A stretch of 64,000 bases of DNA from Bacteroidota bacterium (GTDB taxonomy: Bacteria; Bacteroidota; Bacteroidia; 2-12-FULL-35-15), in contig JAFLBF010000001.1 in assembly GCA_017303895.1 (NCBI GenBank), positions 620,001-684,000 on the forward strand. The letters are read 5' to 3'. The translations under genes and the position numbers were made by a program. How positions within the stretch are numbered: position 1 is the stretch's first letter; each line of letters opens with the position of its first letter. A model generated the notes under the pieces. The model saw nothing but the letters and a program-made list of their open reading frames with translations. It did not search any database and was not told where the DNA came from. Shown here piece after piece: positions 1-64,000 of the stretch.

Positions 1-2
1 AT

Positions 3-1610
3 GAAAATATTTATGTGTCAGGGATATATACTGGGCTTGTTGATTTTGATCCTGGGATTGACACTTTCTACATGACTACTACTTCGTATGATTTTTTCAC
101 ATTAAAGTTTAATCAAGATATTTGTTCTGATTTTAATGTAACAATTGATGAAATAAGAAACGTTTCGTGTAATGATTCTGGTTTAGTCATTGTTCATCCT
201 AGAAATGGCACTCCTCCTTATTCATATTTGTGGAGCAATGTTCTTAGCGTAAATGATTCTGTAAATAATAATTTTTTGCAGCATACAATTTTCGTAGTAG
301 AATTAAGCGACTCCTCTGGTTGTATTGATTTTGCATCGGGTATTGTTGATGGCCCTTTAACAACTTCGAGTTTTGACCTTAAAGCAAATTTGGTTTCAAC
401 CGATTTCCGTAATGGACTTCTATCTCAAATATGGTTAGATGCATTTAATGATGGATGCGTTCCTACATCGGGGAATTTAGCGTTAATACTAGATTCATTA
501 ATAGTTTTCAGTTCGGCAATCCCCACGCCAGACATTATAAATGGAGATACATTGATTTGGAATTTCAGTAACTTAGCTTATGACTCAATTCATATAATTC
601 CACAAATAACTGTTCAAACTCCTACCTGGGCTATTATTGGCGATACTGTTTGCTTTAAAATAAAAATAAGTCCTGTGGCAGGAGATATGGATACAACAAA
701 TAATATCAAGCAATATTGTTTTCCTATTATCAATGGTTACGACCCCAATGATAAAACTGTTTATCCAACAGGAACCTGTATCCCCAACTACATCGATAAC
801 GATCAATTGTTGACATATACTGTCCGTTTTCAAAATACAGGTAATGCATCTGCAATAAATATTTATGTATTAGACACATTAGATCCTGATCTGAATTTAA
901 ATACAGTTCGTGTAATTGGTAATAGTCATTCACTAATTACAGAGGTTTTACCGGGTAATGTTTTAAAATTTAGATTTGATAATATTAATCTGGCTGATAG
1001 CACAAGCAATGAAGCGGAAAGCCATGGTTATGTTATTTTTGAAGTATTGCCTAATACAGGTTTGTCAAACGGAACAGCCATTACTAACAGTGTAGGTATC
1101 TATTTTGATTATAATCCTCCAGTATATACCAATACAGTTCTTAATACAATCAGTGATGGAACGGTAAATACAAACGTCAGTACAGCAGGGAACACACTAA
1201 TAGCAGATCTGCCGGGTGTAAGTTATCAGTGGCTGGATTGTGATAATGGGAATTCGATTATTGTTGGAGCGACTAATCAAAGTTATACAGCATCAACAAG
1301 CGGTAGTTATGCAGTAATTATCAATGATGGTTGTTTTATTGATACATCTGCTTGTACATTGTTAACCGTTATTGGAATAAGCGAAGTAGAAAATAGCAAT
1401 CAATTTTCTTTTTACCCAAATCCATCAAACAACACCATTACAATAACTACAAATGAACCAACTCAAATAAAAATCATTAACATGTTAGGCGAAGTTGTTA
1501 TAGAAAAACAAGTTCAAAATAATATGGTAATTGATATCAATAATTTAAGTAATGGCATTTACTTTATTCAGACAAAAGAAGGTTATAGCACTAAGCTTAT
1601 TAAGAATTAA
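3..1610 (+). CDS. C-terminal part of a T9SS-secreted repeat protein (5' end outside window)
   Basis: The frame is open back to base 3 with no start codon, and its first residues (ENIYVSGIYTGLVDFDPG) look like one unit of the SBBP-type beta-propeller repeats common in secreted Bacteroidota proteins, so the gene starts upstream. An internal GTG at 15 is not a credible start. An SprB-like stretch follows (GTPPYSYLWS). From about DPNDKTVYPTG there is a DUF11/DUF7619-like beta-sandwich with the closing GIYFDYNPPV typical of proteins before a sorting domain. The last 75 residues are a type A T9SS sorting domain (FYPNPSNN, NGIYFIQT, basic end KLIKN). The product should cross the outer membrane through T9SS and be released or anchored. 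Its substrate or role is not visible. Confidence 0.85.
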   Translation, partial: ENIYVSGIYTGLVDFDPGIDTFYMTTTSYDFFTLKFNQDICSDFNVTIDEIRNVSCNDSGLVIVHPRNGTPPYSYLWSNVLSVNDSVNNNFLQHTIFVVELSDSSGCIDFASGIVDGPLTTSSFDLKANLVSTDFRNGLLSQIWLDAFNDGCVPTSGNLALILDSLIVFSSAIPTPDIINGDTLIWNFSNLAYDSIHIIPQITVQTPTWAIIGDTVCFKIKISPVAGDMDTTNNIKQYCFPIINGYDPNDKTVYPTGTCIPNYIDNDQLLTYTVRFQNTGNASAINIYVLDTLDPDLNLNTVRVIGNSHSLITEVLPGNVLKFRFDNINLADSTSNEAESHGYVIFEVLPNTGLSNGTAITNSVGIYFDYNPPVYTNTVLNTISDGTVNTNVSTAGNTLIADLPGVSYQWLDCDNGNSIIVGATNQSYTASTSGSYAVIINDGCFIDTSACTLLTVIGISEVENSNQFSFYPNPSNNTITITTNEPTQIKIINMLGEVVIEKQVQNNMVIDINNLSNGIYFIQTKEGYSTKLIKN

Positions 1611-1626
1611 AAGAGATTATTTACTG

Positions 1627-1658
1627 AAGGCTTCGCTTTGGCGAGGCCTTTTTTGTTT
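1627..1658 (+). terminator. Rho-independent terminator after the T9SS gene
   Basis: A 10-bp stem (1627-1636 with 1641-1650, one G-T pair) with loop TTTG is followed by TTTTGTTTT, 17 bases after the stop codon at 1610. Confidence 0.8.
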
Positions 1659-1706
1659 TCCTTAGTGCCTTTGTGGTGAATATTTCCTCGTTCCCTCCAC
1701 AAACAC

Positions 1707-1714
1707 TATATTTG
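1707..1714 (+). promoter_or_regulatory. Bacteroidota -7 element TATATTTG before the symporter gene
   Basis: TATATTTG matches the TAnnTTTG -7 consensus. Transcription would begin near 1720, downstream of the upstream in-frame ATG at 1673 and before the ATG at 1775, which supports the later start. No clear -33 TTTG was seen. Confidence 0.5.
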
Positions 1715-1734
1715 TTTCATAAAATCCTCATGCT

Positions 1735-1750
1735 CCCGATAGCTATCGGG
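1735..1750. repeat. 16-bp perfect palindrome in the symporter leader
   Basis: CCCGATAGCTATCGGG is its own reverse complement. It lies between the putative transcription start (about 1720) and the ATG at 1775, so it could form a hairpin or bind a protein in the leader. Confidence 0.6.
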
Positions 1751-1774
1751 ATTGCGGATAAAAAGCATAGAATT

Positions 1775-3019
1775 ATGAAATTCAAAAAGCCATCTCTTAT
1801 CGTTCAAATATTTCTTGGAATGTTCCTCGGTATTATCGTAGGTTATTTCTGGAAAGATTTTGCTCCTTCATTACACATACTGAGTGACATCTTCATGCGA
1901 CTGATCAAAATGATCATTGCACCATTAGTATTCTCGGTACTGGTAGTAGGTGTGGCTAAAGTGGGCGATTTTAAATCGGTGGGCCGTATCGGAATAAAAA
2001 CACTGCTCTATTTTACAGCGGCCGCTATCGTTTCTCTGTTATTAGGTTTGATGCTGGTTAATTTTTTCGAGCCGGGAAAAACAATGACACTCGAACTTCC
2101 ACCTGTTGATGCTACTGTTGGTATCGAAGCATCAAAAGGGTTTGATGCAAAGAATTTTATTGAGCATGTGATCCCTTCCAGTGTTGCTGAAGCAATGGCG
2201 AAAAATGAGATATTACCGATCGTGATCTTCGCACTTTTCTTTGGAGTAGCAGCTGCTTCCATTGGTCAAAAAGGCAAAGTAGTGGTTGACTTTTTCGATT
2301 CAGTTTCTCATATCATGTTCAAGATCACCAACTATGTAATGGCATTTGCGCCAATGGGTGTGTTTGGTGCATTGGCTGCGGTGGTGGCTAAACAAGGGAT
2401 CGGAGTGTTGAAAGGCTATGTATTTTTAATTGGTACATTCTATCTTGGATTGTTGCTCTTCGTTTTTGTAGTGCTGTTCCTGATCTGCTTTTTTATGAAG
2501 ATCAAATTCTTTAAATTGTTGAGTTATATCAAAGAACCTATTCTATTAGCATTTAGCACTGCCAGCTCCGAAGCCGCTATGCCAAAAACAATCGAATCAT
2601 TAGAACGTTTTGGTTGTGGTAATCGCATCATCTCTTTTGTTTTGCCATTGGGCTATTCGTTCAACCTCGATGGCTCCATGATGTATATGACCTTTGCTAC
2701 GGTTTTCATTGCACAAGCCTATGGCATTGAAATGACAACATCTCAACAGATCACCATGCTATTGATATTGCTTGTTACGAGCAAAGGAGTAGCAGGTATT
2801 CCGAGGGCATCTTTAGTGGTAATTGCAGGAACATTGTCACATTTTAATATTCCGGTTGCGGGATTATTATTGTTATTGGGTATTGATCAAATTTTGGATA
2901 TGGGTCGTTCTGCTACCAATGTAGTTGGAAATGCAGTTGCAACAGCCGTTGTCAGCAAATGGGAGGGGGAGTTGCACATGCACCGTACCGATCCGGATAT
3001 TGATAAACTAAAATTGTAA
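1775..3019 (+). CDS. Dicarboxylate/amino acid:cation symporter (DAACS family)
   Basis: An inner-membrane secondary transporter of the GltP/DctA/GltPh type that imports acidic amino acids or C4-dicarboxylates with sodium or protons. At 414 residues it has the usual family length. The first half has the family's six hydrophobic helices. The C-terminal core carries the serine-rich re-entrant loop (AFSTASSEAAMP), the NLDGS motif corresponding to NMDGT, the re-entrant segment SKGVAGIPRAS, and the substrate-site region DMGRSATNVVGNA with conserved Asp, Arg and Asn. An in-frame ATG lies at 1673, but it precedes the -7 element at 1707 and would add 34 uncharacteristic residues, so the ATG at 1775 (MKFKKPSLIV) is preferred. 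Substrate cannot be fixed from sequence. Confidence 0.92.
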   Translation: MKFKKPSLIVQIFLGMFLGIIVGYFWKDFAPSLHILSDIFMRLIKMIIAPLVFSVLVVGVAKVGDFKSVGRIGIKTLLYFTAAAIVSLLLGLMLVNFFEPGKTMTLELPPVDATVGIEASKGFDAKNFIEHVIPSSVAEAMAKNEILPIVIFALFFGVAAASIGQKGKVVVDFFDSVSHIMFKITNYVMAFAPMGVFGALAAVVAKQGIGVLKGYVFLIGTFYLGLLLFVFVVLFLICFFMKIKFFKLLSYIKEPILLAFSTASSEAAMPKTIESLERFGCGNRIISFVLPLGYSFNLDGSMMYMTFATVFIAQAYGIEMTTSQQITMLLILLVTSKGVAGIPRASLVVIAGTLSHFNIPVAGLLLLLGIDQILDMGRSATNVVGNAVATAVVSKWEGELHMHRTDPDIDKLKL

Positions 3020-3027
3020 GCTGTTTT

Positions 3028-3078
3028 AATTCGCAATTCGCTGTATTCAAAACCCATTCGTAATTCGTTTAATTCGTA
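3028..3078. repeat. Degenerate AATTCG repeats between symporter and DedA genes
   Basis: Five ATTCG words occur in about 50 bases (AATTCGC, AATTCGC, CATTCGT, AATTCGT, TTAATTCGT). A related pair, ATTCGCTTAATTCGTGGTTAG, lies near 3782-3801. They look like short intergenic repeat remnants; function unknown. Confidence 0.45.
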
Positions 3079-3079
3079 G

Positions 3080-3700
3080 ATGTTAGAATTCCTAAAACAA
3101 CTCACCGATCCGCAATCCATCATCCAATACGGTGGTTTAGCTTTGCTGTTGTTTGTTGTTTTTGCTGAAACAGGCTTGTTGATCGGCTTTTTCCTTCCGG
3201 GCGATTCACTCATTTTTATATCCGGTCTCATCTGCGTTTCTAAGCCTGAATTATTGGGTGTAGATCTGTTTACACTCATTGCCGCTCTATCTGCTGCTGC
3301 CATCATTGGAAATATGGCGGGTTACTGGTTTGGTTATAAGGTAGGACCACCACTTTTTAAACGCGATGATTCCCTCATTTTTAAGAAACGGTATTTGGAG
3401 ACAACCAAGGCATTTTATGATAAAAATGGTGGAAAAACACTCATAATTGGTCGTTTTTTGCCAATTATTCGAACTTTTGCCCCCATTTTGGCCGGAGTTA
3501 TAAAACTCGATTTTAAGCAATTTATGCTTTATAATGTGATAGGTGCCCTTGCCTGGATCGGATTATTGGCAAGTGTCGGTTATTATCTGGGATCCTACCA
3601 ATGGGTGCAGCAAAATGTGGGTTATATAGTGATCGGACTCGTTATTATTACTGCCATCCCGATCATTACCACCTATTTTAAGTCGAAAAAGGGAAAATAA
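3080..3700 (+). CDS. DedA family (VTT domain) membrane protein
   Basis: A polytopic inner-membrane protein of the DedA/SNARE-associated superfamily. Some members flip or scramble lipid carriers such as undecaprenyl phosphate. At 206 residues it is full length for the family. The hallmark N-terminal motif FAETGLLIGFFLPGDSL spans about residues 28-44, and the C-terminal signature GRFLPIIRTFAPILAG about residues 120-135 has the conserved G-R-F-x-P and second Arg. Three or four more hydrophobic stretches follow, with a basic end (KSKKGK). It starts 60 bases after the symporter stop across AT-rich repeats, with no terminator between, so the two may be cotranscribed. The exact lipid substrate is not inferable. 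Confidence 0.92.
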   Translation: MLEFLKQLTDPQSIIQYGGLALLLFVVFAETGLLIGFFLPGDSLIFISGLICVSKPELLGVDLFTLIAALSAAAIIGNMAGYWFGYKVGPPLFKRDDSLIFKKRYLETTKAFYDKNGGKTLIIGRFLPIIRTFAPILAGVIKLDFKQFMLYNVIGALAWIGLLASVGYYLGSYQWVQQNVGYIVIGLVIITAIPIITTYFKSKKGK

Positions 3701-3865
3701 CAGCACCATTTACCTCCCATTCCTGCCTGTTATCATCCAAATCCTACCACTAAATAACTGGGCTTCAAGCCAAACAATATATTCGCTTAATTCGTGGTTA
3801 GAAATGCGTCACATTAACCTTAAATTAAGTTTTATGAATAATTTTTACATTCAAAATAGATTTAG

Positions 3866-3873
3866 TATGTTTG
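3866..3873 (+). promoter_or_regulatory. Putative promoter of the exbB-exbD-exbD-tonB operon
   Basis: TATGTTTG fits TAnnTTTG. A T-rich stretch (TTTTT, 3842-3846) sits about 19-20 bases upstream at the -33 position. It predicts a leader of about 90 bases before the ATG at 3968. The rest of 3701-3965 holds an ATTCG repeat remnant and AT-rich sequence with no gene. Confidence 0.45.
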
Positions 3874-3967
3874 GAACCCTGTTTTGGAGGAAATTTTCCG
3901 AAACAGTATCAAAAATAAGTATGTATTAACGAAAAAAAAATAGTAAAAACCAAAAATCAAAATCAAT

Positions 3968-4765
3968 ATGAGTAACACAAACAAAACATCGGGCGGATTT
4001 AACTTTATGACCGCGCTTTTAGCAATTGTAATTGCAATCGGAATCGGTATTATGATTTACATGTTTGTTTTAGGAAACCCTGACAACTTTGATGCAGAAG
4101 GTCATCCAAAACAAGGAAATTATTTAGGAATGATGCATGCCGGTGGTTTCATCGTACCAATCTTGATGGCGATCTTTATCATCGTTGTTACGTTTACATT
4201 AGAGCGTTTCATTACAATCTCTAAAGCTAAAGGAAGTGGAAAAGCAGATGTTTTCTTGAAAAACATCAAAGCTGCTTTAGCTAGCAATAATTATGACGAG
4301 GCAATCGCATTGTGCGATAAACAAAAAGGTTCATTAGGAAACGTTGTTCGTCAAGGAATTGAAAAATTACAAGCGGTTCAAAATGACTCTACTTTAAACA
4401 CAGAAGAGAAAATTGAAGCGGTTCAAAAAGAATTAGAAGAAGCTACTTCATTGGAATTGCCAATGTTGTCTAAAAACTTAACGATCATCACTACTTGTGC
4501 TACTATCGCAACTCTTTGGGGTTTGATTGGTACAGTATTGGGTATGATCCGTTCATTTGCCGCGATGTCTGCTGCAGGTTCTCCTGACACAGCTGCTCTT
4601 GCAACTGGTATCTCTGAGGCACTTATCAATACGGCATTAGGTATCAGCGGTTCAGTTGTTGGTATCATGGCGTATAACTACTTCACTACTCGCGTTGATG
4701 CGATCACTCACAGTATGGATGAGGCTGGTTACAGCATTTTACATACATTGAAATTCTCTAAATAA
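3968..4765 (+). CDS. exbB: MotA/TolQ/ExbB proton channel family protein
   Basis: Inner-membrane proton channel subunit that with ExbD energises TonB. At 265 residues it has the usual layout: an N-terminal helix (about residues 13-35), a second long helix (about 55-75, GGFIVPILMAIFIIVV), a cytoplasmic loop (about 80-165), then the family core (about 167-240) with two helices around LWGLIGTVLGMIRSF and SEALINTALGISGSVVGIMAYNYF, matching the TolQ/ExbB signature with its conserved Gly, Thr and Pro pattern. It is the first gene of the operon, followed 53 bases later by exbD. Compared with E. coli ExbB it has an extra periplasmic stretch of about 20 residues between the first two helices, usual in this phylum. 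TolQ is the alternative name; TonB downstream favours ExbB. Confidence 0.93.
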   Translation: MSNTNKTSGGFNFMTALLAIVIAIGIGIMIYMFVLGNPDNFDAEGHPKQGNYLGMMHAGGFIVPILMAIFIIVVTFTLERFITISKAKGSGKADVFLKNIKAALASNNYDEAIALCDKQKGSLGNVVRQGIEKLQAVQNDSTLNTEEKIEAVQKELEEATSLELPMLSKNLTIITTCATIATLWGLIGTVLGMIRSFAAMSAAGSPDTAALATGISEALINTALGISGSVVGIMAYNYFTTRVDAITHSMDEAGYSILHTLKFSK

Positions 4766-4818
4766 TTTTTGGAGAAGATCATAATTAACAGAGTAATCAA
4801 TATTTAAAAAATTAAGAA

Positions 4819-5499
4819 ATGGCTGAAGTAAATACAGGTAAAGGTAGCCCTTCGTTGGATATGACTCCAATGGTGGATTTGGCTTTCCTTTTGGTAACTT
4901 TCTTTATGCTTACTGCTACTTCAAGGGTTACCGAACCGGTTGTGGTGGACACTCCTGCATCAACAGCAGATAAATTATTACCTGAAAATGTAATCATGAT
5001 ATCTATTGATGATTTGGGTCGTCCATTCTTCAACATCAACAATTCAGAGGTTCGTAAAAAGACACTTGAAAAAATGGGTCAACAATACAAGATCACCTTT
5101 TCCGAAGAAGAGAAAAAAACCTTCGGTGGGATGACAAGTATTGGAGTTCCTGTTGCTAATCTGAAGCAGTATATCAATATGGAAGATGCTGAAAGAGTGA
5201 AGATAAAATCGGCCGGGATCCCTCACGATTCATTGAACAATGAATTAAGAGATTGGATCAATTTCGGTCGTATTGAGGCTGCTAAACAAGCAAAACAAGA
5301 AAAAGAAAGAGCAGAAAATCTAGGCAGAGAGTTCAAGTATGAGCCATTGCGTTTTGCGATCAAAGCAGATGCAAAAGCAAATTACATTGCTGTAAAGGAT
5401 ATCATCAAGGTATTTACCGATATGGAAATATATCGTTTTAACTTGATCACCAATCTGGAGCAAGGACCCGAAGCTGCTGTTGCTGCTCCCGGAAAATAA
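4819..5499 (+). CDS. exbD: ExbD/TolR family biopolymer transporter, first copy
   Basis: Stator-like partner of ExbB: one N-terminal membrane helix with a periplasmic domain. The helix starts at the conserved DMTPMVDLAFLLVTFFML, with Asp20 the probable proton-carrying residue (equivalent to E. coli ExbD Asp25). At 226 residues it is longer than E. coli ExbD (141) because of a charged insertion (about residues 130-175, rich in Lys, Glu and Gln). It lies 26 bases before a second exbD whose first six residues (MAEVNT) and core motif are the same, so the pair arose by duplication. Tandem exbD genes are common in Bacteroidota and may form heteromers in the same channel. Confidence 0.92.
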   Translation: MAEVNTGKGSPSLDMTPMVDLAFLLVTFFMLTATSRVTEPVVVDTPASTADKLLPENVIMISIDDLGRPFFNINNSEVRKKTLEKMGQQYKITFSEEEKKTFGGMTSIGVPVANLKQYINMEDAERVKIKSAGIPHDSLNNELRDWINFGRIEAAKQAKQEKERAENLGREFKYEPLRFAIKADAKANYIAVKDIIKVFTDMEIYRFNLITNLEQGPEAAVAAPGK

Positions 5500-5525
5500 C
5501 AATACTAACGAACTAAGAATATAAG

Positions 5526-6167
5526 ATGGCTGAAGTAAACACAGATGGTGGAGGCGGTGGAAAACACGATAAGAAACGCGCCAAAAAATCATCTACAAAA
5601 ATAGATATGACGCCAATGGTTGACTTGGCGTTCTTACTCCTTACGTTCTTCGTACTTACTTCTACATTTAGTAAGCCGAAAACAATGGAGATCAACTTCC
5701 CGGCTGATAAACCCGAAGATCAAAAAGATCAATTGGTTAACAATGCTTTGACCTTCATTATGACAGAAGATGATAAGATCTTCTATTACTATGGAGCGTT
5801 CATTGGAGAAGGTTCGCCTAATCCATTGGGTAAACCAATGACAACATTAACCAAAACTGATTTTTCAGCGGAAGGATTGCACAAATTATTGTTGGACTAT
5901 AACAAACCAACAGTTGAGGCGATCAAAAAGTTGGAAGAACAGTTGCGTTCAAAAGAGATCGCTGATACTACTTACAAGCGTTTAGCAGTAGGTGAAAAAG
6001 GGAAGAAAGAAGCATTAACTGTTCTTATCAAGGCTGACGATAAAGCTGTTTACAAAAACATTATTGATGTGATCGATGAGTTGAACATCTGTAATGTTGG
6101 TAAATACGCGATCGTTGATATGATGCCGAAAGAATTGGAATTAATTAACGCAGAACTAAAAAAATAG
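5526..6167 (+). CDS. exbD: ExbD/TolR family biopolymer transporter, second copy
   Basis: Second ExbD-type subunit, 213 residues. It differs from the first copy by a Gly-rich, Lys-rich cytoplasmic N-terminus (residues 7-26) before the helix KIDMTPMVDLAFLLLTFFVLT, where Asp33 is the predicted protonatable residue. The periplasmic part (about 50-213) carries an ExbD-like end (VLIKADDKAVYKNIIDVIDE). The stop at 6165-6167 is followed after three bases by the tonB ATG, so translation is probably coupled. It acts with the upstream exbB and exbD gene products; which of the two ExbD copies pairs with TonB cannot be told. Confidence 0.92.
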   Translation: MAEVNTDGGGGGKHDKKRAKKSSTKIDMTPMVDLAFLLLTFFVLTSTFSKPKTMEINFPADKPEDQKDQLVNNALTFIMTEDDKIFYYYGAFIGEGSPNPLGKPMTTLTKTDFSAEGLHKLLLDYNKPTVEAIKKLEEQLRSKEIADTTYKRLAVGEKGKKEALTVLIKADDKAVYKNIIDVIDELNICNVGKYAIVDMMPKELELINAELKK

Positions 6168-6170
6168 CAC

Positions 6171-6989
6171 ATGGCAGATTCATTATTTAATAATTGGGAC
6201 AGTGTTGTTGCTCCTGTGCGTAACGACCTTGTTTTTGAAGGCAGAAACAAGTCCTATGGTGCTTACGATCTAAGAAAAGGCCATAACAAAAGTGTAACGA
6301 TCGCCTTGGCAATTACCGGAGCATTCTTTGTGCTGATGGTAAGTATGCCTGCGATCATTGACTGGATCAATAACAAAGTTGATGAAGTGGAAGTTCCTGT
6401 TGACATCACTCCGGTGGATCTTAGTGCTCCACCTCCTGTTGATGAAACAGAACCACCACCACCGCCACCACCACCACCACCGGTAATGGAAACGGTAAAG
6501 TTTACACCTCCTGTGGTAACGGATGAAGAAGTAGTGGATGACCCACCTCCTGTTCAAACAGAAGAAACGCCTCAGATCAGTACTGTAACTCAAGAGGGTA
6601 CTGGTGGCGATGAGATCGTTATTCCTGACGAAGGAACCGGTACTGGTGTTGTTGAACCGGTTGTGGAAGCTCCATTGACCATCGTTGAGCAAATGCCTAC
6701 TTTCCCTGGTGGAGATGTGGAAATGATGAAATACATCCAAAAGAACATTCAGTATCCACAAGTAGAAAAAGAAGCAGGTATCAGTGGTACATGCTACGTT
6801 ACTTTCGTTGTTGAGAAAGATGGAAACATTACGGATGTAAAAGTATTAAGAGGTGTTTCCGGTGGACCTGGTTGCGATAAAGAAGCAATGCGCGTTGTTA
6901 AATCAATGCCAAACTGGAAACCTGGTAAGCAAAATGGTCGCGAGGTTCGTGTACAATTCAACTTACCGATCAAGTTTACATTACGATAA
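6171..6989 (+). CDS. tonB: Energy transducer TonB
   Basis: Links the ExbB/ExbD proton channel to TonB-dependent outer-membrane receptors. It has a cytoplasmic N-terminus of about 45 residues with the motif FEGRNKSYGAYDLRK seen in Bacteroidota TonB proteins, one membrane helix (about 45-65), and a periplasm-spanning Pro-rich linker with a run of ten prolines (about 97-107) and acidic/valine-rich repeats. The C-terminal TonB domain (about 165-272) includes FPGG, NIQYPQ, GTCYVTFVVEKDG and the final W-P-G-K strand. Length 272 is normal. It follows exbD by 3 bases, and a small membrane protein starts 4 bases after its stop, so the operon continues. Confidence 0.94.
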   Translation: MADSLFNNWDSVVAPVRNDLVFEGRNKSYGAYDLRKGHNKSVTIALAITGAFFVLMVSMPAIIDWINNKVDEVEVPVDITPVDLSAPPPVDETEPPPPPPPPPPVMETVKFTPPVVTDEEVVDDPPPVQTEETPQISTVTQEGTGGDEIVIPDEGTGTGVVEPVVEAPLTIVEQMPTFPGGDVEMMKYIQKNIQYPQVEKEAGISGTCYVTFVVEKDGNITDVKVLRGVSGGPGCDKEAMRVVKSMPNWKPGKQNGREVRVQFNLPIKFTLR

Positions 6990-6993
6990 TTAC

Positions 6994-7209
6994 GTGATAT
7001 TCGACAGTAACCCATCGGTAAGTAGAATACGCCATTATATCAATTTTGTTATGGTGGCACTCTATATAACCCTCGGGTTACTGTTTTTATTTACTGATAC
7101 TGCCATCGATACTTTTCCCACTTATCGAACAGAAGTTGGGATCGTATTTTTGATCTATGCCGTATTCAGAACAATTATTACAATTAGAAAATTAAGAAAC
7201 GAAAAATGA
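6994..7209 (+). CDS. Small two-helix membrane protein, first of a tandem pair
   Basis: A 71-residue protein read from a GTG at 6994, four bases after the tonB stop. The open frame extends further upstream, but only inside tonB. It has two predicted membrane helices (about residues 15-35 and 45-60) joined by a short periplasmic loop, and a basic tail (RKLRNEK). Its core (LGLLFLFTD, GIVFLIYAVFR) aligns without gaps with the next gene (VGFLFLFTE, GIILVLFGVLR), so the two are paralogues. Its stop overlaps the next ATG (ATGA at 7206-7209), giving translational coupling. I do not recognise a named family. Position in the TonB operon suggests an accessory or stabilising membrane subunit, which is inference. 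Confidence 0.7.
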   Translation: MIFDSNPSVSRIRHYINFVMVALYITLGLLFLFTDTAIDTFPTYRTEVGIVFLIYAVFRTIITIRKLRNEK

Positions 7210-7478
7210 GTAGAATGATCAAAATAAGAGCTTTCTTGAACAGAGCACGCTTTTATTTTAGTTTTCTGCTATTAGCATTTTATCTCGTTGTTGGTTTTCT
7301 TTTTTTATTTACAGAAGTTTGGTCCGATCTATTGCCCAAAGCACGATTCACGATCGGGATCATTTTAGTCTTATTCGGAGTGTTGCGCTTTTATGTTTCT
7401 TACCGCAGATTTTCAGGTAAAAAGAATAAGATCGAACTCCTGAAACAAAAAATAGACGATGCAAAAACAGCTCAATAA
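7206..7478 (+). CDS. Small two-helix membrane protein, second of a tandem pair
   Basis: A 90-residue protein with an N-terminal basic segment, two membrane helices (about residues 17-37 and 44-62) and a charged C-terminal tail of about 25 residues rich in Lys. It is a paralogue of the preceding 71-residue protein: the pattern hydrophobic core, LFLFT-acidic, proline, positively charged residue, GI hydrophobic, R-basic is shared. It overlaps the previous gene by 4 bases and the following lipoprotein gene by 20 bases (7459-7478), a tight arrangement that argues for real translation. Function unknown; the conserved neighbours are TonB and a PstS-like protein. Confidence 0.75.
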   Translation: MSRMIKIRAFLNRARFYFSFLLLAFYLVVGFLFLFTEVWSDLLPKARFTIGIILVLFGVLRFYVSYRRFSGKKNKIELLKQKIDDAKTAQ

Positions 7479-8403
7479 ATATTCGATCATTGCGATTATC
7501 GCTATTTTGGTGATCTATGCATGTGGCGGCCCGGGCGGAAAGCCTGAGCCAACAGATACACCTACCTCAGGAGAGGTAAATGTGGTGGTGGACGAATCAT
7601 TCACCCGTTTGTTCGATACACAGGTATATACCTTTCAATCGATCTATCCGAATGCAAAAGTGCATACGAAATTTGCTGCTGAAAAAGAAGCACTTGATCT
7701 GATGATCAACGATTCATGCAAAGTTGTAGTGATGTGCCGCGATCTTACTGATGCGGAGCGCAAACAATTTGAACTAAAGAACATCTTCCCGAAATCTACC
7801 AAGATCGCAGAAGATGCTATTGCTATCATTGTAAATCCGGAGAATCCTGATTCATTATTGACAGTGGATCGTATCAAGTCGGTTTTATTGGGTACCGATT
7901 CACTTTGGAATCAGTTGAATCCTGCATCTACATTTGGTAAGATCAATGCAGTATTCGATAATAGCGGTTCTGCGAATGCCAGATACATGCAAGACACACT
8001 TTTGGGCGGAAAAGCATTTGGGAAGAACGTTTTTGCGGTAAATTCAAATCCGGAAGTGATCGATTATGTGAGTAAAAATAAGAGTGCTATTGGATTTTTA
8101 AGCGTAAATTGGATCAGTGATCTGGATGATCCCCGTGTTCAGGAATTCTTAAAAACAGTAAAAGTTTTACGAATTGCTAAAACAGAAGGCGCTGCAGGCT
8201 ATAAGCCTTATCAGGCCTACATTAAAACGAAAGATTACCCTTTTACAAGGGATGTGTATATGATCAACCGTCAAACACGTGCCGGACTTGGCATGGGCTT
8301 TGTTTCATTTGTGGCAGGCGACAAAGGTCAGCTCATGATCCTAAAAGCCGGATTGATCCCTGCGATCGCTCCTGTTAGAATGGTTCAGGTAAATATGGAA
8401 TAG
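7459..8403 (+). CDS. PstS-like substrate-binding lipoprotein
   Basis: A 314-residue lipoprotein: a basic N-terminus and hydrophobic stretch end at a lipobox (VIYAC, Cys22), followed by a Pro/Thr-rich linker. The mature part has the fold pattern of the PstS/phosphate-binding group: VNVVVDESF at the start, VVMCRDLTDAE, then IIVNPENP, a GKINAVFDNSGSANARYM stretch resembling the phosphate-binding loop region, and KSAIGFLSVNWISD. No pst permease or ATPase genes are nearby. It sits in the TonB operon, so it may bind phosphate or another oxyanion delivered by a TonB-dependent receptor, or serve regulation; that is inference. It overlaps the previous gene by 20 bases. Confidence 0.8.
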   Translation: MQKQLNKYSIIAIIAILVIYACGGPGGKPEPTDTPTSGEVNVVVDESFTRLFDTQVYTFQSIYPNAKVHTKFAAEKEALDLMINDSCKVVVMCRDLTDAERKQFELKNIFPKSTKIAEDAIAIIVNPENPDSLLTVDRIKSVLLGTDSLWNQLNPASTFGKINAVFDNSGSANARYMQDTLLGGKAFGKNVFAVNSNPEVIDYVSKNKSAIGFLSVNWISDLDDPRVQEFLKTVKVLRIAKTEGAAGYKPYQAYIKTKDYPFTRDVYMINRQTRAGLGMGFVSFVAGDKGQLMILKAGLIPAIAPVRMVQVNME

Positions 8404-8433
8404 TATTTGAATAGTAAAGTAAAAAACACAATT

Positions 8434-10014
8434 ATGAACAGAATTAAATTATCAATTGTAGCATTTGTTTTGGCTTCATCTTCAATGATGGCTCAAACCT
8501 TACAAGATGCTATCAAATTAACGAACAACGAACAGTTTGATAAGGCCGATGCTGCTTTTAAAGCATTGATCGCTAATCAGGCAAACAATGGAGAATATCT
8601 GTTTTATTACGGAGAGAATTTCTTTAAGAACGAACGTCCTGAAAAGGCCTTAGAACAATATAAAAAGGCGGTTGAAGTGAACGCTACAAGCCCTTTTGGA
8701 TATGTTGGTTTAGGAAAGATCGAGTGGTACAGCGGAAAACAAGCAGAAGCAAAAGCGAACTTTTTTAAAGCACAAACATTAGCAGGTGGAAAAAATGCAA
8801 CTGTGTTGATGAAAATTGCAGAGGTGTACACACAAGCTGAAACAAAAAATTTAGCGGATGCGACTACCTTATTGGCACAAGCTGCTAAGTTGGAGCCTAA
8901 AAATCCGGAAGTGTTCATTTTAACAGGTGATGTATTCTTAGAGCAAAACGATGGAACCAATGCTGTAAATAATTATGAAAAAGCCGGTTCCTTAGACCCT
9001 AAATCAGTAAGAGCGATCTTGCGTCAAGGTCAGGTTTGGAACCGTGCAAAGAACTATACATTGGCGATCGATACTTACAAAAAAGCAAAGAATATAGATT
9101 CATCTTTCGCTCCTGCTTACCGTGAAATGGCGGAGATCTACTTACGTGCCGGTCAGTATGGTAATGCTGCTTACAATGCAAAACGTTATCTGGACATCAA
9201 CAATGATTGTGATGCACGCGGACGTTATGCAGGTATCTTATTCGAAGCAAAGAACTATAAAGAGTCGATCGTTGCAGCACTGGAAGCTCAAAAATGTGCT
9301 CCTGAGAATGTTTACTTATACCGTTATTTGGCATTTTCTCAATGTGAAGCAGCTGATTATACAAACGGTTTAGCAAACAGCGATGCTTTCTTTGCGAAAG
9401 CAACACCTGAAACGAAGATCGTTCCTAAGGATTATGAATACCGTGCAAAGTTATTGTCTAAGAACGGAAAAGATTCATTAGCAATAATTCAGTATAAAAA
9501 AGCAATGGAATTACAACCTGATAAAGATGAATTAAATTCTGATTTAGCAAATGCCTATATCAAGTTAAAAAGATTTCCGGAGGCAATTGAGGCATATAAA
9601 GCTAAGATGGCAAAATCAAAACCAAATGCGAATGATTACTTTGGAATTGGTCGTGCTTATTACTACAACAAAGATTTCGTAAATGCCGATTCATCATTTT
9701 CAGATCTTGTAAAAGATAAACCTGAATTGCCACTTGGTTATTTTTGGAGAGCAAAAGCAAATGTGCAACAAGATCTTAAAAATGAAAAATGGTTAGCAAA
9801 ACCATATTACGAAATGTATGTTAGCAAAGTAAAGCCTGAGGATGCAGAGAAGAACAAAAAAGATTTGATCGAAGCGTATAATTATTTAGCAGCCTATTAT
9901 GCAGATTCCTCTCGAAACGATTGCGCAAACGTTAAGTTGTATATGCAAAAAATTATAGAGCTTGATCCTACAAATGCTCAAGCAAAGAAAGTATTAGCAG
10001 GATTGAAGTGTTAG
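8434..10014 (+). CDS. Exported tetratricopeptide repeat protein
   Basis: 526 residues from the ATG at 8434; an in-frame TTG at 8407 is ignored because the ATG opens directly onto a signal peptide (MNRIKLSIVAFVLASSSMMAQ). The mature protein is a chain of TPR-like helical hairpins, for example YLFYYGENFFKNERPEKALEQY followed by repeated units containing A-x-x-Y/F-x-x-A-x-x-x-x-P. It is likely periplasmic and a protein-binding scaffold. It is the last gene of the exbB-to-TPR operon, closed by the terminator at 10032. The same order (TonB, PstS-like protein, TPR) occurs in other Bacteroidota as far as I recall, suggesting functional coupling, but the partner is unknown. Confidence 0.85.
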   Translation: MNRIKLSIVAFVLASSSMMAQTLQDAIKLTNNEQFDKADAAFKALIANQANNGEYLFYYGENFFKNERPEKALEQYKKAVEVNATSPFGYVGLGKIEWYSGKQAEAKANFFKAQTLAGGKNATVLMKIAEVYTQAETKNLADATTLLAQAAKLEPKNPEVFILTGDVFLEQNDGTNAVNNYEKAGSLDPKSVRAILRQGQVWNRAKNYTLAIDTYKKAKNIDSSFAPAYREMAEIYLRAGQYGNAAYNAKRYLDINNDCDARGRYAGILFEAKNYKESIVAALEAQKCAPENVYLYRYLAFSQCEAADYTNGLANSDAFFAKATPETKIVPKDYEYRAKLLSKNGKDSLAIIQYKKAMELQPDKDELNSDLANAYIKLKRFPEAIEAYKAKMAKSKPNANDYFGIGRAYYYNKDFVNADSSFSDLVKDKPELPLGYFWRAKANVQQDLKNEKWLAKPYYEMYVSKVKPEDAEKNKKDLIEAYNYLAAYYADSSRNDCANVKLYMQKIIELDPTNAQAKKVLAGLKC

Positions 10015-10031
10015 TTATGTAGACATTGAAC

Positions 10032-10064
10032 AAAAAAAGGCTCGATCAACTCGAGCCTTTTTTG
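10032..10064. terminator. Bidirectional terminator between convergent operons
   Basis: AAAAAAAGGCTCGA (10032-10045) pairs with TCGAGCCTTTTTTG (10051-10064) around loop TCAAC. A-run and T-run on both sides serve the rightward TPR gene and the leftward decarboxylase gene. Confidence 0.9.
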
Positions 10065-10067
10065 TTT

Positions 10068-11087
10068 TTATAAGAACATATCTTTTTTCAGATTCAACCA
10101 CTCCAGCGCGGAACCATGAAGCAGTAATTCTTTTACATCCTTTTCATAAGGCATTTCACGGATCAATTTGCCTGGTTCTAATTCTCCTAATGGGAAAGGA
10201 TAATCGGTTCCTAAAGCAACACGATTAGCACCAAACATACCCACCACATAATCCAGCATTTGATCATCGTGTACCAAGCTATCGATCCAGAATTTACCTA
10301 AGTATTCTTTCGGATTAATTGGATTGTCGATCGCTACCAGGTCGGGACGGCAATTAAAACCATGTTCGATGCGACCAATGGTAGCAGGGAAAGAGCCTCC
10401 ACCATGTGCAAAAGCAATACGTAAGTTTGGTAATCGTTCCATTACACCTCCAAAGATCAAGGAGCAGGCAGCACGTGATGTTTCTGCAGGCATACCCACC
10501 AGCCATGGTAACCAGTATTTTTGCATGTTTTGTTCGCCCATCATTTCCCATGGATGAATGAAAACAGCCATTCCTAGTTCTTCACAGGCTTTGAAGATCT
10601 CAAAGTATTTTTCTTCATTCAGGTTTTCCTGATTGATATTCGTTCCAATTTGTACTCCTACCAAACCAATCTTTTTGCAACGCTCCAGCTCTTTTATTGC
10701 CAGCTGAGGTGCTTGCATAGGAATGGTTCCTAAACCTATAAAACGCTTAGGATAACGGTGAACAATATCCGCAATGTGGTCGTTCAGGAACATGGATAAG
10801 TTCAAACAGTCTTCCGGCTTTGCCCAATAGCTGAACATAACCGGAACGGTGGATAATACTTGCACATCCACATGGTGATGATCACATTCGTGCATGCGTT
10901 TTTCAGCACTCCAGCAATTGTCTTCGATCTCTCTGAAAAACTTTCCATCATCGCGGATCATTTTAGCGCAGCATGGTTTGTGATGATCCAATTGAATGAA
11001 TCCGCCATACCCGAATTTTTCTTTCCAGTTTGGAATGTTCTCCGGAAGAATATGCGTGTGAATATCGATGGTAAGTATTTTGGCCAT
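10068..11087 (-). CDS. 2-amino-3-carboxymuconate-6-semialdehyde decarboxylase (ACMSD-type amidohydrolase)
   Basis: Predicted zinc enzyme that decarboxylates 2-amino-3-carboxymuconate semialdehyde in tryptophan/3-hydroxyanthranilate breakdown, diverting it from quinolinate. At 339 residues it is close to bacterial and animal ACMSD in length and along its whole sequence (FGYGGFIQLDHH, STVPVMFSYWAKPED, GTDYPFPLGELEPGKLI). Metal and catalytic residues line up: His10 and His12 (DIHTH), His178 (FIHPWE), His228 (FAHGGG), Asp295 (GTDYP), matching the Pseudomonas enzyme's 9/11/177/228/294 pattern. It is the last gene of a leftward run, 4 bases after gmk. No other kynurenine-pathway gene is in the window, so the pathway must be completed elsewhere. 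Confidence 0.88.
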   Translation of the reverse strand: MAKILTIDIHTHILPENIPNWKEKFGYGGFIQLDHHKPCCAKMIRDDGKFFREIEDNCWSAEKRMHECDHHHVDVQVLSTVPVMFSYWAKPEDCLNLSMFLNDHIADIVHRYPKRFIGLGTIPMQAPQLAIKELERCKKIGLVGVQIGTNINQENLNEEKYFEIFKACEELGMAVFIHPWEMMGEQNMQKYWLPWLVGMPAETSRAACSLIFGGVMERLPNLRIAFAHGGGSFPATIGRIEHGFNCRPDLVAIDNPINPKEYLGKFWIDSLVHDDQMLDYVVGMFGANRVALGTDYPFPLGELEPGKLIREMPYEKDVKELLLHGSALEWLNLKKDMFL

Positions 11088-11091
11088 AATG

Positions 11092-11655
11092 TTATTTTAA
11101 AAATTCTTCAACCGTTTTTTCTGCTTCTTCAAATGCATTTTCCAGCTTATCATTCAAAATGATCTTATCGAATTGATTTGCTGTTTTTAATTCCTGTTCC
11201 GCTTTCCCGATACGTCTGGCAATGCTTTCGGCATTTTCTGTTTCCCTTGATCTTAAACGTTTTTCCAAGTGTTCAATACTAGGAGGCATCACAAAAATGG
11301 CCAATGCTTTTTCTCCGAATTGTTTCTTTAAGTTCAATCCTCCGATCACATCCACATCAAAAATAACATGCTTTCCTTTTTTCCAGATGCGCTCGATCTC
11401 AGCACGCAATGTGCCATAAAAATTATTGGTATATACTTCTTCCCACTCCACAAATTCGCCTTTCTCTATCTTCTCTTTGAATTCATCTACGGATAAAAAA
11501 TAATAATCTTTCCCGTATTCTTCTCCTTTACGCATCTCTCTGCTACAAGCCGATACAGAGAATTCAAGATCAGGAAACACCTTTAACAAGTGATGTACAA
11601 TGGTTGTTTTACCTGCTCCGGATGGGGCTGAAAATATGACCAGTTTGCCTTCCAT
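11092..11655 (-). CDS. gmk: Guanylate kinase
   Basis: Cytosolic enzyme converting GMP and ATP to GDP and ADP. At 187 residues it is standard length. The P-loop is APSGAGKTT (about residues 10-18), the GMP-binding segment contains [20 protein letters not shown] (about 36-55) with the conserved Arg, Tyr pattern and the F-V-E-W-E-E-V-Y motif follows, and the lid and base segments have R-L-x-x-R. It starts one base after the yicC stop, the usual yicC-gmk pairing in Bacteroidota. In many relatives nadD follows; here the ACMSD-type gene follows after 4 bases. Confidence 0.95.
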
Positions 11656-11656
11656 A

Positions 11657-12535
11657 TTACAATACGTTCAAAAGTTGTTCTTTTACTTTTTCTAATTCAT
11701 CCTTCATTTGCACCACCAGTTTTTGAATACCGGCATCGTTTGCTTTTGATCCAATGGTGTTGATCTCACGACCGATCTCCTGAGAAATAAACCCAAGCTT
11801 TCTTCCACTGGCAGGCTCTTTCATCGTTTCATTGAAATAATCCAAATGTGTTTTTAAGCGCAATTTCTCTTCGGTAATATCTAATTTCTCGATGTAATAG
11901 ATCAATTCCTGTTCAAATCTGTTTTGATCGATCTTGTTGATATCGATCACTTCTTCTAAGTTATTTTTAATTCTTTTTTTGATGTTGTCAATACGGGCAT
12001 TATCAAGGCTCAATACTTCGTTCAATAATTTTCCGATGATTCCGATCCTGTTTTGAAACTCTTTCTCTAAAGTTTTTCCCTCATCGTCTCTGAACTTTTG
12101 AAATGCTTCAATGGCTTTGTTGACAGCTTCTTTTACTTGATTCCATTCAGCTTCATCCAGCTCTACAGTTTCTTTTTCTGCTTTTAATACATCTGGCATT
12201 TTTACGACCAATGAAAGCAAATTTTCTTCTTTCTCATTGAGCTCTTGCGACAAGGATCGAAGTTCGTTGTAATAGGCTTTCGCTAAATTTTTATTAAGTG
12301 TTGTCGGAGCTGTTTCCTGTGTACTTTCTGTGTAAACACTCACATCCACTTTCCCTCTTTCCAGTTGTTTGGAAAGTTCGGTTCTTAATTCCAATTCTTT
12401 TTCTTTGTACAAATACGGAATACGAAGATTAAGATCAAGTTGTTTGCTGTTGAGTGAGCGTATTTCAACGGTGATCTTTTTGCCGGGAATTTCATTTACA
12501 GCTTTCCCGAAGCCTGTCATCGACTTAAAACTCAT
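11657..12535 (-). CDS. YicC/YloC family endoribonuclease
   Basis: 292 residues, standard for YicC/YloC proteins, which act in RNA decay as endoribonucleases. The N-terminal signature [10 protein letters not shown] (residues 3-12) and [15 protein letters not shown] (about 29-43) are diagnostic. The middle is coiled-coil-like and charged. The C-terminal domain has the conserved [20 protein letters not shown] and ends in a Lys/Glu/Leu helix. It is encoded immediately upstream of gmk, as in most bacteria, and 43 bases after the EamA gene in the same leftward run. Confidence 0.93.
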
Positions 12536-12578
12536 TGTATAAATGATTAGATAACAAATGTACTATTTTTTGTGCAAG

Positions 12579-13499
12579 CTATTCAGGCAGCTCCTTACTT
12601 TTCGGCAGGCTTTTTTTGAAAGGCATACTTACGAGGTATACACCAAAAATAATGAGCACTCCGGCAGTTAGTTTACGCAGGTCGAGTTCATCGTTTTTGT
12701 AATAAACAATGGCAATGAGCGAAGCTAAAAAGGGTTGTAAATAAATGTAAATACTTACCACAGATGGACTTAATGCTCTAAGTGCATAGGTGTTTAAAAT
12801 GTAGGCAAAGAAGGTGGTAGCAAGCACCACAAATAAAACATCTTTCCAGATGTGTGGTGTAAAGGTTTCCCACTGGATGGATTGGAATTCATTAAATCCA
12901 AAGGGAAGCACATATAAAAAGCCAAACAAAAACACCCATTTCACAACAGTAAAGGTGTTGTATTTTTGCATCAAGGGCTTTACCAGAACAACATACATAG
13001 CCCAGGAAACAGAATTGATCAGTATCAGCATATCGCCAAATAAAGTGTCAGATCCTAAGGCAAAATCTTTTCCATATAATAACATGATCAAGGCACCAAC
13101 AATTCCGATAAGGATACCGGCTATTTTTTGAAAAGAGATCTTTTCTTTTAAAAATACAGCTGCTATGATCATCACAATAATAGGATTGGAGGTCATGATG
13201 ATAGCACCATTGATGGGTTTAGTTAAACTGAGTCCTTTCAAAAAAAGAAGCTGATTTAACGCCACTCCAAAAACGGCTAACAATGCCATTCTCGGAAGAT
13301 CTTTTTTATCTACCTTCTCTTTAATAAAAAATGTTCCAACGATCCAAAACAGTGAAAGGGCCCCGCCTACTCGCATGAGCACAAAAGCAAAAGGTTGAAC
13401 AAAAGCAGGCATCACTTCTTTTGCAATGGAGAAGTTGGCTGCATAGATAATGTTAACGATTATCAATGCCAGATGTGCTTGCAGTGTTTTGTTCTTCAC
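12579..13499 (-). CDS. EamA/DMT family transporter
   Basis: A 306-residue inner-membrane protein with ten hydrophobic segments in two five-helix EamA repeats, typical of drug/metabolite transporters exporting amino acids or metabolites. Repeat one contains NFSIAKEVMPAFVQPFAFVL and the TSNPIIVMIIAAVFLKEK stretch; repeat two ends with SPSVVSIYIYLQPFLASLIA, the characteristic end of EamA domains, followed by a soluble basic tail. Its start codon overlaps the arsC-like stop by one base, so the genes are probably cotranslated. Substrate unknown. Confidence 0.9.
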   Translation of the reverse strand: MKNKTLQAHLALIIVNIIYAANFSIAKEVMPAFVQPFAFVLMRVGGALSLFWIVGTFFIKEKVDKKDLPRMALLAVFGVALNQLLFLKGLSLTKPINGAIIMTSNPIIVMIIAAVFLKEKISFQKIAGILIGIVGALIMLLYGKDFALGSDTLFGDMLILINSVSWAMYVVLVKPLMQKYNTFTVVKWVFLFGFLYVLPFGFNEFQSIQWETFTPHIWKDVLFVVLATTFFAYILNTYALRALSPSVVSIYIYLQPFLASLIAIVYYKNDELDLRKLTAGVLIIFGVYLVSMPFKKSLPKSKELPE

Positions 13500-13849
13500 T
13501 ATAGTTCGGATTTAGCTGCAGCAACAGTGTTTTTGGAGTTTCCAACAAATATTTTGTTGTTCACAATAATGACCGGTCTTTTCAGAAAAGTATATTCTTC
13601 CAGAATATATTTTTTATAATCATCTTCGGTTAGGGTCATTTTGTCTAAGCCTAAAGCTCTGTATTTCATGGCAACACGACTAAATAAGGCTTCATAGCTT
13701 CCTGCCATTTTTTTCATTTCAGCAAGTTGTGCAGCAGTGATCTTTTCGGTTTTGATATCTTGAAATTCAAACTTCTTTTCTTTTAGTCCTAATTCATTAA
13801 TGATACGGACACAAGTAGAGCAGGAGCTTAAGTGGTATATTTTTTTCAT
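13499..13849 (-). CDS. ArsC/Spx-like thioredoxin-fold protein
   Basis: 116 residues with the ArsC family fold: an N-terminal strand leading to CSTC (Cys10 and Cys13, from KIYHLSSCSTC), then FQDIKTEKITAAQL, and the later RPVIIVNNKIFVGN that matches the conserved Arg-Pro strand of arsenate reductases. The CxxC pair resembles Spx more than the single-Cys glutaredoxin-dependent ArsC. Arsenate reduction is therefore only one option; many chromosomal homologues are uncharacterised oxidoreductases or regulators. It overlaps the upstream secreted-protein gene by 4 bases and EamA by one base. No arsenic transport genes are nearby. Confidence 0.8.
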   Translation of the reverse strand: MKKIYHLSSCSTCVRIINELGLKEKKFEFQDIKTEKITAAQLAEMKKMAGSYEALFSRVAMKYRALGLDKMTLTEDDYKKYILEEYTFLKRPVIIVNNKIFVGNSKNTVAAAKSEL

Positions 13850-14316
13850 TGTTTTATTTGGCTATTATAGTATTCTTTGGTCCAATTAGTGGTGTAGAAA
13901 ACGATCGTAGTACAATTATCTGTTTTGGTGCTTTCTAACCTCATCACTTGAAAGCGTTTGTATTTTGAAATGTATTCGCCATTTTTTGACAGTCTCCATT
14001 TGTAATACTTATCATTTAAAAATTCATTGAAATGCTTTTGTGAACAGTCGCCACAAGAGTATTTAAATTGAGATTCTTCACAAAGATTATCCTCATTGAA
14101 TTTAAATGAACAGCTGATCGTTTCAAATCCAGTGATCATGATCGTTAGCACACCGGAAGAGTCATTTACCGAAATATTATACTTTTTATTCTTTTTAGAA
14201 AGATCATTGAATTGATCAACGATCTCTTTTTTCTCTAAAAAAAGATAGTTATTAAAGCTCTGAGCATGCGAGGGCAAACAAAGAAATAAAAAGAATGCAA
14301 AAAAAAGTGACTTCAT
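13846..14316 (-). CDS. Small secreted protein of unknown function
   Basis: 156 residues with a clear signal peptide (MKSLFFAFFLFLCLPSHAQ, cleavage after Ala-Gln). The mature part is charged, with four cysteines, two close together (CGDC) and others at about residues 78 and 139, which suggests disulfides, plus several aromatic residues near the end. I do not recognise a family. It lies between the M42 peptidase gene (stop/start overlap TAATG) and the ArsC-like gene (4-base overlap), so it is translated in the same operon. Confidence 0.7.
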   Translation of the reverse strand: MKSLFFAFFLFLCLPSHAQSFNNYLFLEKKEIVDQFNDLSKKNKKYNISVNDSSGVLTIMITGFETISCSFKFNEDNLCEESQFKYSCGDCSQKHFNEFLNDKYYKWRLSKNGEYISKYKRFQVMRLESTKTDNCTTIVFYTTNWTKEYYNSQIKQ

Positions 14317-15362
14317 TATTTGAAACTCCAGTCGTATTTATCCAGATCTTGAATACAATGTTTTAACAGATCAATACTTGCCCTGATATCCGACTTATCA
14401 GCCATTTCAATTACCTGGTGAATATGACGAGTTGGAATGGAGATAGCACCTGAGATGGCTCCTCCCGGATTCATCCGTTGCAATGCAGCCGTATCGGTTC
14501 CACCGGCAGGAAGAATTTCTGTCTGGTATTTGATCTTGTGTTTTTTGGCTGTTTGTTTCATGAATTTCACCATGCGGTAATCGCAAATGGTGGAAGCATC
14601 CATGATCTTTACAGCTACACCATCACCTAATTTGGTGACCATTTCGTATGCTTTCGCACCGGGAACATCAAATGCGATGGTTGTATCCAATCCGAATCCA
14701 AAGTCGGGAGAGATCTGTAATGCAGATGCATTTGCTCCACGAATCCCTACTTCTTCTTGAACAGTAAATACAGCATACACATCATAAGGTGATGTTTTTA
14801 ATTCACGTAATGTTTCAATTAAAATAAAAACAGAAACACGATTATCGATCGATTTACAATTTACACAATTGCCCATTTCGATCAGTTCACGCTGACGGGT
14901 AACCGTATCGCCTACACTCACTATCTTTTCAACTTCTTTTTTACTTAATCCAAGATCAATAAAATAATCGGAGATCGGAACTACTTTTTCACGTTCAGAA
15001 GGACTCATCATGTGAATAGGTTTGGATCCCATCACACCGATAATGTCCTTTTTTCCATGTACGATCACTCGTTGTGCGGTCAATGTTTTCGGGTCAAATC
15101 CGCCTAATGGAATAAATCTTAAAAATCCATTCTCATCAATATGGGTTACAATAAAGCCGATCTCATCCATGTGAGCAGCGATCATTACTTTTTTGTCTTT
15201 CTTCCCTTTTTTGAAAGCAGTAACATTACCCATATTATCAACAGAAACGCTGTCTGCTAGTTTTTTTACTTCGCGTAATACTACTTCTCTGATGCGCTGT
15301 TCATGTCCGGGTGCACCGGCCACTTCACAGATCTCTTTTAATAGCTTTATATTGATGCTCAT
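14316..15362 (-). CDS. M42 family metallopeptidase
   Basis: A 348-residue cytosolic aminopeptidase of the M42/M18 clan (glutamyl aminopeptidase or endoglucanase-M type; those names are often interchanged). Metal and catalytic residues are visible: AAHMDEIGF (His and the catalytic Asp), CKSIDNRVSV (bridging Asp), VQEEVGIRG (catalytic and metal Glu pair), GLDTTIAFD, and the C-terminal PTRHIHQVIEM (last metal His). The early motif CEVAGAPGHEQRIRE is typical for M42. It probably forms tetrahedral dodecamers, as known relatives do. It lies 9 bases after pyruvate kinase in the leftward run. Confidence 0.92.
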   Translation of the reverse strand: MSINIKLLKEICEVAGAPGHEQRIREVVLREVKKLADSVSVDNMGNVTAFKKGKKDKKVMIAAHMDEIGFIVTHIDENGFLRFIPLGGFDPKTLTAQRVIVHGKKDIIGVMGSKPIHMMSPSEREKVVPISDYFIDLGLSKKEVEKIVSVGDTVTRQRELIEMGNCVNCKSIDNRVSVFILIETLRELKTSPYDVYAVFTVQEEVGIRGANASALQISPDFGFGLDTTIAFDVPGAKAYEMVTKLGDGVAVKIMDASTICDYRMVKFMKQTAKKHKIKYQTEILPAGGTDTAALQRMNPGGAISGAISIPTRHIHQVIEMADKSDIRASIDLLKHCIQDLDKYDWSFK

Positions 15363-15371
15363 GTGTTTGTT

Positions 15372-16805
15372 TTATTCAACTGCTGATAATTTGATCATGT
15401 TTGATTTTCCTTTTTCACTCAATGGAATACTTGCAATATTGATCACAAGGTCGTTGGTTTTCACCATTCCATTTTTTTTCAGGATAAATTTGATATCAGC
15501 GATCGTATGATCCGTACTGATATTTTTATCGTAATAGAAACCTTTCACACCCCACACCAGGTTGAGTGTAGTAAGAATGTCGTAGTTATCGGTAAATACA
15601 AATATGTTTGCTTTCGGTCGGTGACTCGCTAATTTGAAAGCCGTGTAGCCGGAATGTGTCATGGTAACAATGGCTGCAGCACTTGTACGTTGAGCCATTT
15701 TCGCAGCAGTATAACAAATAGAGTCGGATAAGAAACGTTCGTTACGGATATCTACTTCAGGTGCTGCATTTTCACGGTTGTAAATATCTGCTTCCTGTTC
15801 AACATGCTGAATAATTTTGGTCATGGCTTCCACCACTTTTGCAGGATGATTTCCTACAGAAGTTTCACCACTCAACATTACAGCATCTGCACCATCCATT
15901 ACACTGTTGGCAACGTCATTCACTTCGGCACGGGAAGGACTGATATTGGTGATCATGCTTTCCATCATTTGGGTGGCAATGATAACCGGTTTGGATTGTT
16001 CCAGACATTTACGCACCAGCATTTTTTGGATAACAGGAACTTGTTGCATCGGAACTTCCACCCCTAAGTCGCCACGGGCAACCATAAGTGCATCTGTTTC
16101 TTTTATAATTGCATCGATCTCGAAGATCGCTTCGGGTTTTTCAATTTTAGCGACCACACGTGTGCGGATCTTTTGATTGAAATTAGCGATCAAATGTTTT
16201 AGTTCGATGATATCGGAAGCAGAGCGGACAAATGAAAGTCCTACCCAATCCACATGGTTGGTCAATGCAAAATCAAGATCTTTCAGATCTTTTTCCGTTA
16301 AACAAGGCAATGATACTTTTGTATTTGGCAAGTTCACTCCTTTTTTGGAAGAAAGGATCCCGCCATGTTTTATCACAGCTTTTACTTCATCTACACCATT
16401 GGTAGAAACTGTTTCTAGCAACAACTTTCCATCATCGATCAAAATGTTTTCTCCTACTTTCACATCTTTTGGAAATTGCGGGTAAGTGATATACACACGT
16501 TCTGCAGTACCTACACATTCTTGAGTGGTAATGATGATCTCTTTGCCGGCAACTAATTCCACGCCATTGTTTTCAACTACTCCAATGCGAAGCTTCGGTC
16601 CTTGCAGATCGGCAAGGATGGCGGTATGTGTGCCTAGTTTTTTATTGATCTCACGGATGGTGTTGATCTGTTGTAATACGTTGTCGTATGAGCCATGCGA
16701 AAAATTAATACGGCAAACATCAGCTCCTGCTTTGATCATTCCTTCAATAACTTCGGCCGATGATGATGCCGGTCCTAATGTTGCTACAATCTTTGTTCTT
16801 TTCAT
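15372..16805 (-). CDS. pyk: Pyruvate kinase
   Basis: Last step of glycolysis: phosphoenolpyruvate and ADP to pyruvate and ATP, in the cytosol. 477 residues, full length. Conserved elements include RTKIVATLGPASSS at the start, the KKGVNLPNT loop, LSFVRSASD, the phosphate and metal site VARGDLGVEVP, and the signature MMESMITNISPSRAEVNDVANSV followed by DAVMLSGETSVGNHP. The C-terminal regulatory domain (about 350-477) is present. It follows an IPExxxVDY gene, a pairing I recall from other Bacteroidota genomes. Confidence 0.96.
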   Translation of the reverse strand: MKRTKIVATLGPASSSAEVIEGMIKAGADVCRINFSHGSYDNVLQQINTIREINKKLGTHTAILADLQGPKLRIGVVENNGVELVAGKEIIITTQECVGTAERVYITYPQFPKDVKVGENILIDDGKLLLETVSTNGVDEVKAVIKHGGILSSKKGVNLPNTKVSLPCLTEKDLKDLDFALTNHVDWVGLSFVRSASDIIELKHLIANFNQKIRTRVVAKIEKPEAIFEIDAIIKETDALMVARGDLGVEVPMQQVPVIQKMLVRKCLEQSKPVIIATQMMESMITNISPSRAEVNDVANSVMDGADAVMLSGETSVGNHPAKVVEAMTKIIQHVEQEADIYNRENAAPEVDIRNERFLSDSICYTAAKMAQRTSAAAIVTMTHSGYTAFKLASHRPKANIFVFTDNYDILTTLNLVWGVKGFYYDKNISTDHTIADIKFILKKNGMVKTNDLVINIASIPLSEKGKSNMIKLSAVE

Positions 16806-16827
16806 GTTTTATAATTGATTCTGTTTT

Positions 16828-17310
16828 TTAAAATATTAAATTTTGTTTGGAGCGTAAACTCTTTACATCTATTCTCACAGCCGTTTGTACTCCTTCTATG
16901 CTTTTTACCTTTTGGATAACATCTTCCACTTCATCGTCATCCATCTCACCACGTATAACAAAAAAGTAGGAGATCTGTTTTTGTTCCGGGATCAAATATT
17001 CCGTATCCGTTTCATGTCCTTCACCTGTTCCAAACAAGGTATTCTCAGCTCCGGCTAAAGATTTTGCTTCACTCAGGTTGGCGATCACCGCATAATCAAT
17101 GAATTCATTTTCATTATCAAAGTGGAAGAAAGAAAAGAAGGAAGGAGTGCTTTGTTTTTTTCCTTTGATCTCTAATGAATCCTGTTTTGTTAATTGAAGA
17201 TCCATTAAATTATTGATCGACCATGCCAAACGGTAATCTTTTTCATGAGAAACAATCCCGATCAGCACAAAATCATAATCAAATTCTATTTCAAGTGTAT
17301 GCTTTGCCAA
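16828..17310 (-). CDS. IPExxxVDY family protein
   Basis: A 160-residue protein of a Bacteroidota-specific family named for a short motif; here it reads IPEQKQISYFFVI (about residues 108-120), with Ile-Ser for the usual Val-Asp. The N-terminus LEIEFDYDFVLIGI and the acidic end region EMDDDEVEDV are also typical. The biochemical role is unknown; no membrane segment or signal peptide is seen. It is the first gene of the leftward run and directly precedes pyruvate kinase (22 bases). A -7 element TATATTTG lies 40-48 bases upstream. Confidence 0.75.
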   Translation of the reverse strand: MAKHTLEIEFDYDFVLIGIVSHEKDYRLAWSINNLMDLQLTKQDSLEIKGKKQSTPSFFSFFHFDNENEFIDYAVIANLSEAKSLAGAENTLFGTGEGHETDTEYLIPEQKQISYFFVIRGEMDDDEVEDVIQKVKSIEGVQTAVRIDVKSLRSKQNLIF

Positions 17311-17350
17311 ACAAGTGCAATTAAATCTTTGTAAAGATAAAAATCTATTG

Positions 17351-17358
17351 CAAATATA
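17351..17358 (-). promoter_or_regulatory. -7 element TATATTTG for the leftward pyk operon
   Basis: On the minus strand TATATTTG (TAnnTTTG) predicts transcription from about 17345, giving a leader of roughly 35 bases before the start at 17310. No good -33 TTTG was found. Confidence 0.5.
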
Positions 17359-17384
17359 AGGCGAAGGGGAGGTTAATTTTCTGC

Positions 17385-17415
17385 TTTTTATAGCACAAAT
17401 AAATCATTATATTTG
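17385..17415 (+). promoter_or_regulatory. Promoter of the biotin carrier gene, probably leaderless
   Basis: TTTT (17385-17388), a 19-base spacer and TATATTTG (17408-17415) match the Bacteroidota -33/-7 layout. Only four bases (CGAT) separate the -7 box from the ATG at 17420, so the transcript would begin at or next to the start codon. Confidence 0.6.
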
Positions 17416-17419
17416 CGAT

Positions 17420-17923
17420 ATGCTAAAAGTAAAAGTTAACAATAAGGAAGAACATACCGTTGTGTTTGATACGGACAACAACGGAAAGTTGAACAATGGT
17501 TCATTTGCATGGGATGTGATCGAGATAAAAAATGGGACATTTCATGTGATAAAAGACAATAAATCATATACTGTAGAGCTGTTGAAAGCGGAGCATGCCG
17601 AAAAATCATTTCTTGTGAAAGTAAATGGGAATAAGTATCAGCTGAACGTAAAAGATAAGTACGATGAGTTATTGAAGAGCCTTGGAATGGATAGTATGAA
17701 TTCCAGCAAGGTAAATGAGATCAAAGCACCGATGCCGGGATTGGTATTGGATATTCGTGTAAATGAAGGAGATACCGTACAAAAAGGAGATCCTATCCTA
17801 GTGTTGGAAGCCATGAAAATGGAGAATATTTTGAAATCGCCAACCGATGGTACGATCAAAAAGATCAATGTGAAAAAAGGTGTTGCTGTTGAGAAGAATC
17901 AGGTGTTGATCAATTTTGCTTAA
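17420..17923 (+). CDS. Biotin carboxyl carrier-type protein
   Basis: 167 residues carrying a biotin/lipoyl domain at the C-terminus (about 95-167): APMPGLVLDI, a hairpin, and the biotinylation site LEAMKMEN, with Lys about 131 the acceptor, then SPTDGTIKKINVKKGVAVEKNQVL. The N-terminal 90 residues resemble the linker domain found before the biotin domain in propionyl- or methylcrotonyl-CoA carboxylase alpha chains. It probably serves an acyl-CoA carboxylase or decarboxylase whose other subunits are not adjacent. The ATG is only four bases after the -7 box and no later Met precedes the conserved region. A superoxide dismutase gene follows 18 bases downstream. Confidence 0.88.
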   Translation: MLKVKVNNKEEHTVVFDTDNNGKLNNGSFAWDVIEIKNGTFHVIKDNKSYTVELLKAEHAEKSFLVKVNGNKYQLNVKDKYDELLKSLGMDSMNSSKVNEIKAPMPGLVLDIRVNEGDTVQKGDPILVLEAMKMENILKSPTDGTIKKINVKKGVAVEKNQVLINFA

Positions 17924-17941
17924 TCAATTATAGCAAGAAAC

Positions 17942-18694
17942 ATGGAAAATTCAAGAAGAGATTTTTTTAAGAAAGCCGCTGCTTTGGCAATGGGTGCAGT
18001 AGCAACAAGTACTGTTGTAAAAGCAGCAAATGCTACGACAACTTTTTTGGAAAAAGAAATGCTCTTGGATGGAGGAAAATATACTTTGCCTGCTTTGCCT
18101 TATGGATACGATGCTTTAGAGCCGCATATCGATAAGCTCACGATGGAGATCCATCATAGCAAACACCATCAGGCCTATGTGAATAATTTGAATAAAGCAC
18201 TTGAAACAGTTGATGGAAACGTGTTGGGAAGTCCGCAAACATTAGAGAATATTTTCAGTAAAATGCTTTTATTGCCTGCAGCTGTTAGAAACAATGCCGG
18301 TGGACATTATAATCATTCCTTGTTTTGGCAATTGATGAGTCCGAAAGGTGGAGGAGAGCCGAAAGGCAAATTAGGAGAGGCGATCAAAGCGCAGTTTGGT
18401 TCATTTGAAGAATTTAAAAAACAATTTGCCGATGCAGCTATGAAACGTTTTGGTTCGGGCTGGGCTTGGTTGGTAAAAAACAAAGAGGGCAAATTGGTAA
18501 TTAGTTCAACTGCTAATCAGGACAATCCATTGATGGTATTGCCGGAGATAGATGTAAAAGGAACCCCTGTTTTGGCGCTGGATGTATGGGAACATGCCTA
18601 TTATTTAAAGAATCAGAACAAGCGTGCCGACTATATTACTTCCTGGTGGAATGTGGTGAATTGGGAAACAGCGGAAGGGTTGTATAATTCGTAG
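17942..18694 (+). CDS. Tat-exported Fe/Mn superoxide dismutase
   Basis: 250 residues: a twin-arginine signal ([10 protein letters not shown], Arg5-Arg6) followed by a hydrophobic stretch to about residue 31, then a full SOD of about 205 residues. Metal ligands are visible: His71 ([11 protein letters not shown]), His in [10 protein letters not shown], and Asp and His in [10 protein letters not shown]. The Gln in NQDNPL and the Gly-Gly-His motif point to the Mn-type arrangement, though cambialistic enzymes look alike. The Tat signal means folded, metal-loaded enzyme would be exported to the periplasm or surface to remove superoxide there. It lies in one unit with the biotin carrier gene. Confidence 0.9.
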
Positions 18695-18707
18695 ATATAA
18701 AAAAATT

Positions 18708-18737
18708 AAAAAGCCTGCATTTGCAGGCTTTTTTTAT
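18708..18737. terminator. Bidirectional terminator between sod and the phosphatase gene
   Basis: AAGCCTGCA (18711-18719) pairs with TGCAGGCTT (18722-18730) around TT, flanked by A-run and T-run; it sits between convergent genes. Confidence 0.9.
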
Positions 18738-20914
18738 AATCTAATTCCAATGGCACACACATCATCTATCTGATCTAGACTGCCTTTCCATTTATCAAAT
18801 TCTTCTTCCAGAATTTGTTTTTGCTCTTCGGTGTTTTTGTCTTTGATCGTGAGCAACAATTTTTTTAGCCTGTTGCCTTTGAATTTTTTTCCGCTTTTAT
18901 TCTTGTAGATTTCTTCCCCTCCAAATTGGTCTTTATACCCATCGGTAAACAGATACACCATATCTCCTTTGTTTAATACCAACTGATGTTTCACATAGGG
19001 TTTGAAATCATCGAAGGCACCAATCGGTTGTTTGTCTCCTTCCACTTCTTCAATATCATCAGCATCTTTTCTTGCTACTAAAATGGAGTTGTTGGCTCCG
19101 GCAAATTCAAGTGCTATTTTATTCCCGGAATAAGCGAATGAGATCAAGGCAAGATCCATTCCATCATTTACGCTTTCTTCACTTTTGTCAAATTCCTGAA
19201 CAACGATCTCACGTGTTTTATTTAAAATTTCATCGGGCGAAGTGATGTTATGTTCGCGCACACTGCGGTTCATTCCGTTGTTGCAAATAACACTCACCAT
19301 TGCTCCGGGCACACCATGTCCTGTACAATCGCAGGCGGCAACTAGTATTTTATCGTTCTTGTGTTCCAGCCAGTAAAAATCTCCTGCCACAATATCTTTT
19401 GGTTTATAAATGATAAAGCTATCCGGAAGAAGTTTGTTAAATGTAGCCTTAGCTGGCAATACAGCTGCTTGTATCCGTTTGGCGTATTTAATGGAATCAA
19501 GAATTTCTTTGTTCTTTTCCATCACCAGCTCTTTTTGCTGAGCGATCAAATGCTTTTGTTTATTGGTAATACGGAAACGGTTATAAAGAAAAATAGAGAA
19601 TACTAAAAAGATGATCAAACCAATGGTAACAGAGATCAGAATAATGTTCTGTTGTTTTTGTTCGGCAACAGCGATTGCTTTTTGTGTACTTAATTCCTGT
19701 TCGTGAAGGGATGTCTGAATAGCTTGTTCCTTGTCGAAATCATATTGCGACTCCAATTTGCCGATAGCTTTCATGTTCTCGCTATTATTTAAACTATCTT
19801 TTACAGCGATCATTTGTCTTAAATATAACAAGGCGTTCTTAGTATCTCCTTTTTGTTCGAGATACCCCGAAAGGTTTCTGCTGGTTGTTATTAAATAGCC
19901 GGGTTTTGAATGTTTCAAAGCAAGCGCATGTGCTTTTTTCCAATAGCTGATGCTTTCAGTGGATTTGTCCATTTTTTTGTATACAACACCAAGATTGATC
20001 AGTGAGTTGATCTGAAAATCGATACTGTTACATTCAATACTATTTTCAAGTGCTTCTTGAAAATACTTGTTTGCAAGATCCAGTTTGTTGGCATCGTTAT
20101 AGATGTTTCCAATAATGTTATTCACCCATGCTTGTCCGTCTAATGAATTTACCTTTTTGTAAAGCTCAAGTGACCGGTTGAGGGAAAGTAAGGCATAATC
20201 AGTATTGCCTCTTTTGTTTTGCAACATACCGATGTTGGCTAGCGTATTCGCTGTCCCGTATTGATCATTTACTTTGCGGAAAGACTCCAATGCATCATTA
20301 TAAAGCTTCTCTGCTTCATCGTATTTTTCGTTGCCGTAATAACATCCCGCCCATTCAATACCGATCCAACCCAAGCGGGAATATTCATTGGGATTGTTCT
20401 TCATGATCTCTTTGGCTTCGGCAACATGTTTTTCAAAGTTTTTTAATTCCCCAATTTCACAATATAAGCGGGAAATAAAAATGAGATTATCCGTTAAGCC
20501 GTGAAGTCCTAAGGCTTTTTCCTGTGCTTTTTCAGACACACTCATTTGTTTGTATACGGCAATGGATTGAAACCAGTATTCCAAAGCTTCTTTATGCTTT
20601 CCCATTTCATAATAGATCTCACCGGTGTTGATGAGGGAAAGGGCTTCTCCGTGTAAGAAATTTATTTGACGACTTAATAGCGTTGCTTCTTTTGCCTTTA
20701 AAATGGCTTTGTTTGGGTTATTGCCTTTAATATCTCTTGCGATGTTACACAGCGCGAAAACTCTAGTTGTATCGGGTGTTTGTTTGTTGGTAACCAAATT
20801 TTCGAGTGAATCGGTAAGTGGAACTTGTGCGTACAAATTGGCGCATACAACCATAAAAAAAACCGTTGAAAACAGTTTGATCTTTTGAAGGAGGATCTGA
20901 GCGTATACCTGCAT
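18734..20914 (-). CDS. TPR-containing SpoIIE-type (PP2C) serine phosphatase
   Basis: 726 residues. Signal sequence at the N-terminus (LFSTVFFMVVCANLYAQ), then 7-8 TPR units in the periplasm (about 60-390, with many A-x-x-x-Y and YxxxGxxxxA patterns), a coiled stretch, one membrane helix (about 435-455, IILISVTIGLIIFLVFSIFL), a coiled linker KNKEILDSIKYAKRIQAAVLP, and a cytoplasmic SpoIIE/PP2C domain with AGDFYWLE, CDCTGHGVPGAMVS and LFTDGYKDQFGG, which contain the metal-binding Asp residues. This is a common Bacteroidota receptor-like phosphatase, probably opposing an anti-sigma kinase. The ATG at 20914 is chosen over an in-frame ATG at 20962 because it places the signal peptide near the N-terminus. 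Confidence 0.88.
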   Translation of the reverse strand: MQVYAQILLQKIKLFSTVFFMVVCANLYAQVPLTDSLENLVTNKQTPDTTRVFALCNIARDIKGNNPNKAILKAKEATLLSRQINFLHGEALSLINTGEIYYEMGKHKEALEYWFQSIAVYKQMSVSEKAQEKALGLHGLTDNLIFISRLYCEIGELKNFEKHVAEAKEIMKNNPNEYSRLGWIGIEWAGCYYGNEKYDEAEKLYNDALESFRKVNDQYGTANTLANIGMLQNKRGNTDYALLSLNRSLELYKKVNSLDGQAWVNNIIGNIYNDANKLDLANKYFQEALENSIECNSIDFQINSLINLGVVYKKMDKSTESISYWKKAHALALKHSKPGYLITTSRNLSGYLEQKGDTKNALLYLRQMIAVKDSLNNSENMKAIGKLESQYDFDKEQAIQTSLHEQELSTQKAIAVAEQKQQNIILISVTIGLIIFLVFSIFLYNRFRITNKQKHLIAQQKELVMEKNKEILDSIKYAKRIQAAVLPAKATFNKLLPDSFIIYKPKDIVAGDFYWLEHKNDKILVAACDCTGHGVPGAMVSVICNNGMNRSVREHNITSPDEILNKTREIVVQEFDKSEESVNDGMDLALISFAYSGNKIALEFAGANNSILVARKDADDIEEVEGDKQPIGAFDDFKPYVKHQLVLNKGDMVYLFTDGYKDQFGGEEIYKNKSGKKFKGNRLKKLLLTIKDKNTEEQKQILEEEFDKWKGSLDQIDDVCAIGIRL

Positions 20915-20992
20915 GTTTGTTTGAATCAGGTTAAATGTAAATAAAAAAATAGAAAAACACACTTAATAGAGTATTCATAAAGGCAGTAAATA

Positions 20993-21030
20993 AAAAAGGA
21001 ATGATCGCATTCGCTCTCATTCCTTTTCTT
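20993..21030 (-). terminator. Terminator downstream of tRNA-Asn
   Basis: AAAAAGGAATGA (20993-21004) pairs with TCATTCCTTTT (21017-21027). In leftward reading it follows the tRNA directly and ends in a T-run. Confidence 0.75.
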
Positions 21031-21036
21031 TTTTTG

Positions 21037-21110
21037 CTCCCCCTCCTGGGCTCGAACCAGGGACCCCATGATTAACAGTCATGTGCTCTAACCAGCTGAG
21101 CTAAGGAGGA
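21037..21110 (-). tRNA. tRNA-Asn (anticodon GTT)
   Basis: On the minus strand a 74-base cloverleaf: 7-bp acceptor stem TCCTCCT with AGGGGGA, D arm GCTCAGCTGGTTAGAGC, anticodon stem CATGA/TCATG with loop CTGTTAA (anticodon GTT), T arm CCTGG-TTCGAGC-CCAGG and discriminator G. The 3' CCA is not encoded. A terminator follows within 10 bases. Confidence 0.96.
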
Positions 21111-21189
21111 ATTTATTCTGGTTAATACTTTTTTGATAATTGCCTCAAAAAAGGAGTGCAATATTAGTATGTTCTTATGAAATATGCAA

Positions 21190-21197
21190 TATATTTG
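21190..21197 (+). promoter_or_regulatory. -7 element TATATTTG for the sugar kinase gene
   Basis: TATATTTG predicts a start near 21203 and a 20-base leader to the ATG at 21224. It lies downstream of an alternative in-frame ATG at 21140, ruling that one out. Confidence 0.5.
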
Positions 21198-21223
21198 TGC
21201 AAAATTTTTTTAAAAAACAGATT

Positions 21224-22147
21224 ATGAGCTTATTAGTTGTAGGTACCGTTGCATTTGATGCTATTGAAACCCCTTTCGGAAAGACCGATAAAATCCTTGG
21301 AGGAGCTGCCACATACATTTCTTTGGCTGCTTCTTATTATACAAAAAACATCAATTTGATCTCGGTTGTAGGAGGTGATTTCCCTGCTGAGCACGTTGCC
21401 ATGCTGAATAAGCACAGTGTAAATACCGATGGTTTACAGATCCTAAAAGATCAAAAAACTTTCTTTTGGGCAGGGAAATATCATAATGATATGAATACCC
21501 GCGATACCATCACCACTGAATTGAATGTATTAGAAACATTTAATCCTGTTGTTCCGGATGCTTACCAGGATTGTGAATTTTTAATGTTAGGGAACTTGGT
21601 GCCGAAAGTGCAACAACAGGTGATCAAACAATTGAAAAACCGTCCGAAATTGATCGCATTGGATACGATGAACTTTTGGATGGACATTGCTTTGAACGAC
21701 TTGAAAGAAACATTAACGATGGTGGATGTATTAACCATCAATGATTCTGAAGCCCGTCAGTTATCAGGAGAATATTCATTGGTAAAAGCTGCTCAGAAGA
21801 TCCTGGAAATGGGGCCTAAATATTTGATCATTAAAAAAGGAGAACATGGAGCATTGTTGTTCAATAAAGAACAGGTATTCTTTGCTCCAGCATTGCCTTT
21901 AGAAGATGTGTTTGACCCAACAGGAGCAGGAGATAGCTTTGCAGGTGGATTTATTGGTTATTTGGCAGAAACAAAGGATATCTCTTTTGACAATATGAAA
22001 CGTGCTATCATTTTTGGTTCAGCAACGGCTTCTTTTTGTGTAGAGAAATTCGGAACAGAGAATTTGGTTAGCCTAACACAAGAACAAGTAGATGCACGTG
22101 TGCAAGAGTTTGTTGACCTTGTACAATTTGACATTGCATTGGTATAA
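21224..22147 (+). CDS. PfkB family carbohydrate kinase
   Basis: 307 residues from the ATG at 21224 (MSLLVVGTVAFDAIETPFG). Cytosolic ATP-dependent kinase of the ribokinase/PfkB group. The N-terminal sugar-binding region has GGAATYISLAAS and VVGGDFP; the C-terminal signature DPTGAGDSFAGGFIGYLA carries the catalytic Asp and the anion hole, preceded by LIIKKGEHGALLF. It resembles the subgroup annotated in Bacteroidota simply as sugar kinase; the phosphorylated sugar (or nucleoside) cannot be told. The tRNA-Asn gene is transcribed away from it, and a terminator follows, so it is monocistronic. Confidence 0.9.
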   Translation: MSLLVVGTVAFDAIETPFGKTDKILGGAATYISLAASYYTKNINLISVVGGDFPAEHVAMLNKHSVNTDGLQILKDQKTFFWAGKYHNDMNTRDTITTELNVLETFNPVVPDAYQDCEFLMLGNLVPKVQQQVIKQLKNRPKLIALDTMNFWMDIALNDLKETLTMVDVLTINDSEARQLSGEYSLVKAAQKILEMGPKYLIIKKGEHGALLFNKEQVFFAPALPLEDVFDPTGAGDSFAGGFIGYLAETKDISFDNMKRAIIFGSATASFCVEKFGTENLVSLTQEQVDARVQEFVDLVQFDIALV

Positions 22148-22170
22148 ACAAGAATCAGTCTATTGCTTAT

Positions 22171-22208
22171 AAAAGCCTTCCGCTTCATTGCCGGGAGGCT
22201 TTTTTTTC
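22171..22208 (+). terminator. Rho-independent terminator after the sugar kinase
   Basis: AAGCCTTCC pairs with GGGAGGCTT (one T-G pair) around an 11-base loop, with A-run before and TTTTTTT after. Confidence 0.85.
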
Positions 22209-22280
22209 TAAGAATTAAAATTGGAACACCGTTTTACCTCTCCAATGTGCCAACAATAAATATTTGTCGAAATTTTAAGG

Positions 22281-22309
22281 CTTGTATGCTTTAATATTTT
22301 GTAGTTTTG
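22281..22309 (+). promoter_or_regulatory. Putative promoter of kup
   Basis: CTTG (22281-22284), a 17-base spacer and TAGTTTTG (22302-22309). It covers the in-frame TTG at 22307, so translation must begin later, at the ATG at 22331. Confidence 0.45.
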
Positions 22310-22330
22310 CTCGCTTTTTATTCCTTTCAA

Positions 22331-24289
22331 ATGGCAACCAACGGACATCATAATGCACATAAGCTCTCGGCAGCAGGTTTATTAGTAACGCTTGGAATTA
22401 TTTATGGTGATATTGGAACATCACCATTATATGTATTAAAAGCAATTGTTGGAGATCATCCTATCAATGCCGACACTGTTAAAGGAGCCATCTCTTGTAT
22501 TTTTTGGACGCTGACACTTCAAACAACTCTTAAGTATGTCATTCTTACTCTTCGTGCTGATAATAAAGGTGAGGGAGGAATATTCTCTTTATATACACTT
22601 GTTAGAAGAGCAAAGATCAAATGGCTATTGTTCCCAGCTATTATTGGCGGTAGTACACTTTTAGCGGATGGAATTATTACTCCTCCAATTTCAGTGGCAT
22701 CGGCAATTGAAGGGTTAAAAGGATTGAATCCCAATATCAATACTGTTCCTATCATTATTGCGATCTTAACAGCCTTATTTGTTATTCAACAGTTTGGAAC
22801 AAAATTCATCGGTAAATTTTTTGGTCCCGTGATGCTTGTTTGGTTCCTCATGTTAGGAATTCTAGGGGTTACTCAGATGTTTACCAATATTAACATATTA
22901 GGCGCTCTTAATCCTTATTATGCATATAAACTGTTGTTTGGACACCCTGAAGGATTTCTTGTTTTAGGAGCAGTATTCTTGTGTACAACAGGTGCTGAAG
23001 CCTTGTATTCTGATCTAGGACATTGCGGTAAAGAGAACATTCGTATTAGCTGGATATTTGTAAAACTGATGCTTGTTTTAAATTATTTTGGTCAAGGAGC
23101 CTGGTTAATTTCACATGAAGGACAAACGTTAACACAGGTAGGGGAGCTTAATCCATTTTATGGAATAATGCCGCAATGGTTTGTGGGGACCGGTATTATT
23201 ATTGCAACTTTAGCAGCGATCGTTGCGAGTCAGGCCTTGATCAGTGGCTCGTTTACTTTGATCAATGAGGCAATGCGTTTAAATTTCTGGCCAAAAGTAA
23301 AGATCAAATATCCTACCGTATTAAAAGGGCAATTGTATATTCCTTCACTTAATTGGTTGTTGTGGGCAGGTTGTTTAGGTGTTGTGATCTATTTCCAGGA
23401 ATCATCTAACATGGAGGCCGCCTACGGTTTAGCCATTGTTTTAACAATGTTAATGACCACTACGTTATTAGCATATTACATGATCCTTAAACGCTACAAT
23501 TCTATTTTTATAATAGTTACAGTTGCCATGTATGCCGTAATTGAGGTGTCTTTTCTGATCGCTAATTTAAGTAAGTTTACTCATGGCGGATGGATCACCT
23601 TATTGATCGCTTCTGTACTTATTAGTGTTATGTTGATCTGGTATTATGCCCGTAAGATCCGTAACCGTTATGTGGAGTTTGTAAAGTTGACAGATTATTT
23701 ACCTGTGTTGGAGGATCTGAGTCGCGACTTAAGTGTTCCGAAATATGCAACACACCTAGTGTATTTAACGAGTGCAAATAACAGAGAAGAGATCGAATCG
23801 AAGATCATTTATTCCATCATGCAAAAACAACCGAAGCGTGCCGATATCTATTGGTTTGTGCATGTGGATGTAGTGGATGAGCCTTATCGTATGGAATATA
23901 AAGTATGTGAGTTCATTCATGATGATGTTATCCGTATCGATTTCAAATTAGGATTCCGTGTGGCGCCTCGTATTAATTTGATGTTCCGTAAAGTGGTAGA
24001 AGACTTGGTGAAGAACAAAGAAGTGGATATCACTAGCCGTTATAAATCATTAAATAAAAACAACATCATTGGCGATTTTCGCTTTATTGTGATCGAGAAA
24101 TTCTTGTCGTATGAGAACGAATTGCCGGTGATTGAAAAAGTTGTTTTGGATGTTCATGCCTTCTTAAAACACTTAAGTTTGTCAGAAGCAAAAGCGTTTG
24201 GCTTGGATACCAGTTCGGTTACAACAGAAACGGTTCCGTTGATACTTGCTCCTCCAAAAGAGTTGAATCTAAAACGAATTGTGGATTAG
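22331..24289 (+). CDS. kup: KUP/HAK/KT family potassium transporter
   Basis: 652 residues. Inner-membrane potassium uptake by proton symport. The family signature is at the start: LGIIYGDIGTSPLYVLKAIVG (about residues 23-43), then GEGGIFSLYTL and ITPPISVASAIEGL. About twelve hydrophobic segments reach residue 430, followed by a cytoplasmic C-terminal domain of about 200 residues, as in E. coli Kup (622). Start chosen at ATG 22331 because the upstream TTG lies in the promoter. Its stop overlaps by 4 bases the stop of the convergent gene on the other strand, with no terminator visible between. Confidence 0.95.
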   Translation: MATNGHHNAHKLSAAGLLVTLGIIYGDIGTSPLYVLKAIVGDHPINADTVKGAISCIFWTLTLQTTLKYVILTLRADNKGEGGIFSLYTLVRRAKIKWLLFPAIIGGSTLLADGIITPPISVASAIEGLKGLNPNINTVPIIIAILTALFVIQQFGTKFIGKFFGPVMLVWFLMLGILGVTQMFTNINILGALNPYYAYKLLFGHPEGFLVLGAVFLCTTGAEALYSDLGHCGKENIRISWIFVKLMLVLNYFGQGAWLISHEGQTLTQVGELNPFYGIMPQWFVGTGIIIATLAAIVASQALISGSFTLINEAMRLNFWPKVKIKYPTVLKGQLYIPSLNWLLWAGCLGVVIYFQESSNMEAAYGLAIVLTMLMTTTLLAYYMILKRYNSIFIIVTVAMYAVIEVSFLIANLSKFTHGGWITLLIASVLISVMLIWYYARKIRNRYVEFVKLTDYLPVLEDLSRDLSVPKYATHLVYLTSANNREEIESKIIYSIMQKQPKRADIYWFVHVDVVDEPYRMEYKVCEFIHDDVIRIDFKLGFRVAPRINLMFRKVVEDLVKNKEVDITSRYKSLNKNNIIGDFRFIVIEKFLSYENELPVIEKVVLDVHAFLKHLSLSEAKAFGLDTSSVTTETVPLILAPPKELNLKRIVD

Positions 24290-25851
24290 TGCATGTGTGC
24301 GTTTGAGGCTTCAAACGTATGCTGCTTCATAAATTTCTCCTTTTTAATATCCATAAAGCTACGGTTATCGATCTTGCTTTCTAACCAGGAGATAAGGTCG
24401 AATAAGCTTAGTGCATTTTTCTCGATCTTGTTGCTGGTTGCACTTTCAATGTTTGCTTTTAACTGCTTGAAAGCATTGAGTTGTTCCGGAGAATTCTTTT
24501 TACGGATATCAGAGTTCTTTAGGAAGTTCAATATCTGTTTTTCAAATTCATGCAATTTGTTTCTTCTTAAAAGTAAGCGGTAAGTAGTGCGGATACGGTA
24601 ATCCATTAATTCAATATTCCCCAATTCGTAATAAATGATCAAGCTGAGAATGTGGGAGAAACAATAAATATCACTTCTGAAATTACTTTCCGGCTGATTC
24701 AATAATTTATTGATATGCTGATTAGCTAATCGATATTCCTCCAATGCAATGTAGATATACGCTAAAGCATAGTTGTGTAAAAGCTTTTCTTTTTCGATCA
24801 CTTTTGTTGGTGCAATTTGCTCATACAACAATTCTAACTTTTTACCGATCTTCAATGCCTTTTCAAATTCCCCCATCGGAATGTAAACGAAGAGTTTTAA
24901 GTTCTCGGTAAGTACCTCGTAATACTTGTTGATGTGTCCGTATTCTTTAACGAATGCATCCATTTTTTCGATGGTTGAAAAGAGCTCATCATAACGCATT
25001 AAACTGAGCTCATTCACGGCTTTGTTTCTAAGAATACCGATGTATGCAAAGGGCTTCACAGAGGCCATGTGTTTATTCTGTTCAAACAGATCTACATTTT
25101 CCTGTAACAAACTTTCTGCATTTGCCTGCTCATTGAGCGTGAACAAGAAATTCGATTGCATTAAATTCCTGTAGAATTGTGCATTGAATGTAGAAAGTAA
25201 GCTATTGCTGTTTGATTTCGATTCTTCAAATATCTTTTGATATTCCAATACATCTTCATCGTTACGGGTAAGTCCCGTATACAAGGCTTTGGCTCTTAAT
25301 TTTTGGTATAAGTGTTTATAGCCTATGATCTTTTTCTTTTTATCGATGCTGTCATATAGCTCATCAAAATAGCTATTGACAAGTTCCAGATAATTTTCAG
25401 GTTTGGCTTCTTCCACTAGCAATACAATATCCCAATCAATGATCTCCTCCATGAATTCATACAATTCATATTGTTTGGCAATAGCTTTGGCTTTTACAAG
25501 CATTTTTTTGGCAACACCCGGCAAGTTTTTATTATAAAGGATCTCAACATGATTCAGCATGCTGCGCAGATCACTCTTTACGTTGGAATGATAGGATTCT
25601 AAACTTTTTAAAATGAATTTGAACAGATAGTTTTTTGTTACTGAAAAATTCAAAAGAACAGGATCGCCTTTAAATTTACGAACCAGATCCTTTTCACTGT
25701 ATTCTTTCTGTCTGTCAATGGCATCAAAGATCTTGATGTATTTATTTTGCCCACCAACAGCATGTACACCGGCCTGCTTTTTTATATAGCCTTTTTCCGG
25801 TGCCGACAACGACTTGATAAGCAAAAACAAACTATTGTTTGTAGATGACAT
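24286..25851 (-). CDS. Helical-repeat protein of unknown function
   Basis: 521 residues with no signal peptide or membrane helix, so probably cytosolic. Sequence is almost wholly alpha-helical with TPR-like spacing of Tyr, Leu and Ala, and an N-terminal region (LIKSLSAPEKGYIKKQAG, then FDAIDRQKEYSEKDLVRKF) that I remember from a widespread uncharacterised Bacteroidota family. The middle is rich in Lys, Glu and Asn. It is monocistronic, preceded on the minus strand by TATATTTG at 25878-25885, and convergent with kup. No catalytic motif is visible. Confidence 0.75.
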   Translation of the reverse strand: MSSTNNSLFLLIKSLSAPEKGYIKKQAGVHAVGGQNKYIKIFDAIDRQKEYSEKDLVRKFKGDPVLLNFSVTKNYLFKFILKSLESYHSNVKSDLRSMLNHVEILYNKNLPGVAKKMLVKAKAIAKQYELYEFMEEIIDWDIVLLVEEAKPENYLELVNSYFDELYDSIDKKKKIIGYKHLYQKLRAKALYTGLTRNDEDVLEYQKIFEESKSNSNSLLSTFNAQFYRNLMQSNFLFTLNEQANAESLLQENVDLFEQNKHMASVKPFAYIGILRNKAVNELSLMRYDELFSTIEKMDAFVKEYGHINKYYEVLTENLKLFVYIPMGEFEKALKIGKKLELLYEQIAPTKVIEKEKLLHNYALAYIYIALEEYRLANQHINKLLNQPESNFRSDIYCFSHILSLIIYYELGNIELMDYRIRTTYRLLLRRNKLHEFEKQILNFLKNSDIRKKNSPEQLNAFKQLKANIESATSNKIEKNALSLFDLISWLESKIDNRSFMDIKKEKFMKQHTFEASNAHMH

Positions 25852-25877
25852 TTTAATACATTTAGTTTAGAGATATG

Positions 25878-25885
25878 CAAATATA
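25878..25885 (-). promoter_or_regulatory. -7 element TATATTTG for the helical-repeat gene
   Basis: Minus-strand TATATTTG; a start near 25872 gives a leader of about 20 bases before the ATG at 25851. Confidence 0.5.
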
Positions 25886-25951
25886 TAACACAGGAAATAA
25901 AAACCTAATTTTTGTCTAATTAATTGTTAATCAAAGAGTTTTTGGGTGTTT

Positions 25952-26030
25952 TTTGTGTTCCGAAACCTTATATCATTTTTGCAGCAATCTTACATGATAA
26001 GACCAAAATAGCCTTTTTATAGGCTTTTGG
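25952..26030 (+). other. Promoter-like site with two RNA hairpins, gene-free region
   Basis: TTTG (25952-25955), an 18-base spacer and CATTTTTG (25974-25981) resemble a promoter with one -7 mismatch. Directly after it lie two hairpins: TCTTA-CATGA-TAAGA (25988-26002) and CCAAAA-TA-GCCT with AGGC-TTTTGG (26003-26030). This may be the 5' part of a longer RNA ending at 26276, or a separate short RNA. No open frame of note is present. Confidence 0.3.
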
Positions 26031-26087
26031 GAGGGGCTGATTCAAGTATAAATATCATATATATTGTTCCCGAAAACTTATTTTTTA

Positions 26088-26194
26088 TAAAAACTTGGTT
26101 TTGTTTTCGCTTTTTACCGTTACATATTTGCTATGCAGTTTATCGCCACAAATGGATATCATGTCCAAGATAAATTGTAAAAACTTGGTGTTGT
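26088..26194. repeat. 17-base direct repeat flanking the ncRNA promoter
   Basis: TAAAAACTTGGTTTTGT (26088-26104) and TAAAAACTTGGTGTTGT (26178-26194) differ at one base and start 90 bases apart. The first copy includes the -33 TTTTG; the second lies inside the candidate RNA, next to its second hairpin. Confidence 0.55.
26099..26130 (+). promoter_or_regulatory. Promoter of the candidate small RNA
   Basis: TTTTG (26099-26103), a 19-base spacer and CATATTTG (26123-26130; one mismatch to TAnnTTTG). Predicted start 26133-26137, exactly where the first stem of the RNA begins. Confidence 0.5.
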
Positions 26195-26276
26195 GAAGGA
26201 GTAGCACAACAGTGTTTCATGTTTAGTTTTATCCAAAAGATCCCGGAGTTTTTATCAAGTTCTCCGGGATTTTTAT
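26136..26276 (+). ncRNA. Candidate structured small RNA, about 140 nt
   Basis: The 522-base gap 25852-26373 has no convincing open frame, yet contains a full transcription unit. A 9-bp stem (26136-26144 with 26169-26177, one G-T) opens right at the predicted start and encloses a TGGA/TCCA helix (26153-26156 with 26164-26167). A 7-bp stem TGTTGTG/CACAACA (26189-26195 with 26205-26211) exposes loop AAGGAGTAG. A terminator hairpin (26240-26248 with 26262-26270) ends in TTTTT. I do not match it to tmRNA, RNase P RNA, SRP RNA or 6S RNA. It could be a trans-acting RNA or a leader/attenuator of the PurF-like gene 98 bases downstream. Confidence 0.45.
26236..26276 (+). terminator. Stand-alone terminator with no upstream CDS
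   Basis: ATCCCGGAG (26240-26248) pairs with CTCCGGGAT (26262-26270) around a 13-base loop, followed by TTTTT (T at 26270 to 26274). The nearest rightward coding gene upstream is kup, 1.9 kb away with an opposing gene between. Confidence 0.85.
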
Positions 26277-26373
26277 TTGGTCTTGCCGAAAGCCCTTTCC
26301 GTCTAAATAAACTTTACAGCCAATCAATAAAAATCGTAAATTCGTTGCTCAAAAAATTTTAGCCCTTTTTCCT

Positions 26374-28275
26374 ATGAGCGATGCAATAAAGCACGAATGT
26401 GGTATAGCAATGGTCCGATTGTTAAAACCGCTTGACTTTTACATCAAAAAATACGGTACTCCGTTGTATGGCGTAAACAAGATGTACTTGCTTATGGAAA
26501 AACAACACAACCGCGGGCAGGATGGTGCAGGAGTGGCTAATATTAAATTTGATGTAGCTCCCGGAACACGTTACATAAGCAGAAACAGAGCGGTAGGAAG
26601 TGGAGCCATCAAGGAGATCTTCGGAAAGATCAATTCTAAATTTGAAGAAGTACATAAAAAGAATGCAGATCGATTAAACGATGCTGTCTGGTTGAAGAAA
26701 AATGTTGCCTATACGGGCGAATTGTTTTTAGGACATTTGCGTTACGGAACCTATGGTGGGAACACCATTGAAAATTGTCACCCTTTCCTTCGTCAGAACA
26801 ACTGGATGACCCGAAATTTGGTAGTTGCAGGAAATTTTAATCTTACCAATGTGGATGAGCTGTTCAATCAGCTGGTAGAATTGGGGCAACACCCCAAAGA
26901 AAAAGCGGATACGGTGACGGTGATGGAAAAGATCGGTCATTTTTTAGATGAAGAGAATGAGCGTTTATTCCAACAATTCAAAAAAGAAGGCTTGGATAAT
27001 GCGGAAATTTCCTTACAGATCGCAAAACATTTGGATGTTGCACGCATCTTAAGAGCAGCCAGCAAAAAATGGGATGGAGGATATGCTATGGCAGGTTTGT
27101 TTGGTCATGGTGATGCTTTTGTATTGCGTGATCCAAGCGGTATTCGTCCAACCTATTATTATTCAGACGATGAAGTAGTAGTAGTTACTTCGGAACGTCC
27201 AGTGATTCAAACAGCATTTAATGTGCCATTGGAGAAAGTAAAAGAACTTACTCCCGGACATGCTTTGATCATTAAAAAAGATGGGACTTACGGAGAACAC
27301 GAGATCTTAGCACCACTCAAGAAAACACCTTGTTCGTTTGAACGTATTTATTTTTCACGTGGTAGCGATGCTGATATTTACCGTGAACGTCAAAAATTAG
27401 GAAGTCAGTTAACGCCTGCGGTATTGCGTTCAGTGGATTATGATCTGAAGAATACCGTATTCTCTTATATTCCGAATACCGCTGAAGTTGCTTTTGGAGG
27501 CTTGATCGAGGGTTTGCATCATTATAACAATACAGTGAAGCGTCACAAAATATTGCAGATGGGGAGCAAGGTAAGTGATCCGGAATTGAGTGAGATACTT
27601 TCGGTTCATCCCCGTATCGAAAAAATTGCGATCAAGGATGCTAAGTTAAGAACATTCATTACCCAGGATGCTCAACGCGATGACATGGTTGCGCATGTGT
27701 ATGATACTACATACGGAGTTGTAAAAGCAGGAGAAGATAATTTAGTGGTATTAGATGATTCGATCGTTAGAGGGACAACATTAAAACAAAGTATATTAAA
27801 GATCTTAGACCGTTTAGGTCCTAAAAAGATCGTGATCGTTTCTTCTGCTCCACAGATCCGTTATCCGGATTGTTATGGAATTGATATGGCTAAGTTGGGC
27901 GATTTCATTGCATTCCAAGCAGCTGTTCAGTTGTTGAAAGATAATTTCAAAGAGAATCTGTTGGATGAGCTGTATGAAAAAGCAAAGGCACAAGAAAGTC
28001 TTCCCAAAGAAGAGATCGTAAATGTGGTGAAGGAGATCTATGAACCCTTTACAGCAGATCAGATTTCAGCTAAGATCTCTGAATTGTTACGTCCAGAAGG
28101 CATTAACGCAGAGGTGGAGATCATTTATCAGACCATAGAAGGCTTACATAATGCTTGTCCGAATAACCAGGGCGACTGGTATTTTACGGGAAATTACCCT
28201 ACTCCGGGCGGAAATAAAGTGGTGAATAAATCATTCATCAACTTTATGGAAGGAAAAAATGTAAGAGCATATTGA
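26374..28275 (+). CDS. PurF-like amidophosphoribosyltransferase, long form
   Basis: 633 residues: an N-terminal class II glutamine amidotransferase domain and a C-terminal phosphoribosyltransferase domain. The nucleophile is Cys9 in HECGIAMV, so an 8-residue propeptide would be removed. QHNRGQDGAGVA and GHLRYGTYGG are the expected amidotransferase motifs; the PRPP-binding loop is VVLDDSIVRGTTLKQS at about residues 455-470. True PurF proteins are about 450-510 residues; here extra sequence lies in both domains and at the end (about 535-633, with NACPNNQGDWYFTGNYPTPGG). Bacteroidota often encode this longer version in addition to a standard PurF. First step of purine synthesis is the likely reaction, but a specialised role is possible. 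Confidence 0.85.
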   Translation: MSDAIKHECGIAMVRLLKPLDFYIKKYGTPLYGVNKMYLLMEKQHNRGQDGAGVANIKFDVAPGTRYISRNRAVGSGAIKEIFGKINSKFEEVHKKNADRLNDAVWLKKNVAYTGELFLGHLRYGTYGGNTIENCHPFLRQNNWMTRNLVVAGNFNLTNVDELFNQLVELGQHPKEKADTVTVMEKIGHFLDEENERLFQQFKKEGLDNAEISLQIAKHLDVARILRAASKKWDGGYAMAGLFGHGDAFVLRDPSGIRPTYYYSDDEVVVVTSERPVIQTAFNVPLEKVKELTPGHALIIKKDGTYGEHEILAPLKKTPCSFERIYFSRGSDADIYRERQKLGSQLTPAVLRSVDYDLKNTVFSYIPNTAEVAFGGLIEGLHHYNNTVKRHKILQMGSKVSDPELSEILSVHPRIEKIAIKDAKLRTFITQDAQRDDMVAHVYDTTYGVVKAGEDNLVVLDDSIVRGTTLKQSILKILDRLGPKKIVIVSSAPQIRYPDCYGIDMAKLGDFIAFQAAVQLLKDNFKENLLDELYEKAKAQESLPKEEIVNVVKEIYEPFTADQISAKISELLRPEGINAEVEIIYQTIEGLHNACPNNQGDWYFTGNYPTPGGNKVVNKSFINFMEGKNVRAY

Positions 28276-28285
28276 TCTTATTGGC

Positions 28286-28316
28286 ATTGTTTTATAGGAA
28301 TTTTTTTCTATATTCG
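28286..28316 (+). promoter_or_regulatory. Promoter of the LOX-like T9SS gene
   Basis: ATTG (28286-28289), a 19-base spacer, TATATTCG (28309-28316). Predicted leader of about 15 bases includes CTAACTAAACT (28319-28329), repeated before the next gene. Confidence 0.45.
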
Positions 28317-28336
28317 TTCTAACTAAACTGAATCGA

Positions 28337-30160
28337 ATGAAAAAATCTTTACTCTCATTTCTTTTTGCAATTCCTTTCTTTGCATCAGCACAGACTTTTA
28401 CAAACTCAACAGGAGGTGCAATTGTAGATAATTCCGAAGTGTGTTTTCCGCTTATTGTGAGTGGTTTACCTACTGTTATTGATACCAACTTTGGTGTATC
28501 ACAAGTATGTGTGAATTTAACACATACCTATGATGGTGATATTGATATCAAATTAAAAGCACCCGATGGAACGGTGATCGTATTATCAAACAACAATGGT
28601 GGTAGTGGTGATAATTACACGAATACTTGTTTCGCCATGAATGGAGCGAATGGAATTATTACATCCGGGGCACCGCCTTTTACAGGTTCATTCATTCCAA
28701 ACAATGATATAAATGGCGTGAATAATAATCAGGATCCTAACGGGACTTGGTATGTTTGTGTGGCTGATGAGGTGCCTTCTGATCAGGGAGTTGTTATTTC
28801 TTTCTCCATTACATTTGCTAATAACCCACCACAAGGTTCGGGAGGAGGCACGCCAACAGGCCCTTGCAGCACATCGAATGGTTTAGCTTGTCAATGTCCG
28901 GATGGAGTAAGCACTAATTGTGATCTTTTGCCGGATATGACTGCATCAGCACAGATCATTGCATCGCAACATACAGAAACCCCAGGTTTGTTAACTTTAA
29001 GTAATGCCACTCCGAATATCGGATGGGGACCAATGGAGATTCATGGCTCTAACTCTTGCTGGTGCGATACAGTGAGTGTTGCATGTTCAACACCTATTTG
29101 TCCCGATGGAAGTTATCCGAAACAAAAGTTAAAGCAAACGATCTACCATAAGAACAATGGTGTGATCACATCTTACGATACATTAACATCCGGGATGATG
29201 AGTTATCATCCTACGCATGGACATATTCATGTGGACAATTGGGCTGAATTTACATTGCGTACAGCTACATCTAACCCTGATGCAACTACATGGCCAATTG
29301 TATCAGCAGGAACAAAAATGTCCTTCTGCTTGATCAATTTAGGAGATTGTACCAGTGATTATGGATATTGTAGAGATGGGAATGGTGGTCCGATCATGAC
29401 CATGGCTGATATTCCGAATTCTCCATTCGGAATGGTGAGTGGTTGCGGAACAGACCAAGGTATTTATGTTGGTAATTTGGATATTTATAGTCAAGGAATG
29501 GCAGGCATGTCGATTGACTTAACAGGGGTTTGTAATGGAGATTATTATATAGTATCTATTACCGATCCGGATAATGATTTTATTGAGAGTGATGAAACAA
29601 ACAATTGGTGTGCTACACCAATTACATTAACTCAACAGATCCCGGGGCCTGCTGCTTCATTCACTTATTCTGTTTCAGGAAGCAATGTTCAATTCACAAA
29701 TCCTCCAAGTGTAAATTATACCTACCAATGGTTCTTTGGTGATGGAAGCAATTCTACGAATCAAAATCCTACACATCTTTATACTGCTGCAGGGATGTAT
29801 AATGTTACGATGATCGTTACCGGTCCATGTGGAAGTGATACTACCACACAAATAATAAACATTACAAGTGTAGGAATTGATGAATCGGCCGCTGCTCAAA
29901 TGGGCTTCACGATCTATCCGAATCCTGTATCAGAAACGAGTGTTGTAAGTTATTTCTTGAATGAAGATTCAAATGTGGAATTGGAGCTGTATAATTCAAT
30001 TGGACAAAAAATAAATACGGTTTCTAAAGGAACGCAAGCAAAAGGATTCTATGAATTCAATTATAATATCAAAAACTTGAACTTAGAGAATGGGATCTAT
30101 ATTTTGCAGTTGAAAACAGTATCACGAACAGCTTCTATCCGAATTACCCAGATAAATTAA
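28337..30160 (+). CDS. T9SS-secreted protein with P domain, lysyl-oxidase-like domain and PKD domain
   Basis: 607 residues. Signal peptide MKKSLLSFLFAIPFFASAQ; proprotein-convertase P domain (about 20-160, with THTYDGDIDIKLKAPDGT and GDNYTNTCF); a Gly/Cys-rich linker; a domain resembling lysyl oxidase (about 195-430) with a His cluster HPTHGHIH (His291, 294, 296, 298) followed by DNWAEFTL, several Cys, and the end segment GDYYIVSITDPDNDFIESDETNN typical of LOX-like proteins; a PKD domain (about 440-510, FFGDGSNSTNQNP); and a T9SS type A sorting domain (FTIYPNPVSE, GIYILQLK). Copper-dependent amine oxidation outside the cell is the family activity; whether the tyrosylquinone cofactor residues are present I could not verify. 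Confidence 0.82.
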   Translation: MKKSLLSFLFAIPFFASAQTFTNSTGGAIVDNSEVCFPLIVSGLPTVIDTNFGVSQVCVNLTHTYDGDIDIKLKAPDGTVIVLSNNNGGSGDNYTNTCFAMNGANGIITSGAPPFTGSFIPNNDINGVNNNQDPNGTWYVCVADEVPSDQGVVISFSITFANNPPQGSGGGTPTGPCSTSNGLACQCPDGVSTNCDLLPDMTASAQIIASQHTETPGLLTLSNATPNIGWGPMEIHGSNSCWCDTVSVACSTPICPDGSYPKQKLKQTIYHKNNGVITSYDTLTSGMMSYHPTHGHIHVDNWAEFTLRTATSNPDATTWPIVSAGTKMSFCLINLGDCTSDYGYCRDGNGGPIMTMADIPNSPFGMVSGCGTDQGIYVGNLDIYSQGMAGMSIDLTGVCNGDYYIVSITDPDNDFIESDETNNWCATPITLTQQIPGPAASFTYSVSGSNVQFTNPPSVNYTYQWFFGDGSNSTNQNPTHLYTAAGMYNVTMIVTGPCGSDTTTQIINITSVGIDESAAAQMGFTIYPNPVSETSVVSYFLNEDSNVELELYNSIGQKINTVSKGTQAKGFYEFNYNIKNLNLENGIYILQLKTVSRTASIRITQIN

Positions 30161-30179
30161 AATATTGGTTAAAAGAATA

Positions 30180-30217
30180 GAGATCCCCACGAACAAAACG
30201 TGGGGATCTTTGTTTTT
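30180..30217 (+). terminator. Strong terminator after the LOX-like gene
   Basis: AGATCCCCACG (30181-30191) pairs perfectly with CGTGGGGATCT (30199-30209), followed by TTGTTTTT. Confidence 0.92.
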
Positions 30218-30272
30218 ATACTGATCGTCTGTCGAATATTACCTGAATTTTATCGAATTGTTAATTACTTTT

Positions 30273-30304
30273 TTTGGTGAGCAGGCAACGATGGGTTAAT
30301 TTTG
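30273..30304 (+). promoter_or_regulatory. Consensus Bacteroidota promoter of the giant T9SS gene
   Basis: TTTG (30273-30276), 20-base spacer, TAATTTTG (30297-30304): both boxes exact. Start predicted near 30310, leader about 54 bases. Confidence 0.7.
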
Positions 30305-30315
30305 TTGTCTGATTT

Positions 30316-30339
30316 TTGGGAATCCCCCAACATTTTTTT
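30316..30339 (+). promoter_or_regulatory. Attenuator-like hairpin in the leader
   Basis: TTGGG (30316-30320) and CCCAA (30326-30330) form a short stem followed by CA and seven T (30333-30339), inside the predicted leader. Weak, but laid out like an intrinsic terminator. Confidence 0.35.
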
Positions 30340-30363
30340 GAATACTAACTAAACTAAAATAGA

Positions 30364-33300
30364 ATGATGAAAAATTACAAAATGAAAATTTCCATTGCTT
30401 TTATGCTGGTTTTTTTCTCCATGTCGTTCGTTTCTCTGAATGCGCAAATAACAGCGTATTCAAGAACAGTATTGACAGGTCTTACTTACACAGACATGAC
30501 CTTAGCTACTGCAGGCCCAACAGGTGATGACGCTACGTTAAATTTAACTCTTCCATTCACATTTACATATGATGGAGTGGGTTATACAACATTAAGTGTA
30601 TGTACTAACGGCTGGGTGTCTTTTGCAGCTGCTGGGAGCACTTCTTTCACAGCTGGTAATTTATTTACGAATACTGCACCAAATGCTTCCATTGGTGGAT
30701 GGTGGGGAGATGGAAATTCAAATGCAGCAAATGGGGGTTCTATTACCGCTGATATTCATCCTTCTCTTGCAGGTGTTTATGTAGTTCAGTTCAAAGAGGT
30801 TTCCGGAAGTGGTTCTGGTGCAGCAAGTGCTACTAATAAAATCTCGTATCAAATTCATCTTTATGGTCCTGCATCTACTAATCCGGGTCGAATAGAAATT
30901 CTTTATGGTCCATCTGCGGGTACAATTTCTACTGGTCGTTCGATTGGAATAGAAAACGTAACAAGCGGAACAAACAATTATATCAATGCTTTAAACGGTT
31001 TGTTTAATTCTACAGCAACTTCTACTGCTTGGGTAGGAAATGGGAATGGATATCGTTTCGATCCTCCTCCTGCTTGCTCTGGAACTCCGGTTGCAGGTAC
31101 AACTGCAGGTCCTGCTGTAGTTTGTTCTGGTGCAAACTTTGGTTTAAGCTTAACAGGTGCTACTACAGGTGTAACCGGTTTAACTTATCAATGGCAATCA
31201 TCGCCTGATGGCATTACCTATACAAACATTGCTGCAGCAACTGCAGCAACTGCAACAGTAAATCAAACAGCTGCTACTTATTATCAATGCATTGTTACTT
31301 GTACAAATGGCGGTGCTGCTGATACTTCTACTGCATTGCAAGTAAATATGAGTACTCCTACATATGCGACTATTCCTTATACAGAAGGGTTTGAAGCTAC
31401 TTGGATCAATGGATGTGCAACAAAAGACATTCCTTCCAATTCCTGGAGAAATACTCCGGTAACCGGAAATAATTCCTGGAGAAGACAAAATGAAGGAGCT
31501 ACAGCTGCCTGGGGATCTGCTACAGGACTAGTTGTTCCTACGAGTGGTACAGGAGCCGCTAACTTTCACTCTTATAATGCTTCTAACGGAAGTGTAGGAA
31601 CATTAGATCTATATATTGATTTAAGCACTGCAAGTCCTGTAACATTAGGATTCAAATATCAAAATGCTTCTGGAGTGGATTCTATGCAAGTGTTTTTGTC
31701 AACTGATGGAGGGGCAACTTTTGGTTCTGCATTAGGAACTTATAAATTGGGAACATGGGCACAGCAAACTATTAATTTAGGCGTTGTTGCTTCTGCAACA
31801 AGCGTAATTCGTTTCAGATCAACATCTGATTTTGGAAATGATGATATTGGAATTGATGATGTAAATGTAGCCTTAACTCCGGCTTGCGTTGCTCCAACAG
31901 CGCTTGCTTTAGTTCCTGCTTCATCAACGTCTGCTAATATGACTTGGACTTGTACAGCTTGTACCGGTTCGTTTATTGTTGAATACGGTGCAGTAGGTTT
32001 TGTTCCAGGTACAGGTGCAACAGCTGGTGCAGGAACTGTTGTAACTGCGGCATCTTCTCCATTTTTACTTACAGGCTTAACTGCTAATACTACTTATGAT
32101 GTTTATGTTCGTCAGGATTGTGGTGGAACATACAGCTCAAATGCCGGTCCGGTAAAATATATTCCCGGTGATATTTGTGTGAATGCTATTGACTTAGCTA
32201 CTTTAACAAGTCCATATAGTGGTACAACTACTGGCGCAGGAAGTGATTATACGAATACTTGTGCAGGTGGAAACACTGCCCCTGACTTGGTTTACTCTTT
32301 AGTTGTTCCCCCATACTATACATTGGTAATTGGACAGACTGTAAACGGTTATGATTCAGAAAACACATTATTCTATGGTGGTTCTTGTCCTGGTACTACT
32401 CAAATTGCATGTTTTGATGATCCGGATGTACAAAACGTTACCTGGACAAATTCTACCGGTACTACACAAACTGTATATTGGGTACAAGATGGTTATGCCG
32501 GAGGTCAGAATGGAACATTTACATTGGCTTGGAGCTTAACACCACCGGTATATGATGTAAGAGCCCTTAACTTGGCTAGTCCGGCTGCGACAGGATGTTA
32601 TACAAATGCAGAAACCGTTTCTGTTACGATCAGAAATGATGGTACTGCTCCAATTGATTATTCTGTTAATCCGGTTACTGTAAGTGGTGCAGCTACTGGA
32701 ACAAATCCTCAAGCGTTTACACCTGTTGTTTTAAATGCAGGAACTTTAGCTGTGGGTGCTACTCAGGTTGTTGATCTTTCTACAGCATATGATATGAGTG
32801 CTGCGGGAACATACACATTTGATGCAACTGCAACATTTACAGGTGATGCATTAGCAACAAATGATACAATGCCAACTACCACTCGTACTAAAACGAATCC
32901 TGTTGTAACAGCATCTAGTGATACAACTATTTGTATTGGTTCTTCTGCTCAATTGAATGCAACAGTTGTTCCTAATGCTCCATCAGGAGTGTTTACGAAT
33001 ACAATAGATGTTTCTATTCCAGATGATGATGTAAATGGAACAACGTCAGTAATTGCTATTGCTGGTGTTTCTCAAAGTGCAAGTTCTATTGCTTCAGTTA
33101 GAATCAATATGACTCACACATGGGATAGTGATATGAACATTTCATTGATCGCTCCGGATCTTTCTACGATCGATCTTTCATCAGCTAATGGTGGAGGTGG
33201 CGACAATTACACGAATACCGTTTTCGTACCAACAGTTGCTCCATCAATTACTACCGGTGTTGCTCCAATGACAGGGAACTACACCCCAGAGCAACCATTC

Positions 33301-35388
33301 TCAAATCTTACTGGTGGAGCAAATGGAAATTGGACATTGAAAATGGTTGATGGTGCAGCAGGTGATCTTGGAACATTGTTAGATTGGACAATTACATTCA
33401 ATATTCCTGAAGGAATTGCTTCATACTCTTGGTCTCCGGCAACAGGTTTAACTTCCACAACTATAGCTAACCCTATAGCTTCGCCAACAGGAAATACTAC
33501 TTATACCGTTGTAGTTACTGATAATAACGGATGTACTTCAACGGATTCTGTTGCAATAACAGTTTCTCCTTTACCTTCTGCTCCAACAGCTTTAGGCACT
33601 TCAGTATGTTCAGGTAATGCTGCTGCATTAACTGCTAGTGGCGCAGGAACTTTAGGTTGGTACACAGCTTCAACTGGTGGTACTTATTTAGGTGGAGGCA
33701 CATCTTATACAACAGGAGCTTTAACTGTTGATACTACATTCTATGTAAGAGATAGCTCTTCTTTAGGATGTGTGAGTCCATCTACTGCTGTTTTAGTTAC
33801 AATTAATCCAGATCCTGCAGCACCTTCTGCTGCATCTACTGCAATTTGTGCAAACGATAGTATCTTATTGTCTGCAACAGGTGTTGGTGTACTAGGATGG
33901 TATGATGCTCCTACTGCAGGAAATTATATTACAGGTGGATCAACATATCAAACACCAGCCTTAACTTCAACTACATTGTATTATGTTCAGGATAGTAACG
34001 CAACTACAGGTTGTGTGAGTCCTAGAACAATTGTTACGGTTACAGTAAATGCTAACCCGGTTGTTGATCTAGGTGCTGATACAACACAGTGTGCAGGAAC
34101 TGTTGTTCTAGATGCTGGTGTTGGTCCTGTTGACTATTTATGGAATGACAACTCAATAGCTCAAACATTAACAGCTGCAAATTCAGGAACATATTCTGTT
34201 ACTGTTACAGATACGATCACTGGTTGTTTCTCTTCTGATGCAATTTTAGTAACTATTAATCCACTTCCAATCGTTGATTTAGGTGCTGATTCAGTTCAGT
34301 GTGGTGGATCGATAGTATTAGATGCCGGAAATGTAGGTTCATCTTATGTTTGGACCGACAATACAACAGCACAAACATTATCTGCTTCTGCAAGCGGACA
34401 ATATTATGTGACTGTTACAGATGTAAATAACTGTTCTGCTTCTGATTCTGTTAACATTGTAATTAATGCATTGCCTGTTGTTGATCTTGGAAATGATTCT
34501 ACTCAGTGTGGTGGCGGTATTGTTTTAGATGCCGGAACTGATGGTACTGATTACCTATGGAACGACAATACAATAGCTCAAACATTAACAGCATTCGTTA
34601 CAGGTCAATATTATGTAACGGTTACAGATTCTTTGACAGGCTGTTTTGCTACTGATTCAATTAACGTTACTTTAAATCAATACCCAATTGTTGACTTAGG
34701 AGCTGATACTACTCAGTGCGCTGGAACGGTTGTATTGAATGCATCGAATACCGGTGCTTCATTCTTATGGAATGATAATTCAACAGCACAAACATTAACC
34801 GTTTCTGCTACTGGTCAGTATTTCGTTGCAGTTACTCAATCTGGTTGTACAACAAACGATACGATCGAGGTAACGATCAATCCATTACCATTGGTTGGCC
34901 TAAGTCCGTTTACTACTCCAATTTGTAATGATTTAACGGCCTTCGTATTAACAAATGGAAGTCCTGCCGGTGGTGTATACTCCGGAGCTAATGTTACCGG
35001 CAATACATTTAACGCTGTAGCGGCAGGTGTTGGTGTTTATCCAATTACTTACACTGTTACAGATACGAATGGATGTTCTAATTCTTCAACTCAAAACTTG
35101 ACAGTACAAAACTGTACAGGAATTGAAGAATACACATCTTATGAAGTAGTTGTTTATCCAAATCCTACAAGTGGTGCATTTACATTATCAATTAAAAATG
35201 CGAACATCGAAGAGTTGATCATCAGTGTAGTAGATATTCAAGGGAAAGAAGTATTTGGTGTAAGAGAGCGTAATATTACTGCTGATTACAACAAAGTGAT
35301 CAATCTAGAGAATGTATCAAAAGGAATGTATTATATCAAACTAAGTACAGGTTCTGATATGAAGATCCAAAAGTTGATCGTTCAATAA
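30364..35388 (+). CDS. Giant T9SS-secreted multidomain surface protein
   Basis: 1674 residues with a signal peptide (SIAFMLVFFSMSFVSLNAQ) and a T9SS type A sorting domain at the end (VVYPNPTSGAF, KGMYYIKLS, KLIVQ). In between, all predicted beta-sandwich: a choice-of-anchor-like N domain (about 28-225), an Ig-like domain (235-330), a MAM/anchor-J-like domain (335-505), fibronectin III (507-600), a PPC-like domain (604-725), a CARDB-like domain (730-835), a proprotein-convertase P domain (about 860-1020, THTWDSDMNISLIAPD), two Ig-like copies (1040-1228) and four tandem 68-70 residue repeats (1229-1505). It is Thr, Ala and Gly rich. Likely an adhesin or surface-layer component; no catalytic motif seen. 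Note a choice of ATG at 30364 or a few codons later. Confidence 0.88.
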   Translation: MMKNYKMKISIAFMLVFFSMSFVSLNAQITAYSRTVLTGLTYTDMTLATAGPTGDDATLNLTLPFTFTYDGVGYTTLSVCTNGWVSFAAAGSTSFTAGNLFTNTAPNASIGGWWGDGNSNAANGGSITADIHPSLAGVYVVQFKEVSGSGSGAASATNKISYQIHLYGPASTNPGRIEILYGPSAGTISTGRSIGIENVTSGTNNYINALNGLFNSTATSTAWVGNGNGYRFDPPPACSGTPVAGTTAGPAVVCSGANFGLSLTGATTGVTGLTYQWQSSPDGITYTNIAAATAATATVNQTAATYYQCIVTCTNGGAADTSTALQVNMSTPTYATIPYTEGFEATWINGCATKDIPSNSWRNTPVTGNNSWRRQNEGATAAWGSATGLVVPTSGTGAANFHSYNASNGSVGTLDLYIDLSTASPVTLGFKYQNASGVDSMQVFLSTDGGATFGSALGTYKLGTWAQQTINLGVVASATSVIRFRSTSDFGNDDIGIDDVNVALTPACVAPTALALVPASSTSANMTWTCTACTGSFIVEYGAVGFVPGTGATAGAGTVVTAASSPFLLTGLTANTTYDVYVRQDCGGTYSSNAGPVKYIPGDICVNAIDLATLTSPYSGTTTGAGSDYTNTCAGGNTAPDLVYSLVVPPYYTLVIGQTVNGYDSENTLFYGGSCPGTTQIACFDDPDVQNVTWTNSTGTTQTVYWVQDGYAGGQNGTFTLAWSLTPPVYDVRALNLASPAATGCYTNAETVSVTIRNDGTAPIDYSVNPVTVSGAATGTNPQAFTPVVLNAGTLAVGATQVVDLSTAYDMSAAGTYTFDATATFTGDALATNDTMPTTTRTKTNPVVTASSDTTICIGSSAQLNATVVPNAPSGVFTNTIDVSIPDDDVNGTTSVIAIAGVSQSASSIASVRINMTHTWDSDMNISLIAPDLSTIDLSSANGGGGDNYTNTVFVPTVAPSITTGVAPMTGNYTPEQPFSNLTGGANGNWTLKMVDGAAGDLGTLLDWTITFNIPEGIASYSWSPATGLTSTTIANPIASPTGNTTYTVVVTDNNGCTSTDSVAITVSPLPSAPTALGTSVCSGNAAALTASGAGTLGWYTASTGGTYLGGGTSYTTGALTVDTTFYVRDSSSLGCVSPSTAVLVTINPDPAAPSAASTAICANDSILLSATGVGVLGWYDAPTAGNYITGGSTYQTPALTSTTLYYVQDSNATTGCVSPRTIVTVTVNANPVVDLGADTTQCAGTVVLDAGVGPVDYLWNDNSIAQTLTAANSGTYSVTVTDTITGCFSSDAILVTINPLPIVDLGADSVQCGGSIVLDAGNVGSSYVWTDNTTAQTLSASASGQYYVTVTDVNNCSASDSVNIVINALPVVDLGNDSTQCGGGIVLDAGTDGTDYLWNDNTIAQTLTAFVTGQYYVTVTDSLTGCFATDSINVTLNQYPIVDLGADTTQCAGTVVLNASNTGASFLWNDNSTAQTLTVSATGQYFVAVTQSGCTTNDTIEVTINPLPLVGLSPFTTPICNDLTAFVLTNGSPAGGVYSGANVTGNTFNAVAAGVGVYPITYTVTDTNGCSNSSTQNLTVQNCTGIEEYTSYEVVVYPNPTSGAFTLSIKNANIEELIISVVDIQGKEVFGVRERNITADYNKVINLENVSKGMYYIKLSTGSDMKIQKLIVQ
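34048..34878 (+). repeat. Four tandem PKD/Ig-like repeats within the giant T9SS protein
   Basis: Units at 34048-34257, 34258-34464, 34465-34674 and 34675-34878 encode 70, 69, 70 and 68 residues. Each starts N-x-x-P-[VI]-VDLG-x-D and contains QC-[AG]-G, LWND-N-[ST]-AQTL, G-[QT]-Y-x-V-[TA]-VT. DNA identity is moderate, so the units are not recent copies. Confidence 0.85.
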
Positions 35389-35404
35389 TAACGTTTATAT
35401 AAAA

Positions 35405-35443
35405 TAAAAAAGCCCCTTCAACATTTGAAGGGGCTTTTTATTT
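35405..35443. terminator. Bidirectional terminator between T9SS gene and suf cluster
   Basis: AAAAAGCCCCTTCAA pairs with TTGAAGGGGCTTTTT around a very short loop (CATT region 35421-35425), between convergent genes. Confidence 0.9.
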
Positions 35444-35457
35444 ATACAATCGATCTT

Positions 35458-35967
35458 TTATTTGGCTTTTTTGTATAGGGGAACAGTTGAACATGGCTCG
35501 CCATACATAATGCTTTTAGCATGCGGACGTAAAATGCGGGTAAGTTCAACATATGCAGCAATCGGGACAGGTAAGCTTCCACATCCTTTGATCACAACTC
35601 GTGCATCTTTGTAATCGTTTGGGTTTAATTTTGAAAGTATCTCATCATATAGAACTGTTTCCAGTACTTCTAAATTTCCAAAAACAACTTTATTAGCAAA
35701 TGGCTCCAATTGAGTTGCTAATAACATATACGCCCAGGTAGGAACAATTGCATCGGCAGAACAAGTGATCGCAACATATTTATCTTTGTATTTTGCCCAG
35801 TCTTCATTTTTGATAAATTCTCTGAAATCCTTTTCTTTTAGTATTAATCCTTGGAACAATAGGTCTTTAATATCAAATAGTATGCGCTCTCCGGCAGGGT
35901 AGAACTCCTCCAGATCGATGCTGATGATCCCACTTTGCGCTACTTTATTTATTAATTGATCTTCCAT
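35458..35967 (-). CDS. DUF2480 family protein
   Basis: 169 residues, no signal or membrane helix. Its start MEDQLINKVAQSGIISIDLEEF and the later KDLLFQGLILKEKDFREF, ITCSADAIVPTWAYMLLA and VVIKGCGSLPVPIAAYVEL are characteristic of the DUF2480 family, which in Bacteroidota sits at the end of SUF iron-sulfur gene clusters. The biochemical role is unknown. Two conserved Cys (in CSAD and KGCG) could bind metal or sulfur; that is inference. It follows the SufT-like gene by 35 bases in the same leftward unit. Confidence 0.82.
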   Translation of the reverse strand: MEDQLINKVAQSGIISIDLEEFYPAGERILFDIKDLLFQGLILKEKDFREFIKNEDWAKYKDKYVAITCSADAIVPTWAYMLLATQLEPFANKVVFGNLEVLETVLYDEILSKLNPNDYKDARVVIKGCGSLPVPIAAYVELTRILRPHAKSIMYGEPCSTVPLYKKAK

Positions 35968-36002
35968 TATACTTAATACTCAGTACTTAATATTTTTTCT
36001 AA

Positions 36003-36332
36003 TTACATGAATCCCAATTCTAACTGAGCAACTTCACTCATCATTTCTTTTTCCCAAGGCGGCTCAAACGTTAATTCAATTTTGGCTGATCTTATACCTT
36101 CGATCTCACGTAATTTTTGCTCTACTTCAGGAGGTAATGTTTCTGCTACGGGGCAACTAGGAGAAGTGAGTGTCATCTTCACATTTAAGTTATTCTCTTC
36201 ATCTATGTTTATCTCATAGATCAGTCCAAGCTCCCAAATATCTACAGGTATTTCCGGATCATAACATGTTTTGATGGTATCTATCACGCGCTGTGTGAGC
36301 TCTGTACTATGTGTGTTTATTATTGCTGGCAT
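36003..36332 (-). CDS. SufT-like MIP18 family Fe-S assembly protein
   Basis: 109 residues of the DUF59/MIP18 family. Diagnostic features: IKTCYDPEIPVDIWELGLIYEI (the D-P-E-[IV]-P-V motif), VKMTLTSPSCPVAE with the conserved Cys, and a C-terminal V/I-ELTFEPPWEKEMMSE. Members such as SufT help iron-sulfur cluster maturation or carry clusters. Position between SufE and DUF2480 fits the common Bacteroidota suf order. It starts one base from the sufE stop, so it is probably cotranslated. Confidence 0.9.
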   Translation of the reverse strand: MPAIINTHSTELTQRVIDTIKTCYDPEIPVDIWELGLIYEINIDEENNLNVKMTLTSPSCPVAETLPPEVEQKLREIEGIRSAKIELTFEPPWEKEMMSEVAQLELGFM

Positions 36333-36333
36333 T

Positions 36334-36753
36334 TTAACTTTTTGCTTTAAATGCTATTGCATCTAGTTTCATTTGTTTGATCATACTTACCAAGCCATTG
36401 CTTCGTGTGGGTGATAAGTGTTTTGTTAATCCAATTTTATCGATAAACTCTAATTTTGCGTTAATGATCTCATCCGGTGTATGATCTGATAAAACACGGA
36501 TCATTAAAGCCACCATACCTTTAGTGATAATAGCATCACTATCGGCTGTAAAAACAACTTTCCCATTGATAAGTTCAGAGTGCAGCCAAACACGACTCTG
36601 ACAGCCTTTGATGATCTTATCTTCTGTTTTGTATTTCTCTTCGATCATCGGTAAAGATTTTCCAAGATCAATGATGTGTTCGTACTTCTGCATCCAGTCG
36701 TCAAACATCTCAAACTCTTCAACAATTTCGCTTTCTATTTCTTCGATCTTCAT
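36334..36753 (-). CDS. sufE: SufE family sulfur acceptor protein
   Basis: 139 residues, typical SufE. It accepts persulfide sulfur from SufS and passes it to the scaffold. The key Cys is in IKGCQSRVW (about residue 50), with the surrounding motif expected for SufE, plus a C-terminal SPTRSNGLVSMIKQM. It overlaps the sufS stop/start by one base (36753), consistent with stoichiometric coexpression as SufS-SufE partner. Confidence 0.93.
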   Translation of the reverse strand: MKIEEIESEIVEEFEMFDDWMQKYEHIIDLGKSLPMIEEKYKTEDKIIKGCQSRVWLHSELINGKVVFTADSDAIITKGMVALMIRVLSDHTPDEIINAKLEFIDKIGLTKHLSPTRSNGLVSMIKQMKLDAIAFKAKS

Positions 36754-37973
36754 TATCTCAACATATTTATAGCTCGCTCTAAACTTTTAACAAACTCATC
36801 GATCTCTTGTTTTGTATTGTAAAATGCAAAGGAAGCACGTATTGTTCCCGGAATATCGTAAAACTGCATTAAGGGTTGTGTACAATGATGTCCGGTTCTT
36901 ACTGCAATACCAAGTTGATCAAGTATGGTTCCGATATCAAAAGGATGAATTCCATTTACTACAAAAGAGATAACGCTGGCTTTGTTCTTAGCACGTCCTA
37001 TGATTTTGAGGCCTTCTATTTTTTCTAATCTTTCAGTTGCATATTCTAAGAGTGTATGCTCATAAGCTGCAATTTTATCAAGACCAATTGTGTTGATGTA
37101 ATCAATTGCTTTTGCTAATCCTATTCCTCCTGATATGTGTGGCGTCCCTGCTTCAAATTTTAATGGAAGATCAGCATATTCAGTTTTTTCAAATGTAACC
37201 GTCTTAATTGTTCCTCCTCCAATTTGATAAGGTGGAAGCTTGTTCAGCCATTTTTCTTTGCCATATAGAATTCCAACTCCGGTAGGACCAAATAATTTAT
37301 GTCCGCTAAAAACATAAAAATCACAATCCAGTTCTTTTACATCAACAGCAGTGTGTGGAACAGCTTGAGCACCATCGATCATTACTGGAATGTTCTTCGC
37401 ATGTGCAAGTGTGATGATCTCCTTAATAGGGTTGATCGTTCCAAGCGTGTTTGAAATATGTGTTACTGCTACTATTTTAGTTTTTTCAGATAATAATTTT
37501 GAATATTCATCCAGCAGTAATTCCCCTTCAGCATTGATAGGAATGACTTTTAATACAGCACCTTTTTCTTCACATGCTTGTTGCCAAGGCAGGATGTTCG
37601 AATGGTGTTCCATTGCAGAAATAATGATCTCATCTCCTTTGGAAAGGAATTTTTTTGAGAATGAACTTGCTAAAAGATTGATGGATGCTGTTGTTCCGGC
37701 AGTGAAGATGATCTCATGCGCGTGAGTTGCATTCAAATGATTTTGTATGGTGGCTCTTGCGTTTTCGTATGCTACAGTAATCTCCTGACTTAAAGTATGT
37801 ACACCACGGTGTATGTTCGCATTTTGATGTTTATAATAGTTCTCGATCGCATCGATGACCAGGGTGGGTTTTTGAGCAGTTGCTCCATTGTCAAAATAGA
37901 TCAATGGTTTTCCGTTCACTGTGCGGGAAAGAATTGGAAAATCTTTCCTGATCGCTTCAATGTCCAATTCCAT
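36753..37973 (-). CDS. sufS: Cysteine desulfurase SufS (group II)
   Basis: 406 residues from the ATG at 37973 (MELDIEAIRKDFPILSRTV). PLP enzyme that removes sulfur from cysteine as a persulfide. Visible: YFDNGATAQKP, the TAGTTASINLLA-like phosphate region, MEHHSNILPW, the PLP Lys in VFSGHKLFGPTGVG, and the catalytic Cys in RTGHHCTQPLM on a short loop, as in SufS rather than IscS. The open frame extends to 38039, but a -7 box (TAATTTTG at 38012-38019, minus strand) lies within that extension, and 406 residues is the normal SufS length; ATGs at 37997/38000 are possible but leave almost no leader. sufB, sufC and sufD are not adjacent. Confidence 0.94.
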   Translation of the reverse strand: MELDIEAIRKDFPILSRTVNGKPLIYFDNGATAQKPTLVIDAIENYYKHQNANIHRGVHTLSQEITVAYENARATIQNHLNATHAHEIIFTAGTTASINLLASSFSKKFLSKGDEIIISAMEHHSNILPWQQACEEKGAVLKVIPINAEGELLLDEYSKLLSEKTKIVAVTHISNTLGTINPIKEIITLAHAKNIPVMIDGAQAVPHTAVDVKELDCDFYVFSGHKLFGPTGVGILYGKEKWLNKLPPYQIGGGTIKTVTFEKTEYADLPLKFEAGTPHISGGIGLAKAIDYINTIGLDKIAAYEHTLLEYATERLEKIEGLKIIGRAKNKASVISFVVNGIHPFDIGTILDQLGIAVRTGHHCTQPLMQFYDIPGTIRASFAFYNTKQEIDEFVKSLERAINMLR

Positions 37974-38011
37974 ATCAATATTGGATTTTACTAGCATCAT
38001 AATTGCGAATA

Positions 38012-38040
38012 CAAAATTAAGAATAATTCTAAATAACAAG
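38012..38040 (-). promoter_or_regulatory. Promoter of the sufS cluster
   Basis: Minus strand: CTTG (38040-38037), a 17-base spacer, TAATTTTG (38019-38012). Start near 38005 leaves about 30 bases to the ATG at 37973. Confidence 0.5.
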
Positions 38041-38094
38041 TATTTCGTTTGAAAATAAAGTGTTTTAAAGGCATTATTTTTTTAATTTAGTGCT

Positions 38095-39234
38095 GTGAAA
38101 GACTTTATCTATCTTGATTATAATGCTACAAGCCCAGTAGATAAAAGGGTGCTGGATGCAATGCTCCCTTATTTCTCTGAAAAATTTGGTAATGCATCCA
38201 GTAAAACTCATGCATTTGGATGGGTGGCAGACGATGTTGTAAAAACAGCACGTAAACAAGTGGCCGAACTGATCAATTGCTTGGATCAGGAGATCGTTTT
38301 TACTTCCGGTTCAACCGAGGCTGTTAATTTAGCTATAAAGGGAGTGTGGGATAATTATCAAACCAAGGGAAACCACATCATTACGGTGAAGACAGAGCAT
38401 AAAGCGGTTTTGGATACCTGTGCACATTTAGAAAAGAAAGGTGCAGATGTGTGCTATTTATCTGTGAATCGTGATGGGATTATTGATCTGGAAGAGTTAA
38501 AGCGAGCAATAAATGATCAAACGATCTTAGTAGCAGTGATGTTTGCTAATAACGAAACAGGAGTTATTCAACCAATTCAACAAATCGCTGATATAACTCA
38601 TCAGTATGGTGCTTTCTTTTTTTGTGATGCGACTCAGGCTGTGGGTAAAATAAATGTTGATGTTCAAGAAGTAGGAATCGATCTACTGTGTTTAAGTGCT
38701 CATAAAATGTATGGTCCAAAGGGAGTCGGTGCTTTGTATGTAAGACGTAAAGATCCGAGAGTAACCCTGTTCCCTCAAATGGTTGGTGGTGGGCATGAGA
38801 GGGGCTTGAGAAGCGGAACCTTAAATGTGACCGGAATTGTTGGATTAGGCAAAGCTTGCGAAATTGCCAAAGAAGAAATGAAGGCGGATTCGAATCGAAT
38901 TTATGGATTGAGATATTTGTTGGAAGAGAATTTATGTTCTGCTAAAGGAGTATTCGTGAACGGAAACAAAGAGCCACGTTTATATAATACAAGCAATCTA
39001 TGTTTTTCAGGACATCGTTCAGAAACACTTATCCGCCAACTTCCACGAATTGCTGTAGCCATGGGCTCTGCTTGTGCTTCTGCATTAGCAGAACCATCGC
39101 ATGTTCTAAAAGCGATGGGACTCAGTGATAATGACTCCTATTCCTCCATCCGTTTTAGTCTTGGCAAATACACCTCAGAGGAGGAAATCAACGAAGTTCT
39201 CCGCCTTTTTAAAGGTATTCTTTCCGGACAATAA
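38095..39234 (+). CDS. Cysteine desulfurase, IscS/NifS group
   Basis: 379 residues from a GTG at 38095 (no ATG fits; the family start IYLDYNATSPVD follows within four residues). PLP enzyme of group I. Features: FTSGSTEAVNLAIKG, TEHKAVLDTC, NNETGVIQPIQ, the PLP Lys in LSAHKMYGPKGVGALY, GGGHERGLRSGTLN, and the catalytic Cys in MGSACASAL on the flexible loop of group I enzymes. Divergent from sufS with about 120 bases between start codons. Possible roles are tRNA thiolation (with MnmA), Fe-S supply or NAD/thiamine sulfur; no iscU or iscA is next to it. Confidence 0.92.
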   Translation: MKDFIYLDYNATSPVDKRVLDAMLPYFSEKFGNASSKTHAFGWVADDVVKTARKQVAELINCLDQEIVFTSGSTEAVNLAIKGVWDNYQTKGNHIITVKTEHKAVLDTCAHLEKKGADVCYLSVNRDGIIDLEELKRAINDQTILVAVMFANNETGVIQPIQQIADITHQYGAFFFCDATQAVGKINVDVQEVGIDLLCLSAHKMYGPKGVGALYVRRKDPRVTLFPQMVGGGHERGLRSGTLNVTGIVGLGKACEIAKEEMKADSNRIYGLRYLLEENLCSAKGVFVNGNKEPRLYNTSNLCFSGHRSETLIRQLPRIAVAMGSACASALAEPSHVLKAMGLSDNDSYSSIRFSLGKYTSEEEINEVLRLFKGILSGQ

Positions 39235-39332
39235 ATCCGGATCCCAATCGTTTTTAGTGTATCTTTTCAGTAGCCTTTACTATCAAAAACAAAAGATAGT
39301 TCGTTCTAAGGACCAAAAATCAATAAACAATA

Positions 39333-39410
39333 TTTAAACAATACTATAGATGTTGTTTAAATGCTTTTTAATGAATGATATTCATCATAAATGAATAGTT
39401 AAACAACATT
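39333..39410. repeat. Inverted repeats with three TTTAAACAA-type sites upstream of 39466
   Basis: ATTTAAACAA (39333-39342) pairs with TTGTTTAAAT (39355-39364), and ATGTTGTTTAA (39351-39361) pairs with TTAAACAACAT (39400-39410); the middle copy is shared. Inside is ATGAAT-GAT-ATTCAT (39372-39386). The last copy overlaps the expected -33 region of the promoter at 39428. Arrangement suggests operator sites. Confidence 0.5.
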
Positions 39411-39427
39411 TATATATCAAAAAATGC

Positions 39428-39435
39428 TATTTTTG
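39428..39435 (+). promoter_or_regulatory. -7 element TATTTTTG for the 39466 gene pair
   Basis: TATTTTTG fits TAnnTTTG; start near 39441 gives a 25-base leader. No free -33 TTTG; that region is occupied by the inverted repeat. Confidence 0.45.
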
Positions 39436-39465
39436 AAAAGTTTTTAACTTTTAAAGCATTTTCTT

Positions 39466-40017
39466 ATGAAGAAACTGAATGAAGAAGAATTCCAAAATCT
39501 GCCTTTAAAAGGCAAAGGAAGAAGTTCACATGTCTTCAATTCGATTGTAAATTTAAAGGTTGGAGAGGCCATTTTAATTGAGAAAAAAGATTGGAGCCGT
39601 AAGGCCGGGCCAAGCACCTTGGTCCGCTATATCGAGAAAAACCATAATATGCGCTTTAAGTGTGCTGCATTAGCAGAAGGAAATGGTTGGGCTGTAAAAC
39701 GGATTGAACATTCAGGGAAAGAGCTTCCAAAAATAAAAGTAAAAACAGATGGACCTGCTGTTTCAAGATCTATAAATGAAAAAGATGAACAGCGTTTACA
39801 TTTGAAATCGGAATTAGTGGTGTTTTATTTAGGCCGTATGGCCTTTCACAAGATAGAGCGCATTGAAGAGTCGATCAAAGCCTGCATGAGTCATTTCTGG
39901 AAACAGGAAAGTGAATTGGTCAAAGAATTATTTTTTGAGATCATCAATGCATTGGCCGCACAGGGGCACATCGTGATCGAAAATGAAAAAACATATATCC
40001 CTTTAAGAAGAACTTAG
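39466..40017 (+). CDS. Unrecognised basic protein next to a patatin gene
   Basis: 183 residues, Lys/Arg-rich, no signal or membrane helix. The N-terminal 80 residues (LNEEEFQNLPLKGKGRSSHV, then LKVGEAILIEKKDWSRKAG and ending GWAVKRIE) form a compact unit with alternating hydrophobic strands and basic patches that could bind nucleic acid; I recall similar modules in uncharacterised Bacteroidota proteins but cannot name a family. A Lys/Pro linker is followed by a helical C-terminal part (about 120-183). The stop abuts the patatin ATG (one unit). The clustered inverted repeats upstream suggest tight, perhaps autogenous, regulation. Confidence 0.65.
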   Translation: MKKLNEEEFQNLPLKGKGRSSHVFNSIVNLKVGEAILIEKKDWSRKAGPSTLVRYIEKNHNMRFKCAALAEGNGWAVKRIEHSGKELPKIKVKTDGPAVSRSINEKDEQRLHLKSELVVFYLGRMAFHKIERIEESIKACMSHFWKQESELVKELFFEIINALAAQGHIVIENEKTYIPLRRT

Positions 40018-40785
40018 ATGAAGAAGATCGGATATGTTTTGTCGGGAGGTGGTGTACGTGGAGTCGCGCATTTAGGCGTCATACAAGCCTTGAACGAGTC
40101 GGGAATTAAACCTGATCTTATTTCAGGAACAAGTGCAGGTGCCATAGCAGGTGCATTCATTGCAGCTGGTTATCAGCCAAAAGAAATTGTTCAGATCATT
40201 AAAGATGTGGGAATATTCAGTTTCTCCAATATTTTATTCCGCAAGCAAGGAATATTCAAGATGAAAGCATTTGAAGAGATCTATAAAAAATATATCCCAC
40301 ACGATTCTTTTGAAAATTTGAATTTGCCCTTATATGCCACCGCAACAGATATTGTGAAGGGAGAGTCCGTTTATTTTCATTCCGGAACATTATCCAAAGC
40401 ACTTATGGCTTCTTCCTGTGTTCCTGTAGTCTTTGAGCCTATTACAATTGATGGAAAATTATTTTTGGATGGAGGCATTGTGAATAATTTGCCGGTGGAG
40501 CCTCTCATCGGTACATGCGATAAGATCATCGGAGTACATGTTAATGCGATCAGCACCAATCAGGCGCATTTACACATGAAAGATCTAGCCGATAGAAGCT
40601 TTCATTTAGCCTTAAGTAGTGCAGTTAGATTAAAAGAAAAACAATGTGATCTGTTTATTGAACCGCCTGAAATGACAAAATTCGGAATGTTCGATATGGA
40701 TACAATTGATGAAGTGTATAATTACGCATATTATTATACACACGGAATGCAAAAGCAGATAGAAGCATTCAAAAAAGATCTTTAA
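40018..40785 (+). CDS. Patatin-like phospholipase family protein
   Basis: 255 residues, a soluble lipid acyl hydrolase. Oxyanion hole GGGVRGVAHLG (residues 9-19), nucleophile elbow GTSAGAIAGAF (Ser about 41), and catalytic Asp in FLDGGIVNNLPVEPL (about residue 150) are all intact, giving the Ser-Asp dyad of the family; it resembles RssA/YlbK-type proteins in length and motifs. No signal peptide. It is translated directly after the unrecognised 39466 gene and its stop overlaps by 4 bases the stop of the convergent DsbA-family gene. Physiological substrate unknown. Confidence 0.92.
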   Translation: MKKIGYVLSGGGVRGVAHLGVIQALNESGIKPDLISGTSAGAIAGAFIAAGYQPKEIVQIIKDVGIFSFSNILFRKQGIFKMKAFEEIYKKYIPHDSFENLNLPLYATATDIVKGESVYFHSGTLSKALMASSCVPVVFEPITIDGKLFLDGGIVNNLPVEPLIGTCDKIIGVHVNAISTNQAHLHMKDLADRSFHLALSSAVRLKEKQCDLFIEPPEMTKFGMFDMDTIDEVYNYAYYYTHGMQKQIEAFKKDL

Positions 40786-41420
40786 TTATTTTCCGCCCAG
40801 GCTTTTGCTAGTGTTTCAGTAAATATACTTTCCGGTTGAGCTCCTGATATTCCATATTTACGATCGATCACAAAGAATGGAACGCCTCTTACACCTATCT
40901 GTTGCGCTTCACGGATATCTTTATCCACTTCACTTAAATAGTTTAGATCCCTTAACGCCAAACGAACTTCGCTTTCTTCTAATCCAATTTCTTTTCCTAA
41001 TTCAACAAGCGTTTTTTCATCGTCAACATTTTTCCCTTCTGTAAAATAGGCTTTAAACAAATGCTCTTCGATCTCGTTTCCTTTGTTTTTTGTTTTTGCT
41101 AATTGTATCAAACAATGCGCTTTTAATGAATTCGCAACAATGGCTTTGTCAAAGTCATACGTCAAACCTACTTCTTTCGCCATATTGGTTACATGTGTAT
41201 TCATTTCTTTGGCTTGTTCTATCGACCAGCCCTTTATTTCGGCTAAATATCGATTGATGTTTTTTCCGGTATCGGTCTTCATCGTTGGGTTCAGCATATA
41301 GCTTTTCCAAATGATCTCTACATGCTCTTTGTTTTCAAACTTTGCTAATGCAGTTTCCAGTCTGCGTTTTCCGATATAACAAAACGGACACATGATGTCC
41401 GACCAAATTTCTATTTTCAC
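40782..41420 (-). CDS. DsbA family (FrnE-like) thioredoxin-fold oxidoreductase
   Basis: 212 residues without a signal peptide, so cytosolic. N-terminal strand KIEIWSDIMCPFCYIGKRRLE with the CxxC pair (CPFC) characteristic of the FrnE/2-hydroxychromene isomerase-like branch of DsbA proteins; helical insertion; and the cis-Pro strand IGVRGVPFFVIDRKYGISGAQP near residue 180. FrnE-type proteins are disulfide isomerases or oxidoreductases linked to stress resistance in some bacteria. Minus-strand TATCTTTG at 41443-41450 is a likely -7 box with a 17-base leader. Confidence 0.9.
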   Translation of the reverse strand: MKIEIWSDIMCPFCYIGKRRLETALAKFENKEHVEIIWKSYMLNPTMKTDTGKNINRYLAEIKGWSIEQAKEMNTHVTNMAKEVGLTYDFDKAIVANSLKAHCLIQLAKTKNKGNEIEEHLFKAYFTEGKNVDDEKTLVELGKEIGLEESEVRLALRDLNYLSEVDKDIREAQQIGVRGVPFFVIDRKYGISGAQPESIFTETLAKAWAENN

Positions 41421-41442
41421 GTTGAAGGCTTAAAGATATTTG

Positions 41443-41450
41443 CAAAGATA
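41443..41450 (-). promoter_or_regulatory. -7 element TATCTTTG for the DsbA-family gene
   Basis: Minus-strand match to TAnnTTTG, about 23 bases before the start codon at 41420. Confidence 0.4.
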
Positions 41451-41532
41451 CTTATCTTACATTGAACAGTAATCAAAGTAAATAATTTGTAGTTCCTTAA
41501 ATACGAATTATGGTGTGAGGAGATAAGTGAAA

Positions 41533-41577
41533 TAAAAAAGCGAGTGCTTTTCGCTTTCGCTCTAAACACTCGCTTTC
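41533..41577 (-). terminator. Terminator downstream of the CAT-anticodon tRNA
   Basis: AAAGCGAGTG (41537-41546) pairs with CACTCGCTTT (41567-41576); the leftward reading ends in a run of six T (41534-41539 complement). The 20-base interior could partly pair. Confidence 0.75.
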
Positions 41578-41584
41578 TCTTGGG

Positions 41585-41658
41585 TGGGCCCACTTGGGAT
41601 CGAACCAAGCACCCACAGATTATGAGTCTGTTGCTCTAACCGACTGAGCTATAGGCCC
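41585..41658 (-). tRNA. tRNA with CAT anticodon (elongator Met, or Ile2)
   Basis: Minus-strand 74-base cloverleaf: acceptor GGGCCTA with TGGGCCC, D arm GCTCAGTCGGTTAGAGC, anticodon loop CTCATAA (anticodon CAT) on stem CAGA/TCTG, T arm CTTGG-TTCGATC-CCAAG, discriminator A. The anticodon stem lacks the three G-C pairs of initiator tRNA, so it is elongator Met, or a lysidine-modified Ile reader; sequence alone leaves this open. After the discriminator the genome has CCCA rather than an exact CCA. Confidence 0.9.
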
Positions 41659-41698
41659 AATTACTTAAACAATAAGTAATTTTAGGACTGCAAAGCTA

Positions 41699-41706
41699 TA
41701 TATTTG
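41699..41706 (+). promoter_or_regulatory. -7 element TATATTTG for the HAD phosphatase gene
   Basis: Covers the in-frame TTG at 41704 and lies 33 bases before the ATG at 41740, which is therefore the start. Confidence 0.5.
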
Positions 41707-41739
41707 CAGCAAATTAACAAACCAATACTTGCAATTTTT

Positions 41740-42369
41740 ATGGAAATAGACCTGAATCGCTATAAAAATATCATATTCGACCTGGGCGGTGTAATTCTAA
41801 ATATTGATTATGATCTTTCTGTTCAAGCATTTCGTAAGTTGGGTCTGGATAATTTTCAGGAACATTTTTCTCAAGCACAACAAAAACACCTTTTCGATCA
41901 ATATGAAAAAGGCTTGATCACTTCAGATGAATTTCGTGCCGAATTATTGAAACATTTTGATGAAACGGTCTCGGTTGCTGATATTGATAATGCCTGGAAT
42001 GCTTTGTTGCTCGATCTTCCCGAGGAACGATTGGATGTACTCCGTTTCGCTAAAAACACACACCGGACCTTTTTATTAAGTAACACCAACGAAATTCATA
42101 TTGATGAATTTAACCGCTATCTAAAAAGAGAGTTTGATCTGAATAACCTCAAATCCTTTTTTGAAAAAGCTTATTTGTCATACGAGATCGGCATGCGTAA
42201 ACCGGATCAGGAGATCTTTCAATTTGTGTTGGATCAAAATGGCTTATTGCCCGAAGAAACCCTGTTTATTGATGATAGTAAGCAACATATTGATGCTGCG
42301 CAAATATTAGGAATAAATACGCATTGGTTGACGAATGGCAAAACGATCGTAGATCTCTTTGGCAAATAG
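41740..42369 (+). CDS. HAD family (IA) phosphatase
   Basis: 209 residues. Haloacid dehalogenase hydrolase acting on small phosphate esters. Motif I is IIFDLGGVILNID (nucleophile Asp of FDLGG; the usual second Asp is replaced by Gly-Gly, as in the YihX/epoxide-hydrolase-like branch), motif II LLSNTNEIH, motif III Lys in GMRKPDQEIF, motif IV LFIDDSKQHIDAA. The cap domain is helical (about 20-85). YihX-like enzymes act on alpha-glucose-1-phosphate, but substrate cannot be assigned. Start corrected to ATG 41740 because the longer frame begins inside the -7 box. Confidence 0.88.
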   Translation: MEIDLNRYKNIIFDLGGVILNIDYDLSVQAFRKLGLDNFQEHFSQAQQKHLFDQYEKGLITSDEFRAELLKHFDETVSVADIDNAWNALLLDLPEERLDVLRFAKNTHRTFLLSNTNEIHIDEFNRYLKREFDLNNLKSFFEKAYLSYEIGMRKPDQEIFQFVLDQNGLLPEETLFIDDSKQHIDAAQILGINTHWLTNGKTIVDLFGK

Positions 42370-42399
42370 AAAAAATTAAATTTTACTATCTTTACCCTG

Positions 42400-43095
42400 A
42401 TGAAAAGATTGTTGCCCATTTTTCTTTTTCTTTTTTTGTTCGCTTCAGAAGATCTCTTTTCTCAAAAAAGTCCTTCCGGCTCCTATACACTTGAAGAAGC
42501 TCCTCAGAAAAAGATCAAAGAAAGGAAAGATCGAATTGTTGTTGACTTTAGTTATGATGGATGGTCGGGTCTCCCTCCCGGGATTCAGCAAAAACCTTAC
42601 TCCTTAGGAGGGAATGCCTATTTGATGTGGGATTATCCTATGGGTTACGGCCCCTTGAGTATTGCATTTGGTGCCGGTTTCAGCACACACAATGTTCATA
42701 CAAATGGAGAAATAACATACAGTATTGATGGGAAATACACCTCCTTACAGCCGATTACCAGACCTTACAAAAGAAATAAACTATCCTGCAATTATGTGGA
42801 GATACCACTTGAATTAAGAATTCGTACAGGTGCCAATAGTCATGGTTTTAAGCTTGCTATTGGCGGTCGAATAGGATATATGTATAATGCACACACGAAG
42901 GTGATCGATGATGATGGGAAAAGAAAAGTGTATTGGATAAAAAATTTGAATCCCTGGAGATATGGTGTTTCTTTCCGTATTGGATATGACAAATACACCA
43001 TTCAAGGATTTTATGCTCTTTCTGAGCTTTTTGATAAAGGGAACGGGCCTAAAATGGTTCCTTATTCAATTGGTGTAGGATTATTATTGTATTAA
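42400..43095 (+). CDS. Outer-membrane beta-barrel protein, uncharacterised
   Basis: 231 residues with a signal peptide (LLPIFLFLFLFASEDLFSQ) and a mature part with alternating hydrophobic strands, many Gly and aromatic residues and a terminal strand ending VPYSIGVGLLLY, the pattern of a small 8-10 strand outer-membrane barrel (PorT-like or OmpA-barrel-like). Strands such as YVEIPLELRIRTG and GFKLAIGGRIGYMYN support this. It starts 30 bases after the HAD gene and is 4 bases from the next gene, a MORN lipoprotein, so the two are likely cotranslated. Function unknown. Confidence 0.75.
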   Translation: MKRLLPIFLFLFLFASEDLFSQKSPSGSYTLEEAPQKKIKERKDRIVVDFSYDGWSGLPPGIQQKPYSLGGNAYLMWDYPMGYGPLSIAFGAGFSTHNVHTNGEITYSIDGKYTSLQPITRPYKRNKLSCNYVEIPLELRIRTGANSHGFKLAIGGRIGYMYNAHTKVIDDDGKRKVYWIKNLNPWRYGVSFRIGYDKYTIQGFYALSELFDKGNGPKMVPYSIGVGLLLY

Positions 43096-43099
43096 ACTT

Positions 43100-43525
43100 A
43101 TGTTACGGATCATATTTATTTTATCGATAATGCTTGCTTCTGCTTGCAATCAACAGGTTAAAGAAAAGACCGCTCAACCATCTCCCAACGACTCTCTTCA
43201 ATCATCCGTTTCTACTGCAAAAGCAGTTGTTGATGGAGAATTCATAAAACGTTATGATAATGGTGTGGTGGAAGCTAGAGGTATGATGAAGGCCGGAAAG
43301 CGTGATGGTGTTTGGAAAAGTTTCTATAAGGATGGAATGCCTTGGAGCGAAACTACCTTTGTGGATGGTAAAAAAGAAGGAAGTACCAGTTCCTGGTATG
43401 AGAATGGACAAAAACGTTACGAAGGCTTCTATAAAAACGATGTGGAAAGTGGTCTTTGGATCTTCTGGGACGACAAAGGAAATATAGCTACAAAAAAGAA
43501 CTATGACCTTGATAATGAGAAATAA
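43100..43525 (+). CDS. Lipoprotein with MORN-type repeats
   Basis: 141 residues. Signal peptide with lipobox (LASAC, Cys16) then a short Ser/Gln linker, then 3-4 MORN-like units of about 23 residues of the form F/W-x-DG-x-x-x-x-x-x-Y-x-x-G (for example DGVWKSFYKDGMPWSETTF, NGQKRYEGFYKND, GLWIFWDDKGN). This is the toxin-antitoxin-named YwqK group, whose name does not imply a toxin here. It probably sits in the outer membrane, perhaps with the upstream barrel. A promoter for the next gene lies in its 3' end. Confidence 0.8.
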   Translation: MLRIIFILSIMLASACNQQVKEKTAQPSPNDSLQSSVSTAKAVVDGEFIKRYDNGVVEARGMMKAGKRDGVWKSFYKDGMPWSETTFVDGKKEGSTSSWYENGQKRYEGFYKNDVESGLWIFWDDKGNIATKKNYDLDNEK

Positions 43526-43538
43526 TTTTATATTTTTG
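43508..43538 (+). promoter_or_regulatory. Promoter of the secreted CxxCH protein gene
   Basis: CTTG (43508-43511), 19-base spacer, TATTTTTG (43531-43538), in the end of the MORN gene. The stem TTGGGG/CCCCAA (43536-43541 with 43551-43556) overlaps the start region of the transcript. Confidence 0.5.
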
Positions 43539-43561
43539 GGGAAACTCTAACCCCAATATCT

Positions 43562-44407
43562 ATGAAAATCTCTACAAAATTCGTCATTTCTATTTTTACC
43601 TTATCAATAGGCGCAATTTGCATCTCTGAATTTACAACTCCTGTGCACGGCAATGGAAGCGGTGCTCCATCCGGAAAAACAGGATCTCCGGGTGATGGAG
43701 CCAATTGTACACAATGTCATTCAGGAACTCCAACAACTCAAGCAGGACTGATCACTTCAACGATTCCCGGTGCAGGTTATACTCCTGGCCAAACCTATAC
43801 GATCACAGCAAGTATTGTATCCAATCCTACTGTAAAATTTGGTTTTGAAGTGTCACCTCAAAATACTTCAGGAACACAAATGGGAACATTGGTTGTGACC
43901 AACTCTACTGAGACACAATTAGTAGGAGCAGGAAAATACATTACTCACAAATCTGCAGGAACTGCAGGAACAGGATCAAGAACATGGACCTTTAACTGGA
44001 CAGCTCCTGCTGCAGGAAGTGGTGCCGTAACTTTTTATGGTGCGTTCAATAAAACAAATAATAGTGGTACAAATGCAGGCGATGCAATTGTGTTGTCGTC
44101 TCTAACTGTTCAGGAGAATACTGCCACAAGTATAAGTGAGGAAAATGCTAACTTGAATGTAAATGTGTTTCCAAATCCTTCATCTGAACACTTTACATTA
44201 TCTTATGAATTAATGGAGAATGCAAAAGTAGAAGCACGATTGATCTCACTTACTGGTCAAGTTGTGAAAGTGTTGATGAATGAAGAGCAAGTAGCAGGAA
44301 AAAACGGAAAACGTTTTGAGATCGATCCATCTATTGCGAAGGGGACATACTTTGTTTCAGTTTCTGTGAATGGCGTATCTACCACTCAAAAAATCTTAAT
44401 TAAATAA
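43562..44407 (+). CDS. T9SS-secreted Reelin/choice-of-anchor V-like protein with one CxxCH motif
   Basis: 281 residues. An N-terminal hydrophobic signal (about 5-25), then SGAPSGKTGSPGDGANCTQCHSG with a c-type haem motif CTQCH at about residues 54-58. A beta-sandwich domain of about 130 residues (FGFEVSPQNTSGTQMG, HKSAGTAGTGSRTWTFNWTAP, AFNKTNNSGTNAGD) is of the Reelin-like or choice-of-anchor V type. A T9SS type A sorting domain ends it (VFPNPSSEHF, KGTYFVSV, KILIK). If haem is attached at the periplasm, this would be a secreted or surface haem protein. It heads the run of genes to 46327. Confidence 0.82.
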   Translation: MKISTKFVISIFTLSIGAICISEFTTPVHGNGSGAPSGKTGSPGDGANCTQCHSGTPTTQAGLITSTIPGAGYTPGQTYTITASIVSNPTVKFGFEVSPQNTSGTQMGTLVVTNSTETQLVGAGKYITHKSAGTAGTGSRTWTFNWTAPAAGSGAVTFYGAFNKTNNSGTNAGDAIVLSSLTVQENTATSISEENANLNVNVFPNPSSEHFTLSYELMENAKVEARLISLTGQVVKVLMNEEQVAGKNGKRFEIDPSIAKGTYFVSVSVNGVSTTQKILIK

Positions 44408-44428
44408 TAGTTACAAGGTATTCAAAAC

Positions 44429-44770
44429 ATGAAAAAAGTATTTCTTTTTCTCTCATTGATCCTATTGGCTTTTGGTTCTTGTACTTATACAAAAGTGGAA
44501 GTGCCGGCCAAAGAAGATACATGTGATACGATATCTTATGCCAATGATATTGTTCCGATCATGACCGCTAATTGCACAGGTTGTCATGGGTCAGGATTCT
44601 CTTCCGGAGATTTTACAACTTATGCAGCCATAAAGTTGAGAGCTGACAATGGGGTGCTTAAAAACCGTATTGTCACCCAACGCGATATGCCACCGGCACC
44701 GGCTACTATGCCGGATTCATTACGAACCATCATTAACTGCTGGATATCGCAAGGAGCACCAAACAATTAG
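44429..44770 (+). CDS. Small c-type cytochrome-like lipoprotein
   Basis: 113 residues with signal peptide and lipobox (AFGSC, Cys18), then a haem-binding motif CTGCH (about residues 49-53) in the context IVPIMTANCTGCHGSG, and MPPAPATMPDSLRTIINCWISQGAP near the end, where a Met could be the sixth ligand. It resembles the short cytochrome c-like domain often found in secreted Bacteroidota and Planctomycetes proteins. Likely tethered in the periplasm or outer membrane. It lies 21 bases after the secreted CxxCH protein, in the same unit. Confidence 0.82.
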   Translation: MKKVFLFLSLILLAFGSCTYTKVEVPAKEDTCDTISYANDIVPIMTANCTGCHGSGFSSGDFTTYAAIKLRADNGVLKNRIVTQRDMPPAPATMPDSLRTIINCWISQGAPNN

Positions 44771-44812
44771 TAGGCATAGTTATTGTTTTTAAACATTTAA
44801 AAAATTTTACAC

Positions 44813-45361
44813 ATGAAAAAAATTGTATTGCTTGCATTCATCTTCTTGAGCATAAATGCATTAAATGCCCAGATCTATATCGCAAAATCTTGTGTGATCA
44901 GTTTCTTCTCTTCTTCTCCTTTGGAAAATATTGAAGCGATCAATAAGAACACAAAACCAGTTATTAATACTGCTACCGGTGATGTTCAAATGAAAATTGC
45001 GATCACCGGTTTTGTTTTTGAAAAGCCTTTAATGCAAGAGCATTTCAATGAGAATTATTTGGAATCCGAAAAATATCCAAGTGCTATTTTTAAAGGGAAG
45101 ATCAATGAAAAGATCGATTGGACAAAAGATGGTGAGCATAAAGTAACTGTTACCGGAACGTTCGAGATCCATGGAGTGAAAAAAGAACGTACAATTGATG
45201 GTGTTGTAACAATTAAAGGAAACGAGGTTACCATCAGTTCTAAATTCAATATTCATATTGCTGATTACAACATCAAAGTACCTAGTCTTTATGTTAAAAA
45301 TATAGCAGAAGATGTAGAAGTAAAAATTAATGCGGTTTTAGAACCTTACAAAAAGAACTAA
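44813..45361 (+). CDS. YceI family protein
   Basis: 182 residues with a signal peptide (IVLLAFIFLSINALNAQ). YceI proteins are lipocalin-like periplasmic barrels that bind isoprenoid chains. The family is recognisable from SCVISFFSSSPLENIEA near the start, MKIAITGFVFEKPLMQEHFNENYLESEKYPSAIFKG and VTGTFEIHGVKKERTIDG. It may carry a polyisoprenoid such as a quinone for the neighbouring haem proteins; that is inference from context. It lies 6 bases before the DUF5777 gene. Confidence 0.9.
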   Translation: MKKIVLLAFIFLSINALNAQIYIAKSCVISFFSSSPLENIEAINKNTKPVINTATGDVQMKIAITGFVFEKPLMQEHFNENYLESEKYPSAIFKGKINEKIDWTKDGEHKVTVTGTFEIHGVKKERTIDGVVTIKGNEVTISSKFNIHIADYNIKVPSLYVKNIAEDVEVKINAVLEPYKKN

Positions 45362-45367
45362 ATATTT

Positions 45368-46327
45368 ATGACCTCCTATACAACAAAATTATTTTTTGTA
45401 ATAGCTTTTAGCGCATCTGCTATTTCTTCTTTTGCTCAAGATGATCTCTTAAGTTTAACAGAAGATCCTAATGCTAAAAAAACACATGACAAAGTTTTTG
45501 CAACCTTTAAAGGAGCAAAAGTGATCAATGCGCAAACAACAGAAACCGTAAAGAAAAAGACCTTGGATTTTTGTATCACTCACCGCTTTGGCAATATTGG
45601 AGAAGCTAGCGGAGGAGGGCCACATGCTTTATATGGCTTGGATAATATTTCGGATATCCGTATAGGTTTTAGCTATGGTGTTACCGATAATTTAACACTT
45701 GGATGGGGTAGAAGCAAAGCAAAAGAAATGCTCGATGGAATGGTGAAATACCGCTTCTTAACGCAAACTCAGGATAATCATATTCCTTTATCGATCGCGT
45801 TTTATGGCGACATGAGTTATAATCCGCAAGTGTCGAGTCAGTTTTATAGTGGAGCGGTTCTGCCTGCCGACTTTAAAAAAGACGATATGCACCGTTTTGC
45901 CTATACCAGTCAATTGATCATTGCCCGTAAGTTTGGTTCCCGTTTCTCGATGGAAATTTTACCAACGTATCAGCACAGAAATTTTATTATTGCAAACATC
46001 AATCCGGATAACGGTGCTGTGGAAAGCAATGATCTGTTTGCTGTTGGCGCTGCTGCTCGTTTAAAATTAACACAACGCATCTGTTTGGTAGCCGATTATT
46101 TCTATACGTTCTCCAAATACCGTACAAATAATTCTGCTACTCCATACTACAATGCTTTGGCTGTTGGTATCGAAATTGAAACTGGTGGTCACGTATTTCA
46201 CCTGAATTTTACAAATGCTACAGGGATCATAGAAAACAATTTTATTCCTAATACCACAGATAGCTGGAGCAAAGGCGGAGTGAAATTCGGATTCAATATT
46301 TCCCGCGTATTCAATATCGGGAAATAG
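45368..46327 (+). CDS. DUF5777 family beta-barrel protein
   Basis: 319 residues with a signal peptide (about 1-24) and an outer-membrane barrel of many short strands (THRFGNIGEASGGGPHALYG, IRIGFSYGVTDNLTLGWG, MVKYRFLTQ), ending with a Phe/Lys strand GGVKFGFNISRVFNIGK. The family name DUF5777 comes from recollection of its motif KTLDFCITHRFG. In other Bacteroidota it accompanies YceI and c-type cytochrome genes, as here. It may be the outer-membrane partner for those proteins. It ends the run at the terminator at 46346. Confidence 0.8.
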   Translation: MTSYTTKLFFVIAFSASAISSFAQDDLLSLTEDPNAKKTHDKVFATFKGAKVINAQTTETVKKKTLDFCITHRFGNIGEASGGGPHALYGLDNISDIRIGFSYGVTDNLTLGWGRSKAKEMLDGMVKYRFLTQTQDNHIPLSIAFYGDMSYNPQVSSQFYSGAVLPADFKKDDMHRFAYTSQLIIARKFGSRFSMEILPTYQHRNFIIANINPDNGAVESNDLFAVGAAARLKLTQRICLVADYFYTFSKYRTNNSATPYYNALAVGIEIETGGHVFHLNFTNATGIIENNFIPNTTDSWSKGGVKFGFNISRVFNIGK

Positions 46328-46345
46328 TAAAGCATAACTTATTAG

Positions 46346-46384
46346 TAGAGCCTGTTCATAAAACGTTCAGGCTCTTTTTTTTAT
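46346..46384 (+). terminator. Terminator after the haem/YceI/DUF5777 cluster
   Basis: AGAGCCTG (46347-46354) pairs with CAGGCTCT (46368-46375) around a 13-base loop, followed by TTTTTTTT. Confidence 0.88.
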
Positions 46385-46399
46385 GCATCAATAATCATT

Positions 46400-46407
46400 T
46401 ATTTTTG
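46400..46407 (+). promoter_or_regulatory. -7 element TATTTTTG, start codon four bases later
   Basis: TATTTTTG is followed by CAGT and then the ATG at 46412, so the mRNA of the DUF4271 gene is predicted to be leaderless or nearly so. Confidence 0.5.
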
Positions 46408-46411
46408 CAGT

Positions 46412-47188
46412 ATGTTATTCCTGCTATTAAATACGATCCATCTATCCCTTGCTTCGAAAGACACAATGGAAACATCCTCTATTTTTAGCGAACATTTGCT
46501 TTCACCCAAGGCTCCAAAGCCGATCATTCACTATACTCATTACGACTATCTGATCGCCTCGGTATTGCTTTTAATGTACATCCTTTTTGTAATGCTGTAC
46601 ATCAAGAACAGAAAGCGTTTGAATCAGGTTATCAAAGCATTTTACATAAACAGATTTGCCAGCCAATTGGCACGTGAAGAGGTGTCGGTGGTAAACCGTG
46701 TCTCGGTGCTTTTATCGATCATTTTTTTGTTTTCCATTACCTTGTTCATCCGCCAGATCATGGAGTACTACGGCTGGTTCAGCGAGGTGAATGAAATGCT
46801 TCTGTTCCTGTCCATTTTAGCCTCCGTTATCATGGTATATGCTGTAAAGTTCATTACCATCAAGTTTTTGGGTTTTGTATTCAAAACGGCAAAGGAAACC
46901 GATGAATATGCCCTTACTGTGCTTCTGTATATTAATAGTTTGGGACTATTTCTTCTGCCTATTGTTGTTTGTATAGCCTTTGCCCAAAATGTTTCCATTG
47001 AAATTTTCATCCAAATTGGGCTCTACATATTAGCGATATTTCTTTTTACCCGGATGGTCAGGGGATTGATTATTGGTTTAAACAGTGTCCGGGTTTCCAA
47101 ATTCTATTTATTTTTATATCTTTGCAGCCTTGAAATACTGCCTTTGATTGTGATGATCAAAATTTTTATTCGATCAACATTATCTTAA
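46412..47188 (+). CDS. DUF4271 family membrane protein
   Basis: 258 residues with an N-terminal signal-like helix and about six to seven further membrane helices (for example YDYLIASVLLLMYILFVMLY, VSVLLSIIFLFSITLFIRQ, LFLFLYLCSLEILPLIVM). The family DUF4271 is found in Bacteroidota next to uroporphyrinogen-III synthase, the gene order seen here (38 bases to hemD). Function unknown. The ATG at 46412 is preferred to an inner Met at 46466 because it begins the signal-like helix. The start lies four bases after the -7 box. Confidence 0.8.
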   Translation: MLFLLLNTIHLSLASKDTMETSSIFSEHLLSPKAPKPIIHYTHYDYLIASVLLLMYILFVMLYIKNRKRLNQVIKAFYINRFASQLAREEVSVVNRVSVLLSIIFLFSITLFIRQIMEYYGWFSEVNEMLLFLSILASVIMVYAVKFITIKFLGFVFKTAKETDEYALTVLLYINSLGLFLLPIVVCIAFAQNVSIEIFIQIGLYILAIFLFTRMVRGLIIGLNSVRVSKFYLFLYLCSLEILPLIVMIKIFIRSTLS

Positions 47189-47225
47189 AGCGGAAATTTT
47201 GTTTAACTAACTAATCGACAGAAAA

Positions 47226-47978
47226 TTGAAAGTTAAAACAATACTGGTTTCTCAACCCAAGCCAGAGGGTGACAAATCACCATATTTTGACCTTGCAAAA
47301 AAGTGCAATGTAAAAATTGATTTCCGTCCATTCATTAAAGTTGAAGGCATTTCTGCGCAGGATTTTCGTAAACAAAAGATCAATATTTTAGACCATACTG
47401 CTGTTATTATGACCAGTCGTAATGCAGTAGATCACTATTTCCGTATGTGTCAGGAAATGCGGGTAACCGTTCCTGAAACCATGAAGTATTTTTGTATCTC
47501 CGAATCAACAGCCTATTACCTACAGAAATATGTGCTTTACAGAAAGCGCAAAATTTTTCATGGTAAACAAACCGTTACCGACCTCTTAGATGTATTGAAA
47601 AAGCATAAGCTGGAGAATTTTTTGGTGCCTTGTTCAGATATTGCAAAAGAAGAAGTAGTAGAAAAATTGGAGTCGCTTAAGATCAAGCATACTAAGGCAA
47701 TTATGTTCAAAACAGTTGCCAGCGACCTAAGTGATCTGGCAAATGTGAATTATGATATGCTGGTGTTCTTCAGTCCCGCAGGTATCAAATCACTATTTAA
47801 GAATTTCCCTAAGTTCAAGCAAAATAAAACACGTATTGCCTGTTTTGGCCCTACCACAGCAAAAGCTGTTGAGGAAGCCGGTTTGCGGTTGGATGTACAT
47901 GCTCCTAATCCAAAGGCGCCTTCTATGACCATGGCTTTGGAGCAATATATTGTTGCAGCAAATAAGGCAGCGAAATAG
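47226..47978 (+). CDS. hemD: Uroporphyrinogen-III synthase
   Basis: 250 residues from a TTG at 47226 (the frame has no earlier ATG and the product begins MKVKTILVSQPKPE, as expected). Cyclises hydroxymethylbilane to uroporphyrinogen III for haem, sirohaem or cobalamin. The family is poorly conserved; visible markers are SRNAVDHYFR, LVPCSDIAKEEVVEKLE, MLVFFSPAGIKSLF and the final FGPTTAKAVEEAGLRLDV with its conserved Gly-Thr-T-A. The haem supply fits a genome with c-type cytochromes. It lies 38 bases downstream of DUF4271. Confidence 0.9.
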   Translation: MKVKTILVSQPKPEGDKSPYFDLAKKCNVKIDFRPFIKVEGISAQDFRKQKINILDHTAVIMTSRNAVDHYFRMCQEMRVTVPETMKYFCISESTAYYLQKYVLYRKRKIFHGKQTVTDLLDVLKKHKLENFLVPCSDIAKEEVVEKLESLKIKHTKAIMFKTVASDLSDLANVNYDMLVFFSPAGIKSLFKNFPKFKQNKTRIACFGPTTAKAVEEAGLRLDVHAPNPKAPSMTMALEQYIVAANKAAK

Positions 47979-48012
47979 GATTGCCGCTCATACATCGCTT
48001 TAACCGCTCCTT

Positions 48013-48027
48013 CACAATTTAATTGTG
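48013..48027. promoter_or_regulatory. 15-base palindrome upstream of rnpA
   Basis: CACAATT-T-AATTGTG is a perfect inverted repeat. It overlaps the expected -33 region of a weak promoter whose -7 box may be TACCTTTA (48047-48054), so it could be an operator. Confidence 0.4.
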
Positions 48028-48062
48028 TTTTAGAATTAATAATTTTTACCTTTATCCATCTA

Positions 48063-48437
48063 ATGCAAACATTTACTAAAACGGAACGTTTAAGTAGTAA
48101 ATTATTAATTGATAAACTGGTAGAAAAAGGCAGATCATTTAATAATTCACCCTTTAAATTTGTATGGATAGAGCTGGAGGAAAGTGCTACGCCTGTTCAG
48201 TTTTTGATAAGTGTACCGAAACGGAATTTTAAAAAAGCGGTCGACCGGAATAAGTTAAAACGCAGATCAAGAGAAGCATACAGAAAGAATAAAGCTGATC
48301 TGTTGATCAGACAATTGGGAGGCAAAAAGATCTGTTTAATGCTTGTGTACATTGCAAAAGAGAAGTTGGAGTATGTTGAAATAGAACAAAAAATAAAAGA
48401 GGGCTTGCAACGATTAGTAAAAACAATTAATTCCTGA
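48063..48437 (+). CDS. rnpA: Ribonuclease P protein component
   Basis: 124 residues. Protein subunit of RNase P, which trims the 5' leader of tRNA precursors. The signature is intact: FLISVPKRNFKKAVDRNKLKRRSREAYRKNK (shown in parts: VPKRNFKKAVDRNK and LKRRSREAYRK), with the central R-N-x-x-K-R-R-x-R-E motif. It is strongly basic. yidD follows three bases after the stop, the usual bacterial order. rpmH is not immediately upstream. Confidence 0.95.
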   Translation: MQTFTKTERLSSKLLIDKLVEKGRSFNNSPFKFVWIELEESATPVQFLISVPKRNFKKAVDRNKLKRRSREAYRKNKADLLIRQLGGKKICLMLVYIAKEKLEYVEIEQKIKEGLQRLVKTINS

Positions 48438-48440
48438 CCA

Positions 48441-48671
48441 TTGAAAATTCTGCTGGCGCCATTTAAATTTTTGTTCATTGCTTTGATCCGGTTCTATCAA
48501 TATGCTATTTCTCCTTTATTGGGCCCATCGTGCAGGTTCACCCCTTCATGCTCTCAATATGGAGTGGAAGCCATACAGAAACACGGTCCGTTCAAAGGCG
48601 GATATTTAACAATAAAACGATTTTTAAAATGTCATCCCTGGGGTGGCCACGGTCACGATCCCGTACCATAA
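48441..48671 (+). CDS. yidD: Membrane protein insertion efficiency factor YidD
   Basis: 76 residues from a TTG at 48441 (no ATG in register before the conserved core). A short amphipathic inner-membrane-associated protein that helps YidC-dependent insertion. Diagnostic sequence: [31 protein letters not shown] and the end GGHGHDPVP, here described by its segments [17 protein letters not shown] and [16 protein letters not shown]. Three Cys are present as usual. It sits between rnpA and a protease gene whose start overlaps no more than two bases downstream. Confidence 0.95.
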
Positions 48672-48673
48672 AT

Positions 48674-50374
48674 ATGAAACAGATGAAAAAAATAAAGATC
48701 TTTCTGATCGCTGCATTCATTGGAGCATCAGCCTTTTTAACTACCGGCTTTGTAGATAGCTATTTCGAAGTATCGAAGAACCTCGATATTTTTGCCACGC
48801 TCTTTAGAGAGCTGAATATCTACTATGTAGATGAAACCAATCCGGGGGATTTGATGAAAAAAGGCATTGATAAAATGCTGGAATCATTGGATCCTTACAC
48901 GAATTTTATTCCTGAATCTGAAATTGAAGATTACCGCTACATGACCACCGGACAGTATGGTGGTATTGGCGCACTTATCCGTCAGCAAGGCGATTATGTG
49001 GTTATTTCAGAACCATACGAAGGTTTTCCTGCTCAAAAAGCAGATCTGCGTGCAGGAGATAAATTGTTAAAGTTGAATGATATTGATGTAAAAGGAAAAA
49101 CAACCGATGATATCAGTAAATTATTGAAAGGTCAGCCAAGCACCACCATCAAGCTTTTGGTGGAACGCGAAGGTCAAGCCAAACCGATTGAGAAAGTGGT
49201 GAATCGTGAAGAGATCAAGATCAAAAATGTTCCTTACTATGGAATGCTAAATAAAGAAATTGGTTACATCAAACTTACCGGATTTACAGAGAATGCAGCC
49301 GGTGAAGTGAAATCTGCCTTGATCGAACTTAAGAAAAATGCGGAACTAAAATCAGTGGTGTTCGACCTTCGTGGCAATCCGGGTGGATTGCTAAAAGAGG
49401 CGATCGATATCGTCAATATTTTTGCTGAAAAAGGTACGGAAGTAGTAAGTACCAAAGGAAAAGTAAAGGAATGGGACAAAGTACATAAAGCAACGAATAA
49501 CCCCGTTGACCTTACCATTCCTATTGCTGTTTTGGTAGATAGAGGTTCGGCTTCTGCTGCGGAGATCGTATCAGGTGCTATTCAGGATCTGGATAGAGGG
49601 GTGGTGATCGGGCAGCGTTCCTATGGAAAAGGCTTGGTTCAACAAACACGTCCTTTAAGCTATAATGCACAATTGAAAGTAACGGTTGCTAAATATTATA
49701 TTCCTAGTGGAAGATGTATTCAGGCTTTGGATTATTCACACCGTAATCAGGATGGAAGTGTAGAGAAGGTGGCCGACTCCCTGATCTATGCTTTTAAAAC
49801 AAAGAATGGCCGCGTAGTATACGATGGTGGAGGTGTTGCTCCTGATATAGCTGTTGAGCCTCAAAAATACAGTAACATTCTAGGAAGCCTGGTTTCTAAA
49901 AATCTCATTTTTGATTTTGCAACCAAGTATCGTTTAGTACATGAAACCATCGCACCTGCCAAAGAATTTAAATTGACAGATGCTGAATACGATGAATTTG
50001 TTGCTTTCTTATCGGGTAAAGATTACGATTACACGACCAAAACTGAAAAGAAACTGGAAGAATTAAAGAAAAGCGCTGCCGATGAAAAGACCATAGAAGA
50101 TATCAATGCGGAGGTGGAAGCCTTGAAAACAAAGATCAAACACAGTAAAAGTGCTGATCTTGTAAAGTACAAACCGGAGATCAAACAGTTCTTAGAAGAA
50201 GAGATCGCTTCCCGCTACTATTTTCAAACAGGTCGTTTAGAGTCATCCTTAAAAGATGATGAGGAAATAAAAGAAGCGCTGGCCGTGTTGAATGATGCCG
50301 ATCGCTATAAAAAGATCCTTACAACGATCAATAAGGCTGAAAAACCTTTTCACGATGAGCTTCACAAAAAATAA
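48674..50374 (+). CDS. S41 family C-terminal processing peptidase
   Basis: 566 residues from the ATG at 48674; a longer frame begins at 48530 but lies within yidD and adds no conserved sequence. Signal-anchor helix (about 8-28), PDZ domain (about 85-175, YGGIGALIRQQGDYVVI and LRAGDKLLKLNDIDVKG), and an S41 tail-specific protease domain: DLRGNPGGLLKEAIDI, the catalytic Ser in VDRGSASAAEIVSG and Lys in SYGKGLVQQTR. A C-terminal helical region of about 150 residues is rich in Lys and Glu. It acts in the periplasm on envelope proteins. It lies two bases after yidD and is closed by a terminator at 50383. Confidence 0.94.
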   Translation: MKQMKKIKIFLIAAFIGASAFLTTGFVDSYFEVSKNLDIFATLFRELNIYYVDETNPGDLMKKGIDKMLESLDPYTNFIPESEIEDYRYMTTGQYGGIGALIRQQGDYVVISEPYEGFPAQKADLRAGDKLLKLNDIDVKGKTTDDISKLLKGQPSTTIKLLVEREGQAKPIEKVVNREEIKIKNVPYYGMLNKEIGYIKLTGFTENAAGEVKSALIELKKNAELKSVVFDLRGNPGGLLKEAIDIVNIFAEKGTEVVSTKGKVKEWDKVHKATNNPVDLTIPIAVLVDRGSASAAEIVSGAIQDLDRGVVIGQRSYGKGLVQQTRPLSYNAQLKVTVAKYYIPSGRCIQALDYSHRNQDGSVEKVADSLIYAFKTKNGRVVYDGGGVAPDIAVEPQKYSNILGSLVSKNLIFDFATKYRLVHETIAPAKEFKLTDAEYDEFVAFLSGKDYDYTTKTEKKLEELKKSAADEKTIEDINAEVEALKTKIKHSKSADLVKYKPEIKQFLEEEIASRYYFQTGRLESSLKDDEEIKEALAVLNDADRYKKILTTINKAEKPFHDELHKK

Positions 50375-50382
50375 TGGAAAAC

Positions 50383-50414
50383 AAAAAAGGGGTGAAATTT
50401 CACTCCTTTTTTGT
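50383..50414 (+). terminator. Terminator after the S41 peptidase
   Basis: AAAAAAGGGGTGAAA pairs with TTTCACTCCTTTTTT (one G-T pair) with almost no extra loop, ending in T-run. Confidence 0.85.
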
Positions 50415-50474
50415 TTAAAAATAATTTGCGTCTGCCTGCAATTATTTTAACACTTTTGCGTTACGAAACAGCGT

Positions 50475-52055
50475 ATGAAGCAACTGCTACCACAAAAGTA
50501 TCACAACTATATTTATATTTTTGCACTCATCCTATTGGTGGTTGGAATGCCGGTATCCAAGTTCTTCATGAGTCTGTCGCAATTCATTCTCATTGGTAAC
50601 TGGGTATTTGAAGGAGATCTCAAAAATAAACTTCAATCTTTCTTTAAAAACAAAGTAGCTTTAGTGCTTACTTCTGTTTTAGTATTACATGTGTTGGGTT
50701 TATTGTTTACCGATGATTTTGCCTATGCAAACAACGATCTCCGTATTAAACTTCCCTTGGTGATCCTGCCTTTGGTGATCGCTACTTCCAATCCATTATC
50801 TCGCAAACAGATCGATCTGATACTGTATTTCTTTGTTGCAGCTGTTGTTTTTGGCAGCATGGTCAGTATCATGGTATTGAATGGCTGGATCAATAAACCT
50901 GTCGTGGATATTCGCGACATCTCTATTTTTATTTCCCACATACGCTTTGCGCTCTTGATCTGCTGTGCCATTTTTGTATGCATCTATTTTATCAGAAGAT
51001 CAATTGCTGCTCACTGGAAACTTTTATTTACTATAACAGCAGTATGGTTGTTTGTCTTTTTATTCATTCTGCAATCCATGACGGGAGTAGCTATTTTGAT
51101 CATTGCTACAGGCGTTTGGGGATTTATGTATTTATGGAAAACAAAAAAAATAATATGGAGAGTCTTAACGATCCTGGTTGTGCTTGTTTCGTTTAGTAGT
51201 TTAATTTGGTTCATCAACACAATAAAAAACATCCAATCGCATCAGCAAAAACCGGCTGCCACTGAGATGCTAGCAGCAACAGAAAGAGGCAATCCCTATC
51301 AGCATGATGCAAATGGAACATTACAAGAGAACGGACATTTTATCTGGATCAATGTATGCGATAAAGAATTAGAAGAAGCCTGGAGCAAACGGAGTGAATT
51401 TAAATTTTGGGAAGGCGATTCAAAAGGCAATCCATTACGGTACACGCTTATCCGTTTTTTAGCATCGAAAGGATTGAATAAAGATTGGAATGGAGTAATG
51501 GCATTATCATCTACTGAGATCAAAGCGATTGAGCGTGGTGTGCCGAATGTGAACTATCAGAACATTTCCGGTTTGCAATCCAGAGTATTACAAACATTCT
51601 GGGAGATCGATATGTACAAAAGTACCGGTGATGCCAATGGACACTCGCTCACACAACGGTTTGAATATTGGATCGCATCCTGGAATATTATAAAGAACAA
51701 TCTTTTGTTTGGTGTTGGGACAGGCGATCTGGAGCAGGAGTTGTTTAAACAATATGATCAAATGAATTCAAAACTTTCGATTGAATACCGCTTGCATCCA
51801 CACAATCAATTTTTATCCATCATGTTGTGCTTTGGGATCATTGGATTGATCTGGTTTTTGTTCTCACTTTTCTATCCAATGTTTGCGTATAAAAAATATT
51901 CCGATTATTTGTATGTAGCATTTATCGTGATCGCAGTTTGTTCTTTCTTTACGGAAGATACACTTGAAACACAAGCAGGCGTTACATTCTATACTTTCTT
52001 AAATTCCTTCCTGCTGTTTGTAGATAGAGATAAACAGGGAACTACTATCGAATAA
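50475..52055 (+). CDS. O-antigen ligase-like membrane protein
   Basis: 526 residues with about 11-12 membrane helices and a large periplasmic loop between two helices near the middle (about residues 255-410, charged and with Trp, Arg and Glu), the topology of the Wzy/WaaL superfamily. The conserved segment in this loop and the later GVGTGDLEQELFKQYDQ, HPHNQFLSIMLCFGIIGLIWF (with the H-x-H-N motif typical of O-antigen ligase domains) support the call. It would attach or polymerise surface glycans at the periplasmic face. It converges with a GT9 gene, overlapping by 11 bases (52045-52055). Confidence 0.85.
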   Translation: MKQLLPQKYHNYIYIFALILLVVGMPVSKFFMSLSQFILIGNWVFEGDLKNKLQSFFKNKVALVLTSVLVLHVLGLLFTDDFAYANNDLRIKLPLVILPLVIATSNPLSRKQIDLILYFFVAAVVFGSMVSIMVLNGWINKPVVDIRDISIFISHIRFALLICCAIFVCIYFIRRSIAAHWKLLFTITAVWLFVFLFILQSMTGVAILIIATGVWGFMYLWKTKKIIWRVLTILVVLVSFSSLIWFINTIKNIQSHQQKPAATEMLAATERGNPYQHDANGTLQENGHFIWINVCDKELEEAWSKRSEFKFWEGDSKGNPLRYTLIRFLASKGLNKDWNGVMALSSTEIKAIERGVPNVNYQNISGLQSRVLQTFWEIDMYKSTGDANGHSLTQRFEYWIASWNIIKNNLLFGVGTGDLEQELFKQYDQMNSKLSIEYRLHPHNQFLSIMLCFGIIGLIWFLFSLFYPMFAYKKYSDYLYVAFIVIAVCSFFTEDTLETQAGVTFYTFLNSFLLFVDRDKQGTTIE

Positions 52056-53058
52056 GTTCCACTACTTGTTGTGCTTGTATCATATTCATACACACACATG
52101 AAGCGGGTGTTTTTCTACAGTCTTCACAACTTTTATTCACCACCAATGCTTTTGCATTTTTACCAATAGGTTTCCATCTGCCTGGGTGCATCGGGCGGAT
52201 AGGCGGATAGATGCCGATAGCACCAATGCCCAATGAAGAAGCAATGTGTAGTGGACCCGTACTTGCGGCTACTAAATAATTGGCTTTATGAATGAAGGCA
52301 ATGAATTGCGGTAGGGACATTTTTCCCGTTATGTCCATAACATGTGCCGGCAGATGTTTCATCCAGTCGCTCAGGATAATTTTTTCTTTATCGGTTCCAC
52401 TGATGAAGATTTGATAACGATCAGCAGGCAACAGATCGATCAATGCTCTGAAATGCTCTAAACTCCATTCGCGTGCGCTGGCATTCGATTTAGGATGCAG
52501 GATCACATTGATCTTTTCAGGGTGCATCAACGCTGCATGTTCTTTTTCTAAAACGGGAAGCTTCGTAAAACCAATGTATGCATGTAATTGCTCTATTTGC
52601 GGCACCTCTTCAATCCCAATAGCAGAAAGCAGTTTAATGTTTAATTGCGCTTCGTGCAGATCAGAATTTTTGCGGCTCAACGCTACAAAGCGGTTTACAG
52701 AAAACAAATGAAACCAACGGTTGGTGGTGCCAATTCTGTTTTTGATACCTGCTTGTTTGGCAAGCTTCGCAATGTGTTTATTCGGGAACACATGAATGAT
52801 GGTGTCCGCTCCGCTTTGTTTAAGTATTGTGATCGCATGGTTGTTGTTGTGTTCTGAGAGAACATCCGCATTGATGAATTCATCCACATGTTCGCAACAC
52901 TTGATGATCGCTTCTGTATAAGTTCTGCCAATGAAAACGATCTTTACTTCCGGAAAATATTTTTTGATCAAACCGCACATCGGCAAGGTCAGCAGTACAT
53001 CGCCAATGGCATCGGGGCGACTGATAATGATCTTTTTTATGTTCAGTTTGTTTTTCAC
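52045..53058 (-). CDS. Glycosyltransferase family 9 (heptosyltransferase-like)
   Basis: 337 residues. GT9 heptosyltransferases transfer heptose (or related sugars) from ADP-heptose to the LPS core in the cytosol. Signs: the N-terminal KKIIISRPDAIGDVLLTLP (Gly-Asp of the acceptor region), IGRTYTEAIIKCCE, and the donor domain NVILHPKSNASAREWSLEHF, SGTDKEKI, DITGKMSLPQFIAFI, ASTGPLHIASSLGIGAIGIY with the S/T-G-x-x-H motif. No signal or membrane helix. It starts one base from the GT2 gene upstream, so the two are cotranslated. The precise sugar cannot be told. Confidence 0.9.
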   Translation of the reverse strand: MKNKLNIKKIIISRPDAIGDVLLTLPMCGLIKKYFPEVKIVFIGRTYTEAIIKCCEHVDEFINADVLSEHNNNHAITILKQSGADTIIHVFPNKHIAKLAKQAGIKNRIGTTNRWFHLFSVNRFVALSRKNSDLHEAQLNIKLLSAIGIEEVPQIEQLHAYIGFTKLPVLEKEHAALMHPEKINVILHPKSNASAREWSLEHFRALIDLLPADRYQIFISGTDKEKIILSDWMKHLPAHVMDITGKMSLPQFIAFIHKANYLVAASTGPLHIASSLGIGAIGIYPPIRPMHPGRWKPIGKNAKALVVNKSCEDCRKTPASCVCMNMIQAQQVVELIR

Positions 53059-53805
53059 TTAGCGATACAGATCGTTTAGCTTTTTGTATTTTAAATAAGT
53101 GGCATAAGCCGAAATGCGTGCAACGGTAAAGCCTGCAGCACCATCCATACAGCCCAGCTTAAAAATATAATCACGGAAAAATTTCACTACCGGACTGATA
53201 TACAATTTTATCACTGATGCTTTTTTCTTTTGTTCAAACAGATCCTTCGCTGCAATCGTAGTGAATTTTTCTGCTTGCTGATAATGTTGTTCGATGGTGT
53301 AATAACTGTAATGCAAACAATCACCTTTCAGATGTAAAACATCTACTTGTTTTGAAAAGCTTAATTCTTCGTGTATGATGCCCGTCCATTGTGTGATCCT
53401 TCTGTCGAACAGACGGATCTTGGTATCGGGATACCAGCCACCATGTTTGATCCAGCTGCCACAGTAGTTTGTTATCCGGTTAAATTTTGCTGTGCTTAAT
53501 TCTTCTTTTGCTTTTAGATCTAATATCGAACGTTTCAACTCATCCGATAATGCTTCATCGGCATCCAGCGATAATATCCAGTCGTACTTAGCTTGTGCAT
53601 TTGCAAAATTTTTGGAAGGAGAATAACCTTCCCATTTACGTGAAATAAAGTTCACCTTGTATTTTTTGCAAATGGCTTCTGTCTGATCGTTTGAGAAAGA
53701 ATCCAATACCACAATGTCATCGGCTATTCCCTGAACAGAAAGCAAACATCGTTCAATGTTCTTTTCCTCGTTAAAGGTGATGATCACTACAGAGAGTTGT
53801 GGCAT
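53059..53805 (-). CDS. Glycosyltransferase family 2 (LPS core WaaE-like)
   Basis: 248 residues with the GT-A fold start LSVVIITFNEEKNIERCL, the nucleotide-sugar motif DDIVVLDSFSNDQTEAI, the DxD-like LSLDADEAL, and the later HGGWYPDTKIRLFDR and HEELSF, which place it in the WaaE/KdtX beta-1,4-glucosyltransferase-like group. Such enzymes add glucose to the inner LPS core. It is read leftward just before the GT9 gene, one base apart, and its start is 67 bases from meaB on the other strand. Its donor and acceptor are inferred only from family. Confidence 0.88.
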   Translation of the reverse strand: MPQLSVVIITFNEEKNIERCLLSVQGIADDIVVLDSFSNDQTEAICKKYKVNFISRKWEGYSPSKNFANAQAKYDWILSLDADEALSDELKRSILDLKAKEELSTAKFNRITNYCGSWIKHGGWYPDTKIRLFDRRITQWTGIIHEELSFSKQVDVLHLKGDCLHYSYYTIEQHYQQAEKFTTIAAKDLFEQKKKASVIKLYISPVVKFFRDYIFKLGCMDGAAGFTVARISAYATYLKYKKLNDLYR

Positions 53806-53857
53806 TCGTTAGGTAGAAATTAAATTTGTATCGAACAAAAGTACTAAAATTATCTGC

Positions 53858-53865
53858 TATATTTG
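53858..53865 (+). promoter_or_regulatory. -7 element TATATTTG for meaB
   Basis: Followed after 7 bases by the ATG at 53873, so the leader would be very short. No -33 TTTG at normal spacing. Confidence 0.5.
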
Positions 53866-53872
53866 TGTACGT

Positions 53873-54772
53873 ATGGCGATGGTAAACACACTTATTCAAC
53901 AGCTGCAGCAGGGCGATAAAAAAGCCCTGGCAAGGTGTATTACCATTGTGGAGAATGAGTTGGAGGGATACGAAGAACTTCTTACATCTTTAAAATTTAA
54001 CGCATCCATCCCTGTGATCGGTGTTACGGGGCCTCCCGGTGCCGGCAAAAGTACATTGATCAATTCCCTGATCAAACAAATGACTGTTAAAGGAAAAACA
54101 GTTGGTGTGATTGCGATCGATCCTACATCTCCTTTTAATTATGGTTCATTGTTGGGCGACCGTTTACGAATGGCCGAACATTTTACGAATGAGCATGTTT
54201 TTATCCGTTCTCTGGCCACCAGAGGTTCCTTGGGAGGTCTTTCTGCGAAGACGGTGGAGATAGTTGATGTAATGCGCGCATTTCCATTCGACTATATCAT
54301 TGTGGAAACAGTGGGCGTTGGACAAAGTGAAGTAGAGGTGGTTGGCTTGGCCGATACAACGGTATTGGTGCTTGTTCCTGAAGCAGGCGATGATGTACAA
54401 GCGATCAAATCGGGAGTAATGGAGATTGCCGATATTTTTGTGGTAAATAAAAGCGACCGTGATGGCGCTAATACCTTTTTAAAGAATCTGATACAGTTGG
54501 TACATTCAAAACCAATGAGCGATTGGAGCATCCCTGTTATAAAAGCAGTAGCCACCAAGCACGAAGGGGTTGATGAATTGATAGAATACATTCACAAACA
54601 TCATGCAGTGGGTGTAAACACCAAACGCGCGTATTTATTGGCAGAAAAAGCCTACCGTTTAATTCAAAACCGCAGAATGAAAGATATTTCCAAGCAGGAA
54701 CTGAAACAGGAAATTGAAAAAGAATTGCAGAAAAAAGATTTTAATCTCTATCAGTTTGTGAGAGGGAAGTAA
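53873..54772 (+). CDS. meaB: Methylmalonyl-CoA mutase-associated GTPase MeaB
   Basis: 299 residues, a G3E-type GTPase that protects and reloads adenosylcobalamin on methylmalonyl-CoA mutase. Visible: P-loop VTGPPGAGKSTLIN (about residues 47-60), VIAIDPTSPFNYGSLLGDR with the Mg-binding Asp, FIRSLATRGSLGG, the Walker B/ETVGVGQSEVEV segment, and NKSDRDG as the guanine-specificity motif NKxD. The mutase genes are not adjacent. Together with the biotin carrier protein it suggests propionyl-CoA/methylmalonyl-CoA metabolism. The start ATG is close to the -7 box. Confidence 0.94.
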   Translation: MAMVNTLIQQLQQGDKKALARCITIVENELEGYEELLTSLKFNASIPVIGVTGPPGAGKSTLINSLIKQMTVKGKTVGVIAIDPTSPFNYGSLLGDRLRMAEHFTNEHVFIRSLATRGSLGGLSAKTVEIVDVMRAFPFDYIIVETVGVGQSEVEVVGLADTTVLVLVPEAGDDVQAIKSGVMEIADIFVVNKSDRDGANTFLKNLIQLVHSKPMSDWSIPVIKAVATKHEGVDELIEYIHKHHAVGVNTKRAYLLAEKAYRLIQNRRMKDISKQELKQEIEKELQKKDFNLYQFVRGK

Positions 54773-54788
54773 TCGAGTCTTTACAAAA

Positions 54789-54824
54789 CAAAAAAGCCTT
54801 CTGAATTTTCAGAAGGCTTTTTCT
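54789..54824. terminator. Bidirectional terminator between meaB and the PPIase gene
   Basis: AAAAAGCCTTCTGAA pairs with TTCAGAAGGCTTTTT around a 2-4 base loop, between convergent genes. Confidence 0.9.
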
Positions 54825-54840
54825 TTATTAGAAATTTCTA

Positions 54841-57027
54841 TTAATAGAATTTCACTAAATGTTCTGTAACGTTTGCATTTTCTTTTAATGCATCATACAC
54901 TTCATAATCAACACGTGGTTGTAATTGAGAGTTTAAGCTTTGTTGTTGTGCTTTGTAATCAGTTTGTGCAGGAGCAGGTGTAACTGCATCTACAAACACC
55001 ATAAACACACCTTCTTTACCACCAATTGCTTTGCTCATTGTTCCTGCTTTTTGAACAGATACTGCACCAATTACAGCCGGTTCGCTATTTGAACCAGGGA
55101 TAGCAGCTGTATTGAAATTCACATTTTGTGCTTGCTCAATGTTCAATTGCATTTTGCTTGCAATAGCTTCCAATGTGTTACCCGCAGCAGCAAATTCTTT
55201 AGCAAACATTTCAATTTTCTTTTCTTTGATCACTTTAGCTGTTACATCTTCTTTCACTTGCTCTAATGGAGCAATTCCTTTTTCTTTTACTTCTGTGATC
55301 ACTGCTACAATGTATTTATCGCTAAATTCCATTGGCTCAGAAACTGTTCCCGATTTGTTTTCATACACCCATTTTACCAAAGCGCGTGGGTTTTCTAATC
55401 CCGGAATATTTCTGTCGTTCTCTTTAATATTCTCAGCAATACGCTTGTTCAATTTTTGATCCAATACTGCTTTTTGGAAAGCATCGTTGGTTCTGTTTGC
55501 ATTAGCAAAGGTGTTTGCTTGCATAAAAATATCTTGCGCTGTTTTGCTGCTTGGTTCTACCAATTTGTTGATGGTAAATACTTGTACTTTCTTTTGTGAA
55601 CCTTTTGAATCCATCACATCAATAATGTGGTATCCGTAGTTAGACTCAGCAATTACAAGATCTCCTTTTTTGTTATCCAAACCTGCATTTTTGAAAGGCT
55701 CAACGAATCCGCTTGTAGCATTGATCCATCCGTAGTTACCACCTTTTCCTGTGTAGTCATCTCCTTCTTTTTTATCCGGAGGCATTTTTTTACCACCATC
55801 ATCAGAGTATTTTTCTACGAAGTCAGCAAATTTGTTTTTCTCTTTTTTCAAAACAAGCAATAAGCTATCCGCCATTTTCTTTGCTTGATCTTTTGTGCGT
55901 GTTACTGTTGGTGAAGCACCCGATCCTTGATAAGCAATAAGGATATGACGTACTTTTGCAGAGTCAGCCGACATTTTTGTGCCGGTTAATTTTGCTACTA
56001 CATAACCACTGTTTTCCTGGAATGGTCCCATTACAGTTCCAACTTCTGCTTTGAACATTGCTGTATCGATCATTGGAGATAATCTTCCGGGAAGTACATA
56101 CGATTGATCAACAAAACGTGAATCAGATTCTGCTATAACAAATGCTGAATCTTCTTCCGGTTTTTTTGTTTTAAAATCAGCAGCAACTTGTTGCATTAAT
56201 TTTTCTACTTCTTTGAAATCTTCTTGTGAAGGTGCAATGTCGAATGCTACGTACTCAATTTTGCGAGCAGCTTCTTGCTTGTATTCATTTTGATGTGCAT
56301 TGTAATATGCATTCAAATCTTCATCGCTTACTTTGATCGTGCTATCCGCAACGCTCTTGTAATTTTTGATCACATACTTAATGTTTGCATTGGTGTTTTG
56401 TGCAATGAAATCACGTTTTGCAACACTTGTAGTCGTGTACAATCCTTTTTTAATTAAGTTGTTGTATTTTTCAATGATACGTGTTTGACGGATATAGTTT
56501 TCCAATTGTAACCATTGTGTTTCTTGCTCTTCAGTCATTGATTGAATGAACTGACGGATCTTGTCGGAACTGATCATGCCTGTTTTTTCATCAGCAAACA
56601 TAGGTGCCACTTTACCAGATTGAGGATCGCTCAAGTTTCGGATCAAAGCCGGGTGCGGTTCTTCTACCATGAAGTGATACAACTCTTCATCAGAAACATT
56701 GATGCCTAATTTTTCATATTCCTTTTGCATCACTTCTTCATTGATGAACTGGTTCCATACCTGTTGAACAATGTTATCGGTAGCTGCTTGGTCTAATGAC
56801 GATTGACCAGTATTACGTTTTTGGTTTTCAATCGCCTCTTGTACTTTGGCATTGAAAGTAGTGTAATCAATGGATTTTCCTGCAATCTCACCTACCGTTG
56901 TGTCGGAATTGCCAAAGAAATAATTTCCTGATTCCAATGCGCTTTGTAGTATGAATACTAATAAAGCCACACCAACGATACCTACTAATAATCCTGCTCT
57001 GCTTCTGATTTTTTCTAAAACACTCAT
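54841..57027 (-). CDS. PpiD/SurA-like peptidylprolyl isomerase
   Basis: 728 residues. One N-terminal membrane helix (about 12-30, GLLVGIVGVALLVFILQSAL) anchors a periplasmic chaperone domain of SurA_N type (about 45-260), then a parvulin PPIase domain (about 345-460, ADSAKVRHILIAYQGS, GGNYGWINATSGFVEPF, YGYHIIDVMD), then a C-terminal helical part. It is the PpiD architecture of about 620 residues, longer here. It should assist folding of envelope proteins leaving the Sec channel. Minus-strand promoter at 57085-57115 lies about 50 bases upstream of the ATG. Confidence 0.92.
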   Translation of the reverse strand: MSVLEKIRSRAGLLVGIVGVALLVFILQSALESGNYFFGNSDTTVGEIAGKSIDYTTFNAKVQEAIENQKRNTGQSSLDQAATDNIVQQVWNQFINEEVMQKEYEKLGINVSDEELYHFMVEEPHPALIRNLSDPQSGKVAPMFADEKTGMISSDKIRQFIQSMTEEQETQWLQLENYIRQTRIIEKYNNLIKKGLYTTTSVAKRDFIAQNTNANIKYVIKNYKSVADSTIKVSDEDLNAYYNAHQNEYKQEAARKIEYVAFDIAPSQEDFKEVEKLMQQVAADFKTKKPEEDSAFVIAESDSRFVDQSYVLPGRLSPMIDTAMFKAEVGTVMGPFQENSGYVVAKLTGTKMSADSAKVRHILIAYQGSGASPTVTRTKDQAKKMADSLLLVLKKEKNKFADFVEKYSDDGGKKMPPDKKEGDDYTGKGGNYGWINATSGFVEPFKNAGLDNKKGDLVIAESNYGYHIIDVMDSKGSQKKVQVFTINKLVEPSSKTAQDIFMQANTFANANRTNDAFQKAVLDQKLNKRIAENIKENDRNIPGLENPRALVKWVYENKSGTVSEPMEFSDKYIVAVITEVKEKGIAPLEQVKEDVTAKVIKEKKIEMFAKEFAAAGNTLEAIASKMQLNIEQAQNVNFNTAAIPGSNSEPAVIGAVSVQKAGTMSKAIGGKEGVFMVFVDAVTPAPAQTDYKAQQQSLNSQLQPRVDYEVYDALKENANVTEHLVKFY

Positions 57028-57084
57028 ATGCTATTTTATTTAGTTTTATGTAATTTTCGTTAAATACAAAATATATAAGGGCTG

Positions 57085-57115
57085 CAAATATAAGATTCTT
57101 ACCCAAATTGTAAAA
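57085..57115 (-). promoter_or_regulatory. Promoter of the PPIase gene
   Basis: Minus strand TTTT (57115-57112), a 19-base spacer and TATATTTG (57092-57085). Start near 57079 gives a leader of about 50 bases. Confidence 0.5.
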
Positions 57116-57139
57116 TTTTATTTTAGGGGAGAGGAGGGT

Positions 57140-57562
57140 CTATTTTTTGACCTCTGCAGAGTTCAATTCAGGAAATTCGATCTCGTCTTGAACAATGAAG
57201 GAGGAAGGGAACTCAGGTTGGATCTCCTTCAAGGCTTTGTAAGCCTCTAATTTGGTGCGAAAATCGCCTACACGGATGTTAAAATTAGGCTGATCGTACT
57301 TTTCATAAGCAGCAATTCCCGGAAACTTGCTCATGAATTTAACTTTTACCTCTTTCGCTTTTGTTTTATCGGAACCAAAATGGATCTTGATGCGGTATCC
57401 GTCAATGGGCGATTTAGCATTTACCTCAATGTGTTTGGCCTGTAACTCTTTTATCTTATAATCCTGAATGATCTCTACTTTTCCGGTATCATTTTGAGCA
57501 AAAGATGATAGGGAAAAAAAGGATAAAAGAAACAAGAGCGAAACAGAAAATTTAAAATACAT
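57140..57562 (-). CDS. SPOR domain-containing exported protein
   Basis: 140 residues from the ATG at 57562 (MYFKFSVSLLFLLSFFSLSSFAQ, a signal peptide). The upstream in-frame ATG at 57589 lies within the -7 box and is rejected. The mature part ends in a SPOR domain (about 55-135: GYRIKIHFGSDKTKAKEV, NFNIRVGDFRTKLEAYKALK), which binds denuded peptidoglycan and usually localises proteins to the septum. Promoter TATCTTTG (57594-57587, minus strand). It is separate from the ppiD-like unit and monocistronic as far as seen. Confidence 0.88.
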   Translation of the reverse strand: MYFKFSVSLLFLLSFFSLSSFAQNDTGKVEIIQDYKIKELQAKHIEVNAKSPIDGYRIKIHFGSDKTKAKEVKVKFMSKFPGIAAYEKYDQPNFNIRVGDFRTKLEAYKALKEIQPEFPSSFIVQDEIEFPELNSAEVKK

Positions 57563-57586
57563 GCTGAAAATTAATTGAATGGGCGA

Positions 57587-57619
57587 CAAAGATAAATTTA
57601 ATAATCAATGCTTTGCAAG
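57587..57619 (-). promoter_or_regulatory. Promoter of the SPOR gene
   Basis: Minus strand CTTG (57619-57616), a 21-base spacer and TATCTTTG (57594-57587). Start near 57581 leaves about 19 bases to the ATG at 57562. Confidence 0.45.
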
Positions 57620-57819
57620 AATTATACCTTAAAATTCTTCCGAAAACGGCTTTTTTCGTTTCGATTAAGTTGAAAAACAAATAGATAAAACCAATATTTC
57701 TGTAAGACCAAAAATGAGCGAAAAATGGCTTTCAAAAGCCTTCTTATTTAGAACGAATATAAATTAATTAAATTTTAGAAAATTTTAACAAAATTTGAAT
57801 CGCCTATTGATGTTTCTTA

Positions 57820-57827
57820 TAAATTTG
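57820..57827 (+). promoter_or_regulatory. -7 element TAAATTTG for the act operon
   Basis: A TTTG at 57794-57797 is 22 bases upstream, slightly long for a -33 box. Predicted leader about 60 bases to the ATG at 57896. Confidence 0.45.
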
Positions 57828-57895
57828 TCGCTCGAGTAAAAGTACTCTCCCTATTTATAGGGCATTTCAACGGAGTTAATTAGTTAAAAATCAAT

Positions 57896-59149
57896 ATGGA
57901 TACAATGTGCAATAAGCCTCGAAAACAAATTTTGGCGATTATTTCCTTCCTGTTTTTATCGTTTATTTTTAGTGCAAACAATGTTTCAGCGGCCGATGGC
58001 GCTAAGATATTTAAGCAAAACTGTGCTGTTTGTCACAGTTTAGGAACAAATAAATTAACCGGTCCCGGTTTAGCAGGAATCGCTACACGTGCTCCTGGCG
58101 ATGAGTGGTTGAAAAAGTGGATCAAGAACAACGATGCACTTCGTAAGAGCGGAGATGCTTATGCGATCAAAGTATATAACGATAACAATCAAGTGCCAAT
58201 GTCGGCATTTGAATTTTTGTCTGATGAAGAGTTAACTGCATTGGTTGAGTATATTAAAGCTCCTCCGGTAGAGAAGAAAGAAGAAAAGAAAGATAATGGC
58301 GGTGGTGCTACAGCTCCAACTGAGCAAGGAATGAATCCATTGGCTTTATTGATCGGTATCATTGCCTTCTTAATTATCATTATTGCAGTTTTACGTGGTG
58401 TACGTTTCTCATTAAAGAATTTACAAAACGAAAAACAAGGTTTACCAGCTGAAGAGCAAGTTGGTCCATGGACTGAATTAAAAACATGGATGGCTGCCAA
58501 CAAAACAAAAACAGGATTAGTGATCTTGTTTATTTTGGGTGGTTTAGCTTCTTCCGGATGGTATGCATTAAAAGGTATCGGTGTATATGAAGGATATCAT
58601 CCAACACAACCGATCGCATTCAACCACAAATTACACGCAGGTGACAATGCAATTGATTGTCAGTATTGCCACTCTACAGTAGAAAAATCTAAAACAGCAA
58701 GCATTCCTTCTGTAAATGTTTGTATGAACTGTCACAAAGGTATCTCTGAAGGACCTACAACAGGAAAAACGGAGATCGCTAAGATCTATGAAGCAGCCGG
58801 TTGGGATCCTGATAAAGGTGCTTACACTAAGCCTGAAAAACCTATTAAATGGGTGAAAGTTCACAACTTACCTGATTTCGTATTCTTCTCTCACCAACAA
58901 CACGTTAAAGTAGGTAAACAAGATTGTGCGAACTGTCATGGTGATCTTAAAACAATGACAACTGCACAACAAGTAAAACCTTTAACGATGGCATGGTGTA
59001 TCGATTGCCACAACAAAACAGAGGTTCCTACTATGAAAGACAATCCATACTACGAAAGCTTACATAAAAAATTAGCTGAGAAGTATAAAGGAGAGCCTAT
59101 CACTGTAGCTAAAATGGGTGGTATCGAGTGTGCAAAATGCCACTACTAA
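57896..59149 (+). CDS. actA: Alternative complex III subunit A (multihaem cytochrome c), with fused monohaem domain
   Basis: 417 residues. N-terminal signal (about 12-32), a monohaem cytochrome c domain with CAVCH at 43-47, a membrane helix (about 146-168) and a second (about 206-225), then the cytochrome c7/c3-like ActA part with five further CxxCH motifs (255-259, 276-280, 344-348, 368-372, 412-416): six in all. In classic ActA there are five; the monohaem domain here resembles what is a separate subunit (ActE) elsewhere. Act complexes oxidise menaquinol and pass electrons to cytochrome oxidase. The operon continues with actB, 40 bases on. Confidence 0.93.
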   Translation: MDTMCNKPRKQILAIISFLFLSFIFSANNVSAADGAKIFKQNCAVCHSLGTNKLTGPGLAGIATRAPGDEWLKKWIKNNDALRKSGDAYAIKVYNDNNQVPMSAFEFLSDEELTALVEYIKAPPVEKKEEKKDNGGGATAPTEQGMNPLALLIGIIAFLIIIIAVLRGVRFSLKNLQNEKQGLPAEEQVGPWTELKTWMAANKTKTGLVILFILGGLASSGWYALKGIGVYEGYHPTQPIAFNHKLHAGDNAIDCQYCHSTVEKSKTASIPSVNVCMNCHKGISEGPTTGKTEIAKIYEAAGWDPDKGAYTKPEKPIKWVKVHNLPDFVFFSHQQHVKVGKQDCANCHGDLKTMTTAQQVKPLTMAWCIDCHNKTEVPTMKDNPYYESLHKKLAEKYKGEPITVAKMGGIECAKCHY

Positions 59150-59189
59150 TAGTAAATAGAATAAACGAGCAAAAGACCAAATATATAAT

Positions 59190-62100
59190 ATGGCAACAAA
59201 AAAATACTGGAAAGGACTAGAAGAGTTAAACAACAGTCCTGAGTTTGTTCAAAAAGCGCAAAACGAGTTTGCAGAGCAAATCCCTGTAGAAAAATTCTTA
59301 GGTAACGAAAACCAGGAATCAAACGGAACAAATCGTAGAGATTTCTTGAAGTTTTTAGGATTTAGCGTAACTGCCGCTTCATTGGCAGCCTGCGAAACAC
59401 CTGTTAACAAAGCGATCCCTTACGTTGTAAAACCTGAAGAGATCACTCCGGGTGTTGCAAACTGGTATGCATCTACTTATTATGATGGAAGTGATTATGC
59501 TTCTATTATTGTAAAAACTCGTGAAGGTCGTCCTATCAAAGTGGAAGGAAATGATTTTTCAAAAGTAACGATGGGCGGAACCAATGCTCGTGTTCAGGCA
59601 TCTGTACTTTCATTATATGATTCTTCCCGTTTAACAGGACCAACAGCAAATGGTGCTCCTGCTACATGGGCGAATGTAGATAAAGAAATTGGTGGTAAAT
59701 TAGCTGCTATTGCAGCAAAAGGCGGTGCTATCCGTATCTTATCATCTTCGATCATCAGTCCTTCAACAAAAGGAGTGATTGCTGAATTTGCAGCAAAATA
59801 CCCAACAACAAAGCATGTAACATACGATGCAGTATCGTATTCAGGAATCTCTAAAGCCAATGCTCAAACATTCGGTCAGGAAGTAATTCCTTCTTATAAC
59901 TTTGCTAAAGCAGATGTGATCGTAAGTATTGCAGCTGATTTCTTAGCAAACTGGATCTCTCCAATTGAATTCTCTAAACAATACGCGAAGACACGTAAGG
60001 TAAGTAAAGACCATGCGAAAATGTCGAAGCATTACCAGTTCGAATCAAACTTATCATTAACAGGTGCAAATGCTGATGAGCGTGTTCCGGTTAAAGTTTC
60101 TGAACAAGGTAAAGTGGCAGTTAATTTGTACAATGCTGTTGCAAAGATCGTAGGTGGTAACTCACTTCCTTCATCTGCATTGGCTTGTGATGCTGAGATC
60201 GCAAAAGCTGCAAAAGCTTTAGCTGAAAGCAAAGGAAAATCAATCGTTGTTTCCGGTTCAAACGATATCAATGTTCAGTTGGTAGTAAATGGCATCAACC
60301 AGATGTTGGATAACTACGGTAAAACAATTGATATTGAAAACCCAACATACACGCATCAAGGTGATGATGCTGCATTTGCAGAACTAGTAGCTGAAATGGC
60401 TGCAGGAAAAGTAGATGCGATCATTACATACAATACAAACCCGGTTTATACGGCTCCTGCATCTTTAAAATTTGCTGATGCTTATAACAAAGTTGGTTTA
60501 CGTATCTCTTTTGCTGACAGAGCTGATGAAACTGCTTCTTTAGCAAATTATATCTGTCCTGATTCTCATTATTTAGAGTCATGGAACGATTTTAATCCAA
60601 AGAAAGCACACTACAGTTTAGCACAGCCTACTATTGCTCCTTTGTTCGCTCAACCGCGTCATGAAGGAACTCGTCAGGCACAACAAACATTGTTGAACTG
60701 GGCTGGTAATACAACAGACTATTTAGCGTACATCCAAAAAACATGGATGGAGAAAGTGTTCCCAATGCAAGGTAAATACATGATGTTTACTGAGTTCTGG
60801 AATAACTCATTACACAATGGTGCTATTGAAGTAGGAAAAGGGGAAGGCGAAGTATTGGCTACGCCTGTGTTGGATAGCGCAGCAGTTGCAGCTCCGGTTG
60901 TAGCAGCAGCAGTAAAACCTGTTAAAGAAGAGCCAAAAGCAGAAGAGGTGAAACCTGCTGCTGTGGTAAACTTGAACGATGCAGCTTCTAAGATCAACGC
61001 TGTAAAAGGCGGTGCTTTAGAATTAGCATTATACGAAAAAGTAGGTATCGGTAATGGTAACCAGGCAAACAATCCTTGGTTGCAAGAATTACCTGATCCA
61101 ATCTCTAAGATCACTTGGGATAACTATATTACCATGGCACCAGCTCAAATGGCAAAAGAAGGCTATTTGATGATGGAGCGTCAGGACAGAGAAGCTAGTT
61201 TAGCTACTGTTACTGTTAATGGAACTACGATCAAATTACCGGTTGTTCCACAACCGGGTCAGGCAGAAGGTACTATCGGTATCGCTGTAGGTTACGGTCG
61301 TGAAAAAGCTGGTTCATTAAGCGAAAAAACCGGTGTTATCGGTCAGAATGCTTATCCATTCGTTCAGGTTGTTGACGGAACAATGATGTATGGCGCATTG
61401 AATGTTTCTGTTGCAAATGCAAATGAAACAACTGAGATCGCAGGTACTCAGATCCACCACACATTGATGGGTCGTGAGATCGTTAAAGAAACAAACTTAG
61501 AGAACTATAAAAAGAATCCTAAATCAGGGAATCATGATGAAATGCTGGTAACACATTCAGGTGTGAAAAAAGCAGCAACGATCGACCTTTGGGATTCATT
61601 TGATCGTCCTGGTCATTCTTGGGGTATGACGATCGACTTGAACTCTTGTATCGGTTGCGGAAGTTGTGTAGTAAGCTGTACTGCTGAAAACAACGTTGCC
61701 GTAGTTGGTAAAGAGCAAGTAATGAAAACTCGTGAAATGCACTGGTTACGTATCGACAGATACTATAGCAGTGATATGAATAAAGAAGTGGCGAAAGAAG
61801 AAGGTGTTGGAGCAATTGACATGTACTTGGAAATGGAAAATCCTGCGGCTGCAAATCCGAAGGTAGTGTTCCAACCGATCATGTGTCAACACTGTAACCA
61901 TGCTCCTTGTGAGAACGTTTGTCCGGTATTGGCAACGAACCATAGCTCTGACGGATTGAATATGATGACTTACAACCGTTGCGTTGGTACTCGTTATTGC
62001 GCAAACAACTGTCCTTTCAAAGTTAGACGTTTCAACTGGTTTAACTACAATGGTAATACAGACTTTACATTTAACCCTTCACAAGATGACTTAGGACGTA

Positions 62101-62480
62101 TGGTATTGAATCCGGATGTTGTGGTTCGTTCACGTGGTGTTATGGAAAAATGTTCAATGTGTGTTCAACGTATCCAGGAAGGTAAATTGGAAGCTAAGAA
62201 ATCAGAAGCTCCATTGAAAGACGGTGCTATCAAAACAGCTTGTCAACAATCTTGTCCTACAAACGCGATCTATTTCGGTGACTTGAACGATGAGAATAGC
62301 GAAATTGCTAAACTTAGAAAAGAAGAAGCTGAAGGACGTAACTACTTTATCCTTGAAGAGATCGGAATCAAACCAACTGTATCTTACTTAACAAAAGTGA
62401 GAAACTGTGAAACAACGATCGAAGAAGGAAGAAAAACTTCAGGACATGCTGAAGCGAAAGAAGAAAAAGAACACGCTTAA
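59190..62480 (+). CDS. actB: Alternative complex III subunit B (molybdopterin-oxidoreductase-like plus ferredoxin domain)
   Basis: 1096 residues. Starts with a Tat-variant signal placed about 48 residues in (NRRDFLKFLGFSVTAASLAAC). A long domain homologous to molybdopterin oxidoreductases but usually lacking the cofactor (about 70-800) follows, then an FeS domain (about 815-1050): CIGCGSCVVSC, CQHCNHAPCENVC, CVGTRYCANNC, KCSMC and ACQQSC, enough for three to four clusters. An Ala/Pro/Glu/Lys-rich linker is inserted at about 557-597. The last residues are Glu/Lys rich. In Act it lies on the periplasmic side and relays electrons. It precedes actC by 45 bases. Confidence 0.93.
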   Translation: MATKKYWKGLEELNNSPEFVQKAQNEFAEQIPVEKFLGNENQESNGTNRRDFLKFLGFSVTAASLAACETPVNKAIPYVVKPEEITPGVANWYASTYYDGSDYASIIVKTREGRPIKVEGNDFSKVTMGGTNARVQASVLSLYDSSRLTGPTANGAPATWANVDKEIGGKLAAIAAKGGAIRILSSSIISPSTKGVIAEFAAKYPTTKHVTYDAVSYSGISKANAQTFGQEVIPSYNFAKADVIVSIAADFLANWISPIEFSKQYAKTRKVSKDHAKMSKHYQFESNLSLTGANADERVPVKVSEQGKVAVNLYNAVAKIVGGNSLPSSALACDAEIAKAAKALAESKGKSIVVSGSNDINVQLVVNGINQMLDNYGKTIDIENPTYTHQGDDAAFAELVAEMAAGKVDAIITYNTNPVYTAPASLKFADAYNKVGLRISFADRADETASLANYICPDSHYLESWNDFNPKKAHYSLAQPTIAPLFAQPRHEGTRQAQQTLLNWAGNTTDYLAYIQKTWMEKVFPMQGKYMMFTEFWNNSLHNGAIEVGKGEGEVLATPVLDSAAVAAPVVAAAVKPVKEEPKAEEVKPAAVVNLNDAASKINAVKGGALELALYEKVGIGNGNQANNPWLQELPDPISKITWDNYITMAPAQMAKEGYLMMERQDREASLATVTVNGTTIKLPVVPQPGQAEGTIGIAVGYGREKAGSLSEKTGVIGQNAYPFVQVVDGTMMYGALNVSVANANETTEIAGTQIHHTLMGREIVKETNLENYKKNPKSGNHDEMLVTHSGVKKAATIDLWDSFDRPGHSWGMTIDLNSCIGCGSCVVSCTAENNVAVVGKEQVMKTREMHWLRIDRYYSSDMNKEVAKEEGVGAIDMYLEMENPAAANPKVVFQPIMCQHCNHAPCENVCPVLATNHSSDGLNMMTYNRCVGTRYCANNCPFKVRRFNWFNYNGNTDFTFNPSQDDLGRMVLNPDVVVRSRGVMEKCSMCVQRIQEGKLEAKKSEAPLKDGAIKTACQQSCPTNAIYFGDLNDENSEIAKLRKEEAEGRNYFILEEIGIKPTVSYLTKVRNCETTIEEGRKTSGHAEAKEEKEHA

Positions 62481-62525
62481 TCAACCGAATAAAAAGAATT
62501 TATAATTTATAATTAGATTATTAAT

Positions 62526-63926
62526 ATGCAGCACGAATCAGAAATCAGAGAGCCCTTAATCCTTGGTAAAAAGTCGTATCATGAGATCACAGAAGATATC
62601 GTACGACCGATAGAAGGAAAAGCTTCAAAGTATTGGTATATGCTATTAACCATTTCCATCATTTGTTTCTTATGGGGAATAGGATGTTTGGCATATACAA
62701 TTGGTACCGGTATCGGTGTTTGGGGTTCAAACAACGGTGTTGACTGGGCATTCGATATTACCAACTTCGTATGGTGGATCGGTATCGGTCACGCTGGTAC
62801 GTTGATCTCTGCGGTATTGTTATTGTTCCGTCAAAAATGGAGAATGGCGATCAACCGTGCTGCTGAAGCGATGACGATCTTTGCCGTTATGTGTGCTGCG
62901 ATCTTCGTATTGTTACATACTGGTCGTCCTTGGTTAGATTATTGGTTATTCCCATTGCCAAATCAATTTGGTTCTCTATGGGTAAACTTTAACTCTCCAT
63001 TGATGTGGGACGTGTTTGCGGTATCAACATACTTTTCTGTATCATTAGTATTCTGGTACACAGGTTTAGTTCCTGACTTTGCAATGATCCGCGATAGAGC
63101 TGCAAAACCATTAGCTAAAAAGATCTATGGAATCATGAGTTTTGGTTGGGGTGGGAGTGCTCGTCACTGGCACCGTTTTGAGGAAGTATCATTGGTACTT
63201 GCAGGTTTATCAACTCCACTTGTATTCTCCGTTCACTCGATCGTATCTACCGACTTTGCTACATCCGTTGTTCCGGGTTGGCATACAACCATCTTCCCTC
63301 CATATTTCGTTGCTGGTGCGGTATTCTCAGGATTTGCGATGGTATTGACTCTTTTGATCATCGTTCGTAAGATCTACAATTTAGAAAACTACATTACTAT
63401 CAAGCACATCGAATACATGAACATCGTTATCATTGTAACAGGTTCTATCGTAGGTGTTGCTTATTTAACTGAGTTATTTATCTCTTGGTATTCAGGAGTA
63501 GAGTATGAGCAGTATGCGTTCTTGAATCGTGCTACCGGTCCATACTGGTGGGCATACGCAGCGATGATGACATGTAACGTTATCTCTCCGCAGTTATTCT
63601 GGTTCAAAAAATTACGTACGAACTTAACGTTCACATTCATCATGTCGATCATTGTAAACATCGGTATGTGGTTCGAGCGTTTTGTGATCATCGTTCCTAC
63701 ATTGTGCCGTACATTCTTACCATCTACCTGGAATATGTACTCTCCATCATTCGTTGATTGGGGTATCTATACGGGAACAATTGGTATGTTCTTTACATTC
63801 TTCTTGTTGTTTACACGTTACTTCCCGGTTATCGCTCAAGCAGAGTTGAAATCGATCGTGAAATCATCAGGTCAAGAGCACAAAGAAAAACATGCACATG
63901 GTCATGCTCATGCAGCACACCACTAA
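62526..63926 (+). CDS. actC: Alternative complex III subunit C (NrfD/PsrC-like quinol-binding membrane protein)
   Basis: 466 residues with ten membrane helices, the NrfD/PsrC fold that binds the quinol in alternative complex III. Motifs: GIGHAGTLISAVLLLFRQKWRMAINRAAE and GRPWLDYWLFPLP near the start, PYWWAYAAMMTCNVISPQLFW and the late helix VDWGIYTGTIGMFF (each of these is a marker for this family, given in short pieces). C-terminus is His-rich (KHAHGHAHAAHH), a tail that could bind metal or simply be disordered. It follows actB by 45 bases; actD starts 37 bases after its stop. Confidence 0.93.
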   Translation: MQHESEIREPLILGKKSYHEITEDIVRPIEGKASKYWYMLLTISIICFLWGIGCLAYTIGTGIGVWGSNNGVDWAFDITNFVWWIGIGHAGTLISAVLLLFRQKWRMAINRAAEAMTIFAVMCAAIFVLLHTGRPWLDYWLFPLPNQFGSLWVNFNSPLMWDVFAVSTYFSVSLVFWYTGLVPDFAMIRDRAAKPLAKKIYGIMSFGWGGSARHWHRFEEVSLVLAGLSTPLVFSVHSIVSTDFATSVVPGWHTTIFPPYFVAGAVFSGFAMVLTLLIIVRKIYNLENYITIKHIEYMNIVIIVTGSIVGVAYLTELFISWYSGVEYEQYAFLNRATGPYWWAYAAMMTCNVISPQLFWFKKLRTNLTFTFIMSIIVNIGMWFERFVIIVPTLCRTFLPSTWNMYSPSFVDWGIYTGTIGMFFTFFLLFTRYFPVIAQAELKSIVKSSGQEHKEKHAHGHAHAAHH

Positions 63927-63963
63927 TAAATAGATTGTCATAAACATTTAAGTTTTATAAGAT

Positions 63964-64000
63964 ATGAGTAAAGCAGTAATACACGCAATTTTTGATGATG
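63964..64000 (+). CDS. actD: Start of alternative complex III subunit D (DUF3341), cut by window end
   Basis: Only the first 12 codons are visible, MSKAVIHAIFDD, from the ATG at 63964, 37 bases after actC. This short start resembles the N-terminus of DUF3341 family proteins (ActD), and the operon order actA-actB-actC-actD predicts it. The rest lies beyond the window. Confidence 0.7.
   Translation, partial: MSKAVIHAIFDD

Follow-up and report, generated by a model that had tools for sequence, protein, structure and literature searches.

Few trans-acting small RNAs (sRNAs) with a known mechanism have been described in the Bacteroidota, a phylum without Shine-Dalgarno (SD) leaders. Described RNAs that bear comparison with the locus reported here include the 6S RNA of Bacteroidota (RF01685), which is likewise small, structured, conserved and transcribed from a promoter of its own, and the riboswitch or attenuator leaders of purine genes. 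The 6S RNA folds as one long hairpin with a large central open loop. In Bacteroides thetaiotaomicron, the trans-encoded sRNA GibS has an experimentally supported, conserved single-stranded seed that covers start codons (PMC7366714). Promoters in the phylum follow the consensus TAnnTTTG/TTTG (PMC7366714). In addition, the ribosomes of Bacteroidia sequester the anti-SD, and ribosomes that lack bS21 gain SD recognition (PMC9976891).

The window, which is the whole stretch of 64,000 nucleotides of Bacteroidota DNA that was analysed, contains a candidate RNA at 26134-26276 (+), for which sequence inspection and folding identified a promoter of the Bacteroidota type, followed by three hairpins and an intrinsic terminator. 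Comparison of genomes indicates that this is very probably an independent sRNA gene. As a whole, the locus is probably best read as encoding an autonomous sRNA of ~140 nt that has its own promoter and terminator and base-pairs in trans. Like GibS, the candidate is an intergenic Bacteroidota sRNA with a conserved single-stranded putative seed able to cover start codons and A-rich contexts (PMC7366714). The seed lies in the 5′ part of GibS but in the middle of the candidate RNA, which also differs in having a predicted pseudoknot that joins its second hairpin to the terminator. Where 6S RNA has a long helix closing off a large central loop, the candidate has three separate hairpins and this pseudoknot, and RF01685 (6S-Flavo) found nothing in six genomes of this genus.

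An earlier note, made from the sequence of the window, had set the candidate apart from tmRNA, RNase P, SRP and 6S RNA. The Rfam search agrees with this, as no family except tRNA reached the gathering score within the window, and no family reassigns the candidate RNA. The best sub-threshold match, to a microRNA family, scored 25 bits where 195 bits are required, and five homologous loci gave no Rfam family at E 0.1. The RNA represents a family that is new and absent from the Rfam library, but its kind is known. The sole gathering-score matches in the window are two tRNA genes at 21037-21110 (-) and 41585-41658 (-).

The locus and its promoter motifs

The candidate RNA lies in a gap of 522 bases between a 521-aa ORF on the minus strand, starting at 25851, and a PurF-like ORF on the plus strand, starting at 26374. 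The flanking genes and the promoter elements of the RNA are as follows:

24286..25851, minus strand: divergent neighbour of the BT2802-like family, 521 aa, with an ortholog found only in RNA-carrying genomes
26100..26103, plus strand: -33 promoter element TTTG, from sequence, at the same place in 11 aligned relatives, with an offset of 1 nt in the window
26123..26130, plus strand: -7 promoter element CATATTTG (consensus TAnnTTTG), from sequence, with TTTG invariant in 11 aligned sequences
26374..28275, plus strand: PurF-like amidophosphoribosyltransferase homologue, a neighbour outside the RNA (TIGR01134 at 133 bits against a 350-bit cut-off; GATase_7)

The -33/-7 promoter pair recognized previously is present as TTTG and CATATTTG with a spacer of 19 nt, and the predicted transcript start lies at ~26134-26137. 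The gap is flanked by no long frames other than the 521-aa ORF (-) and the PurF-like ORF (+), so the terminator is left unexplained by any plus-strand gene, and the claim that it has no coding gene upstream on its strand holds. Judged by its motifs, the element is free-standing, with its own promoter, its own terminator and no ORF on the same strand. Counting those of both flanking genes, three candidate promoters are found in the gap; the promoter-like TATATTTG at 25878-25885 (-) was assigned to the 521-aa gene. The region also contains an imperfect 20-nt direct repeat (90%) at 26085-26104 and 26175-26194 (TTATAAAAACTTGGTTTTGT / TTGTAAAAACTTGGTGTTGT), of which the first copy overlaps the -33 element and the second contains a strand of the pseudoknot.

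Distribution and conservation of the element

A BLASTN search in 40 relatives detected the element in ten others, all from the same genus. A pattern search and then a covariance model recovered it from 17 of the order's 36 genomes, with one copy per genome; as sampled, the order consists of a single genus. These carriers, at least 17 species in number, are related uncultured Bacteroidota. Matches in a class-wide sample of 395 genomes were confined to this genus, in a scan with stricter filters that may miss weak relatives. Among 84,980 species genomes, a 21-nt core pattern was found in 16 stretches, all titled Bacteroidota metagenome assemblies and at least one of them, going by its name, from a lake. 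In the positive loci, the RNA adjoins the same two genes, the PurF-like gene and the divergent neighbour. The core pattern of the second hairpin (P2) had no match in viral contigs. In one viral contig (L285, 506-526, minus strand), 21 nt are identical to the linker described below but the rest of the RNA is absent, probably a chance match.

The 55-nt core of the RNA, which runs from AAAA(A/G)CTTG to TTTTATC, differs between genomes by 1.6% on average, and the window genome differs from the others by 3.6-5.5%. Fourfold-degenerate sites in the adjacent purF show a mean difference of 61%, which is near saturation. A core that is almost frozen beside near-saturated synonymous sites must do something important in this lineage, and by this comparative evidence the RNA element is far from chance. 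Its once-per-genome occurrence would also provide a clean handle on antisense regulation without SD sequences.

Predicted fold and probable pseudoknot

The stretch 26136-26276 folds at -37.6 kcal/mol, compared with -24.0 +/- 3.1 kcal/mol for dinucleotide shuffles (z = -4.4), and none of 200 shuffles folded as low. The centroid fold consists of the three hairpins of the earlier note, and the following elements can be distinguished:

26134..26179, plus strand: 5′ hairpin P1, with arms 26134-26144 and 26169-26179 forming 11 bp (fold, arm-swap test)
26153-26158 with 26162-26167, plus strand: inner helix of P1 (fold)
26182..26189, plus strand: putative pseudoknot 5′ strand AACTTGGT, pairing with 26254-26261, 100% paired in 14 distinct sequences
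26190..26210, plus strand: hairpin P2, with a 6-bp stem GTTGTG/CACAAC and the loop AAGGAGTAG at 26196-26204
26211..26234, plus strand: near-invariant linker AGTGTTTCATGTTTAGTTTTATCC of 24 nt, a candidate seed (conservation; unpaired in the centroid fold)
26241..26274, plus strand: intrinsic terminator, stem 26241-26248 with 26262-26269 and T-run from 26270 (fold)
26254..26261, plus strand: putative pseudoknot 3′ strand ATCAAGTT inside the terminator loop, partner of 26182-26189

The 5′ stem enclosing an inner helix, described before as 9 bp, is present, and these 9 bp are part of a stem of 11 bp. P1 was misaligned by MAFFT, so its pairing was assessed by swapping arms between genomes. The P1 sequence is replaced between groups, yet its own arms pair better than swapped arms (0 of 20,000 permutations), a result that is inflated by relatedness, though the stems differ widely in sequence. 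P1 keeps its pairing while its sequence changes. The P2 stem is invariant in 17 genomes, and no covariation is therefore available for its pairing; the P2 loop is identical in 16 of the 17, the exception being AUGGAG in one genome. The second stem had been given as 7 bp. The stem-loop exists, but only six pairs are conserved, and T26189-A26211 is broken in three relatives by a change from A to T. T26189 is invariant while its apparent partner varies because it belongs to the putative pseudoknot strand. An alternative nested fold from RNAalifold, in which the linker is paired, was rejected, as it shows no covariation.

The terminator is kept in the 17 genomes, with one double-sided change (A-U to G-C). 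It was missed by a simple terminator scan because its loop of 13 nt is above the limit of 8 nt in that scan. The stem and T-run proposed for it earlier are present in the centroid fold, but the loop is probably not free, as it pairs upstream. This pairing had gone unnoticed: the terminator loop is complementary to the strand directly 5′ of P2 (AACUUGGU/AUCAAGUU, 8 bp). This complementarity, between the 8 nt at the 3′ end of the loop and the 8 nt before P2, is seen in 17 of 17 genomes, with the strands AGCUUGUU/GACAAGCU in most genomes and AACUUGGU/AUCAAGUU in the window genome and one relative (G001). Two pairs show double-sided changes (G-C to A-U and U-A to G-U) and one pair a single-sided change, with all cells paired; the double-sided changes sit on one branch (the window genome and G001) and are not repeated independently. 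For the pseudoknot, P2 and the terminator together, 99.4% of the cells are paired, against 97.1 +/- 0.4% in shuffles and 39-47% in a control with partners slid by 1-3 columns, and a covariation score as high was reached in none of 500 shuffles. On these alignments, the pseudoknot joining P2 to the terminator is likely to be real.

The pseudoknot strands directly adjoin both P2 and the terminator stem, so that coaxial stacking of all three helices is conceivable. Between the 5′ arm of the terminator and the pseudoknot strand, 4-5 nt would then have to cross 8 pairs, which is judged feasible via the deep groove. The locus thereby offers an example of a terminator whose loop appears to be tied back into the RNA fold, and such a tie is unusual. 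Conservation of the stems in relatives had been suggested as a check, and P1, the terminator and the pseudoknot were found to covary. The comparison of aligned sequences shows an independent and strongly conserved element that occurs once per genome and has these three covarying parts. For the autonomous RNA of ~140 nt put forward earlier, the conserved promoter, the terminator, the covariation and the extreme conservation argue for an independent gene, whereas its action in trans is what we infer.

The linker, candidate targets and alternative functions

The RNA would be transcribed from a housekeeping-type promoter, starting at ~26134-26137 and ending at its own terminator at ~26276. It would fold into the 5′ hairpin followed by P2, stacked on the 8-bp pseudoknot that ties the base of P2 to the terminator loop. 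Two parts would stay exposed, the P2 loop and the long single-stranded linker with its near-invariant sequence. The linker AGUGUUUCAUGUUUAGUUUUAUCC would base-pair with the start-codon regions of target mRNAs and block initiation, with repression as the presumed outcome, and the 5′ hairpin and the pseudoknotted terminator would protect the RNA ends. Base pairing in trans is the probable mode of action; that the linker is the start-codon seed is a tentative assignment, with slightly less than an even chance.

The linker complement GGATAAAACTAAACATGAAACACT resembles a Bacteroidota start-codon region, with A-rich sequence upstream, ATG and AAA. The target statistics cover a single contig of 786 kb, whose 605 predicted starts are A-rich at -14 to -10, at -6, at -3 and after the ATG; the upstream A-richness is partly circular, as starts preceded by A-rich sequence were preferred when the starts were chosen. 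This context agrees with the pattern in Flavobacterium and Bacteroides (PMC6847099; PMC7366714). Pairing of the linker with start regions had a mean of -8.3, against -7.6 +/- 0.3 for dinucleotide-shuffled linkers (2 of 60 as strong), and the difference between start and internal sites was matched by none of 60 shuffles. This small excess may reflect only the CAU content and U-richness of the linker. Pairings of -16 kcal/mol or better were found at 5 starts and at 10 internal ATG sites, and the strong-pairing tail was no better than that of shuffles or internal sites. Judged from its sequence, the linker is suited to start contexts, and specific targets are not revealed.

In 17 genomes, a 16-nt target pattern with at most 2 mismatches gave 80 start-like sites with no recurrent ortholog and was not clearly commoner than the reversed control. 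A 20-nt target pattern with up to 3 mismatches gave matches at the control level. The up521 mRNA was considered as a target and rejected, since only the window genome and G001 have the linker-complementary AAACTAAA in its 5′ UTR, and the 15 others do not. A strong single candidate in the window genome is a secreted-protein gene near 328681 of contig 1 (-22.4 kcal/mol).

The lack of a conserved mRNA target in these searches would also suit an RNA that binds or sequesters a protein, with P2 and the linker recognized by the protein and the complementarity to mRNAs incidental. The invariance of the P2 stem and the linker, which exceeds what pairing alone needs, points in the same direction. However, multi-target sRNAs can have invariant seeds too, which weakens this argument, and with no candidate protein identified, a protein-binding role is rather unlikely. 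The P2 loop contains AAGGAG, which matches an SD hexamer and is complementary to CUCCUU of the 16S tail. In the earlier note, a GGAG in a loop had been put forward as possibly acting on ribosome binding. Binding of this loop to the 16S rRNA tail, or to ribosomes lacking bS21, would be in line with its identity in 16 of 17 genomes and with the hidden anti-SD of Bacteroidia and the SD recognition gained without bS21 (PMC9976891). Such binding would involve 6-7 pairs only, whereas the published case needs an extended SD (PMC9976891); one genome has the AUGGAG loop, and the invariance of the linker would be left unexplained, making a role through the loop improbable. A combination of both elements, in which the SD-like loop and the strand complementary to a generic start context act on many mRNAs or on the ribosome as a lineage-specific global translation regulator, is distinctly improbable; if true, such an RNA would act in a phylum that hides its anti-SD.

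Relation to the neighbouring genes

The PurF-like protein is 81-89% identical across the genus, and its TIGR01134 score of 133, against the cut-off of 350, indicates a divergent or unusual PurF-type enzyme. Its gene is preceded by an element of its own:

26337..26344, plus strand: separate -7-like promoter element assigned to the purF-like gene, reading TAAATTCG here and TAAATTTG in most relatives, from comparison of 27 genomes

The earlier note had offered, as a second option, a regulatory leader for this gene. A cis-acting attenuator or riboswitch with a conditional terminator would resemble the purine-gene leaders in lying upstream of a purF homologue and ending in a terminator. The gene follows on the same strand in those RNA-positive loci that reach that far, and the strand before P2, as the partner of the terminator loop, could be taken for part of a switch. 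However, all 27 genomes in which the purF start could be read have the TAAATTTG-like element shortly before the gene, whether they carry the RNA or not; where they do, the element comes after the terminator. A shared transcript is thus unlikely, and as purF has its own conserved promoter motif even in genomes that lack the RNA, the leader reading is not supported. Between the RNA core and purF there are ~200 to ~390 nt, depending on the genome, a variation of ~190 nt, and genomes without the RNA have other sequence upstream of purF. No anti-terminator with covariation was found, and the only long-range helix that covaries can form alongside the terminator stem rather than breaking it. In addition, no Rfam riboswitch was found at threshold, and no conserved pairing between the RNA and the purF start was found: 51 of 300 shuffles did as well, and RNA-positive genomes showed no advantage. 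A leader function is therefore very improbable.

That a short protein gene on the opposite strand (MKHCCATPSQQQAF...) lies behind the conservation is barely credible and was rejected: read on the complementary strand, the core opens with AACATGAA, and the 14-aa start is the same or nearly so in 16 of 17 genomes (exact in 11), but almost no synonymous change is seen although synonymous sites next door are near saturation, a one-base deletion in L039 shifts the frame, the antisense frames end at unrelated places, and the promoter and terminator are on the other strand.

As for the autonomous sRNA, its presence is clustered on the purF tree, with 2 changes compared with 8.8 when shuffled, as would be expected from either two gains or a gain followed by a loss. 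An ortholog of the divergent neighbour was found in nine of nine RNA-positive genomes tested, at 63-74% identity when the window genome is set aside. None was found in 17 RNA-negative genomes: five of these gave only paralogs of ~30% identity, and in the other twelve nothing reached the threshold. The RNA and the divergent neighbour may have been gained together, which would be co-inheritance and not proof of a functional link. The divergent neighbour distantly matches NCBIfam BT2802 (ribose utilization protein). BT2802-like members are below threshold in most RNA-negative genomes and number 1 to 9 per RNA-positive genome.
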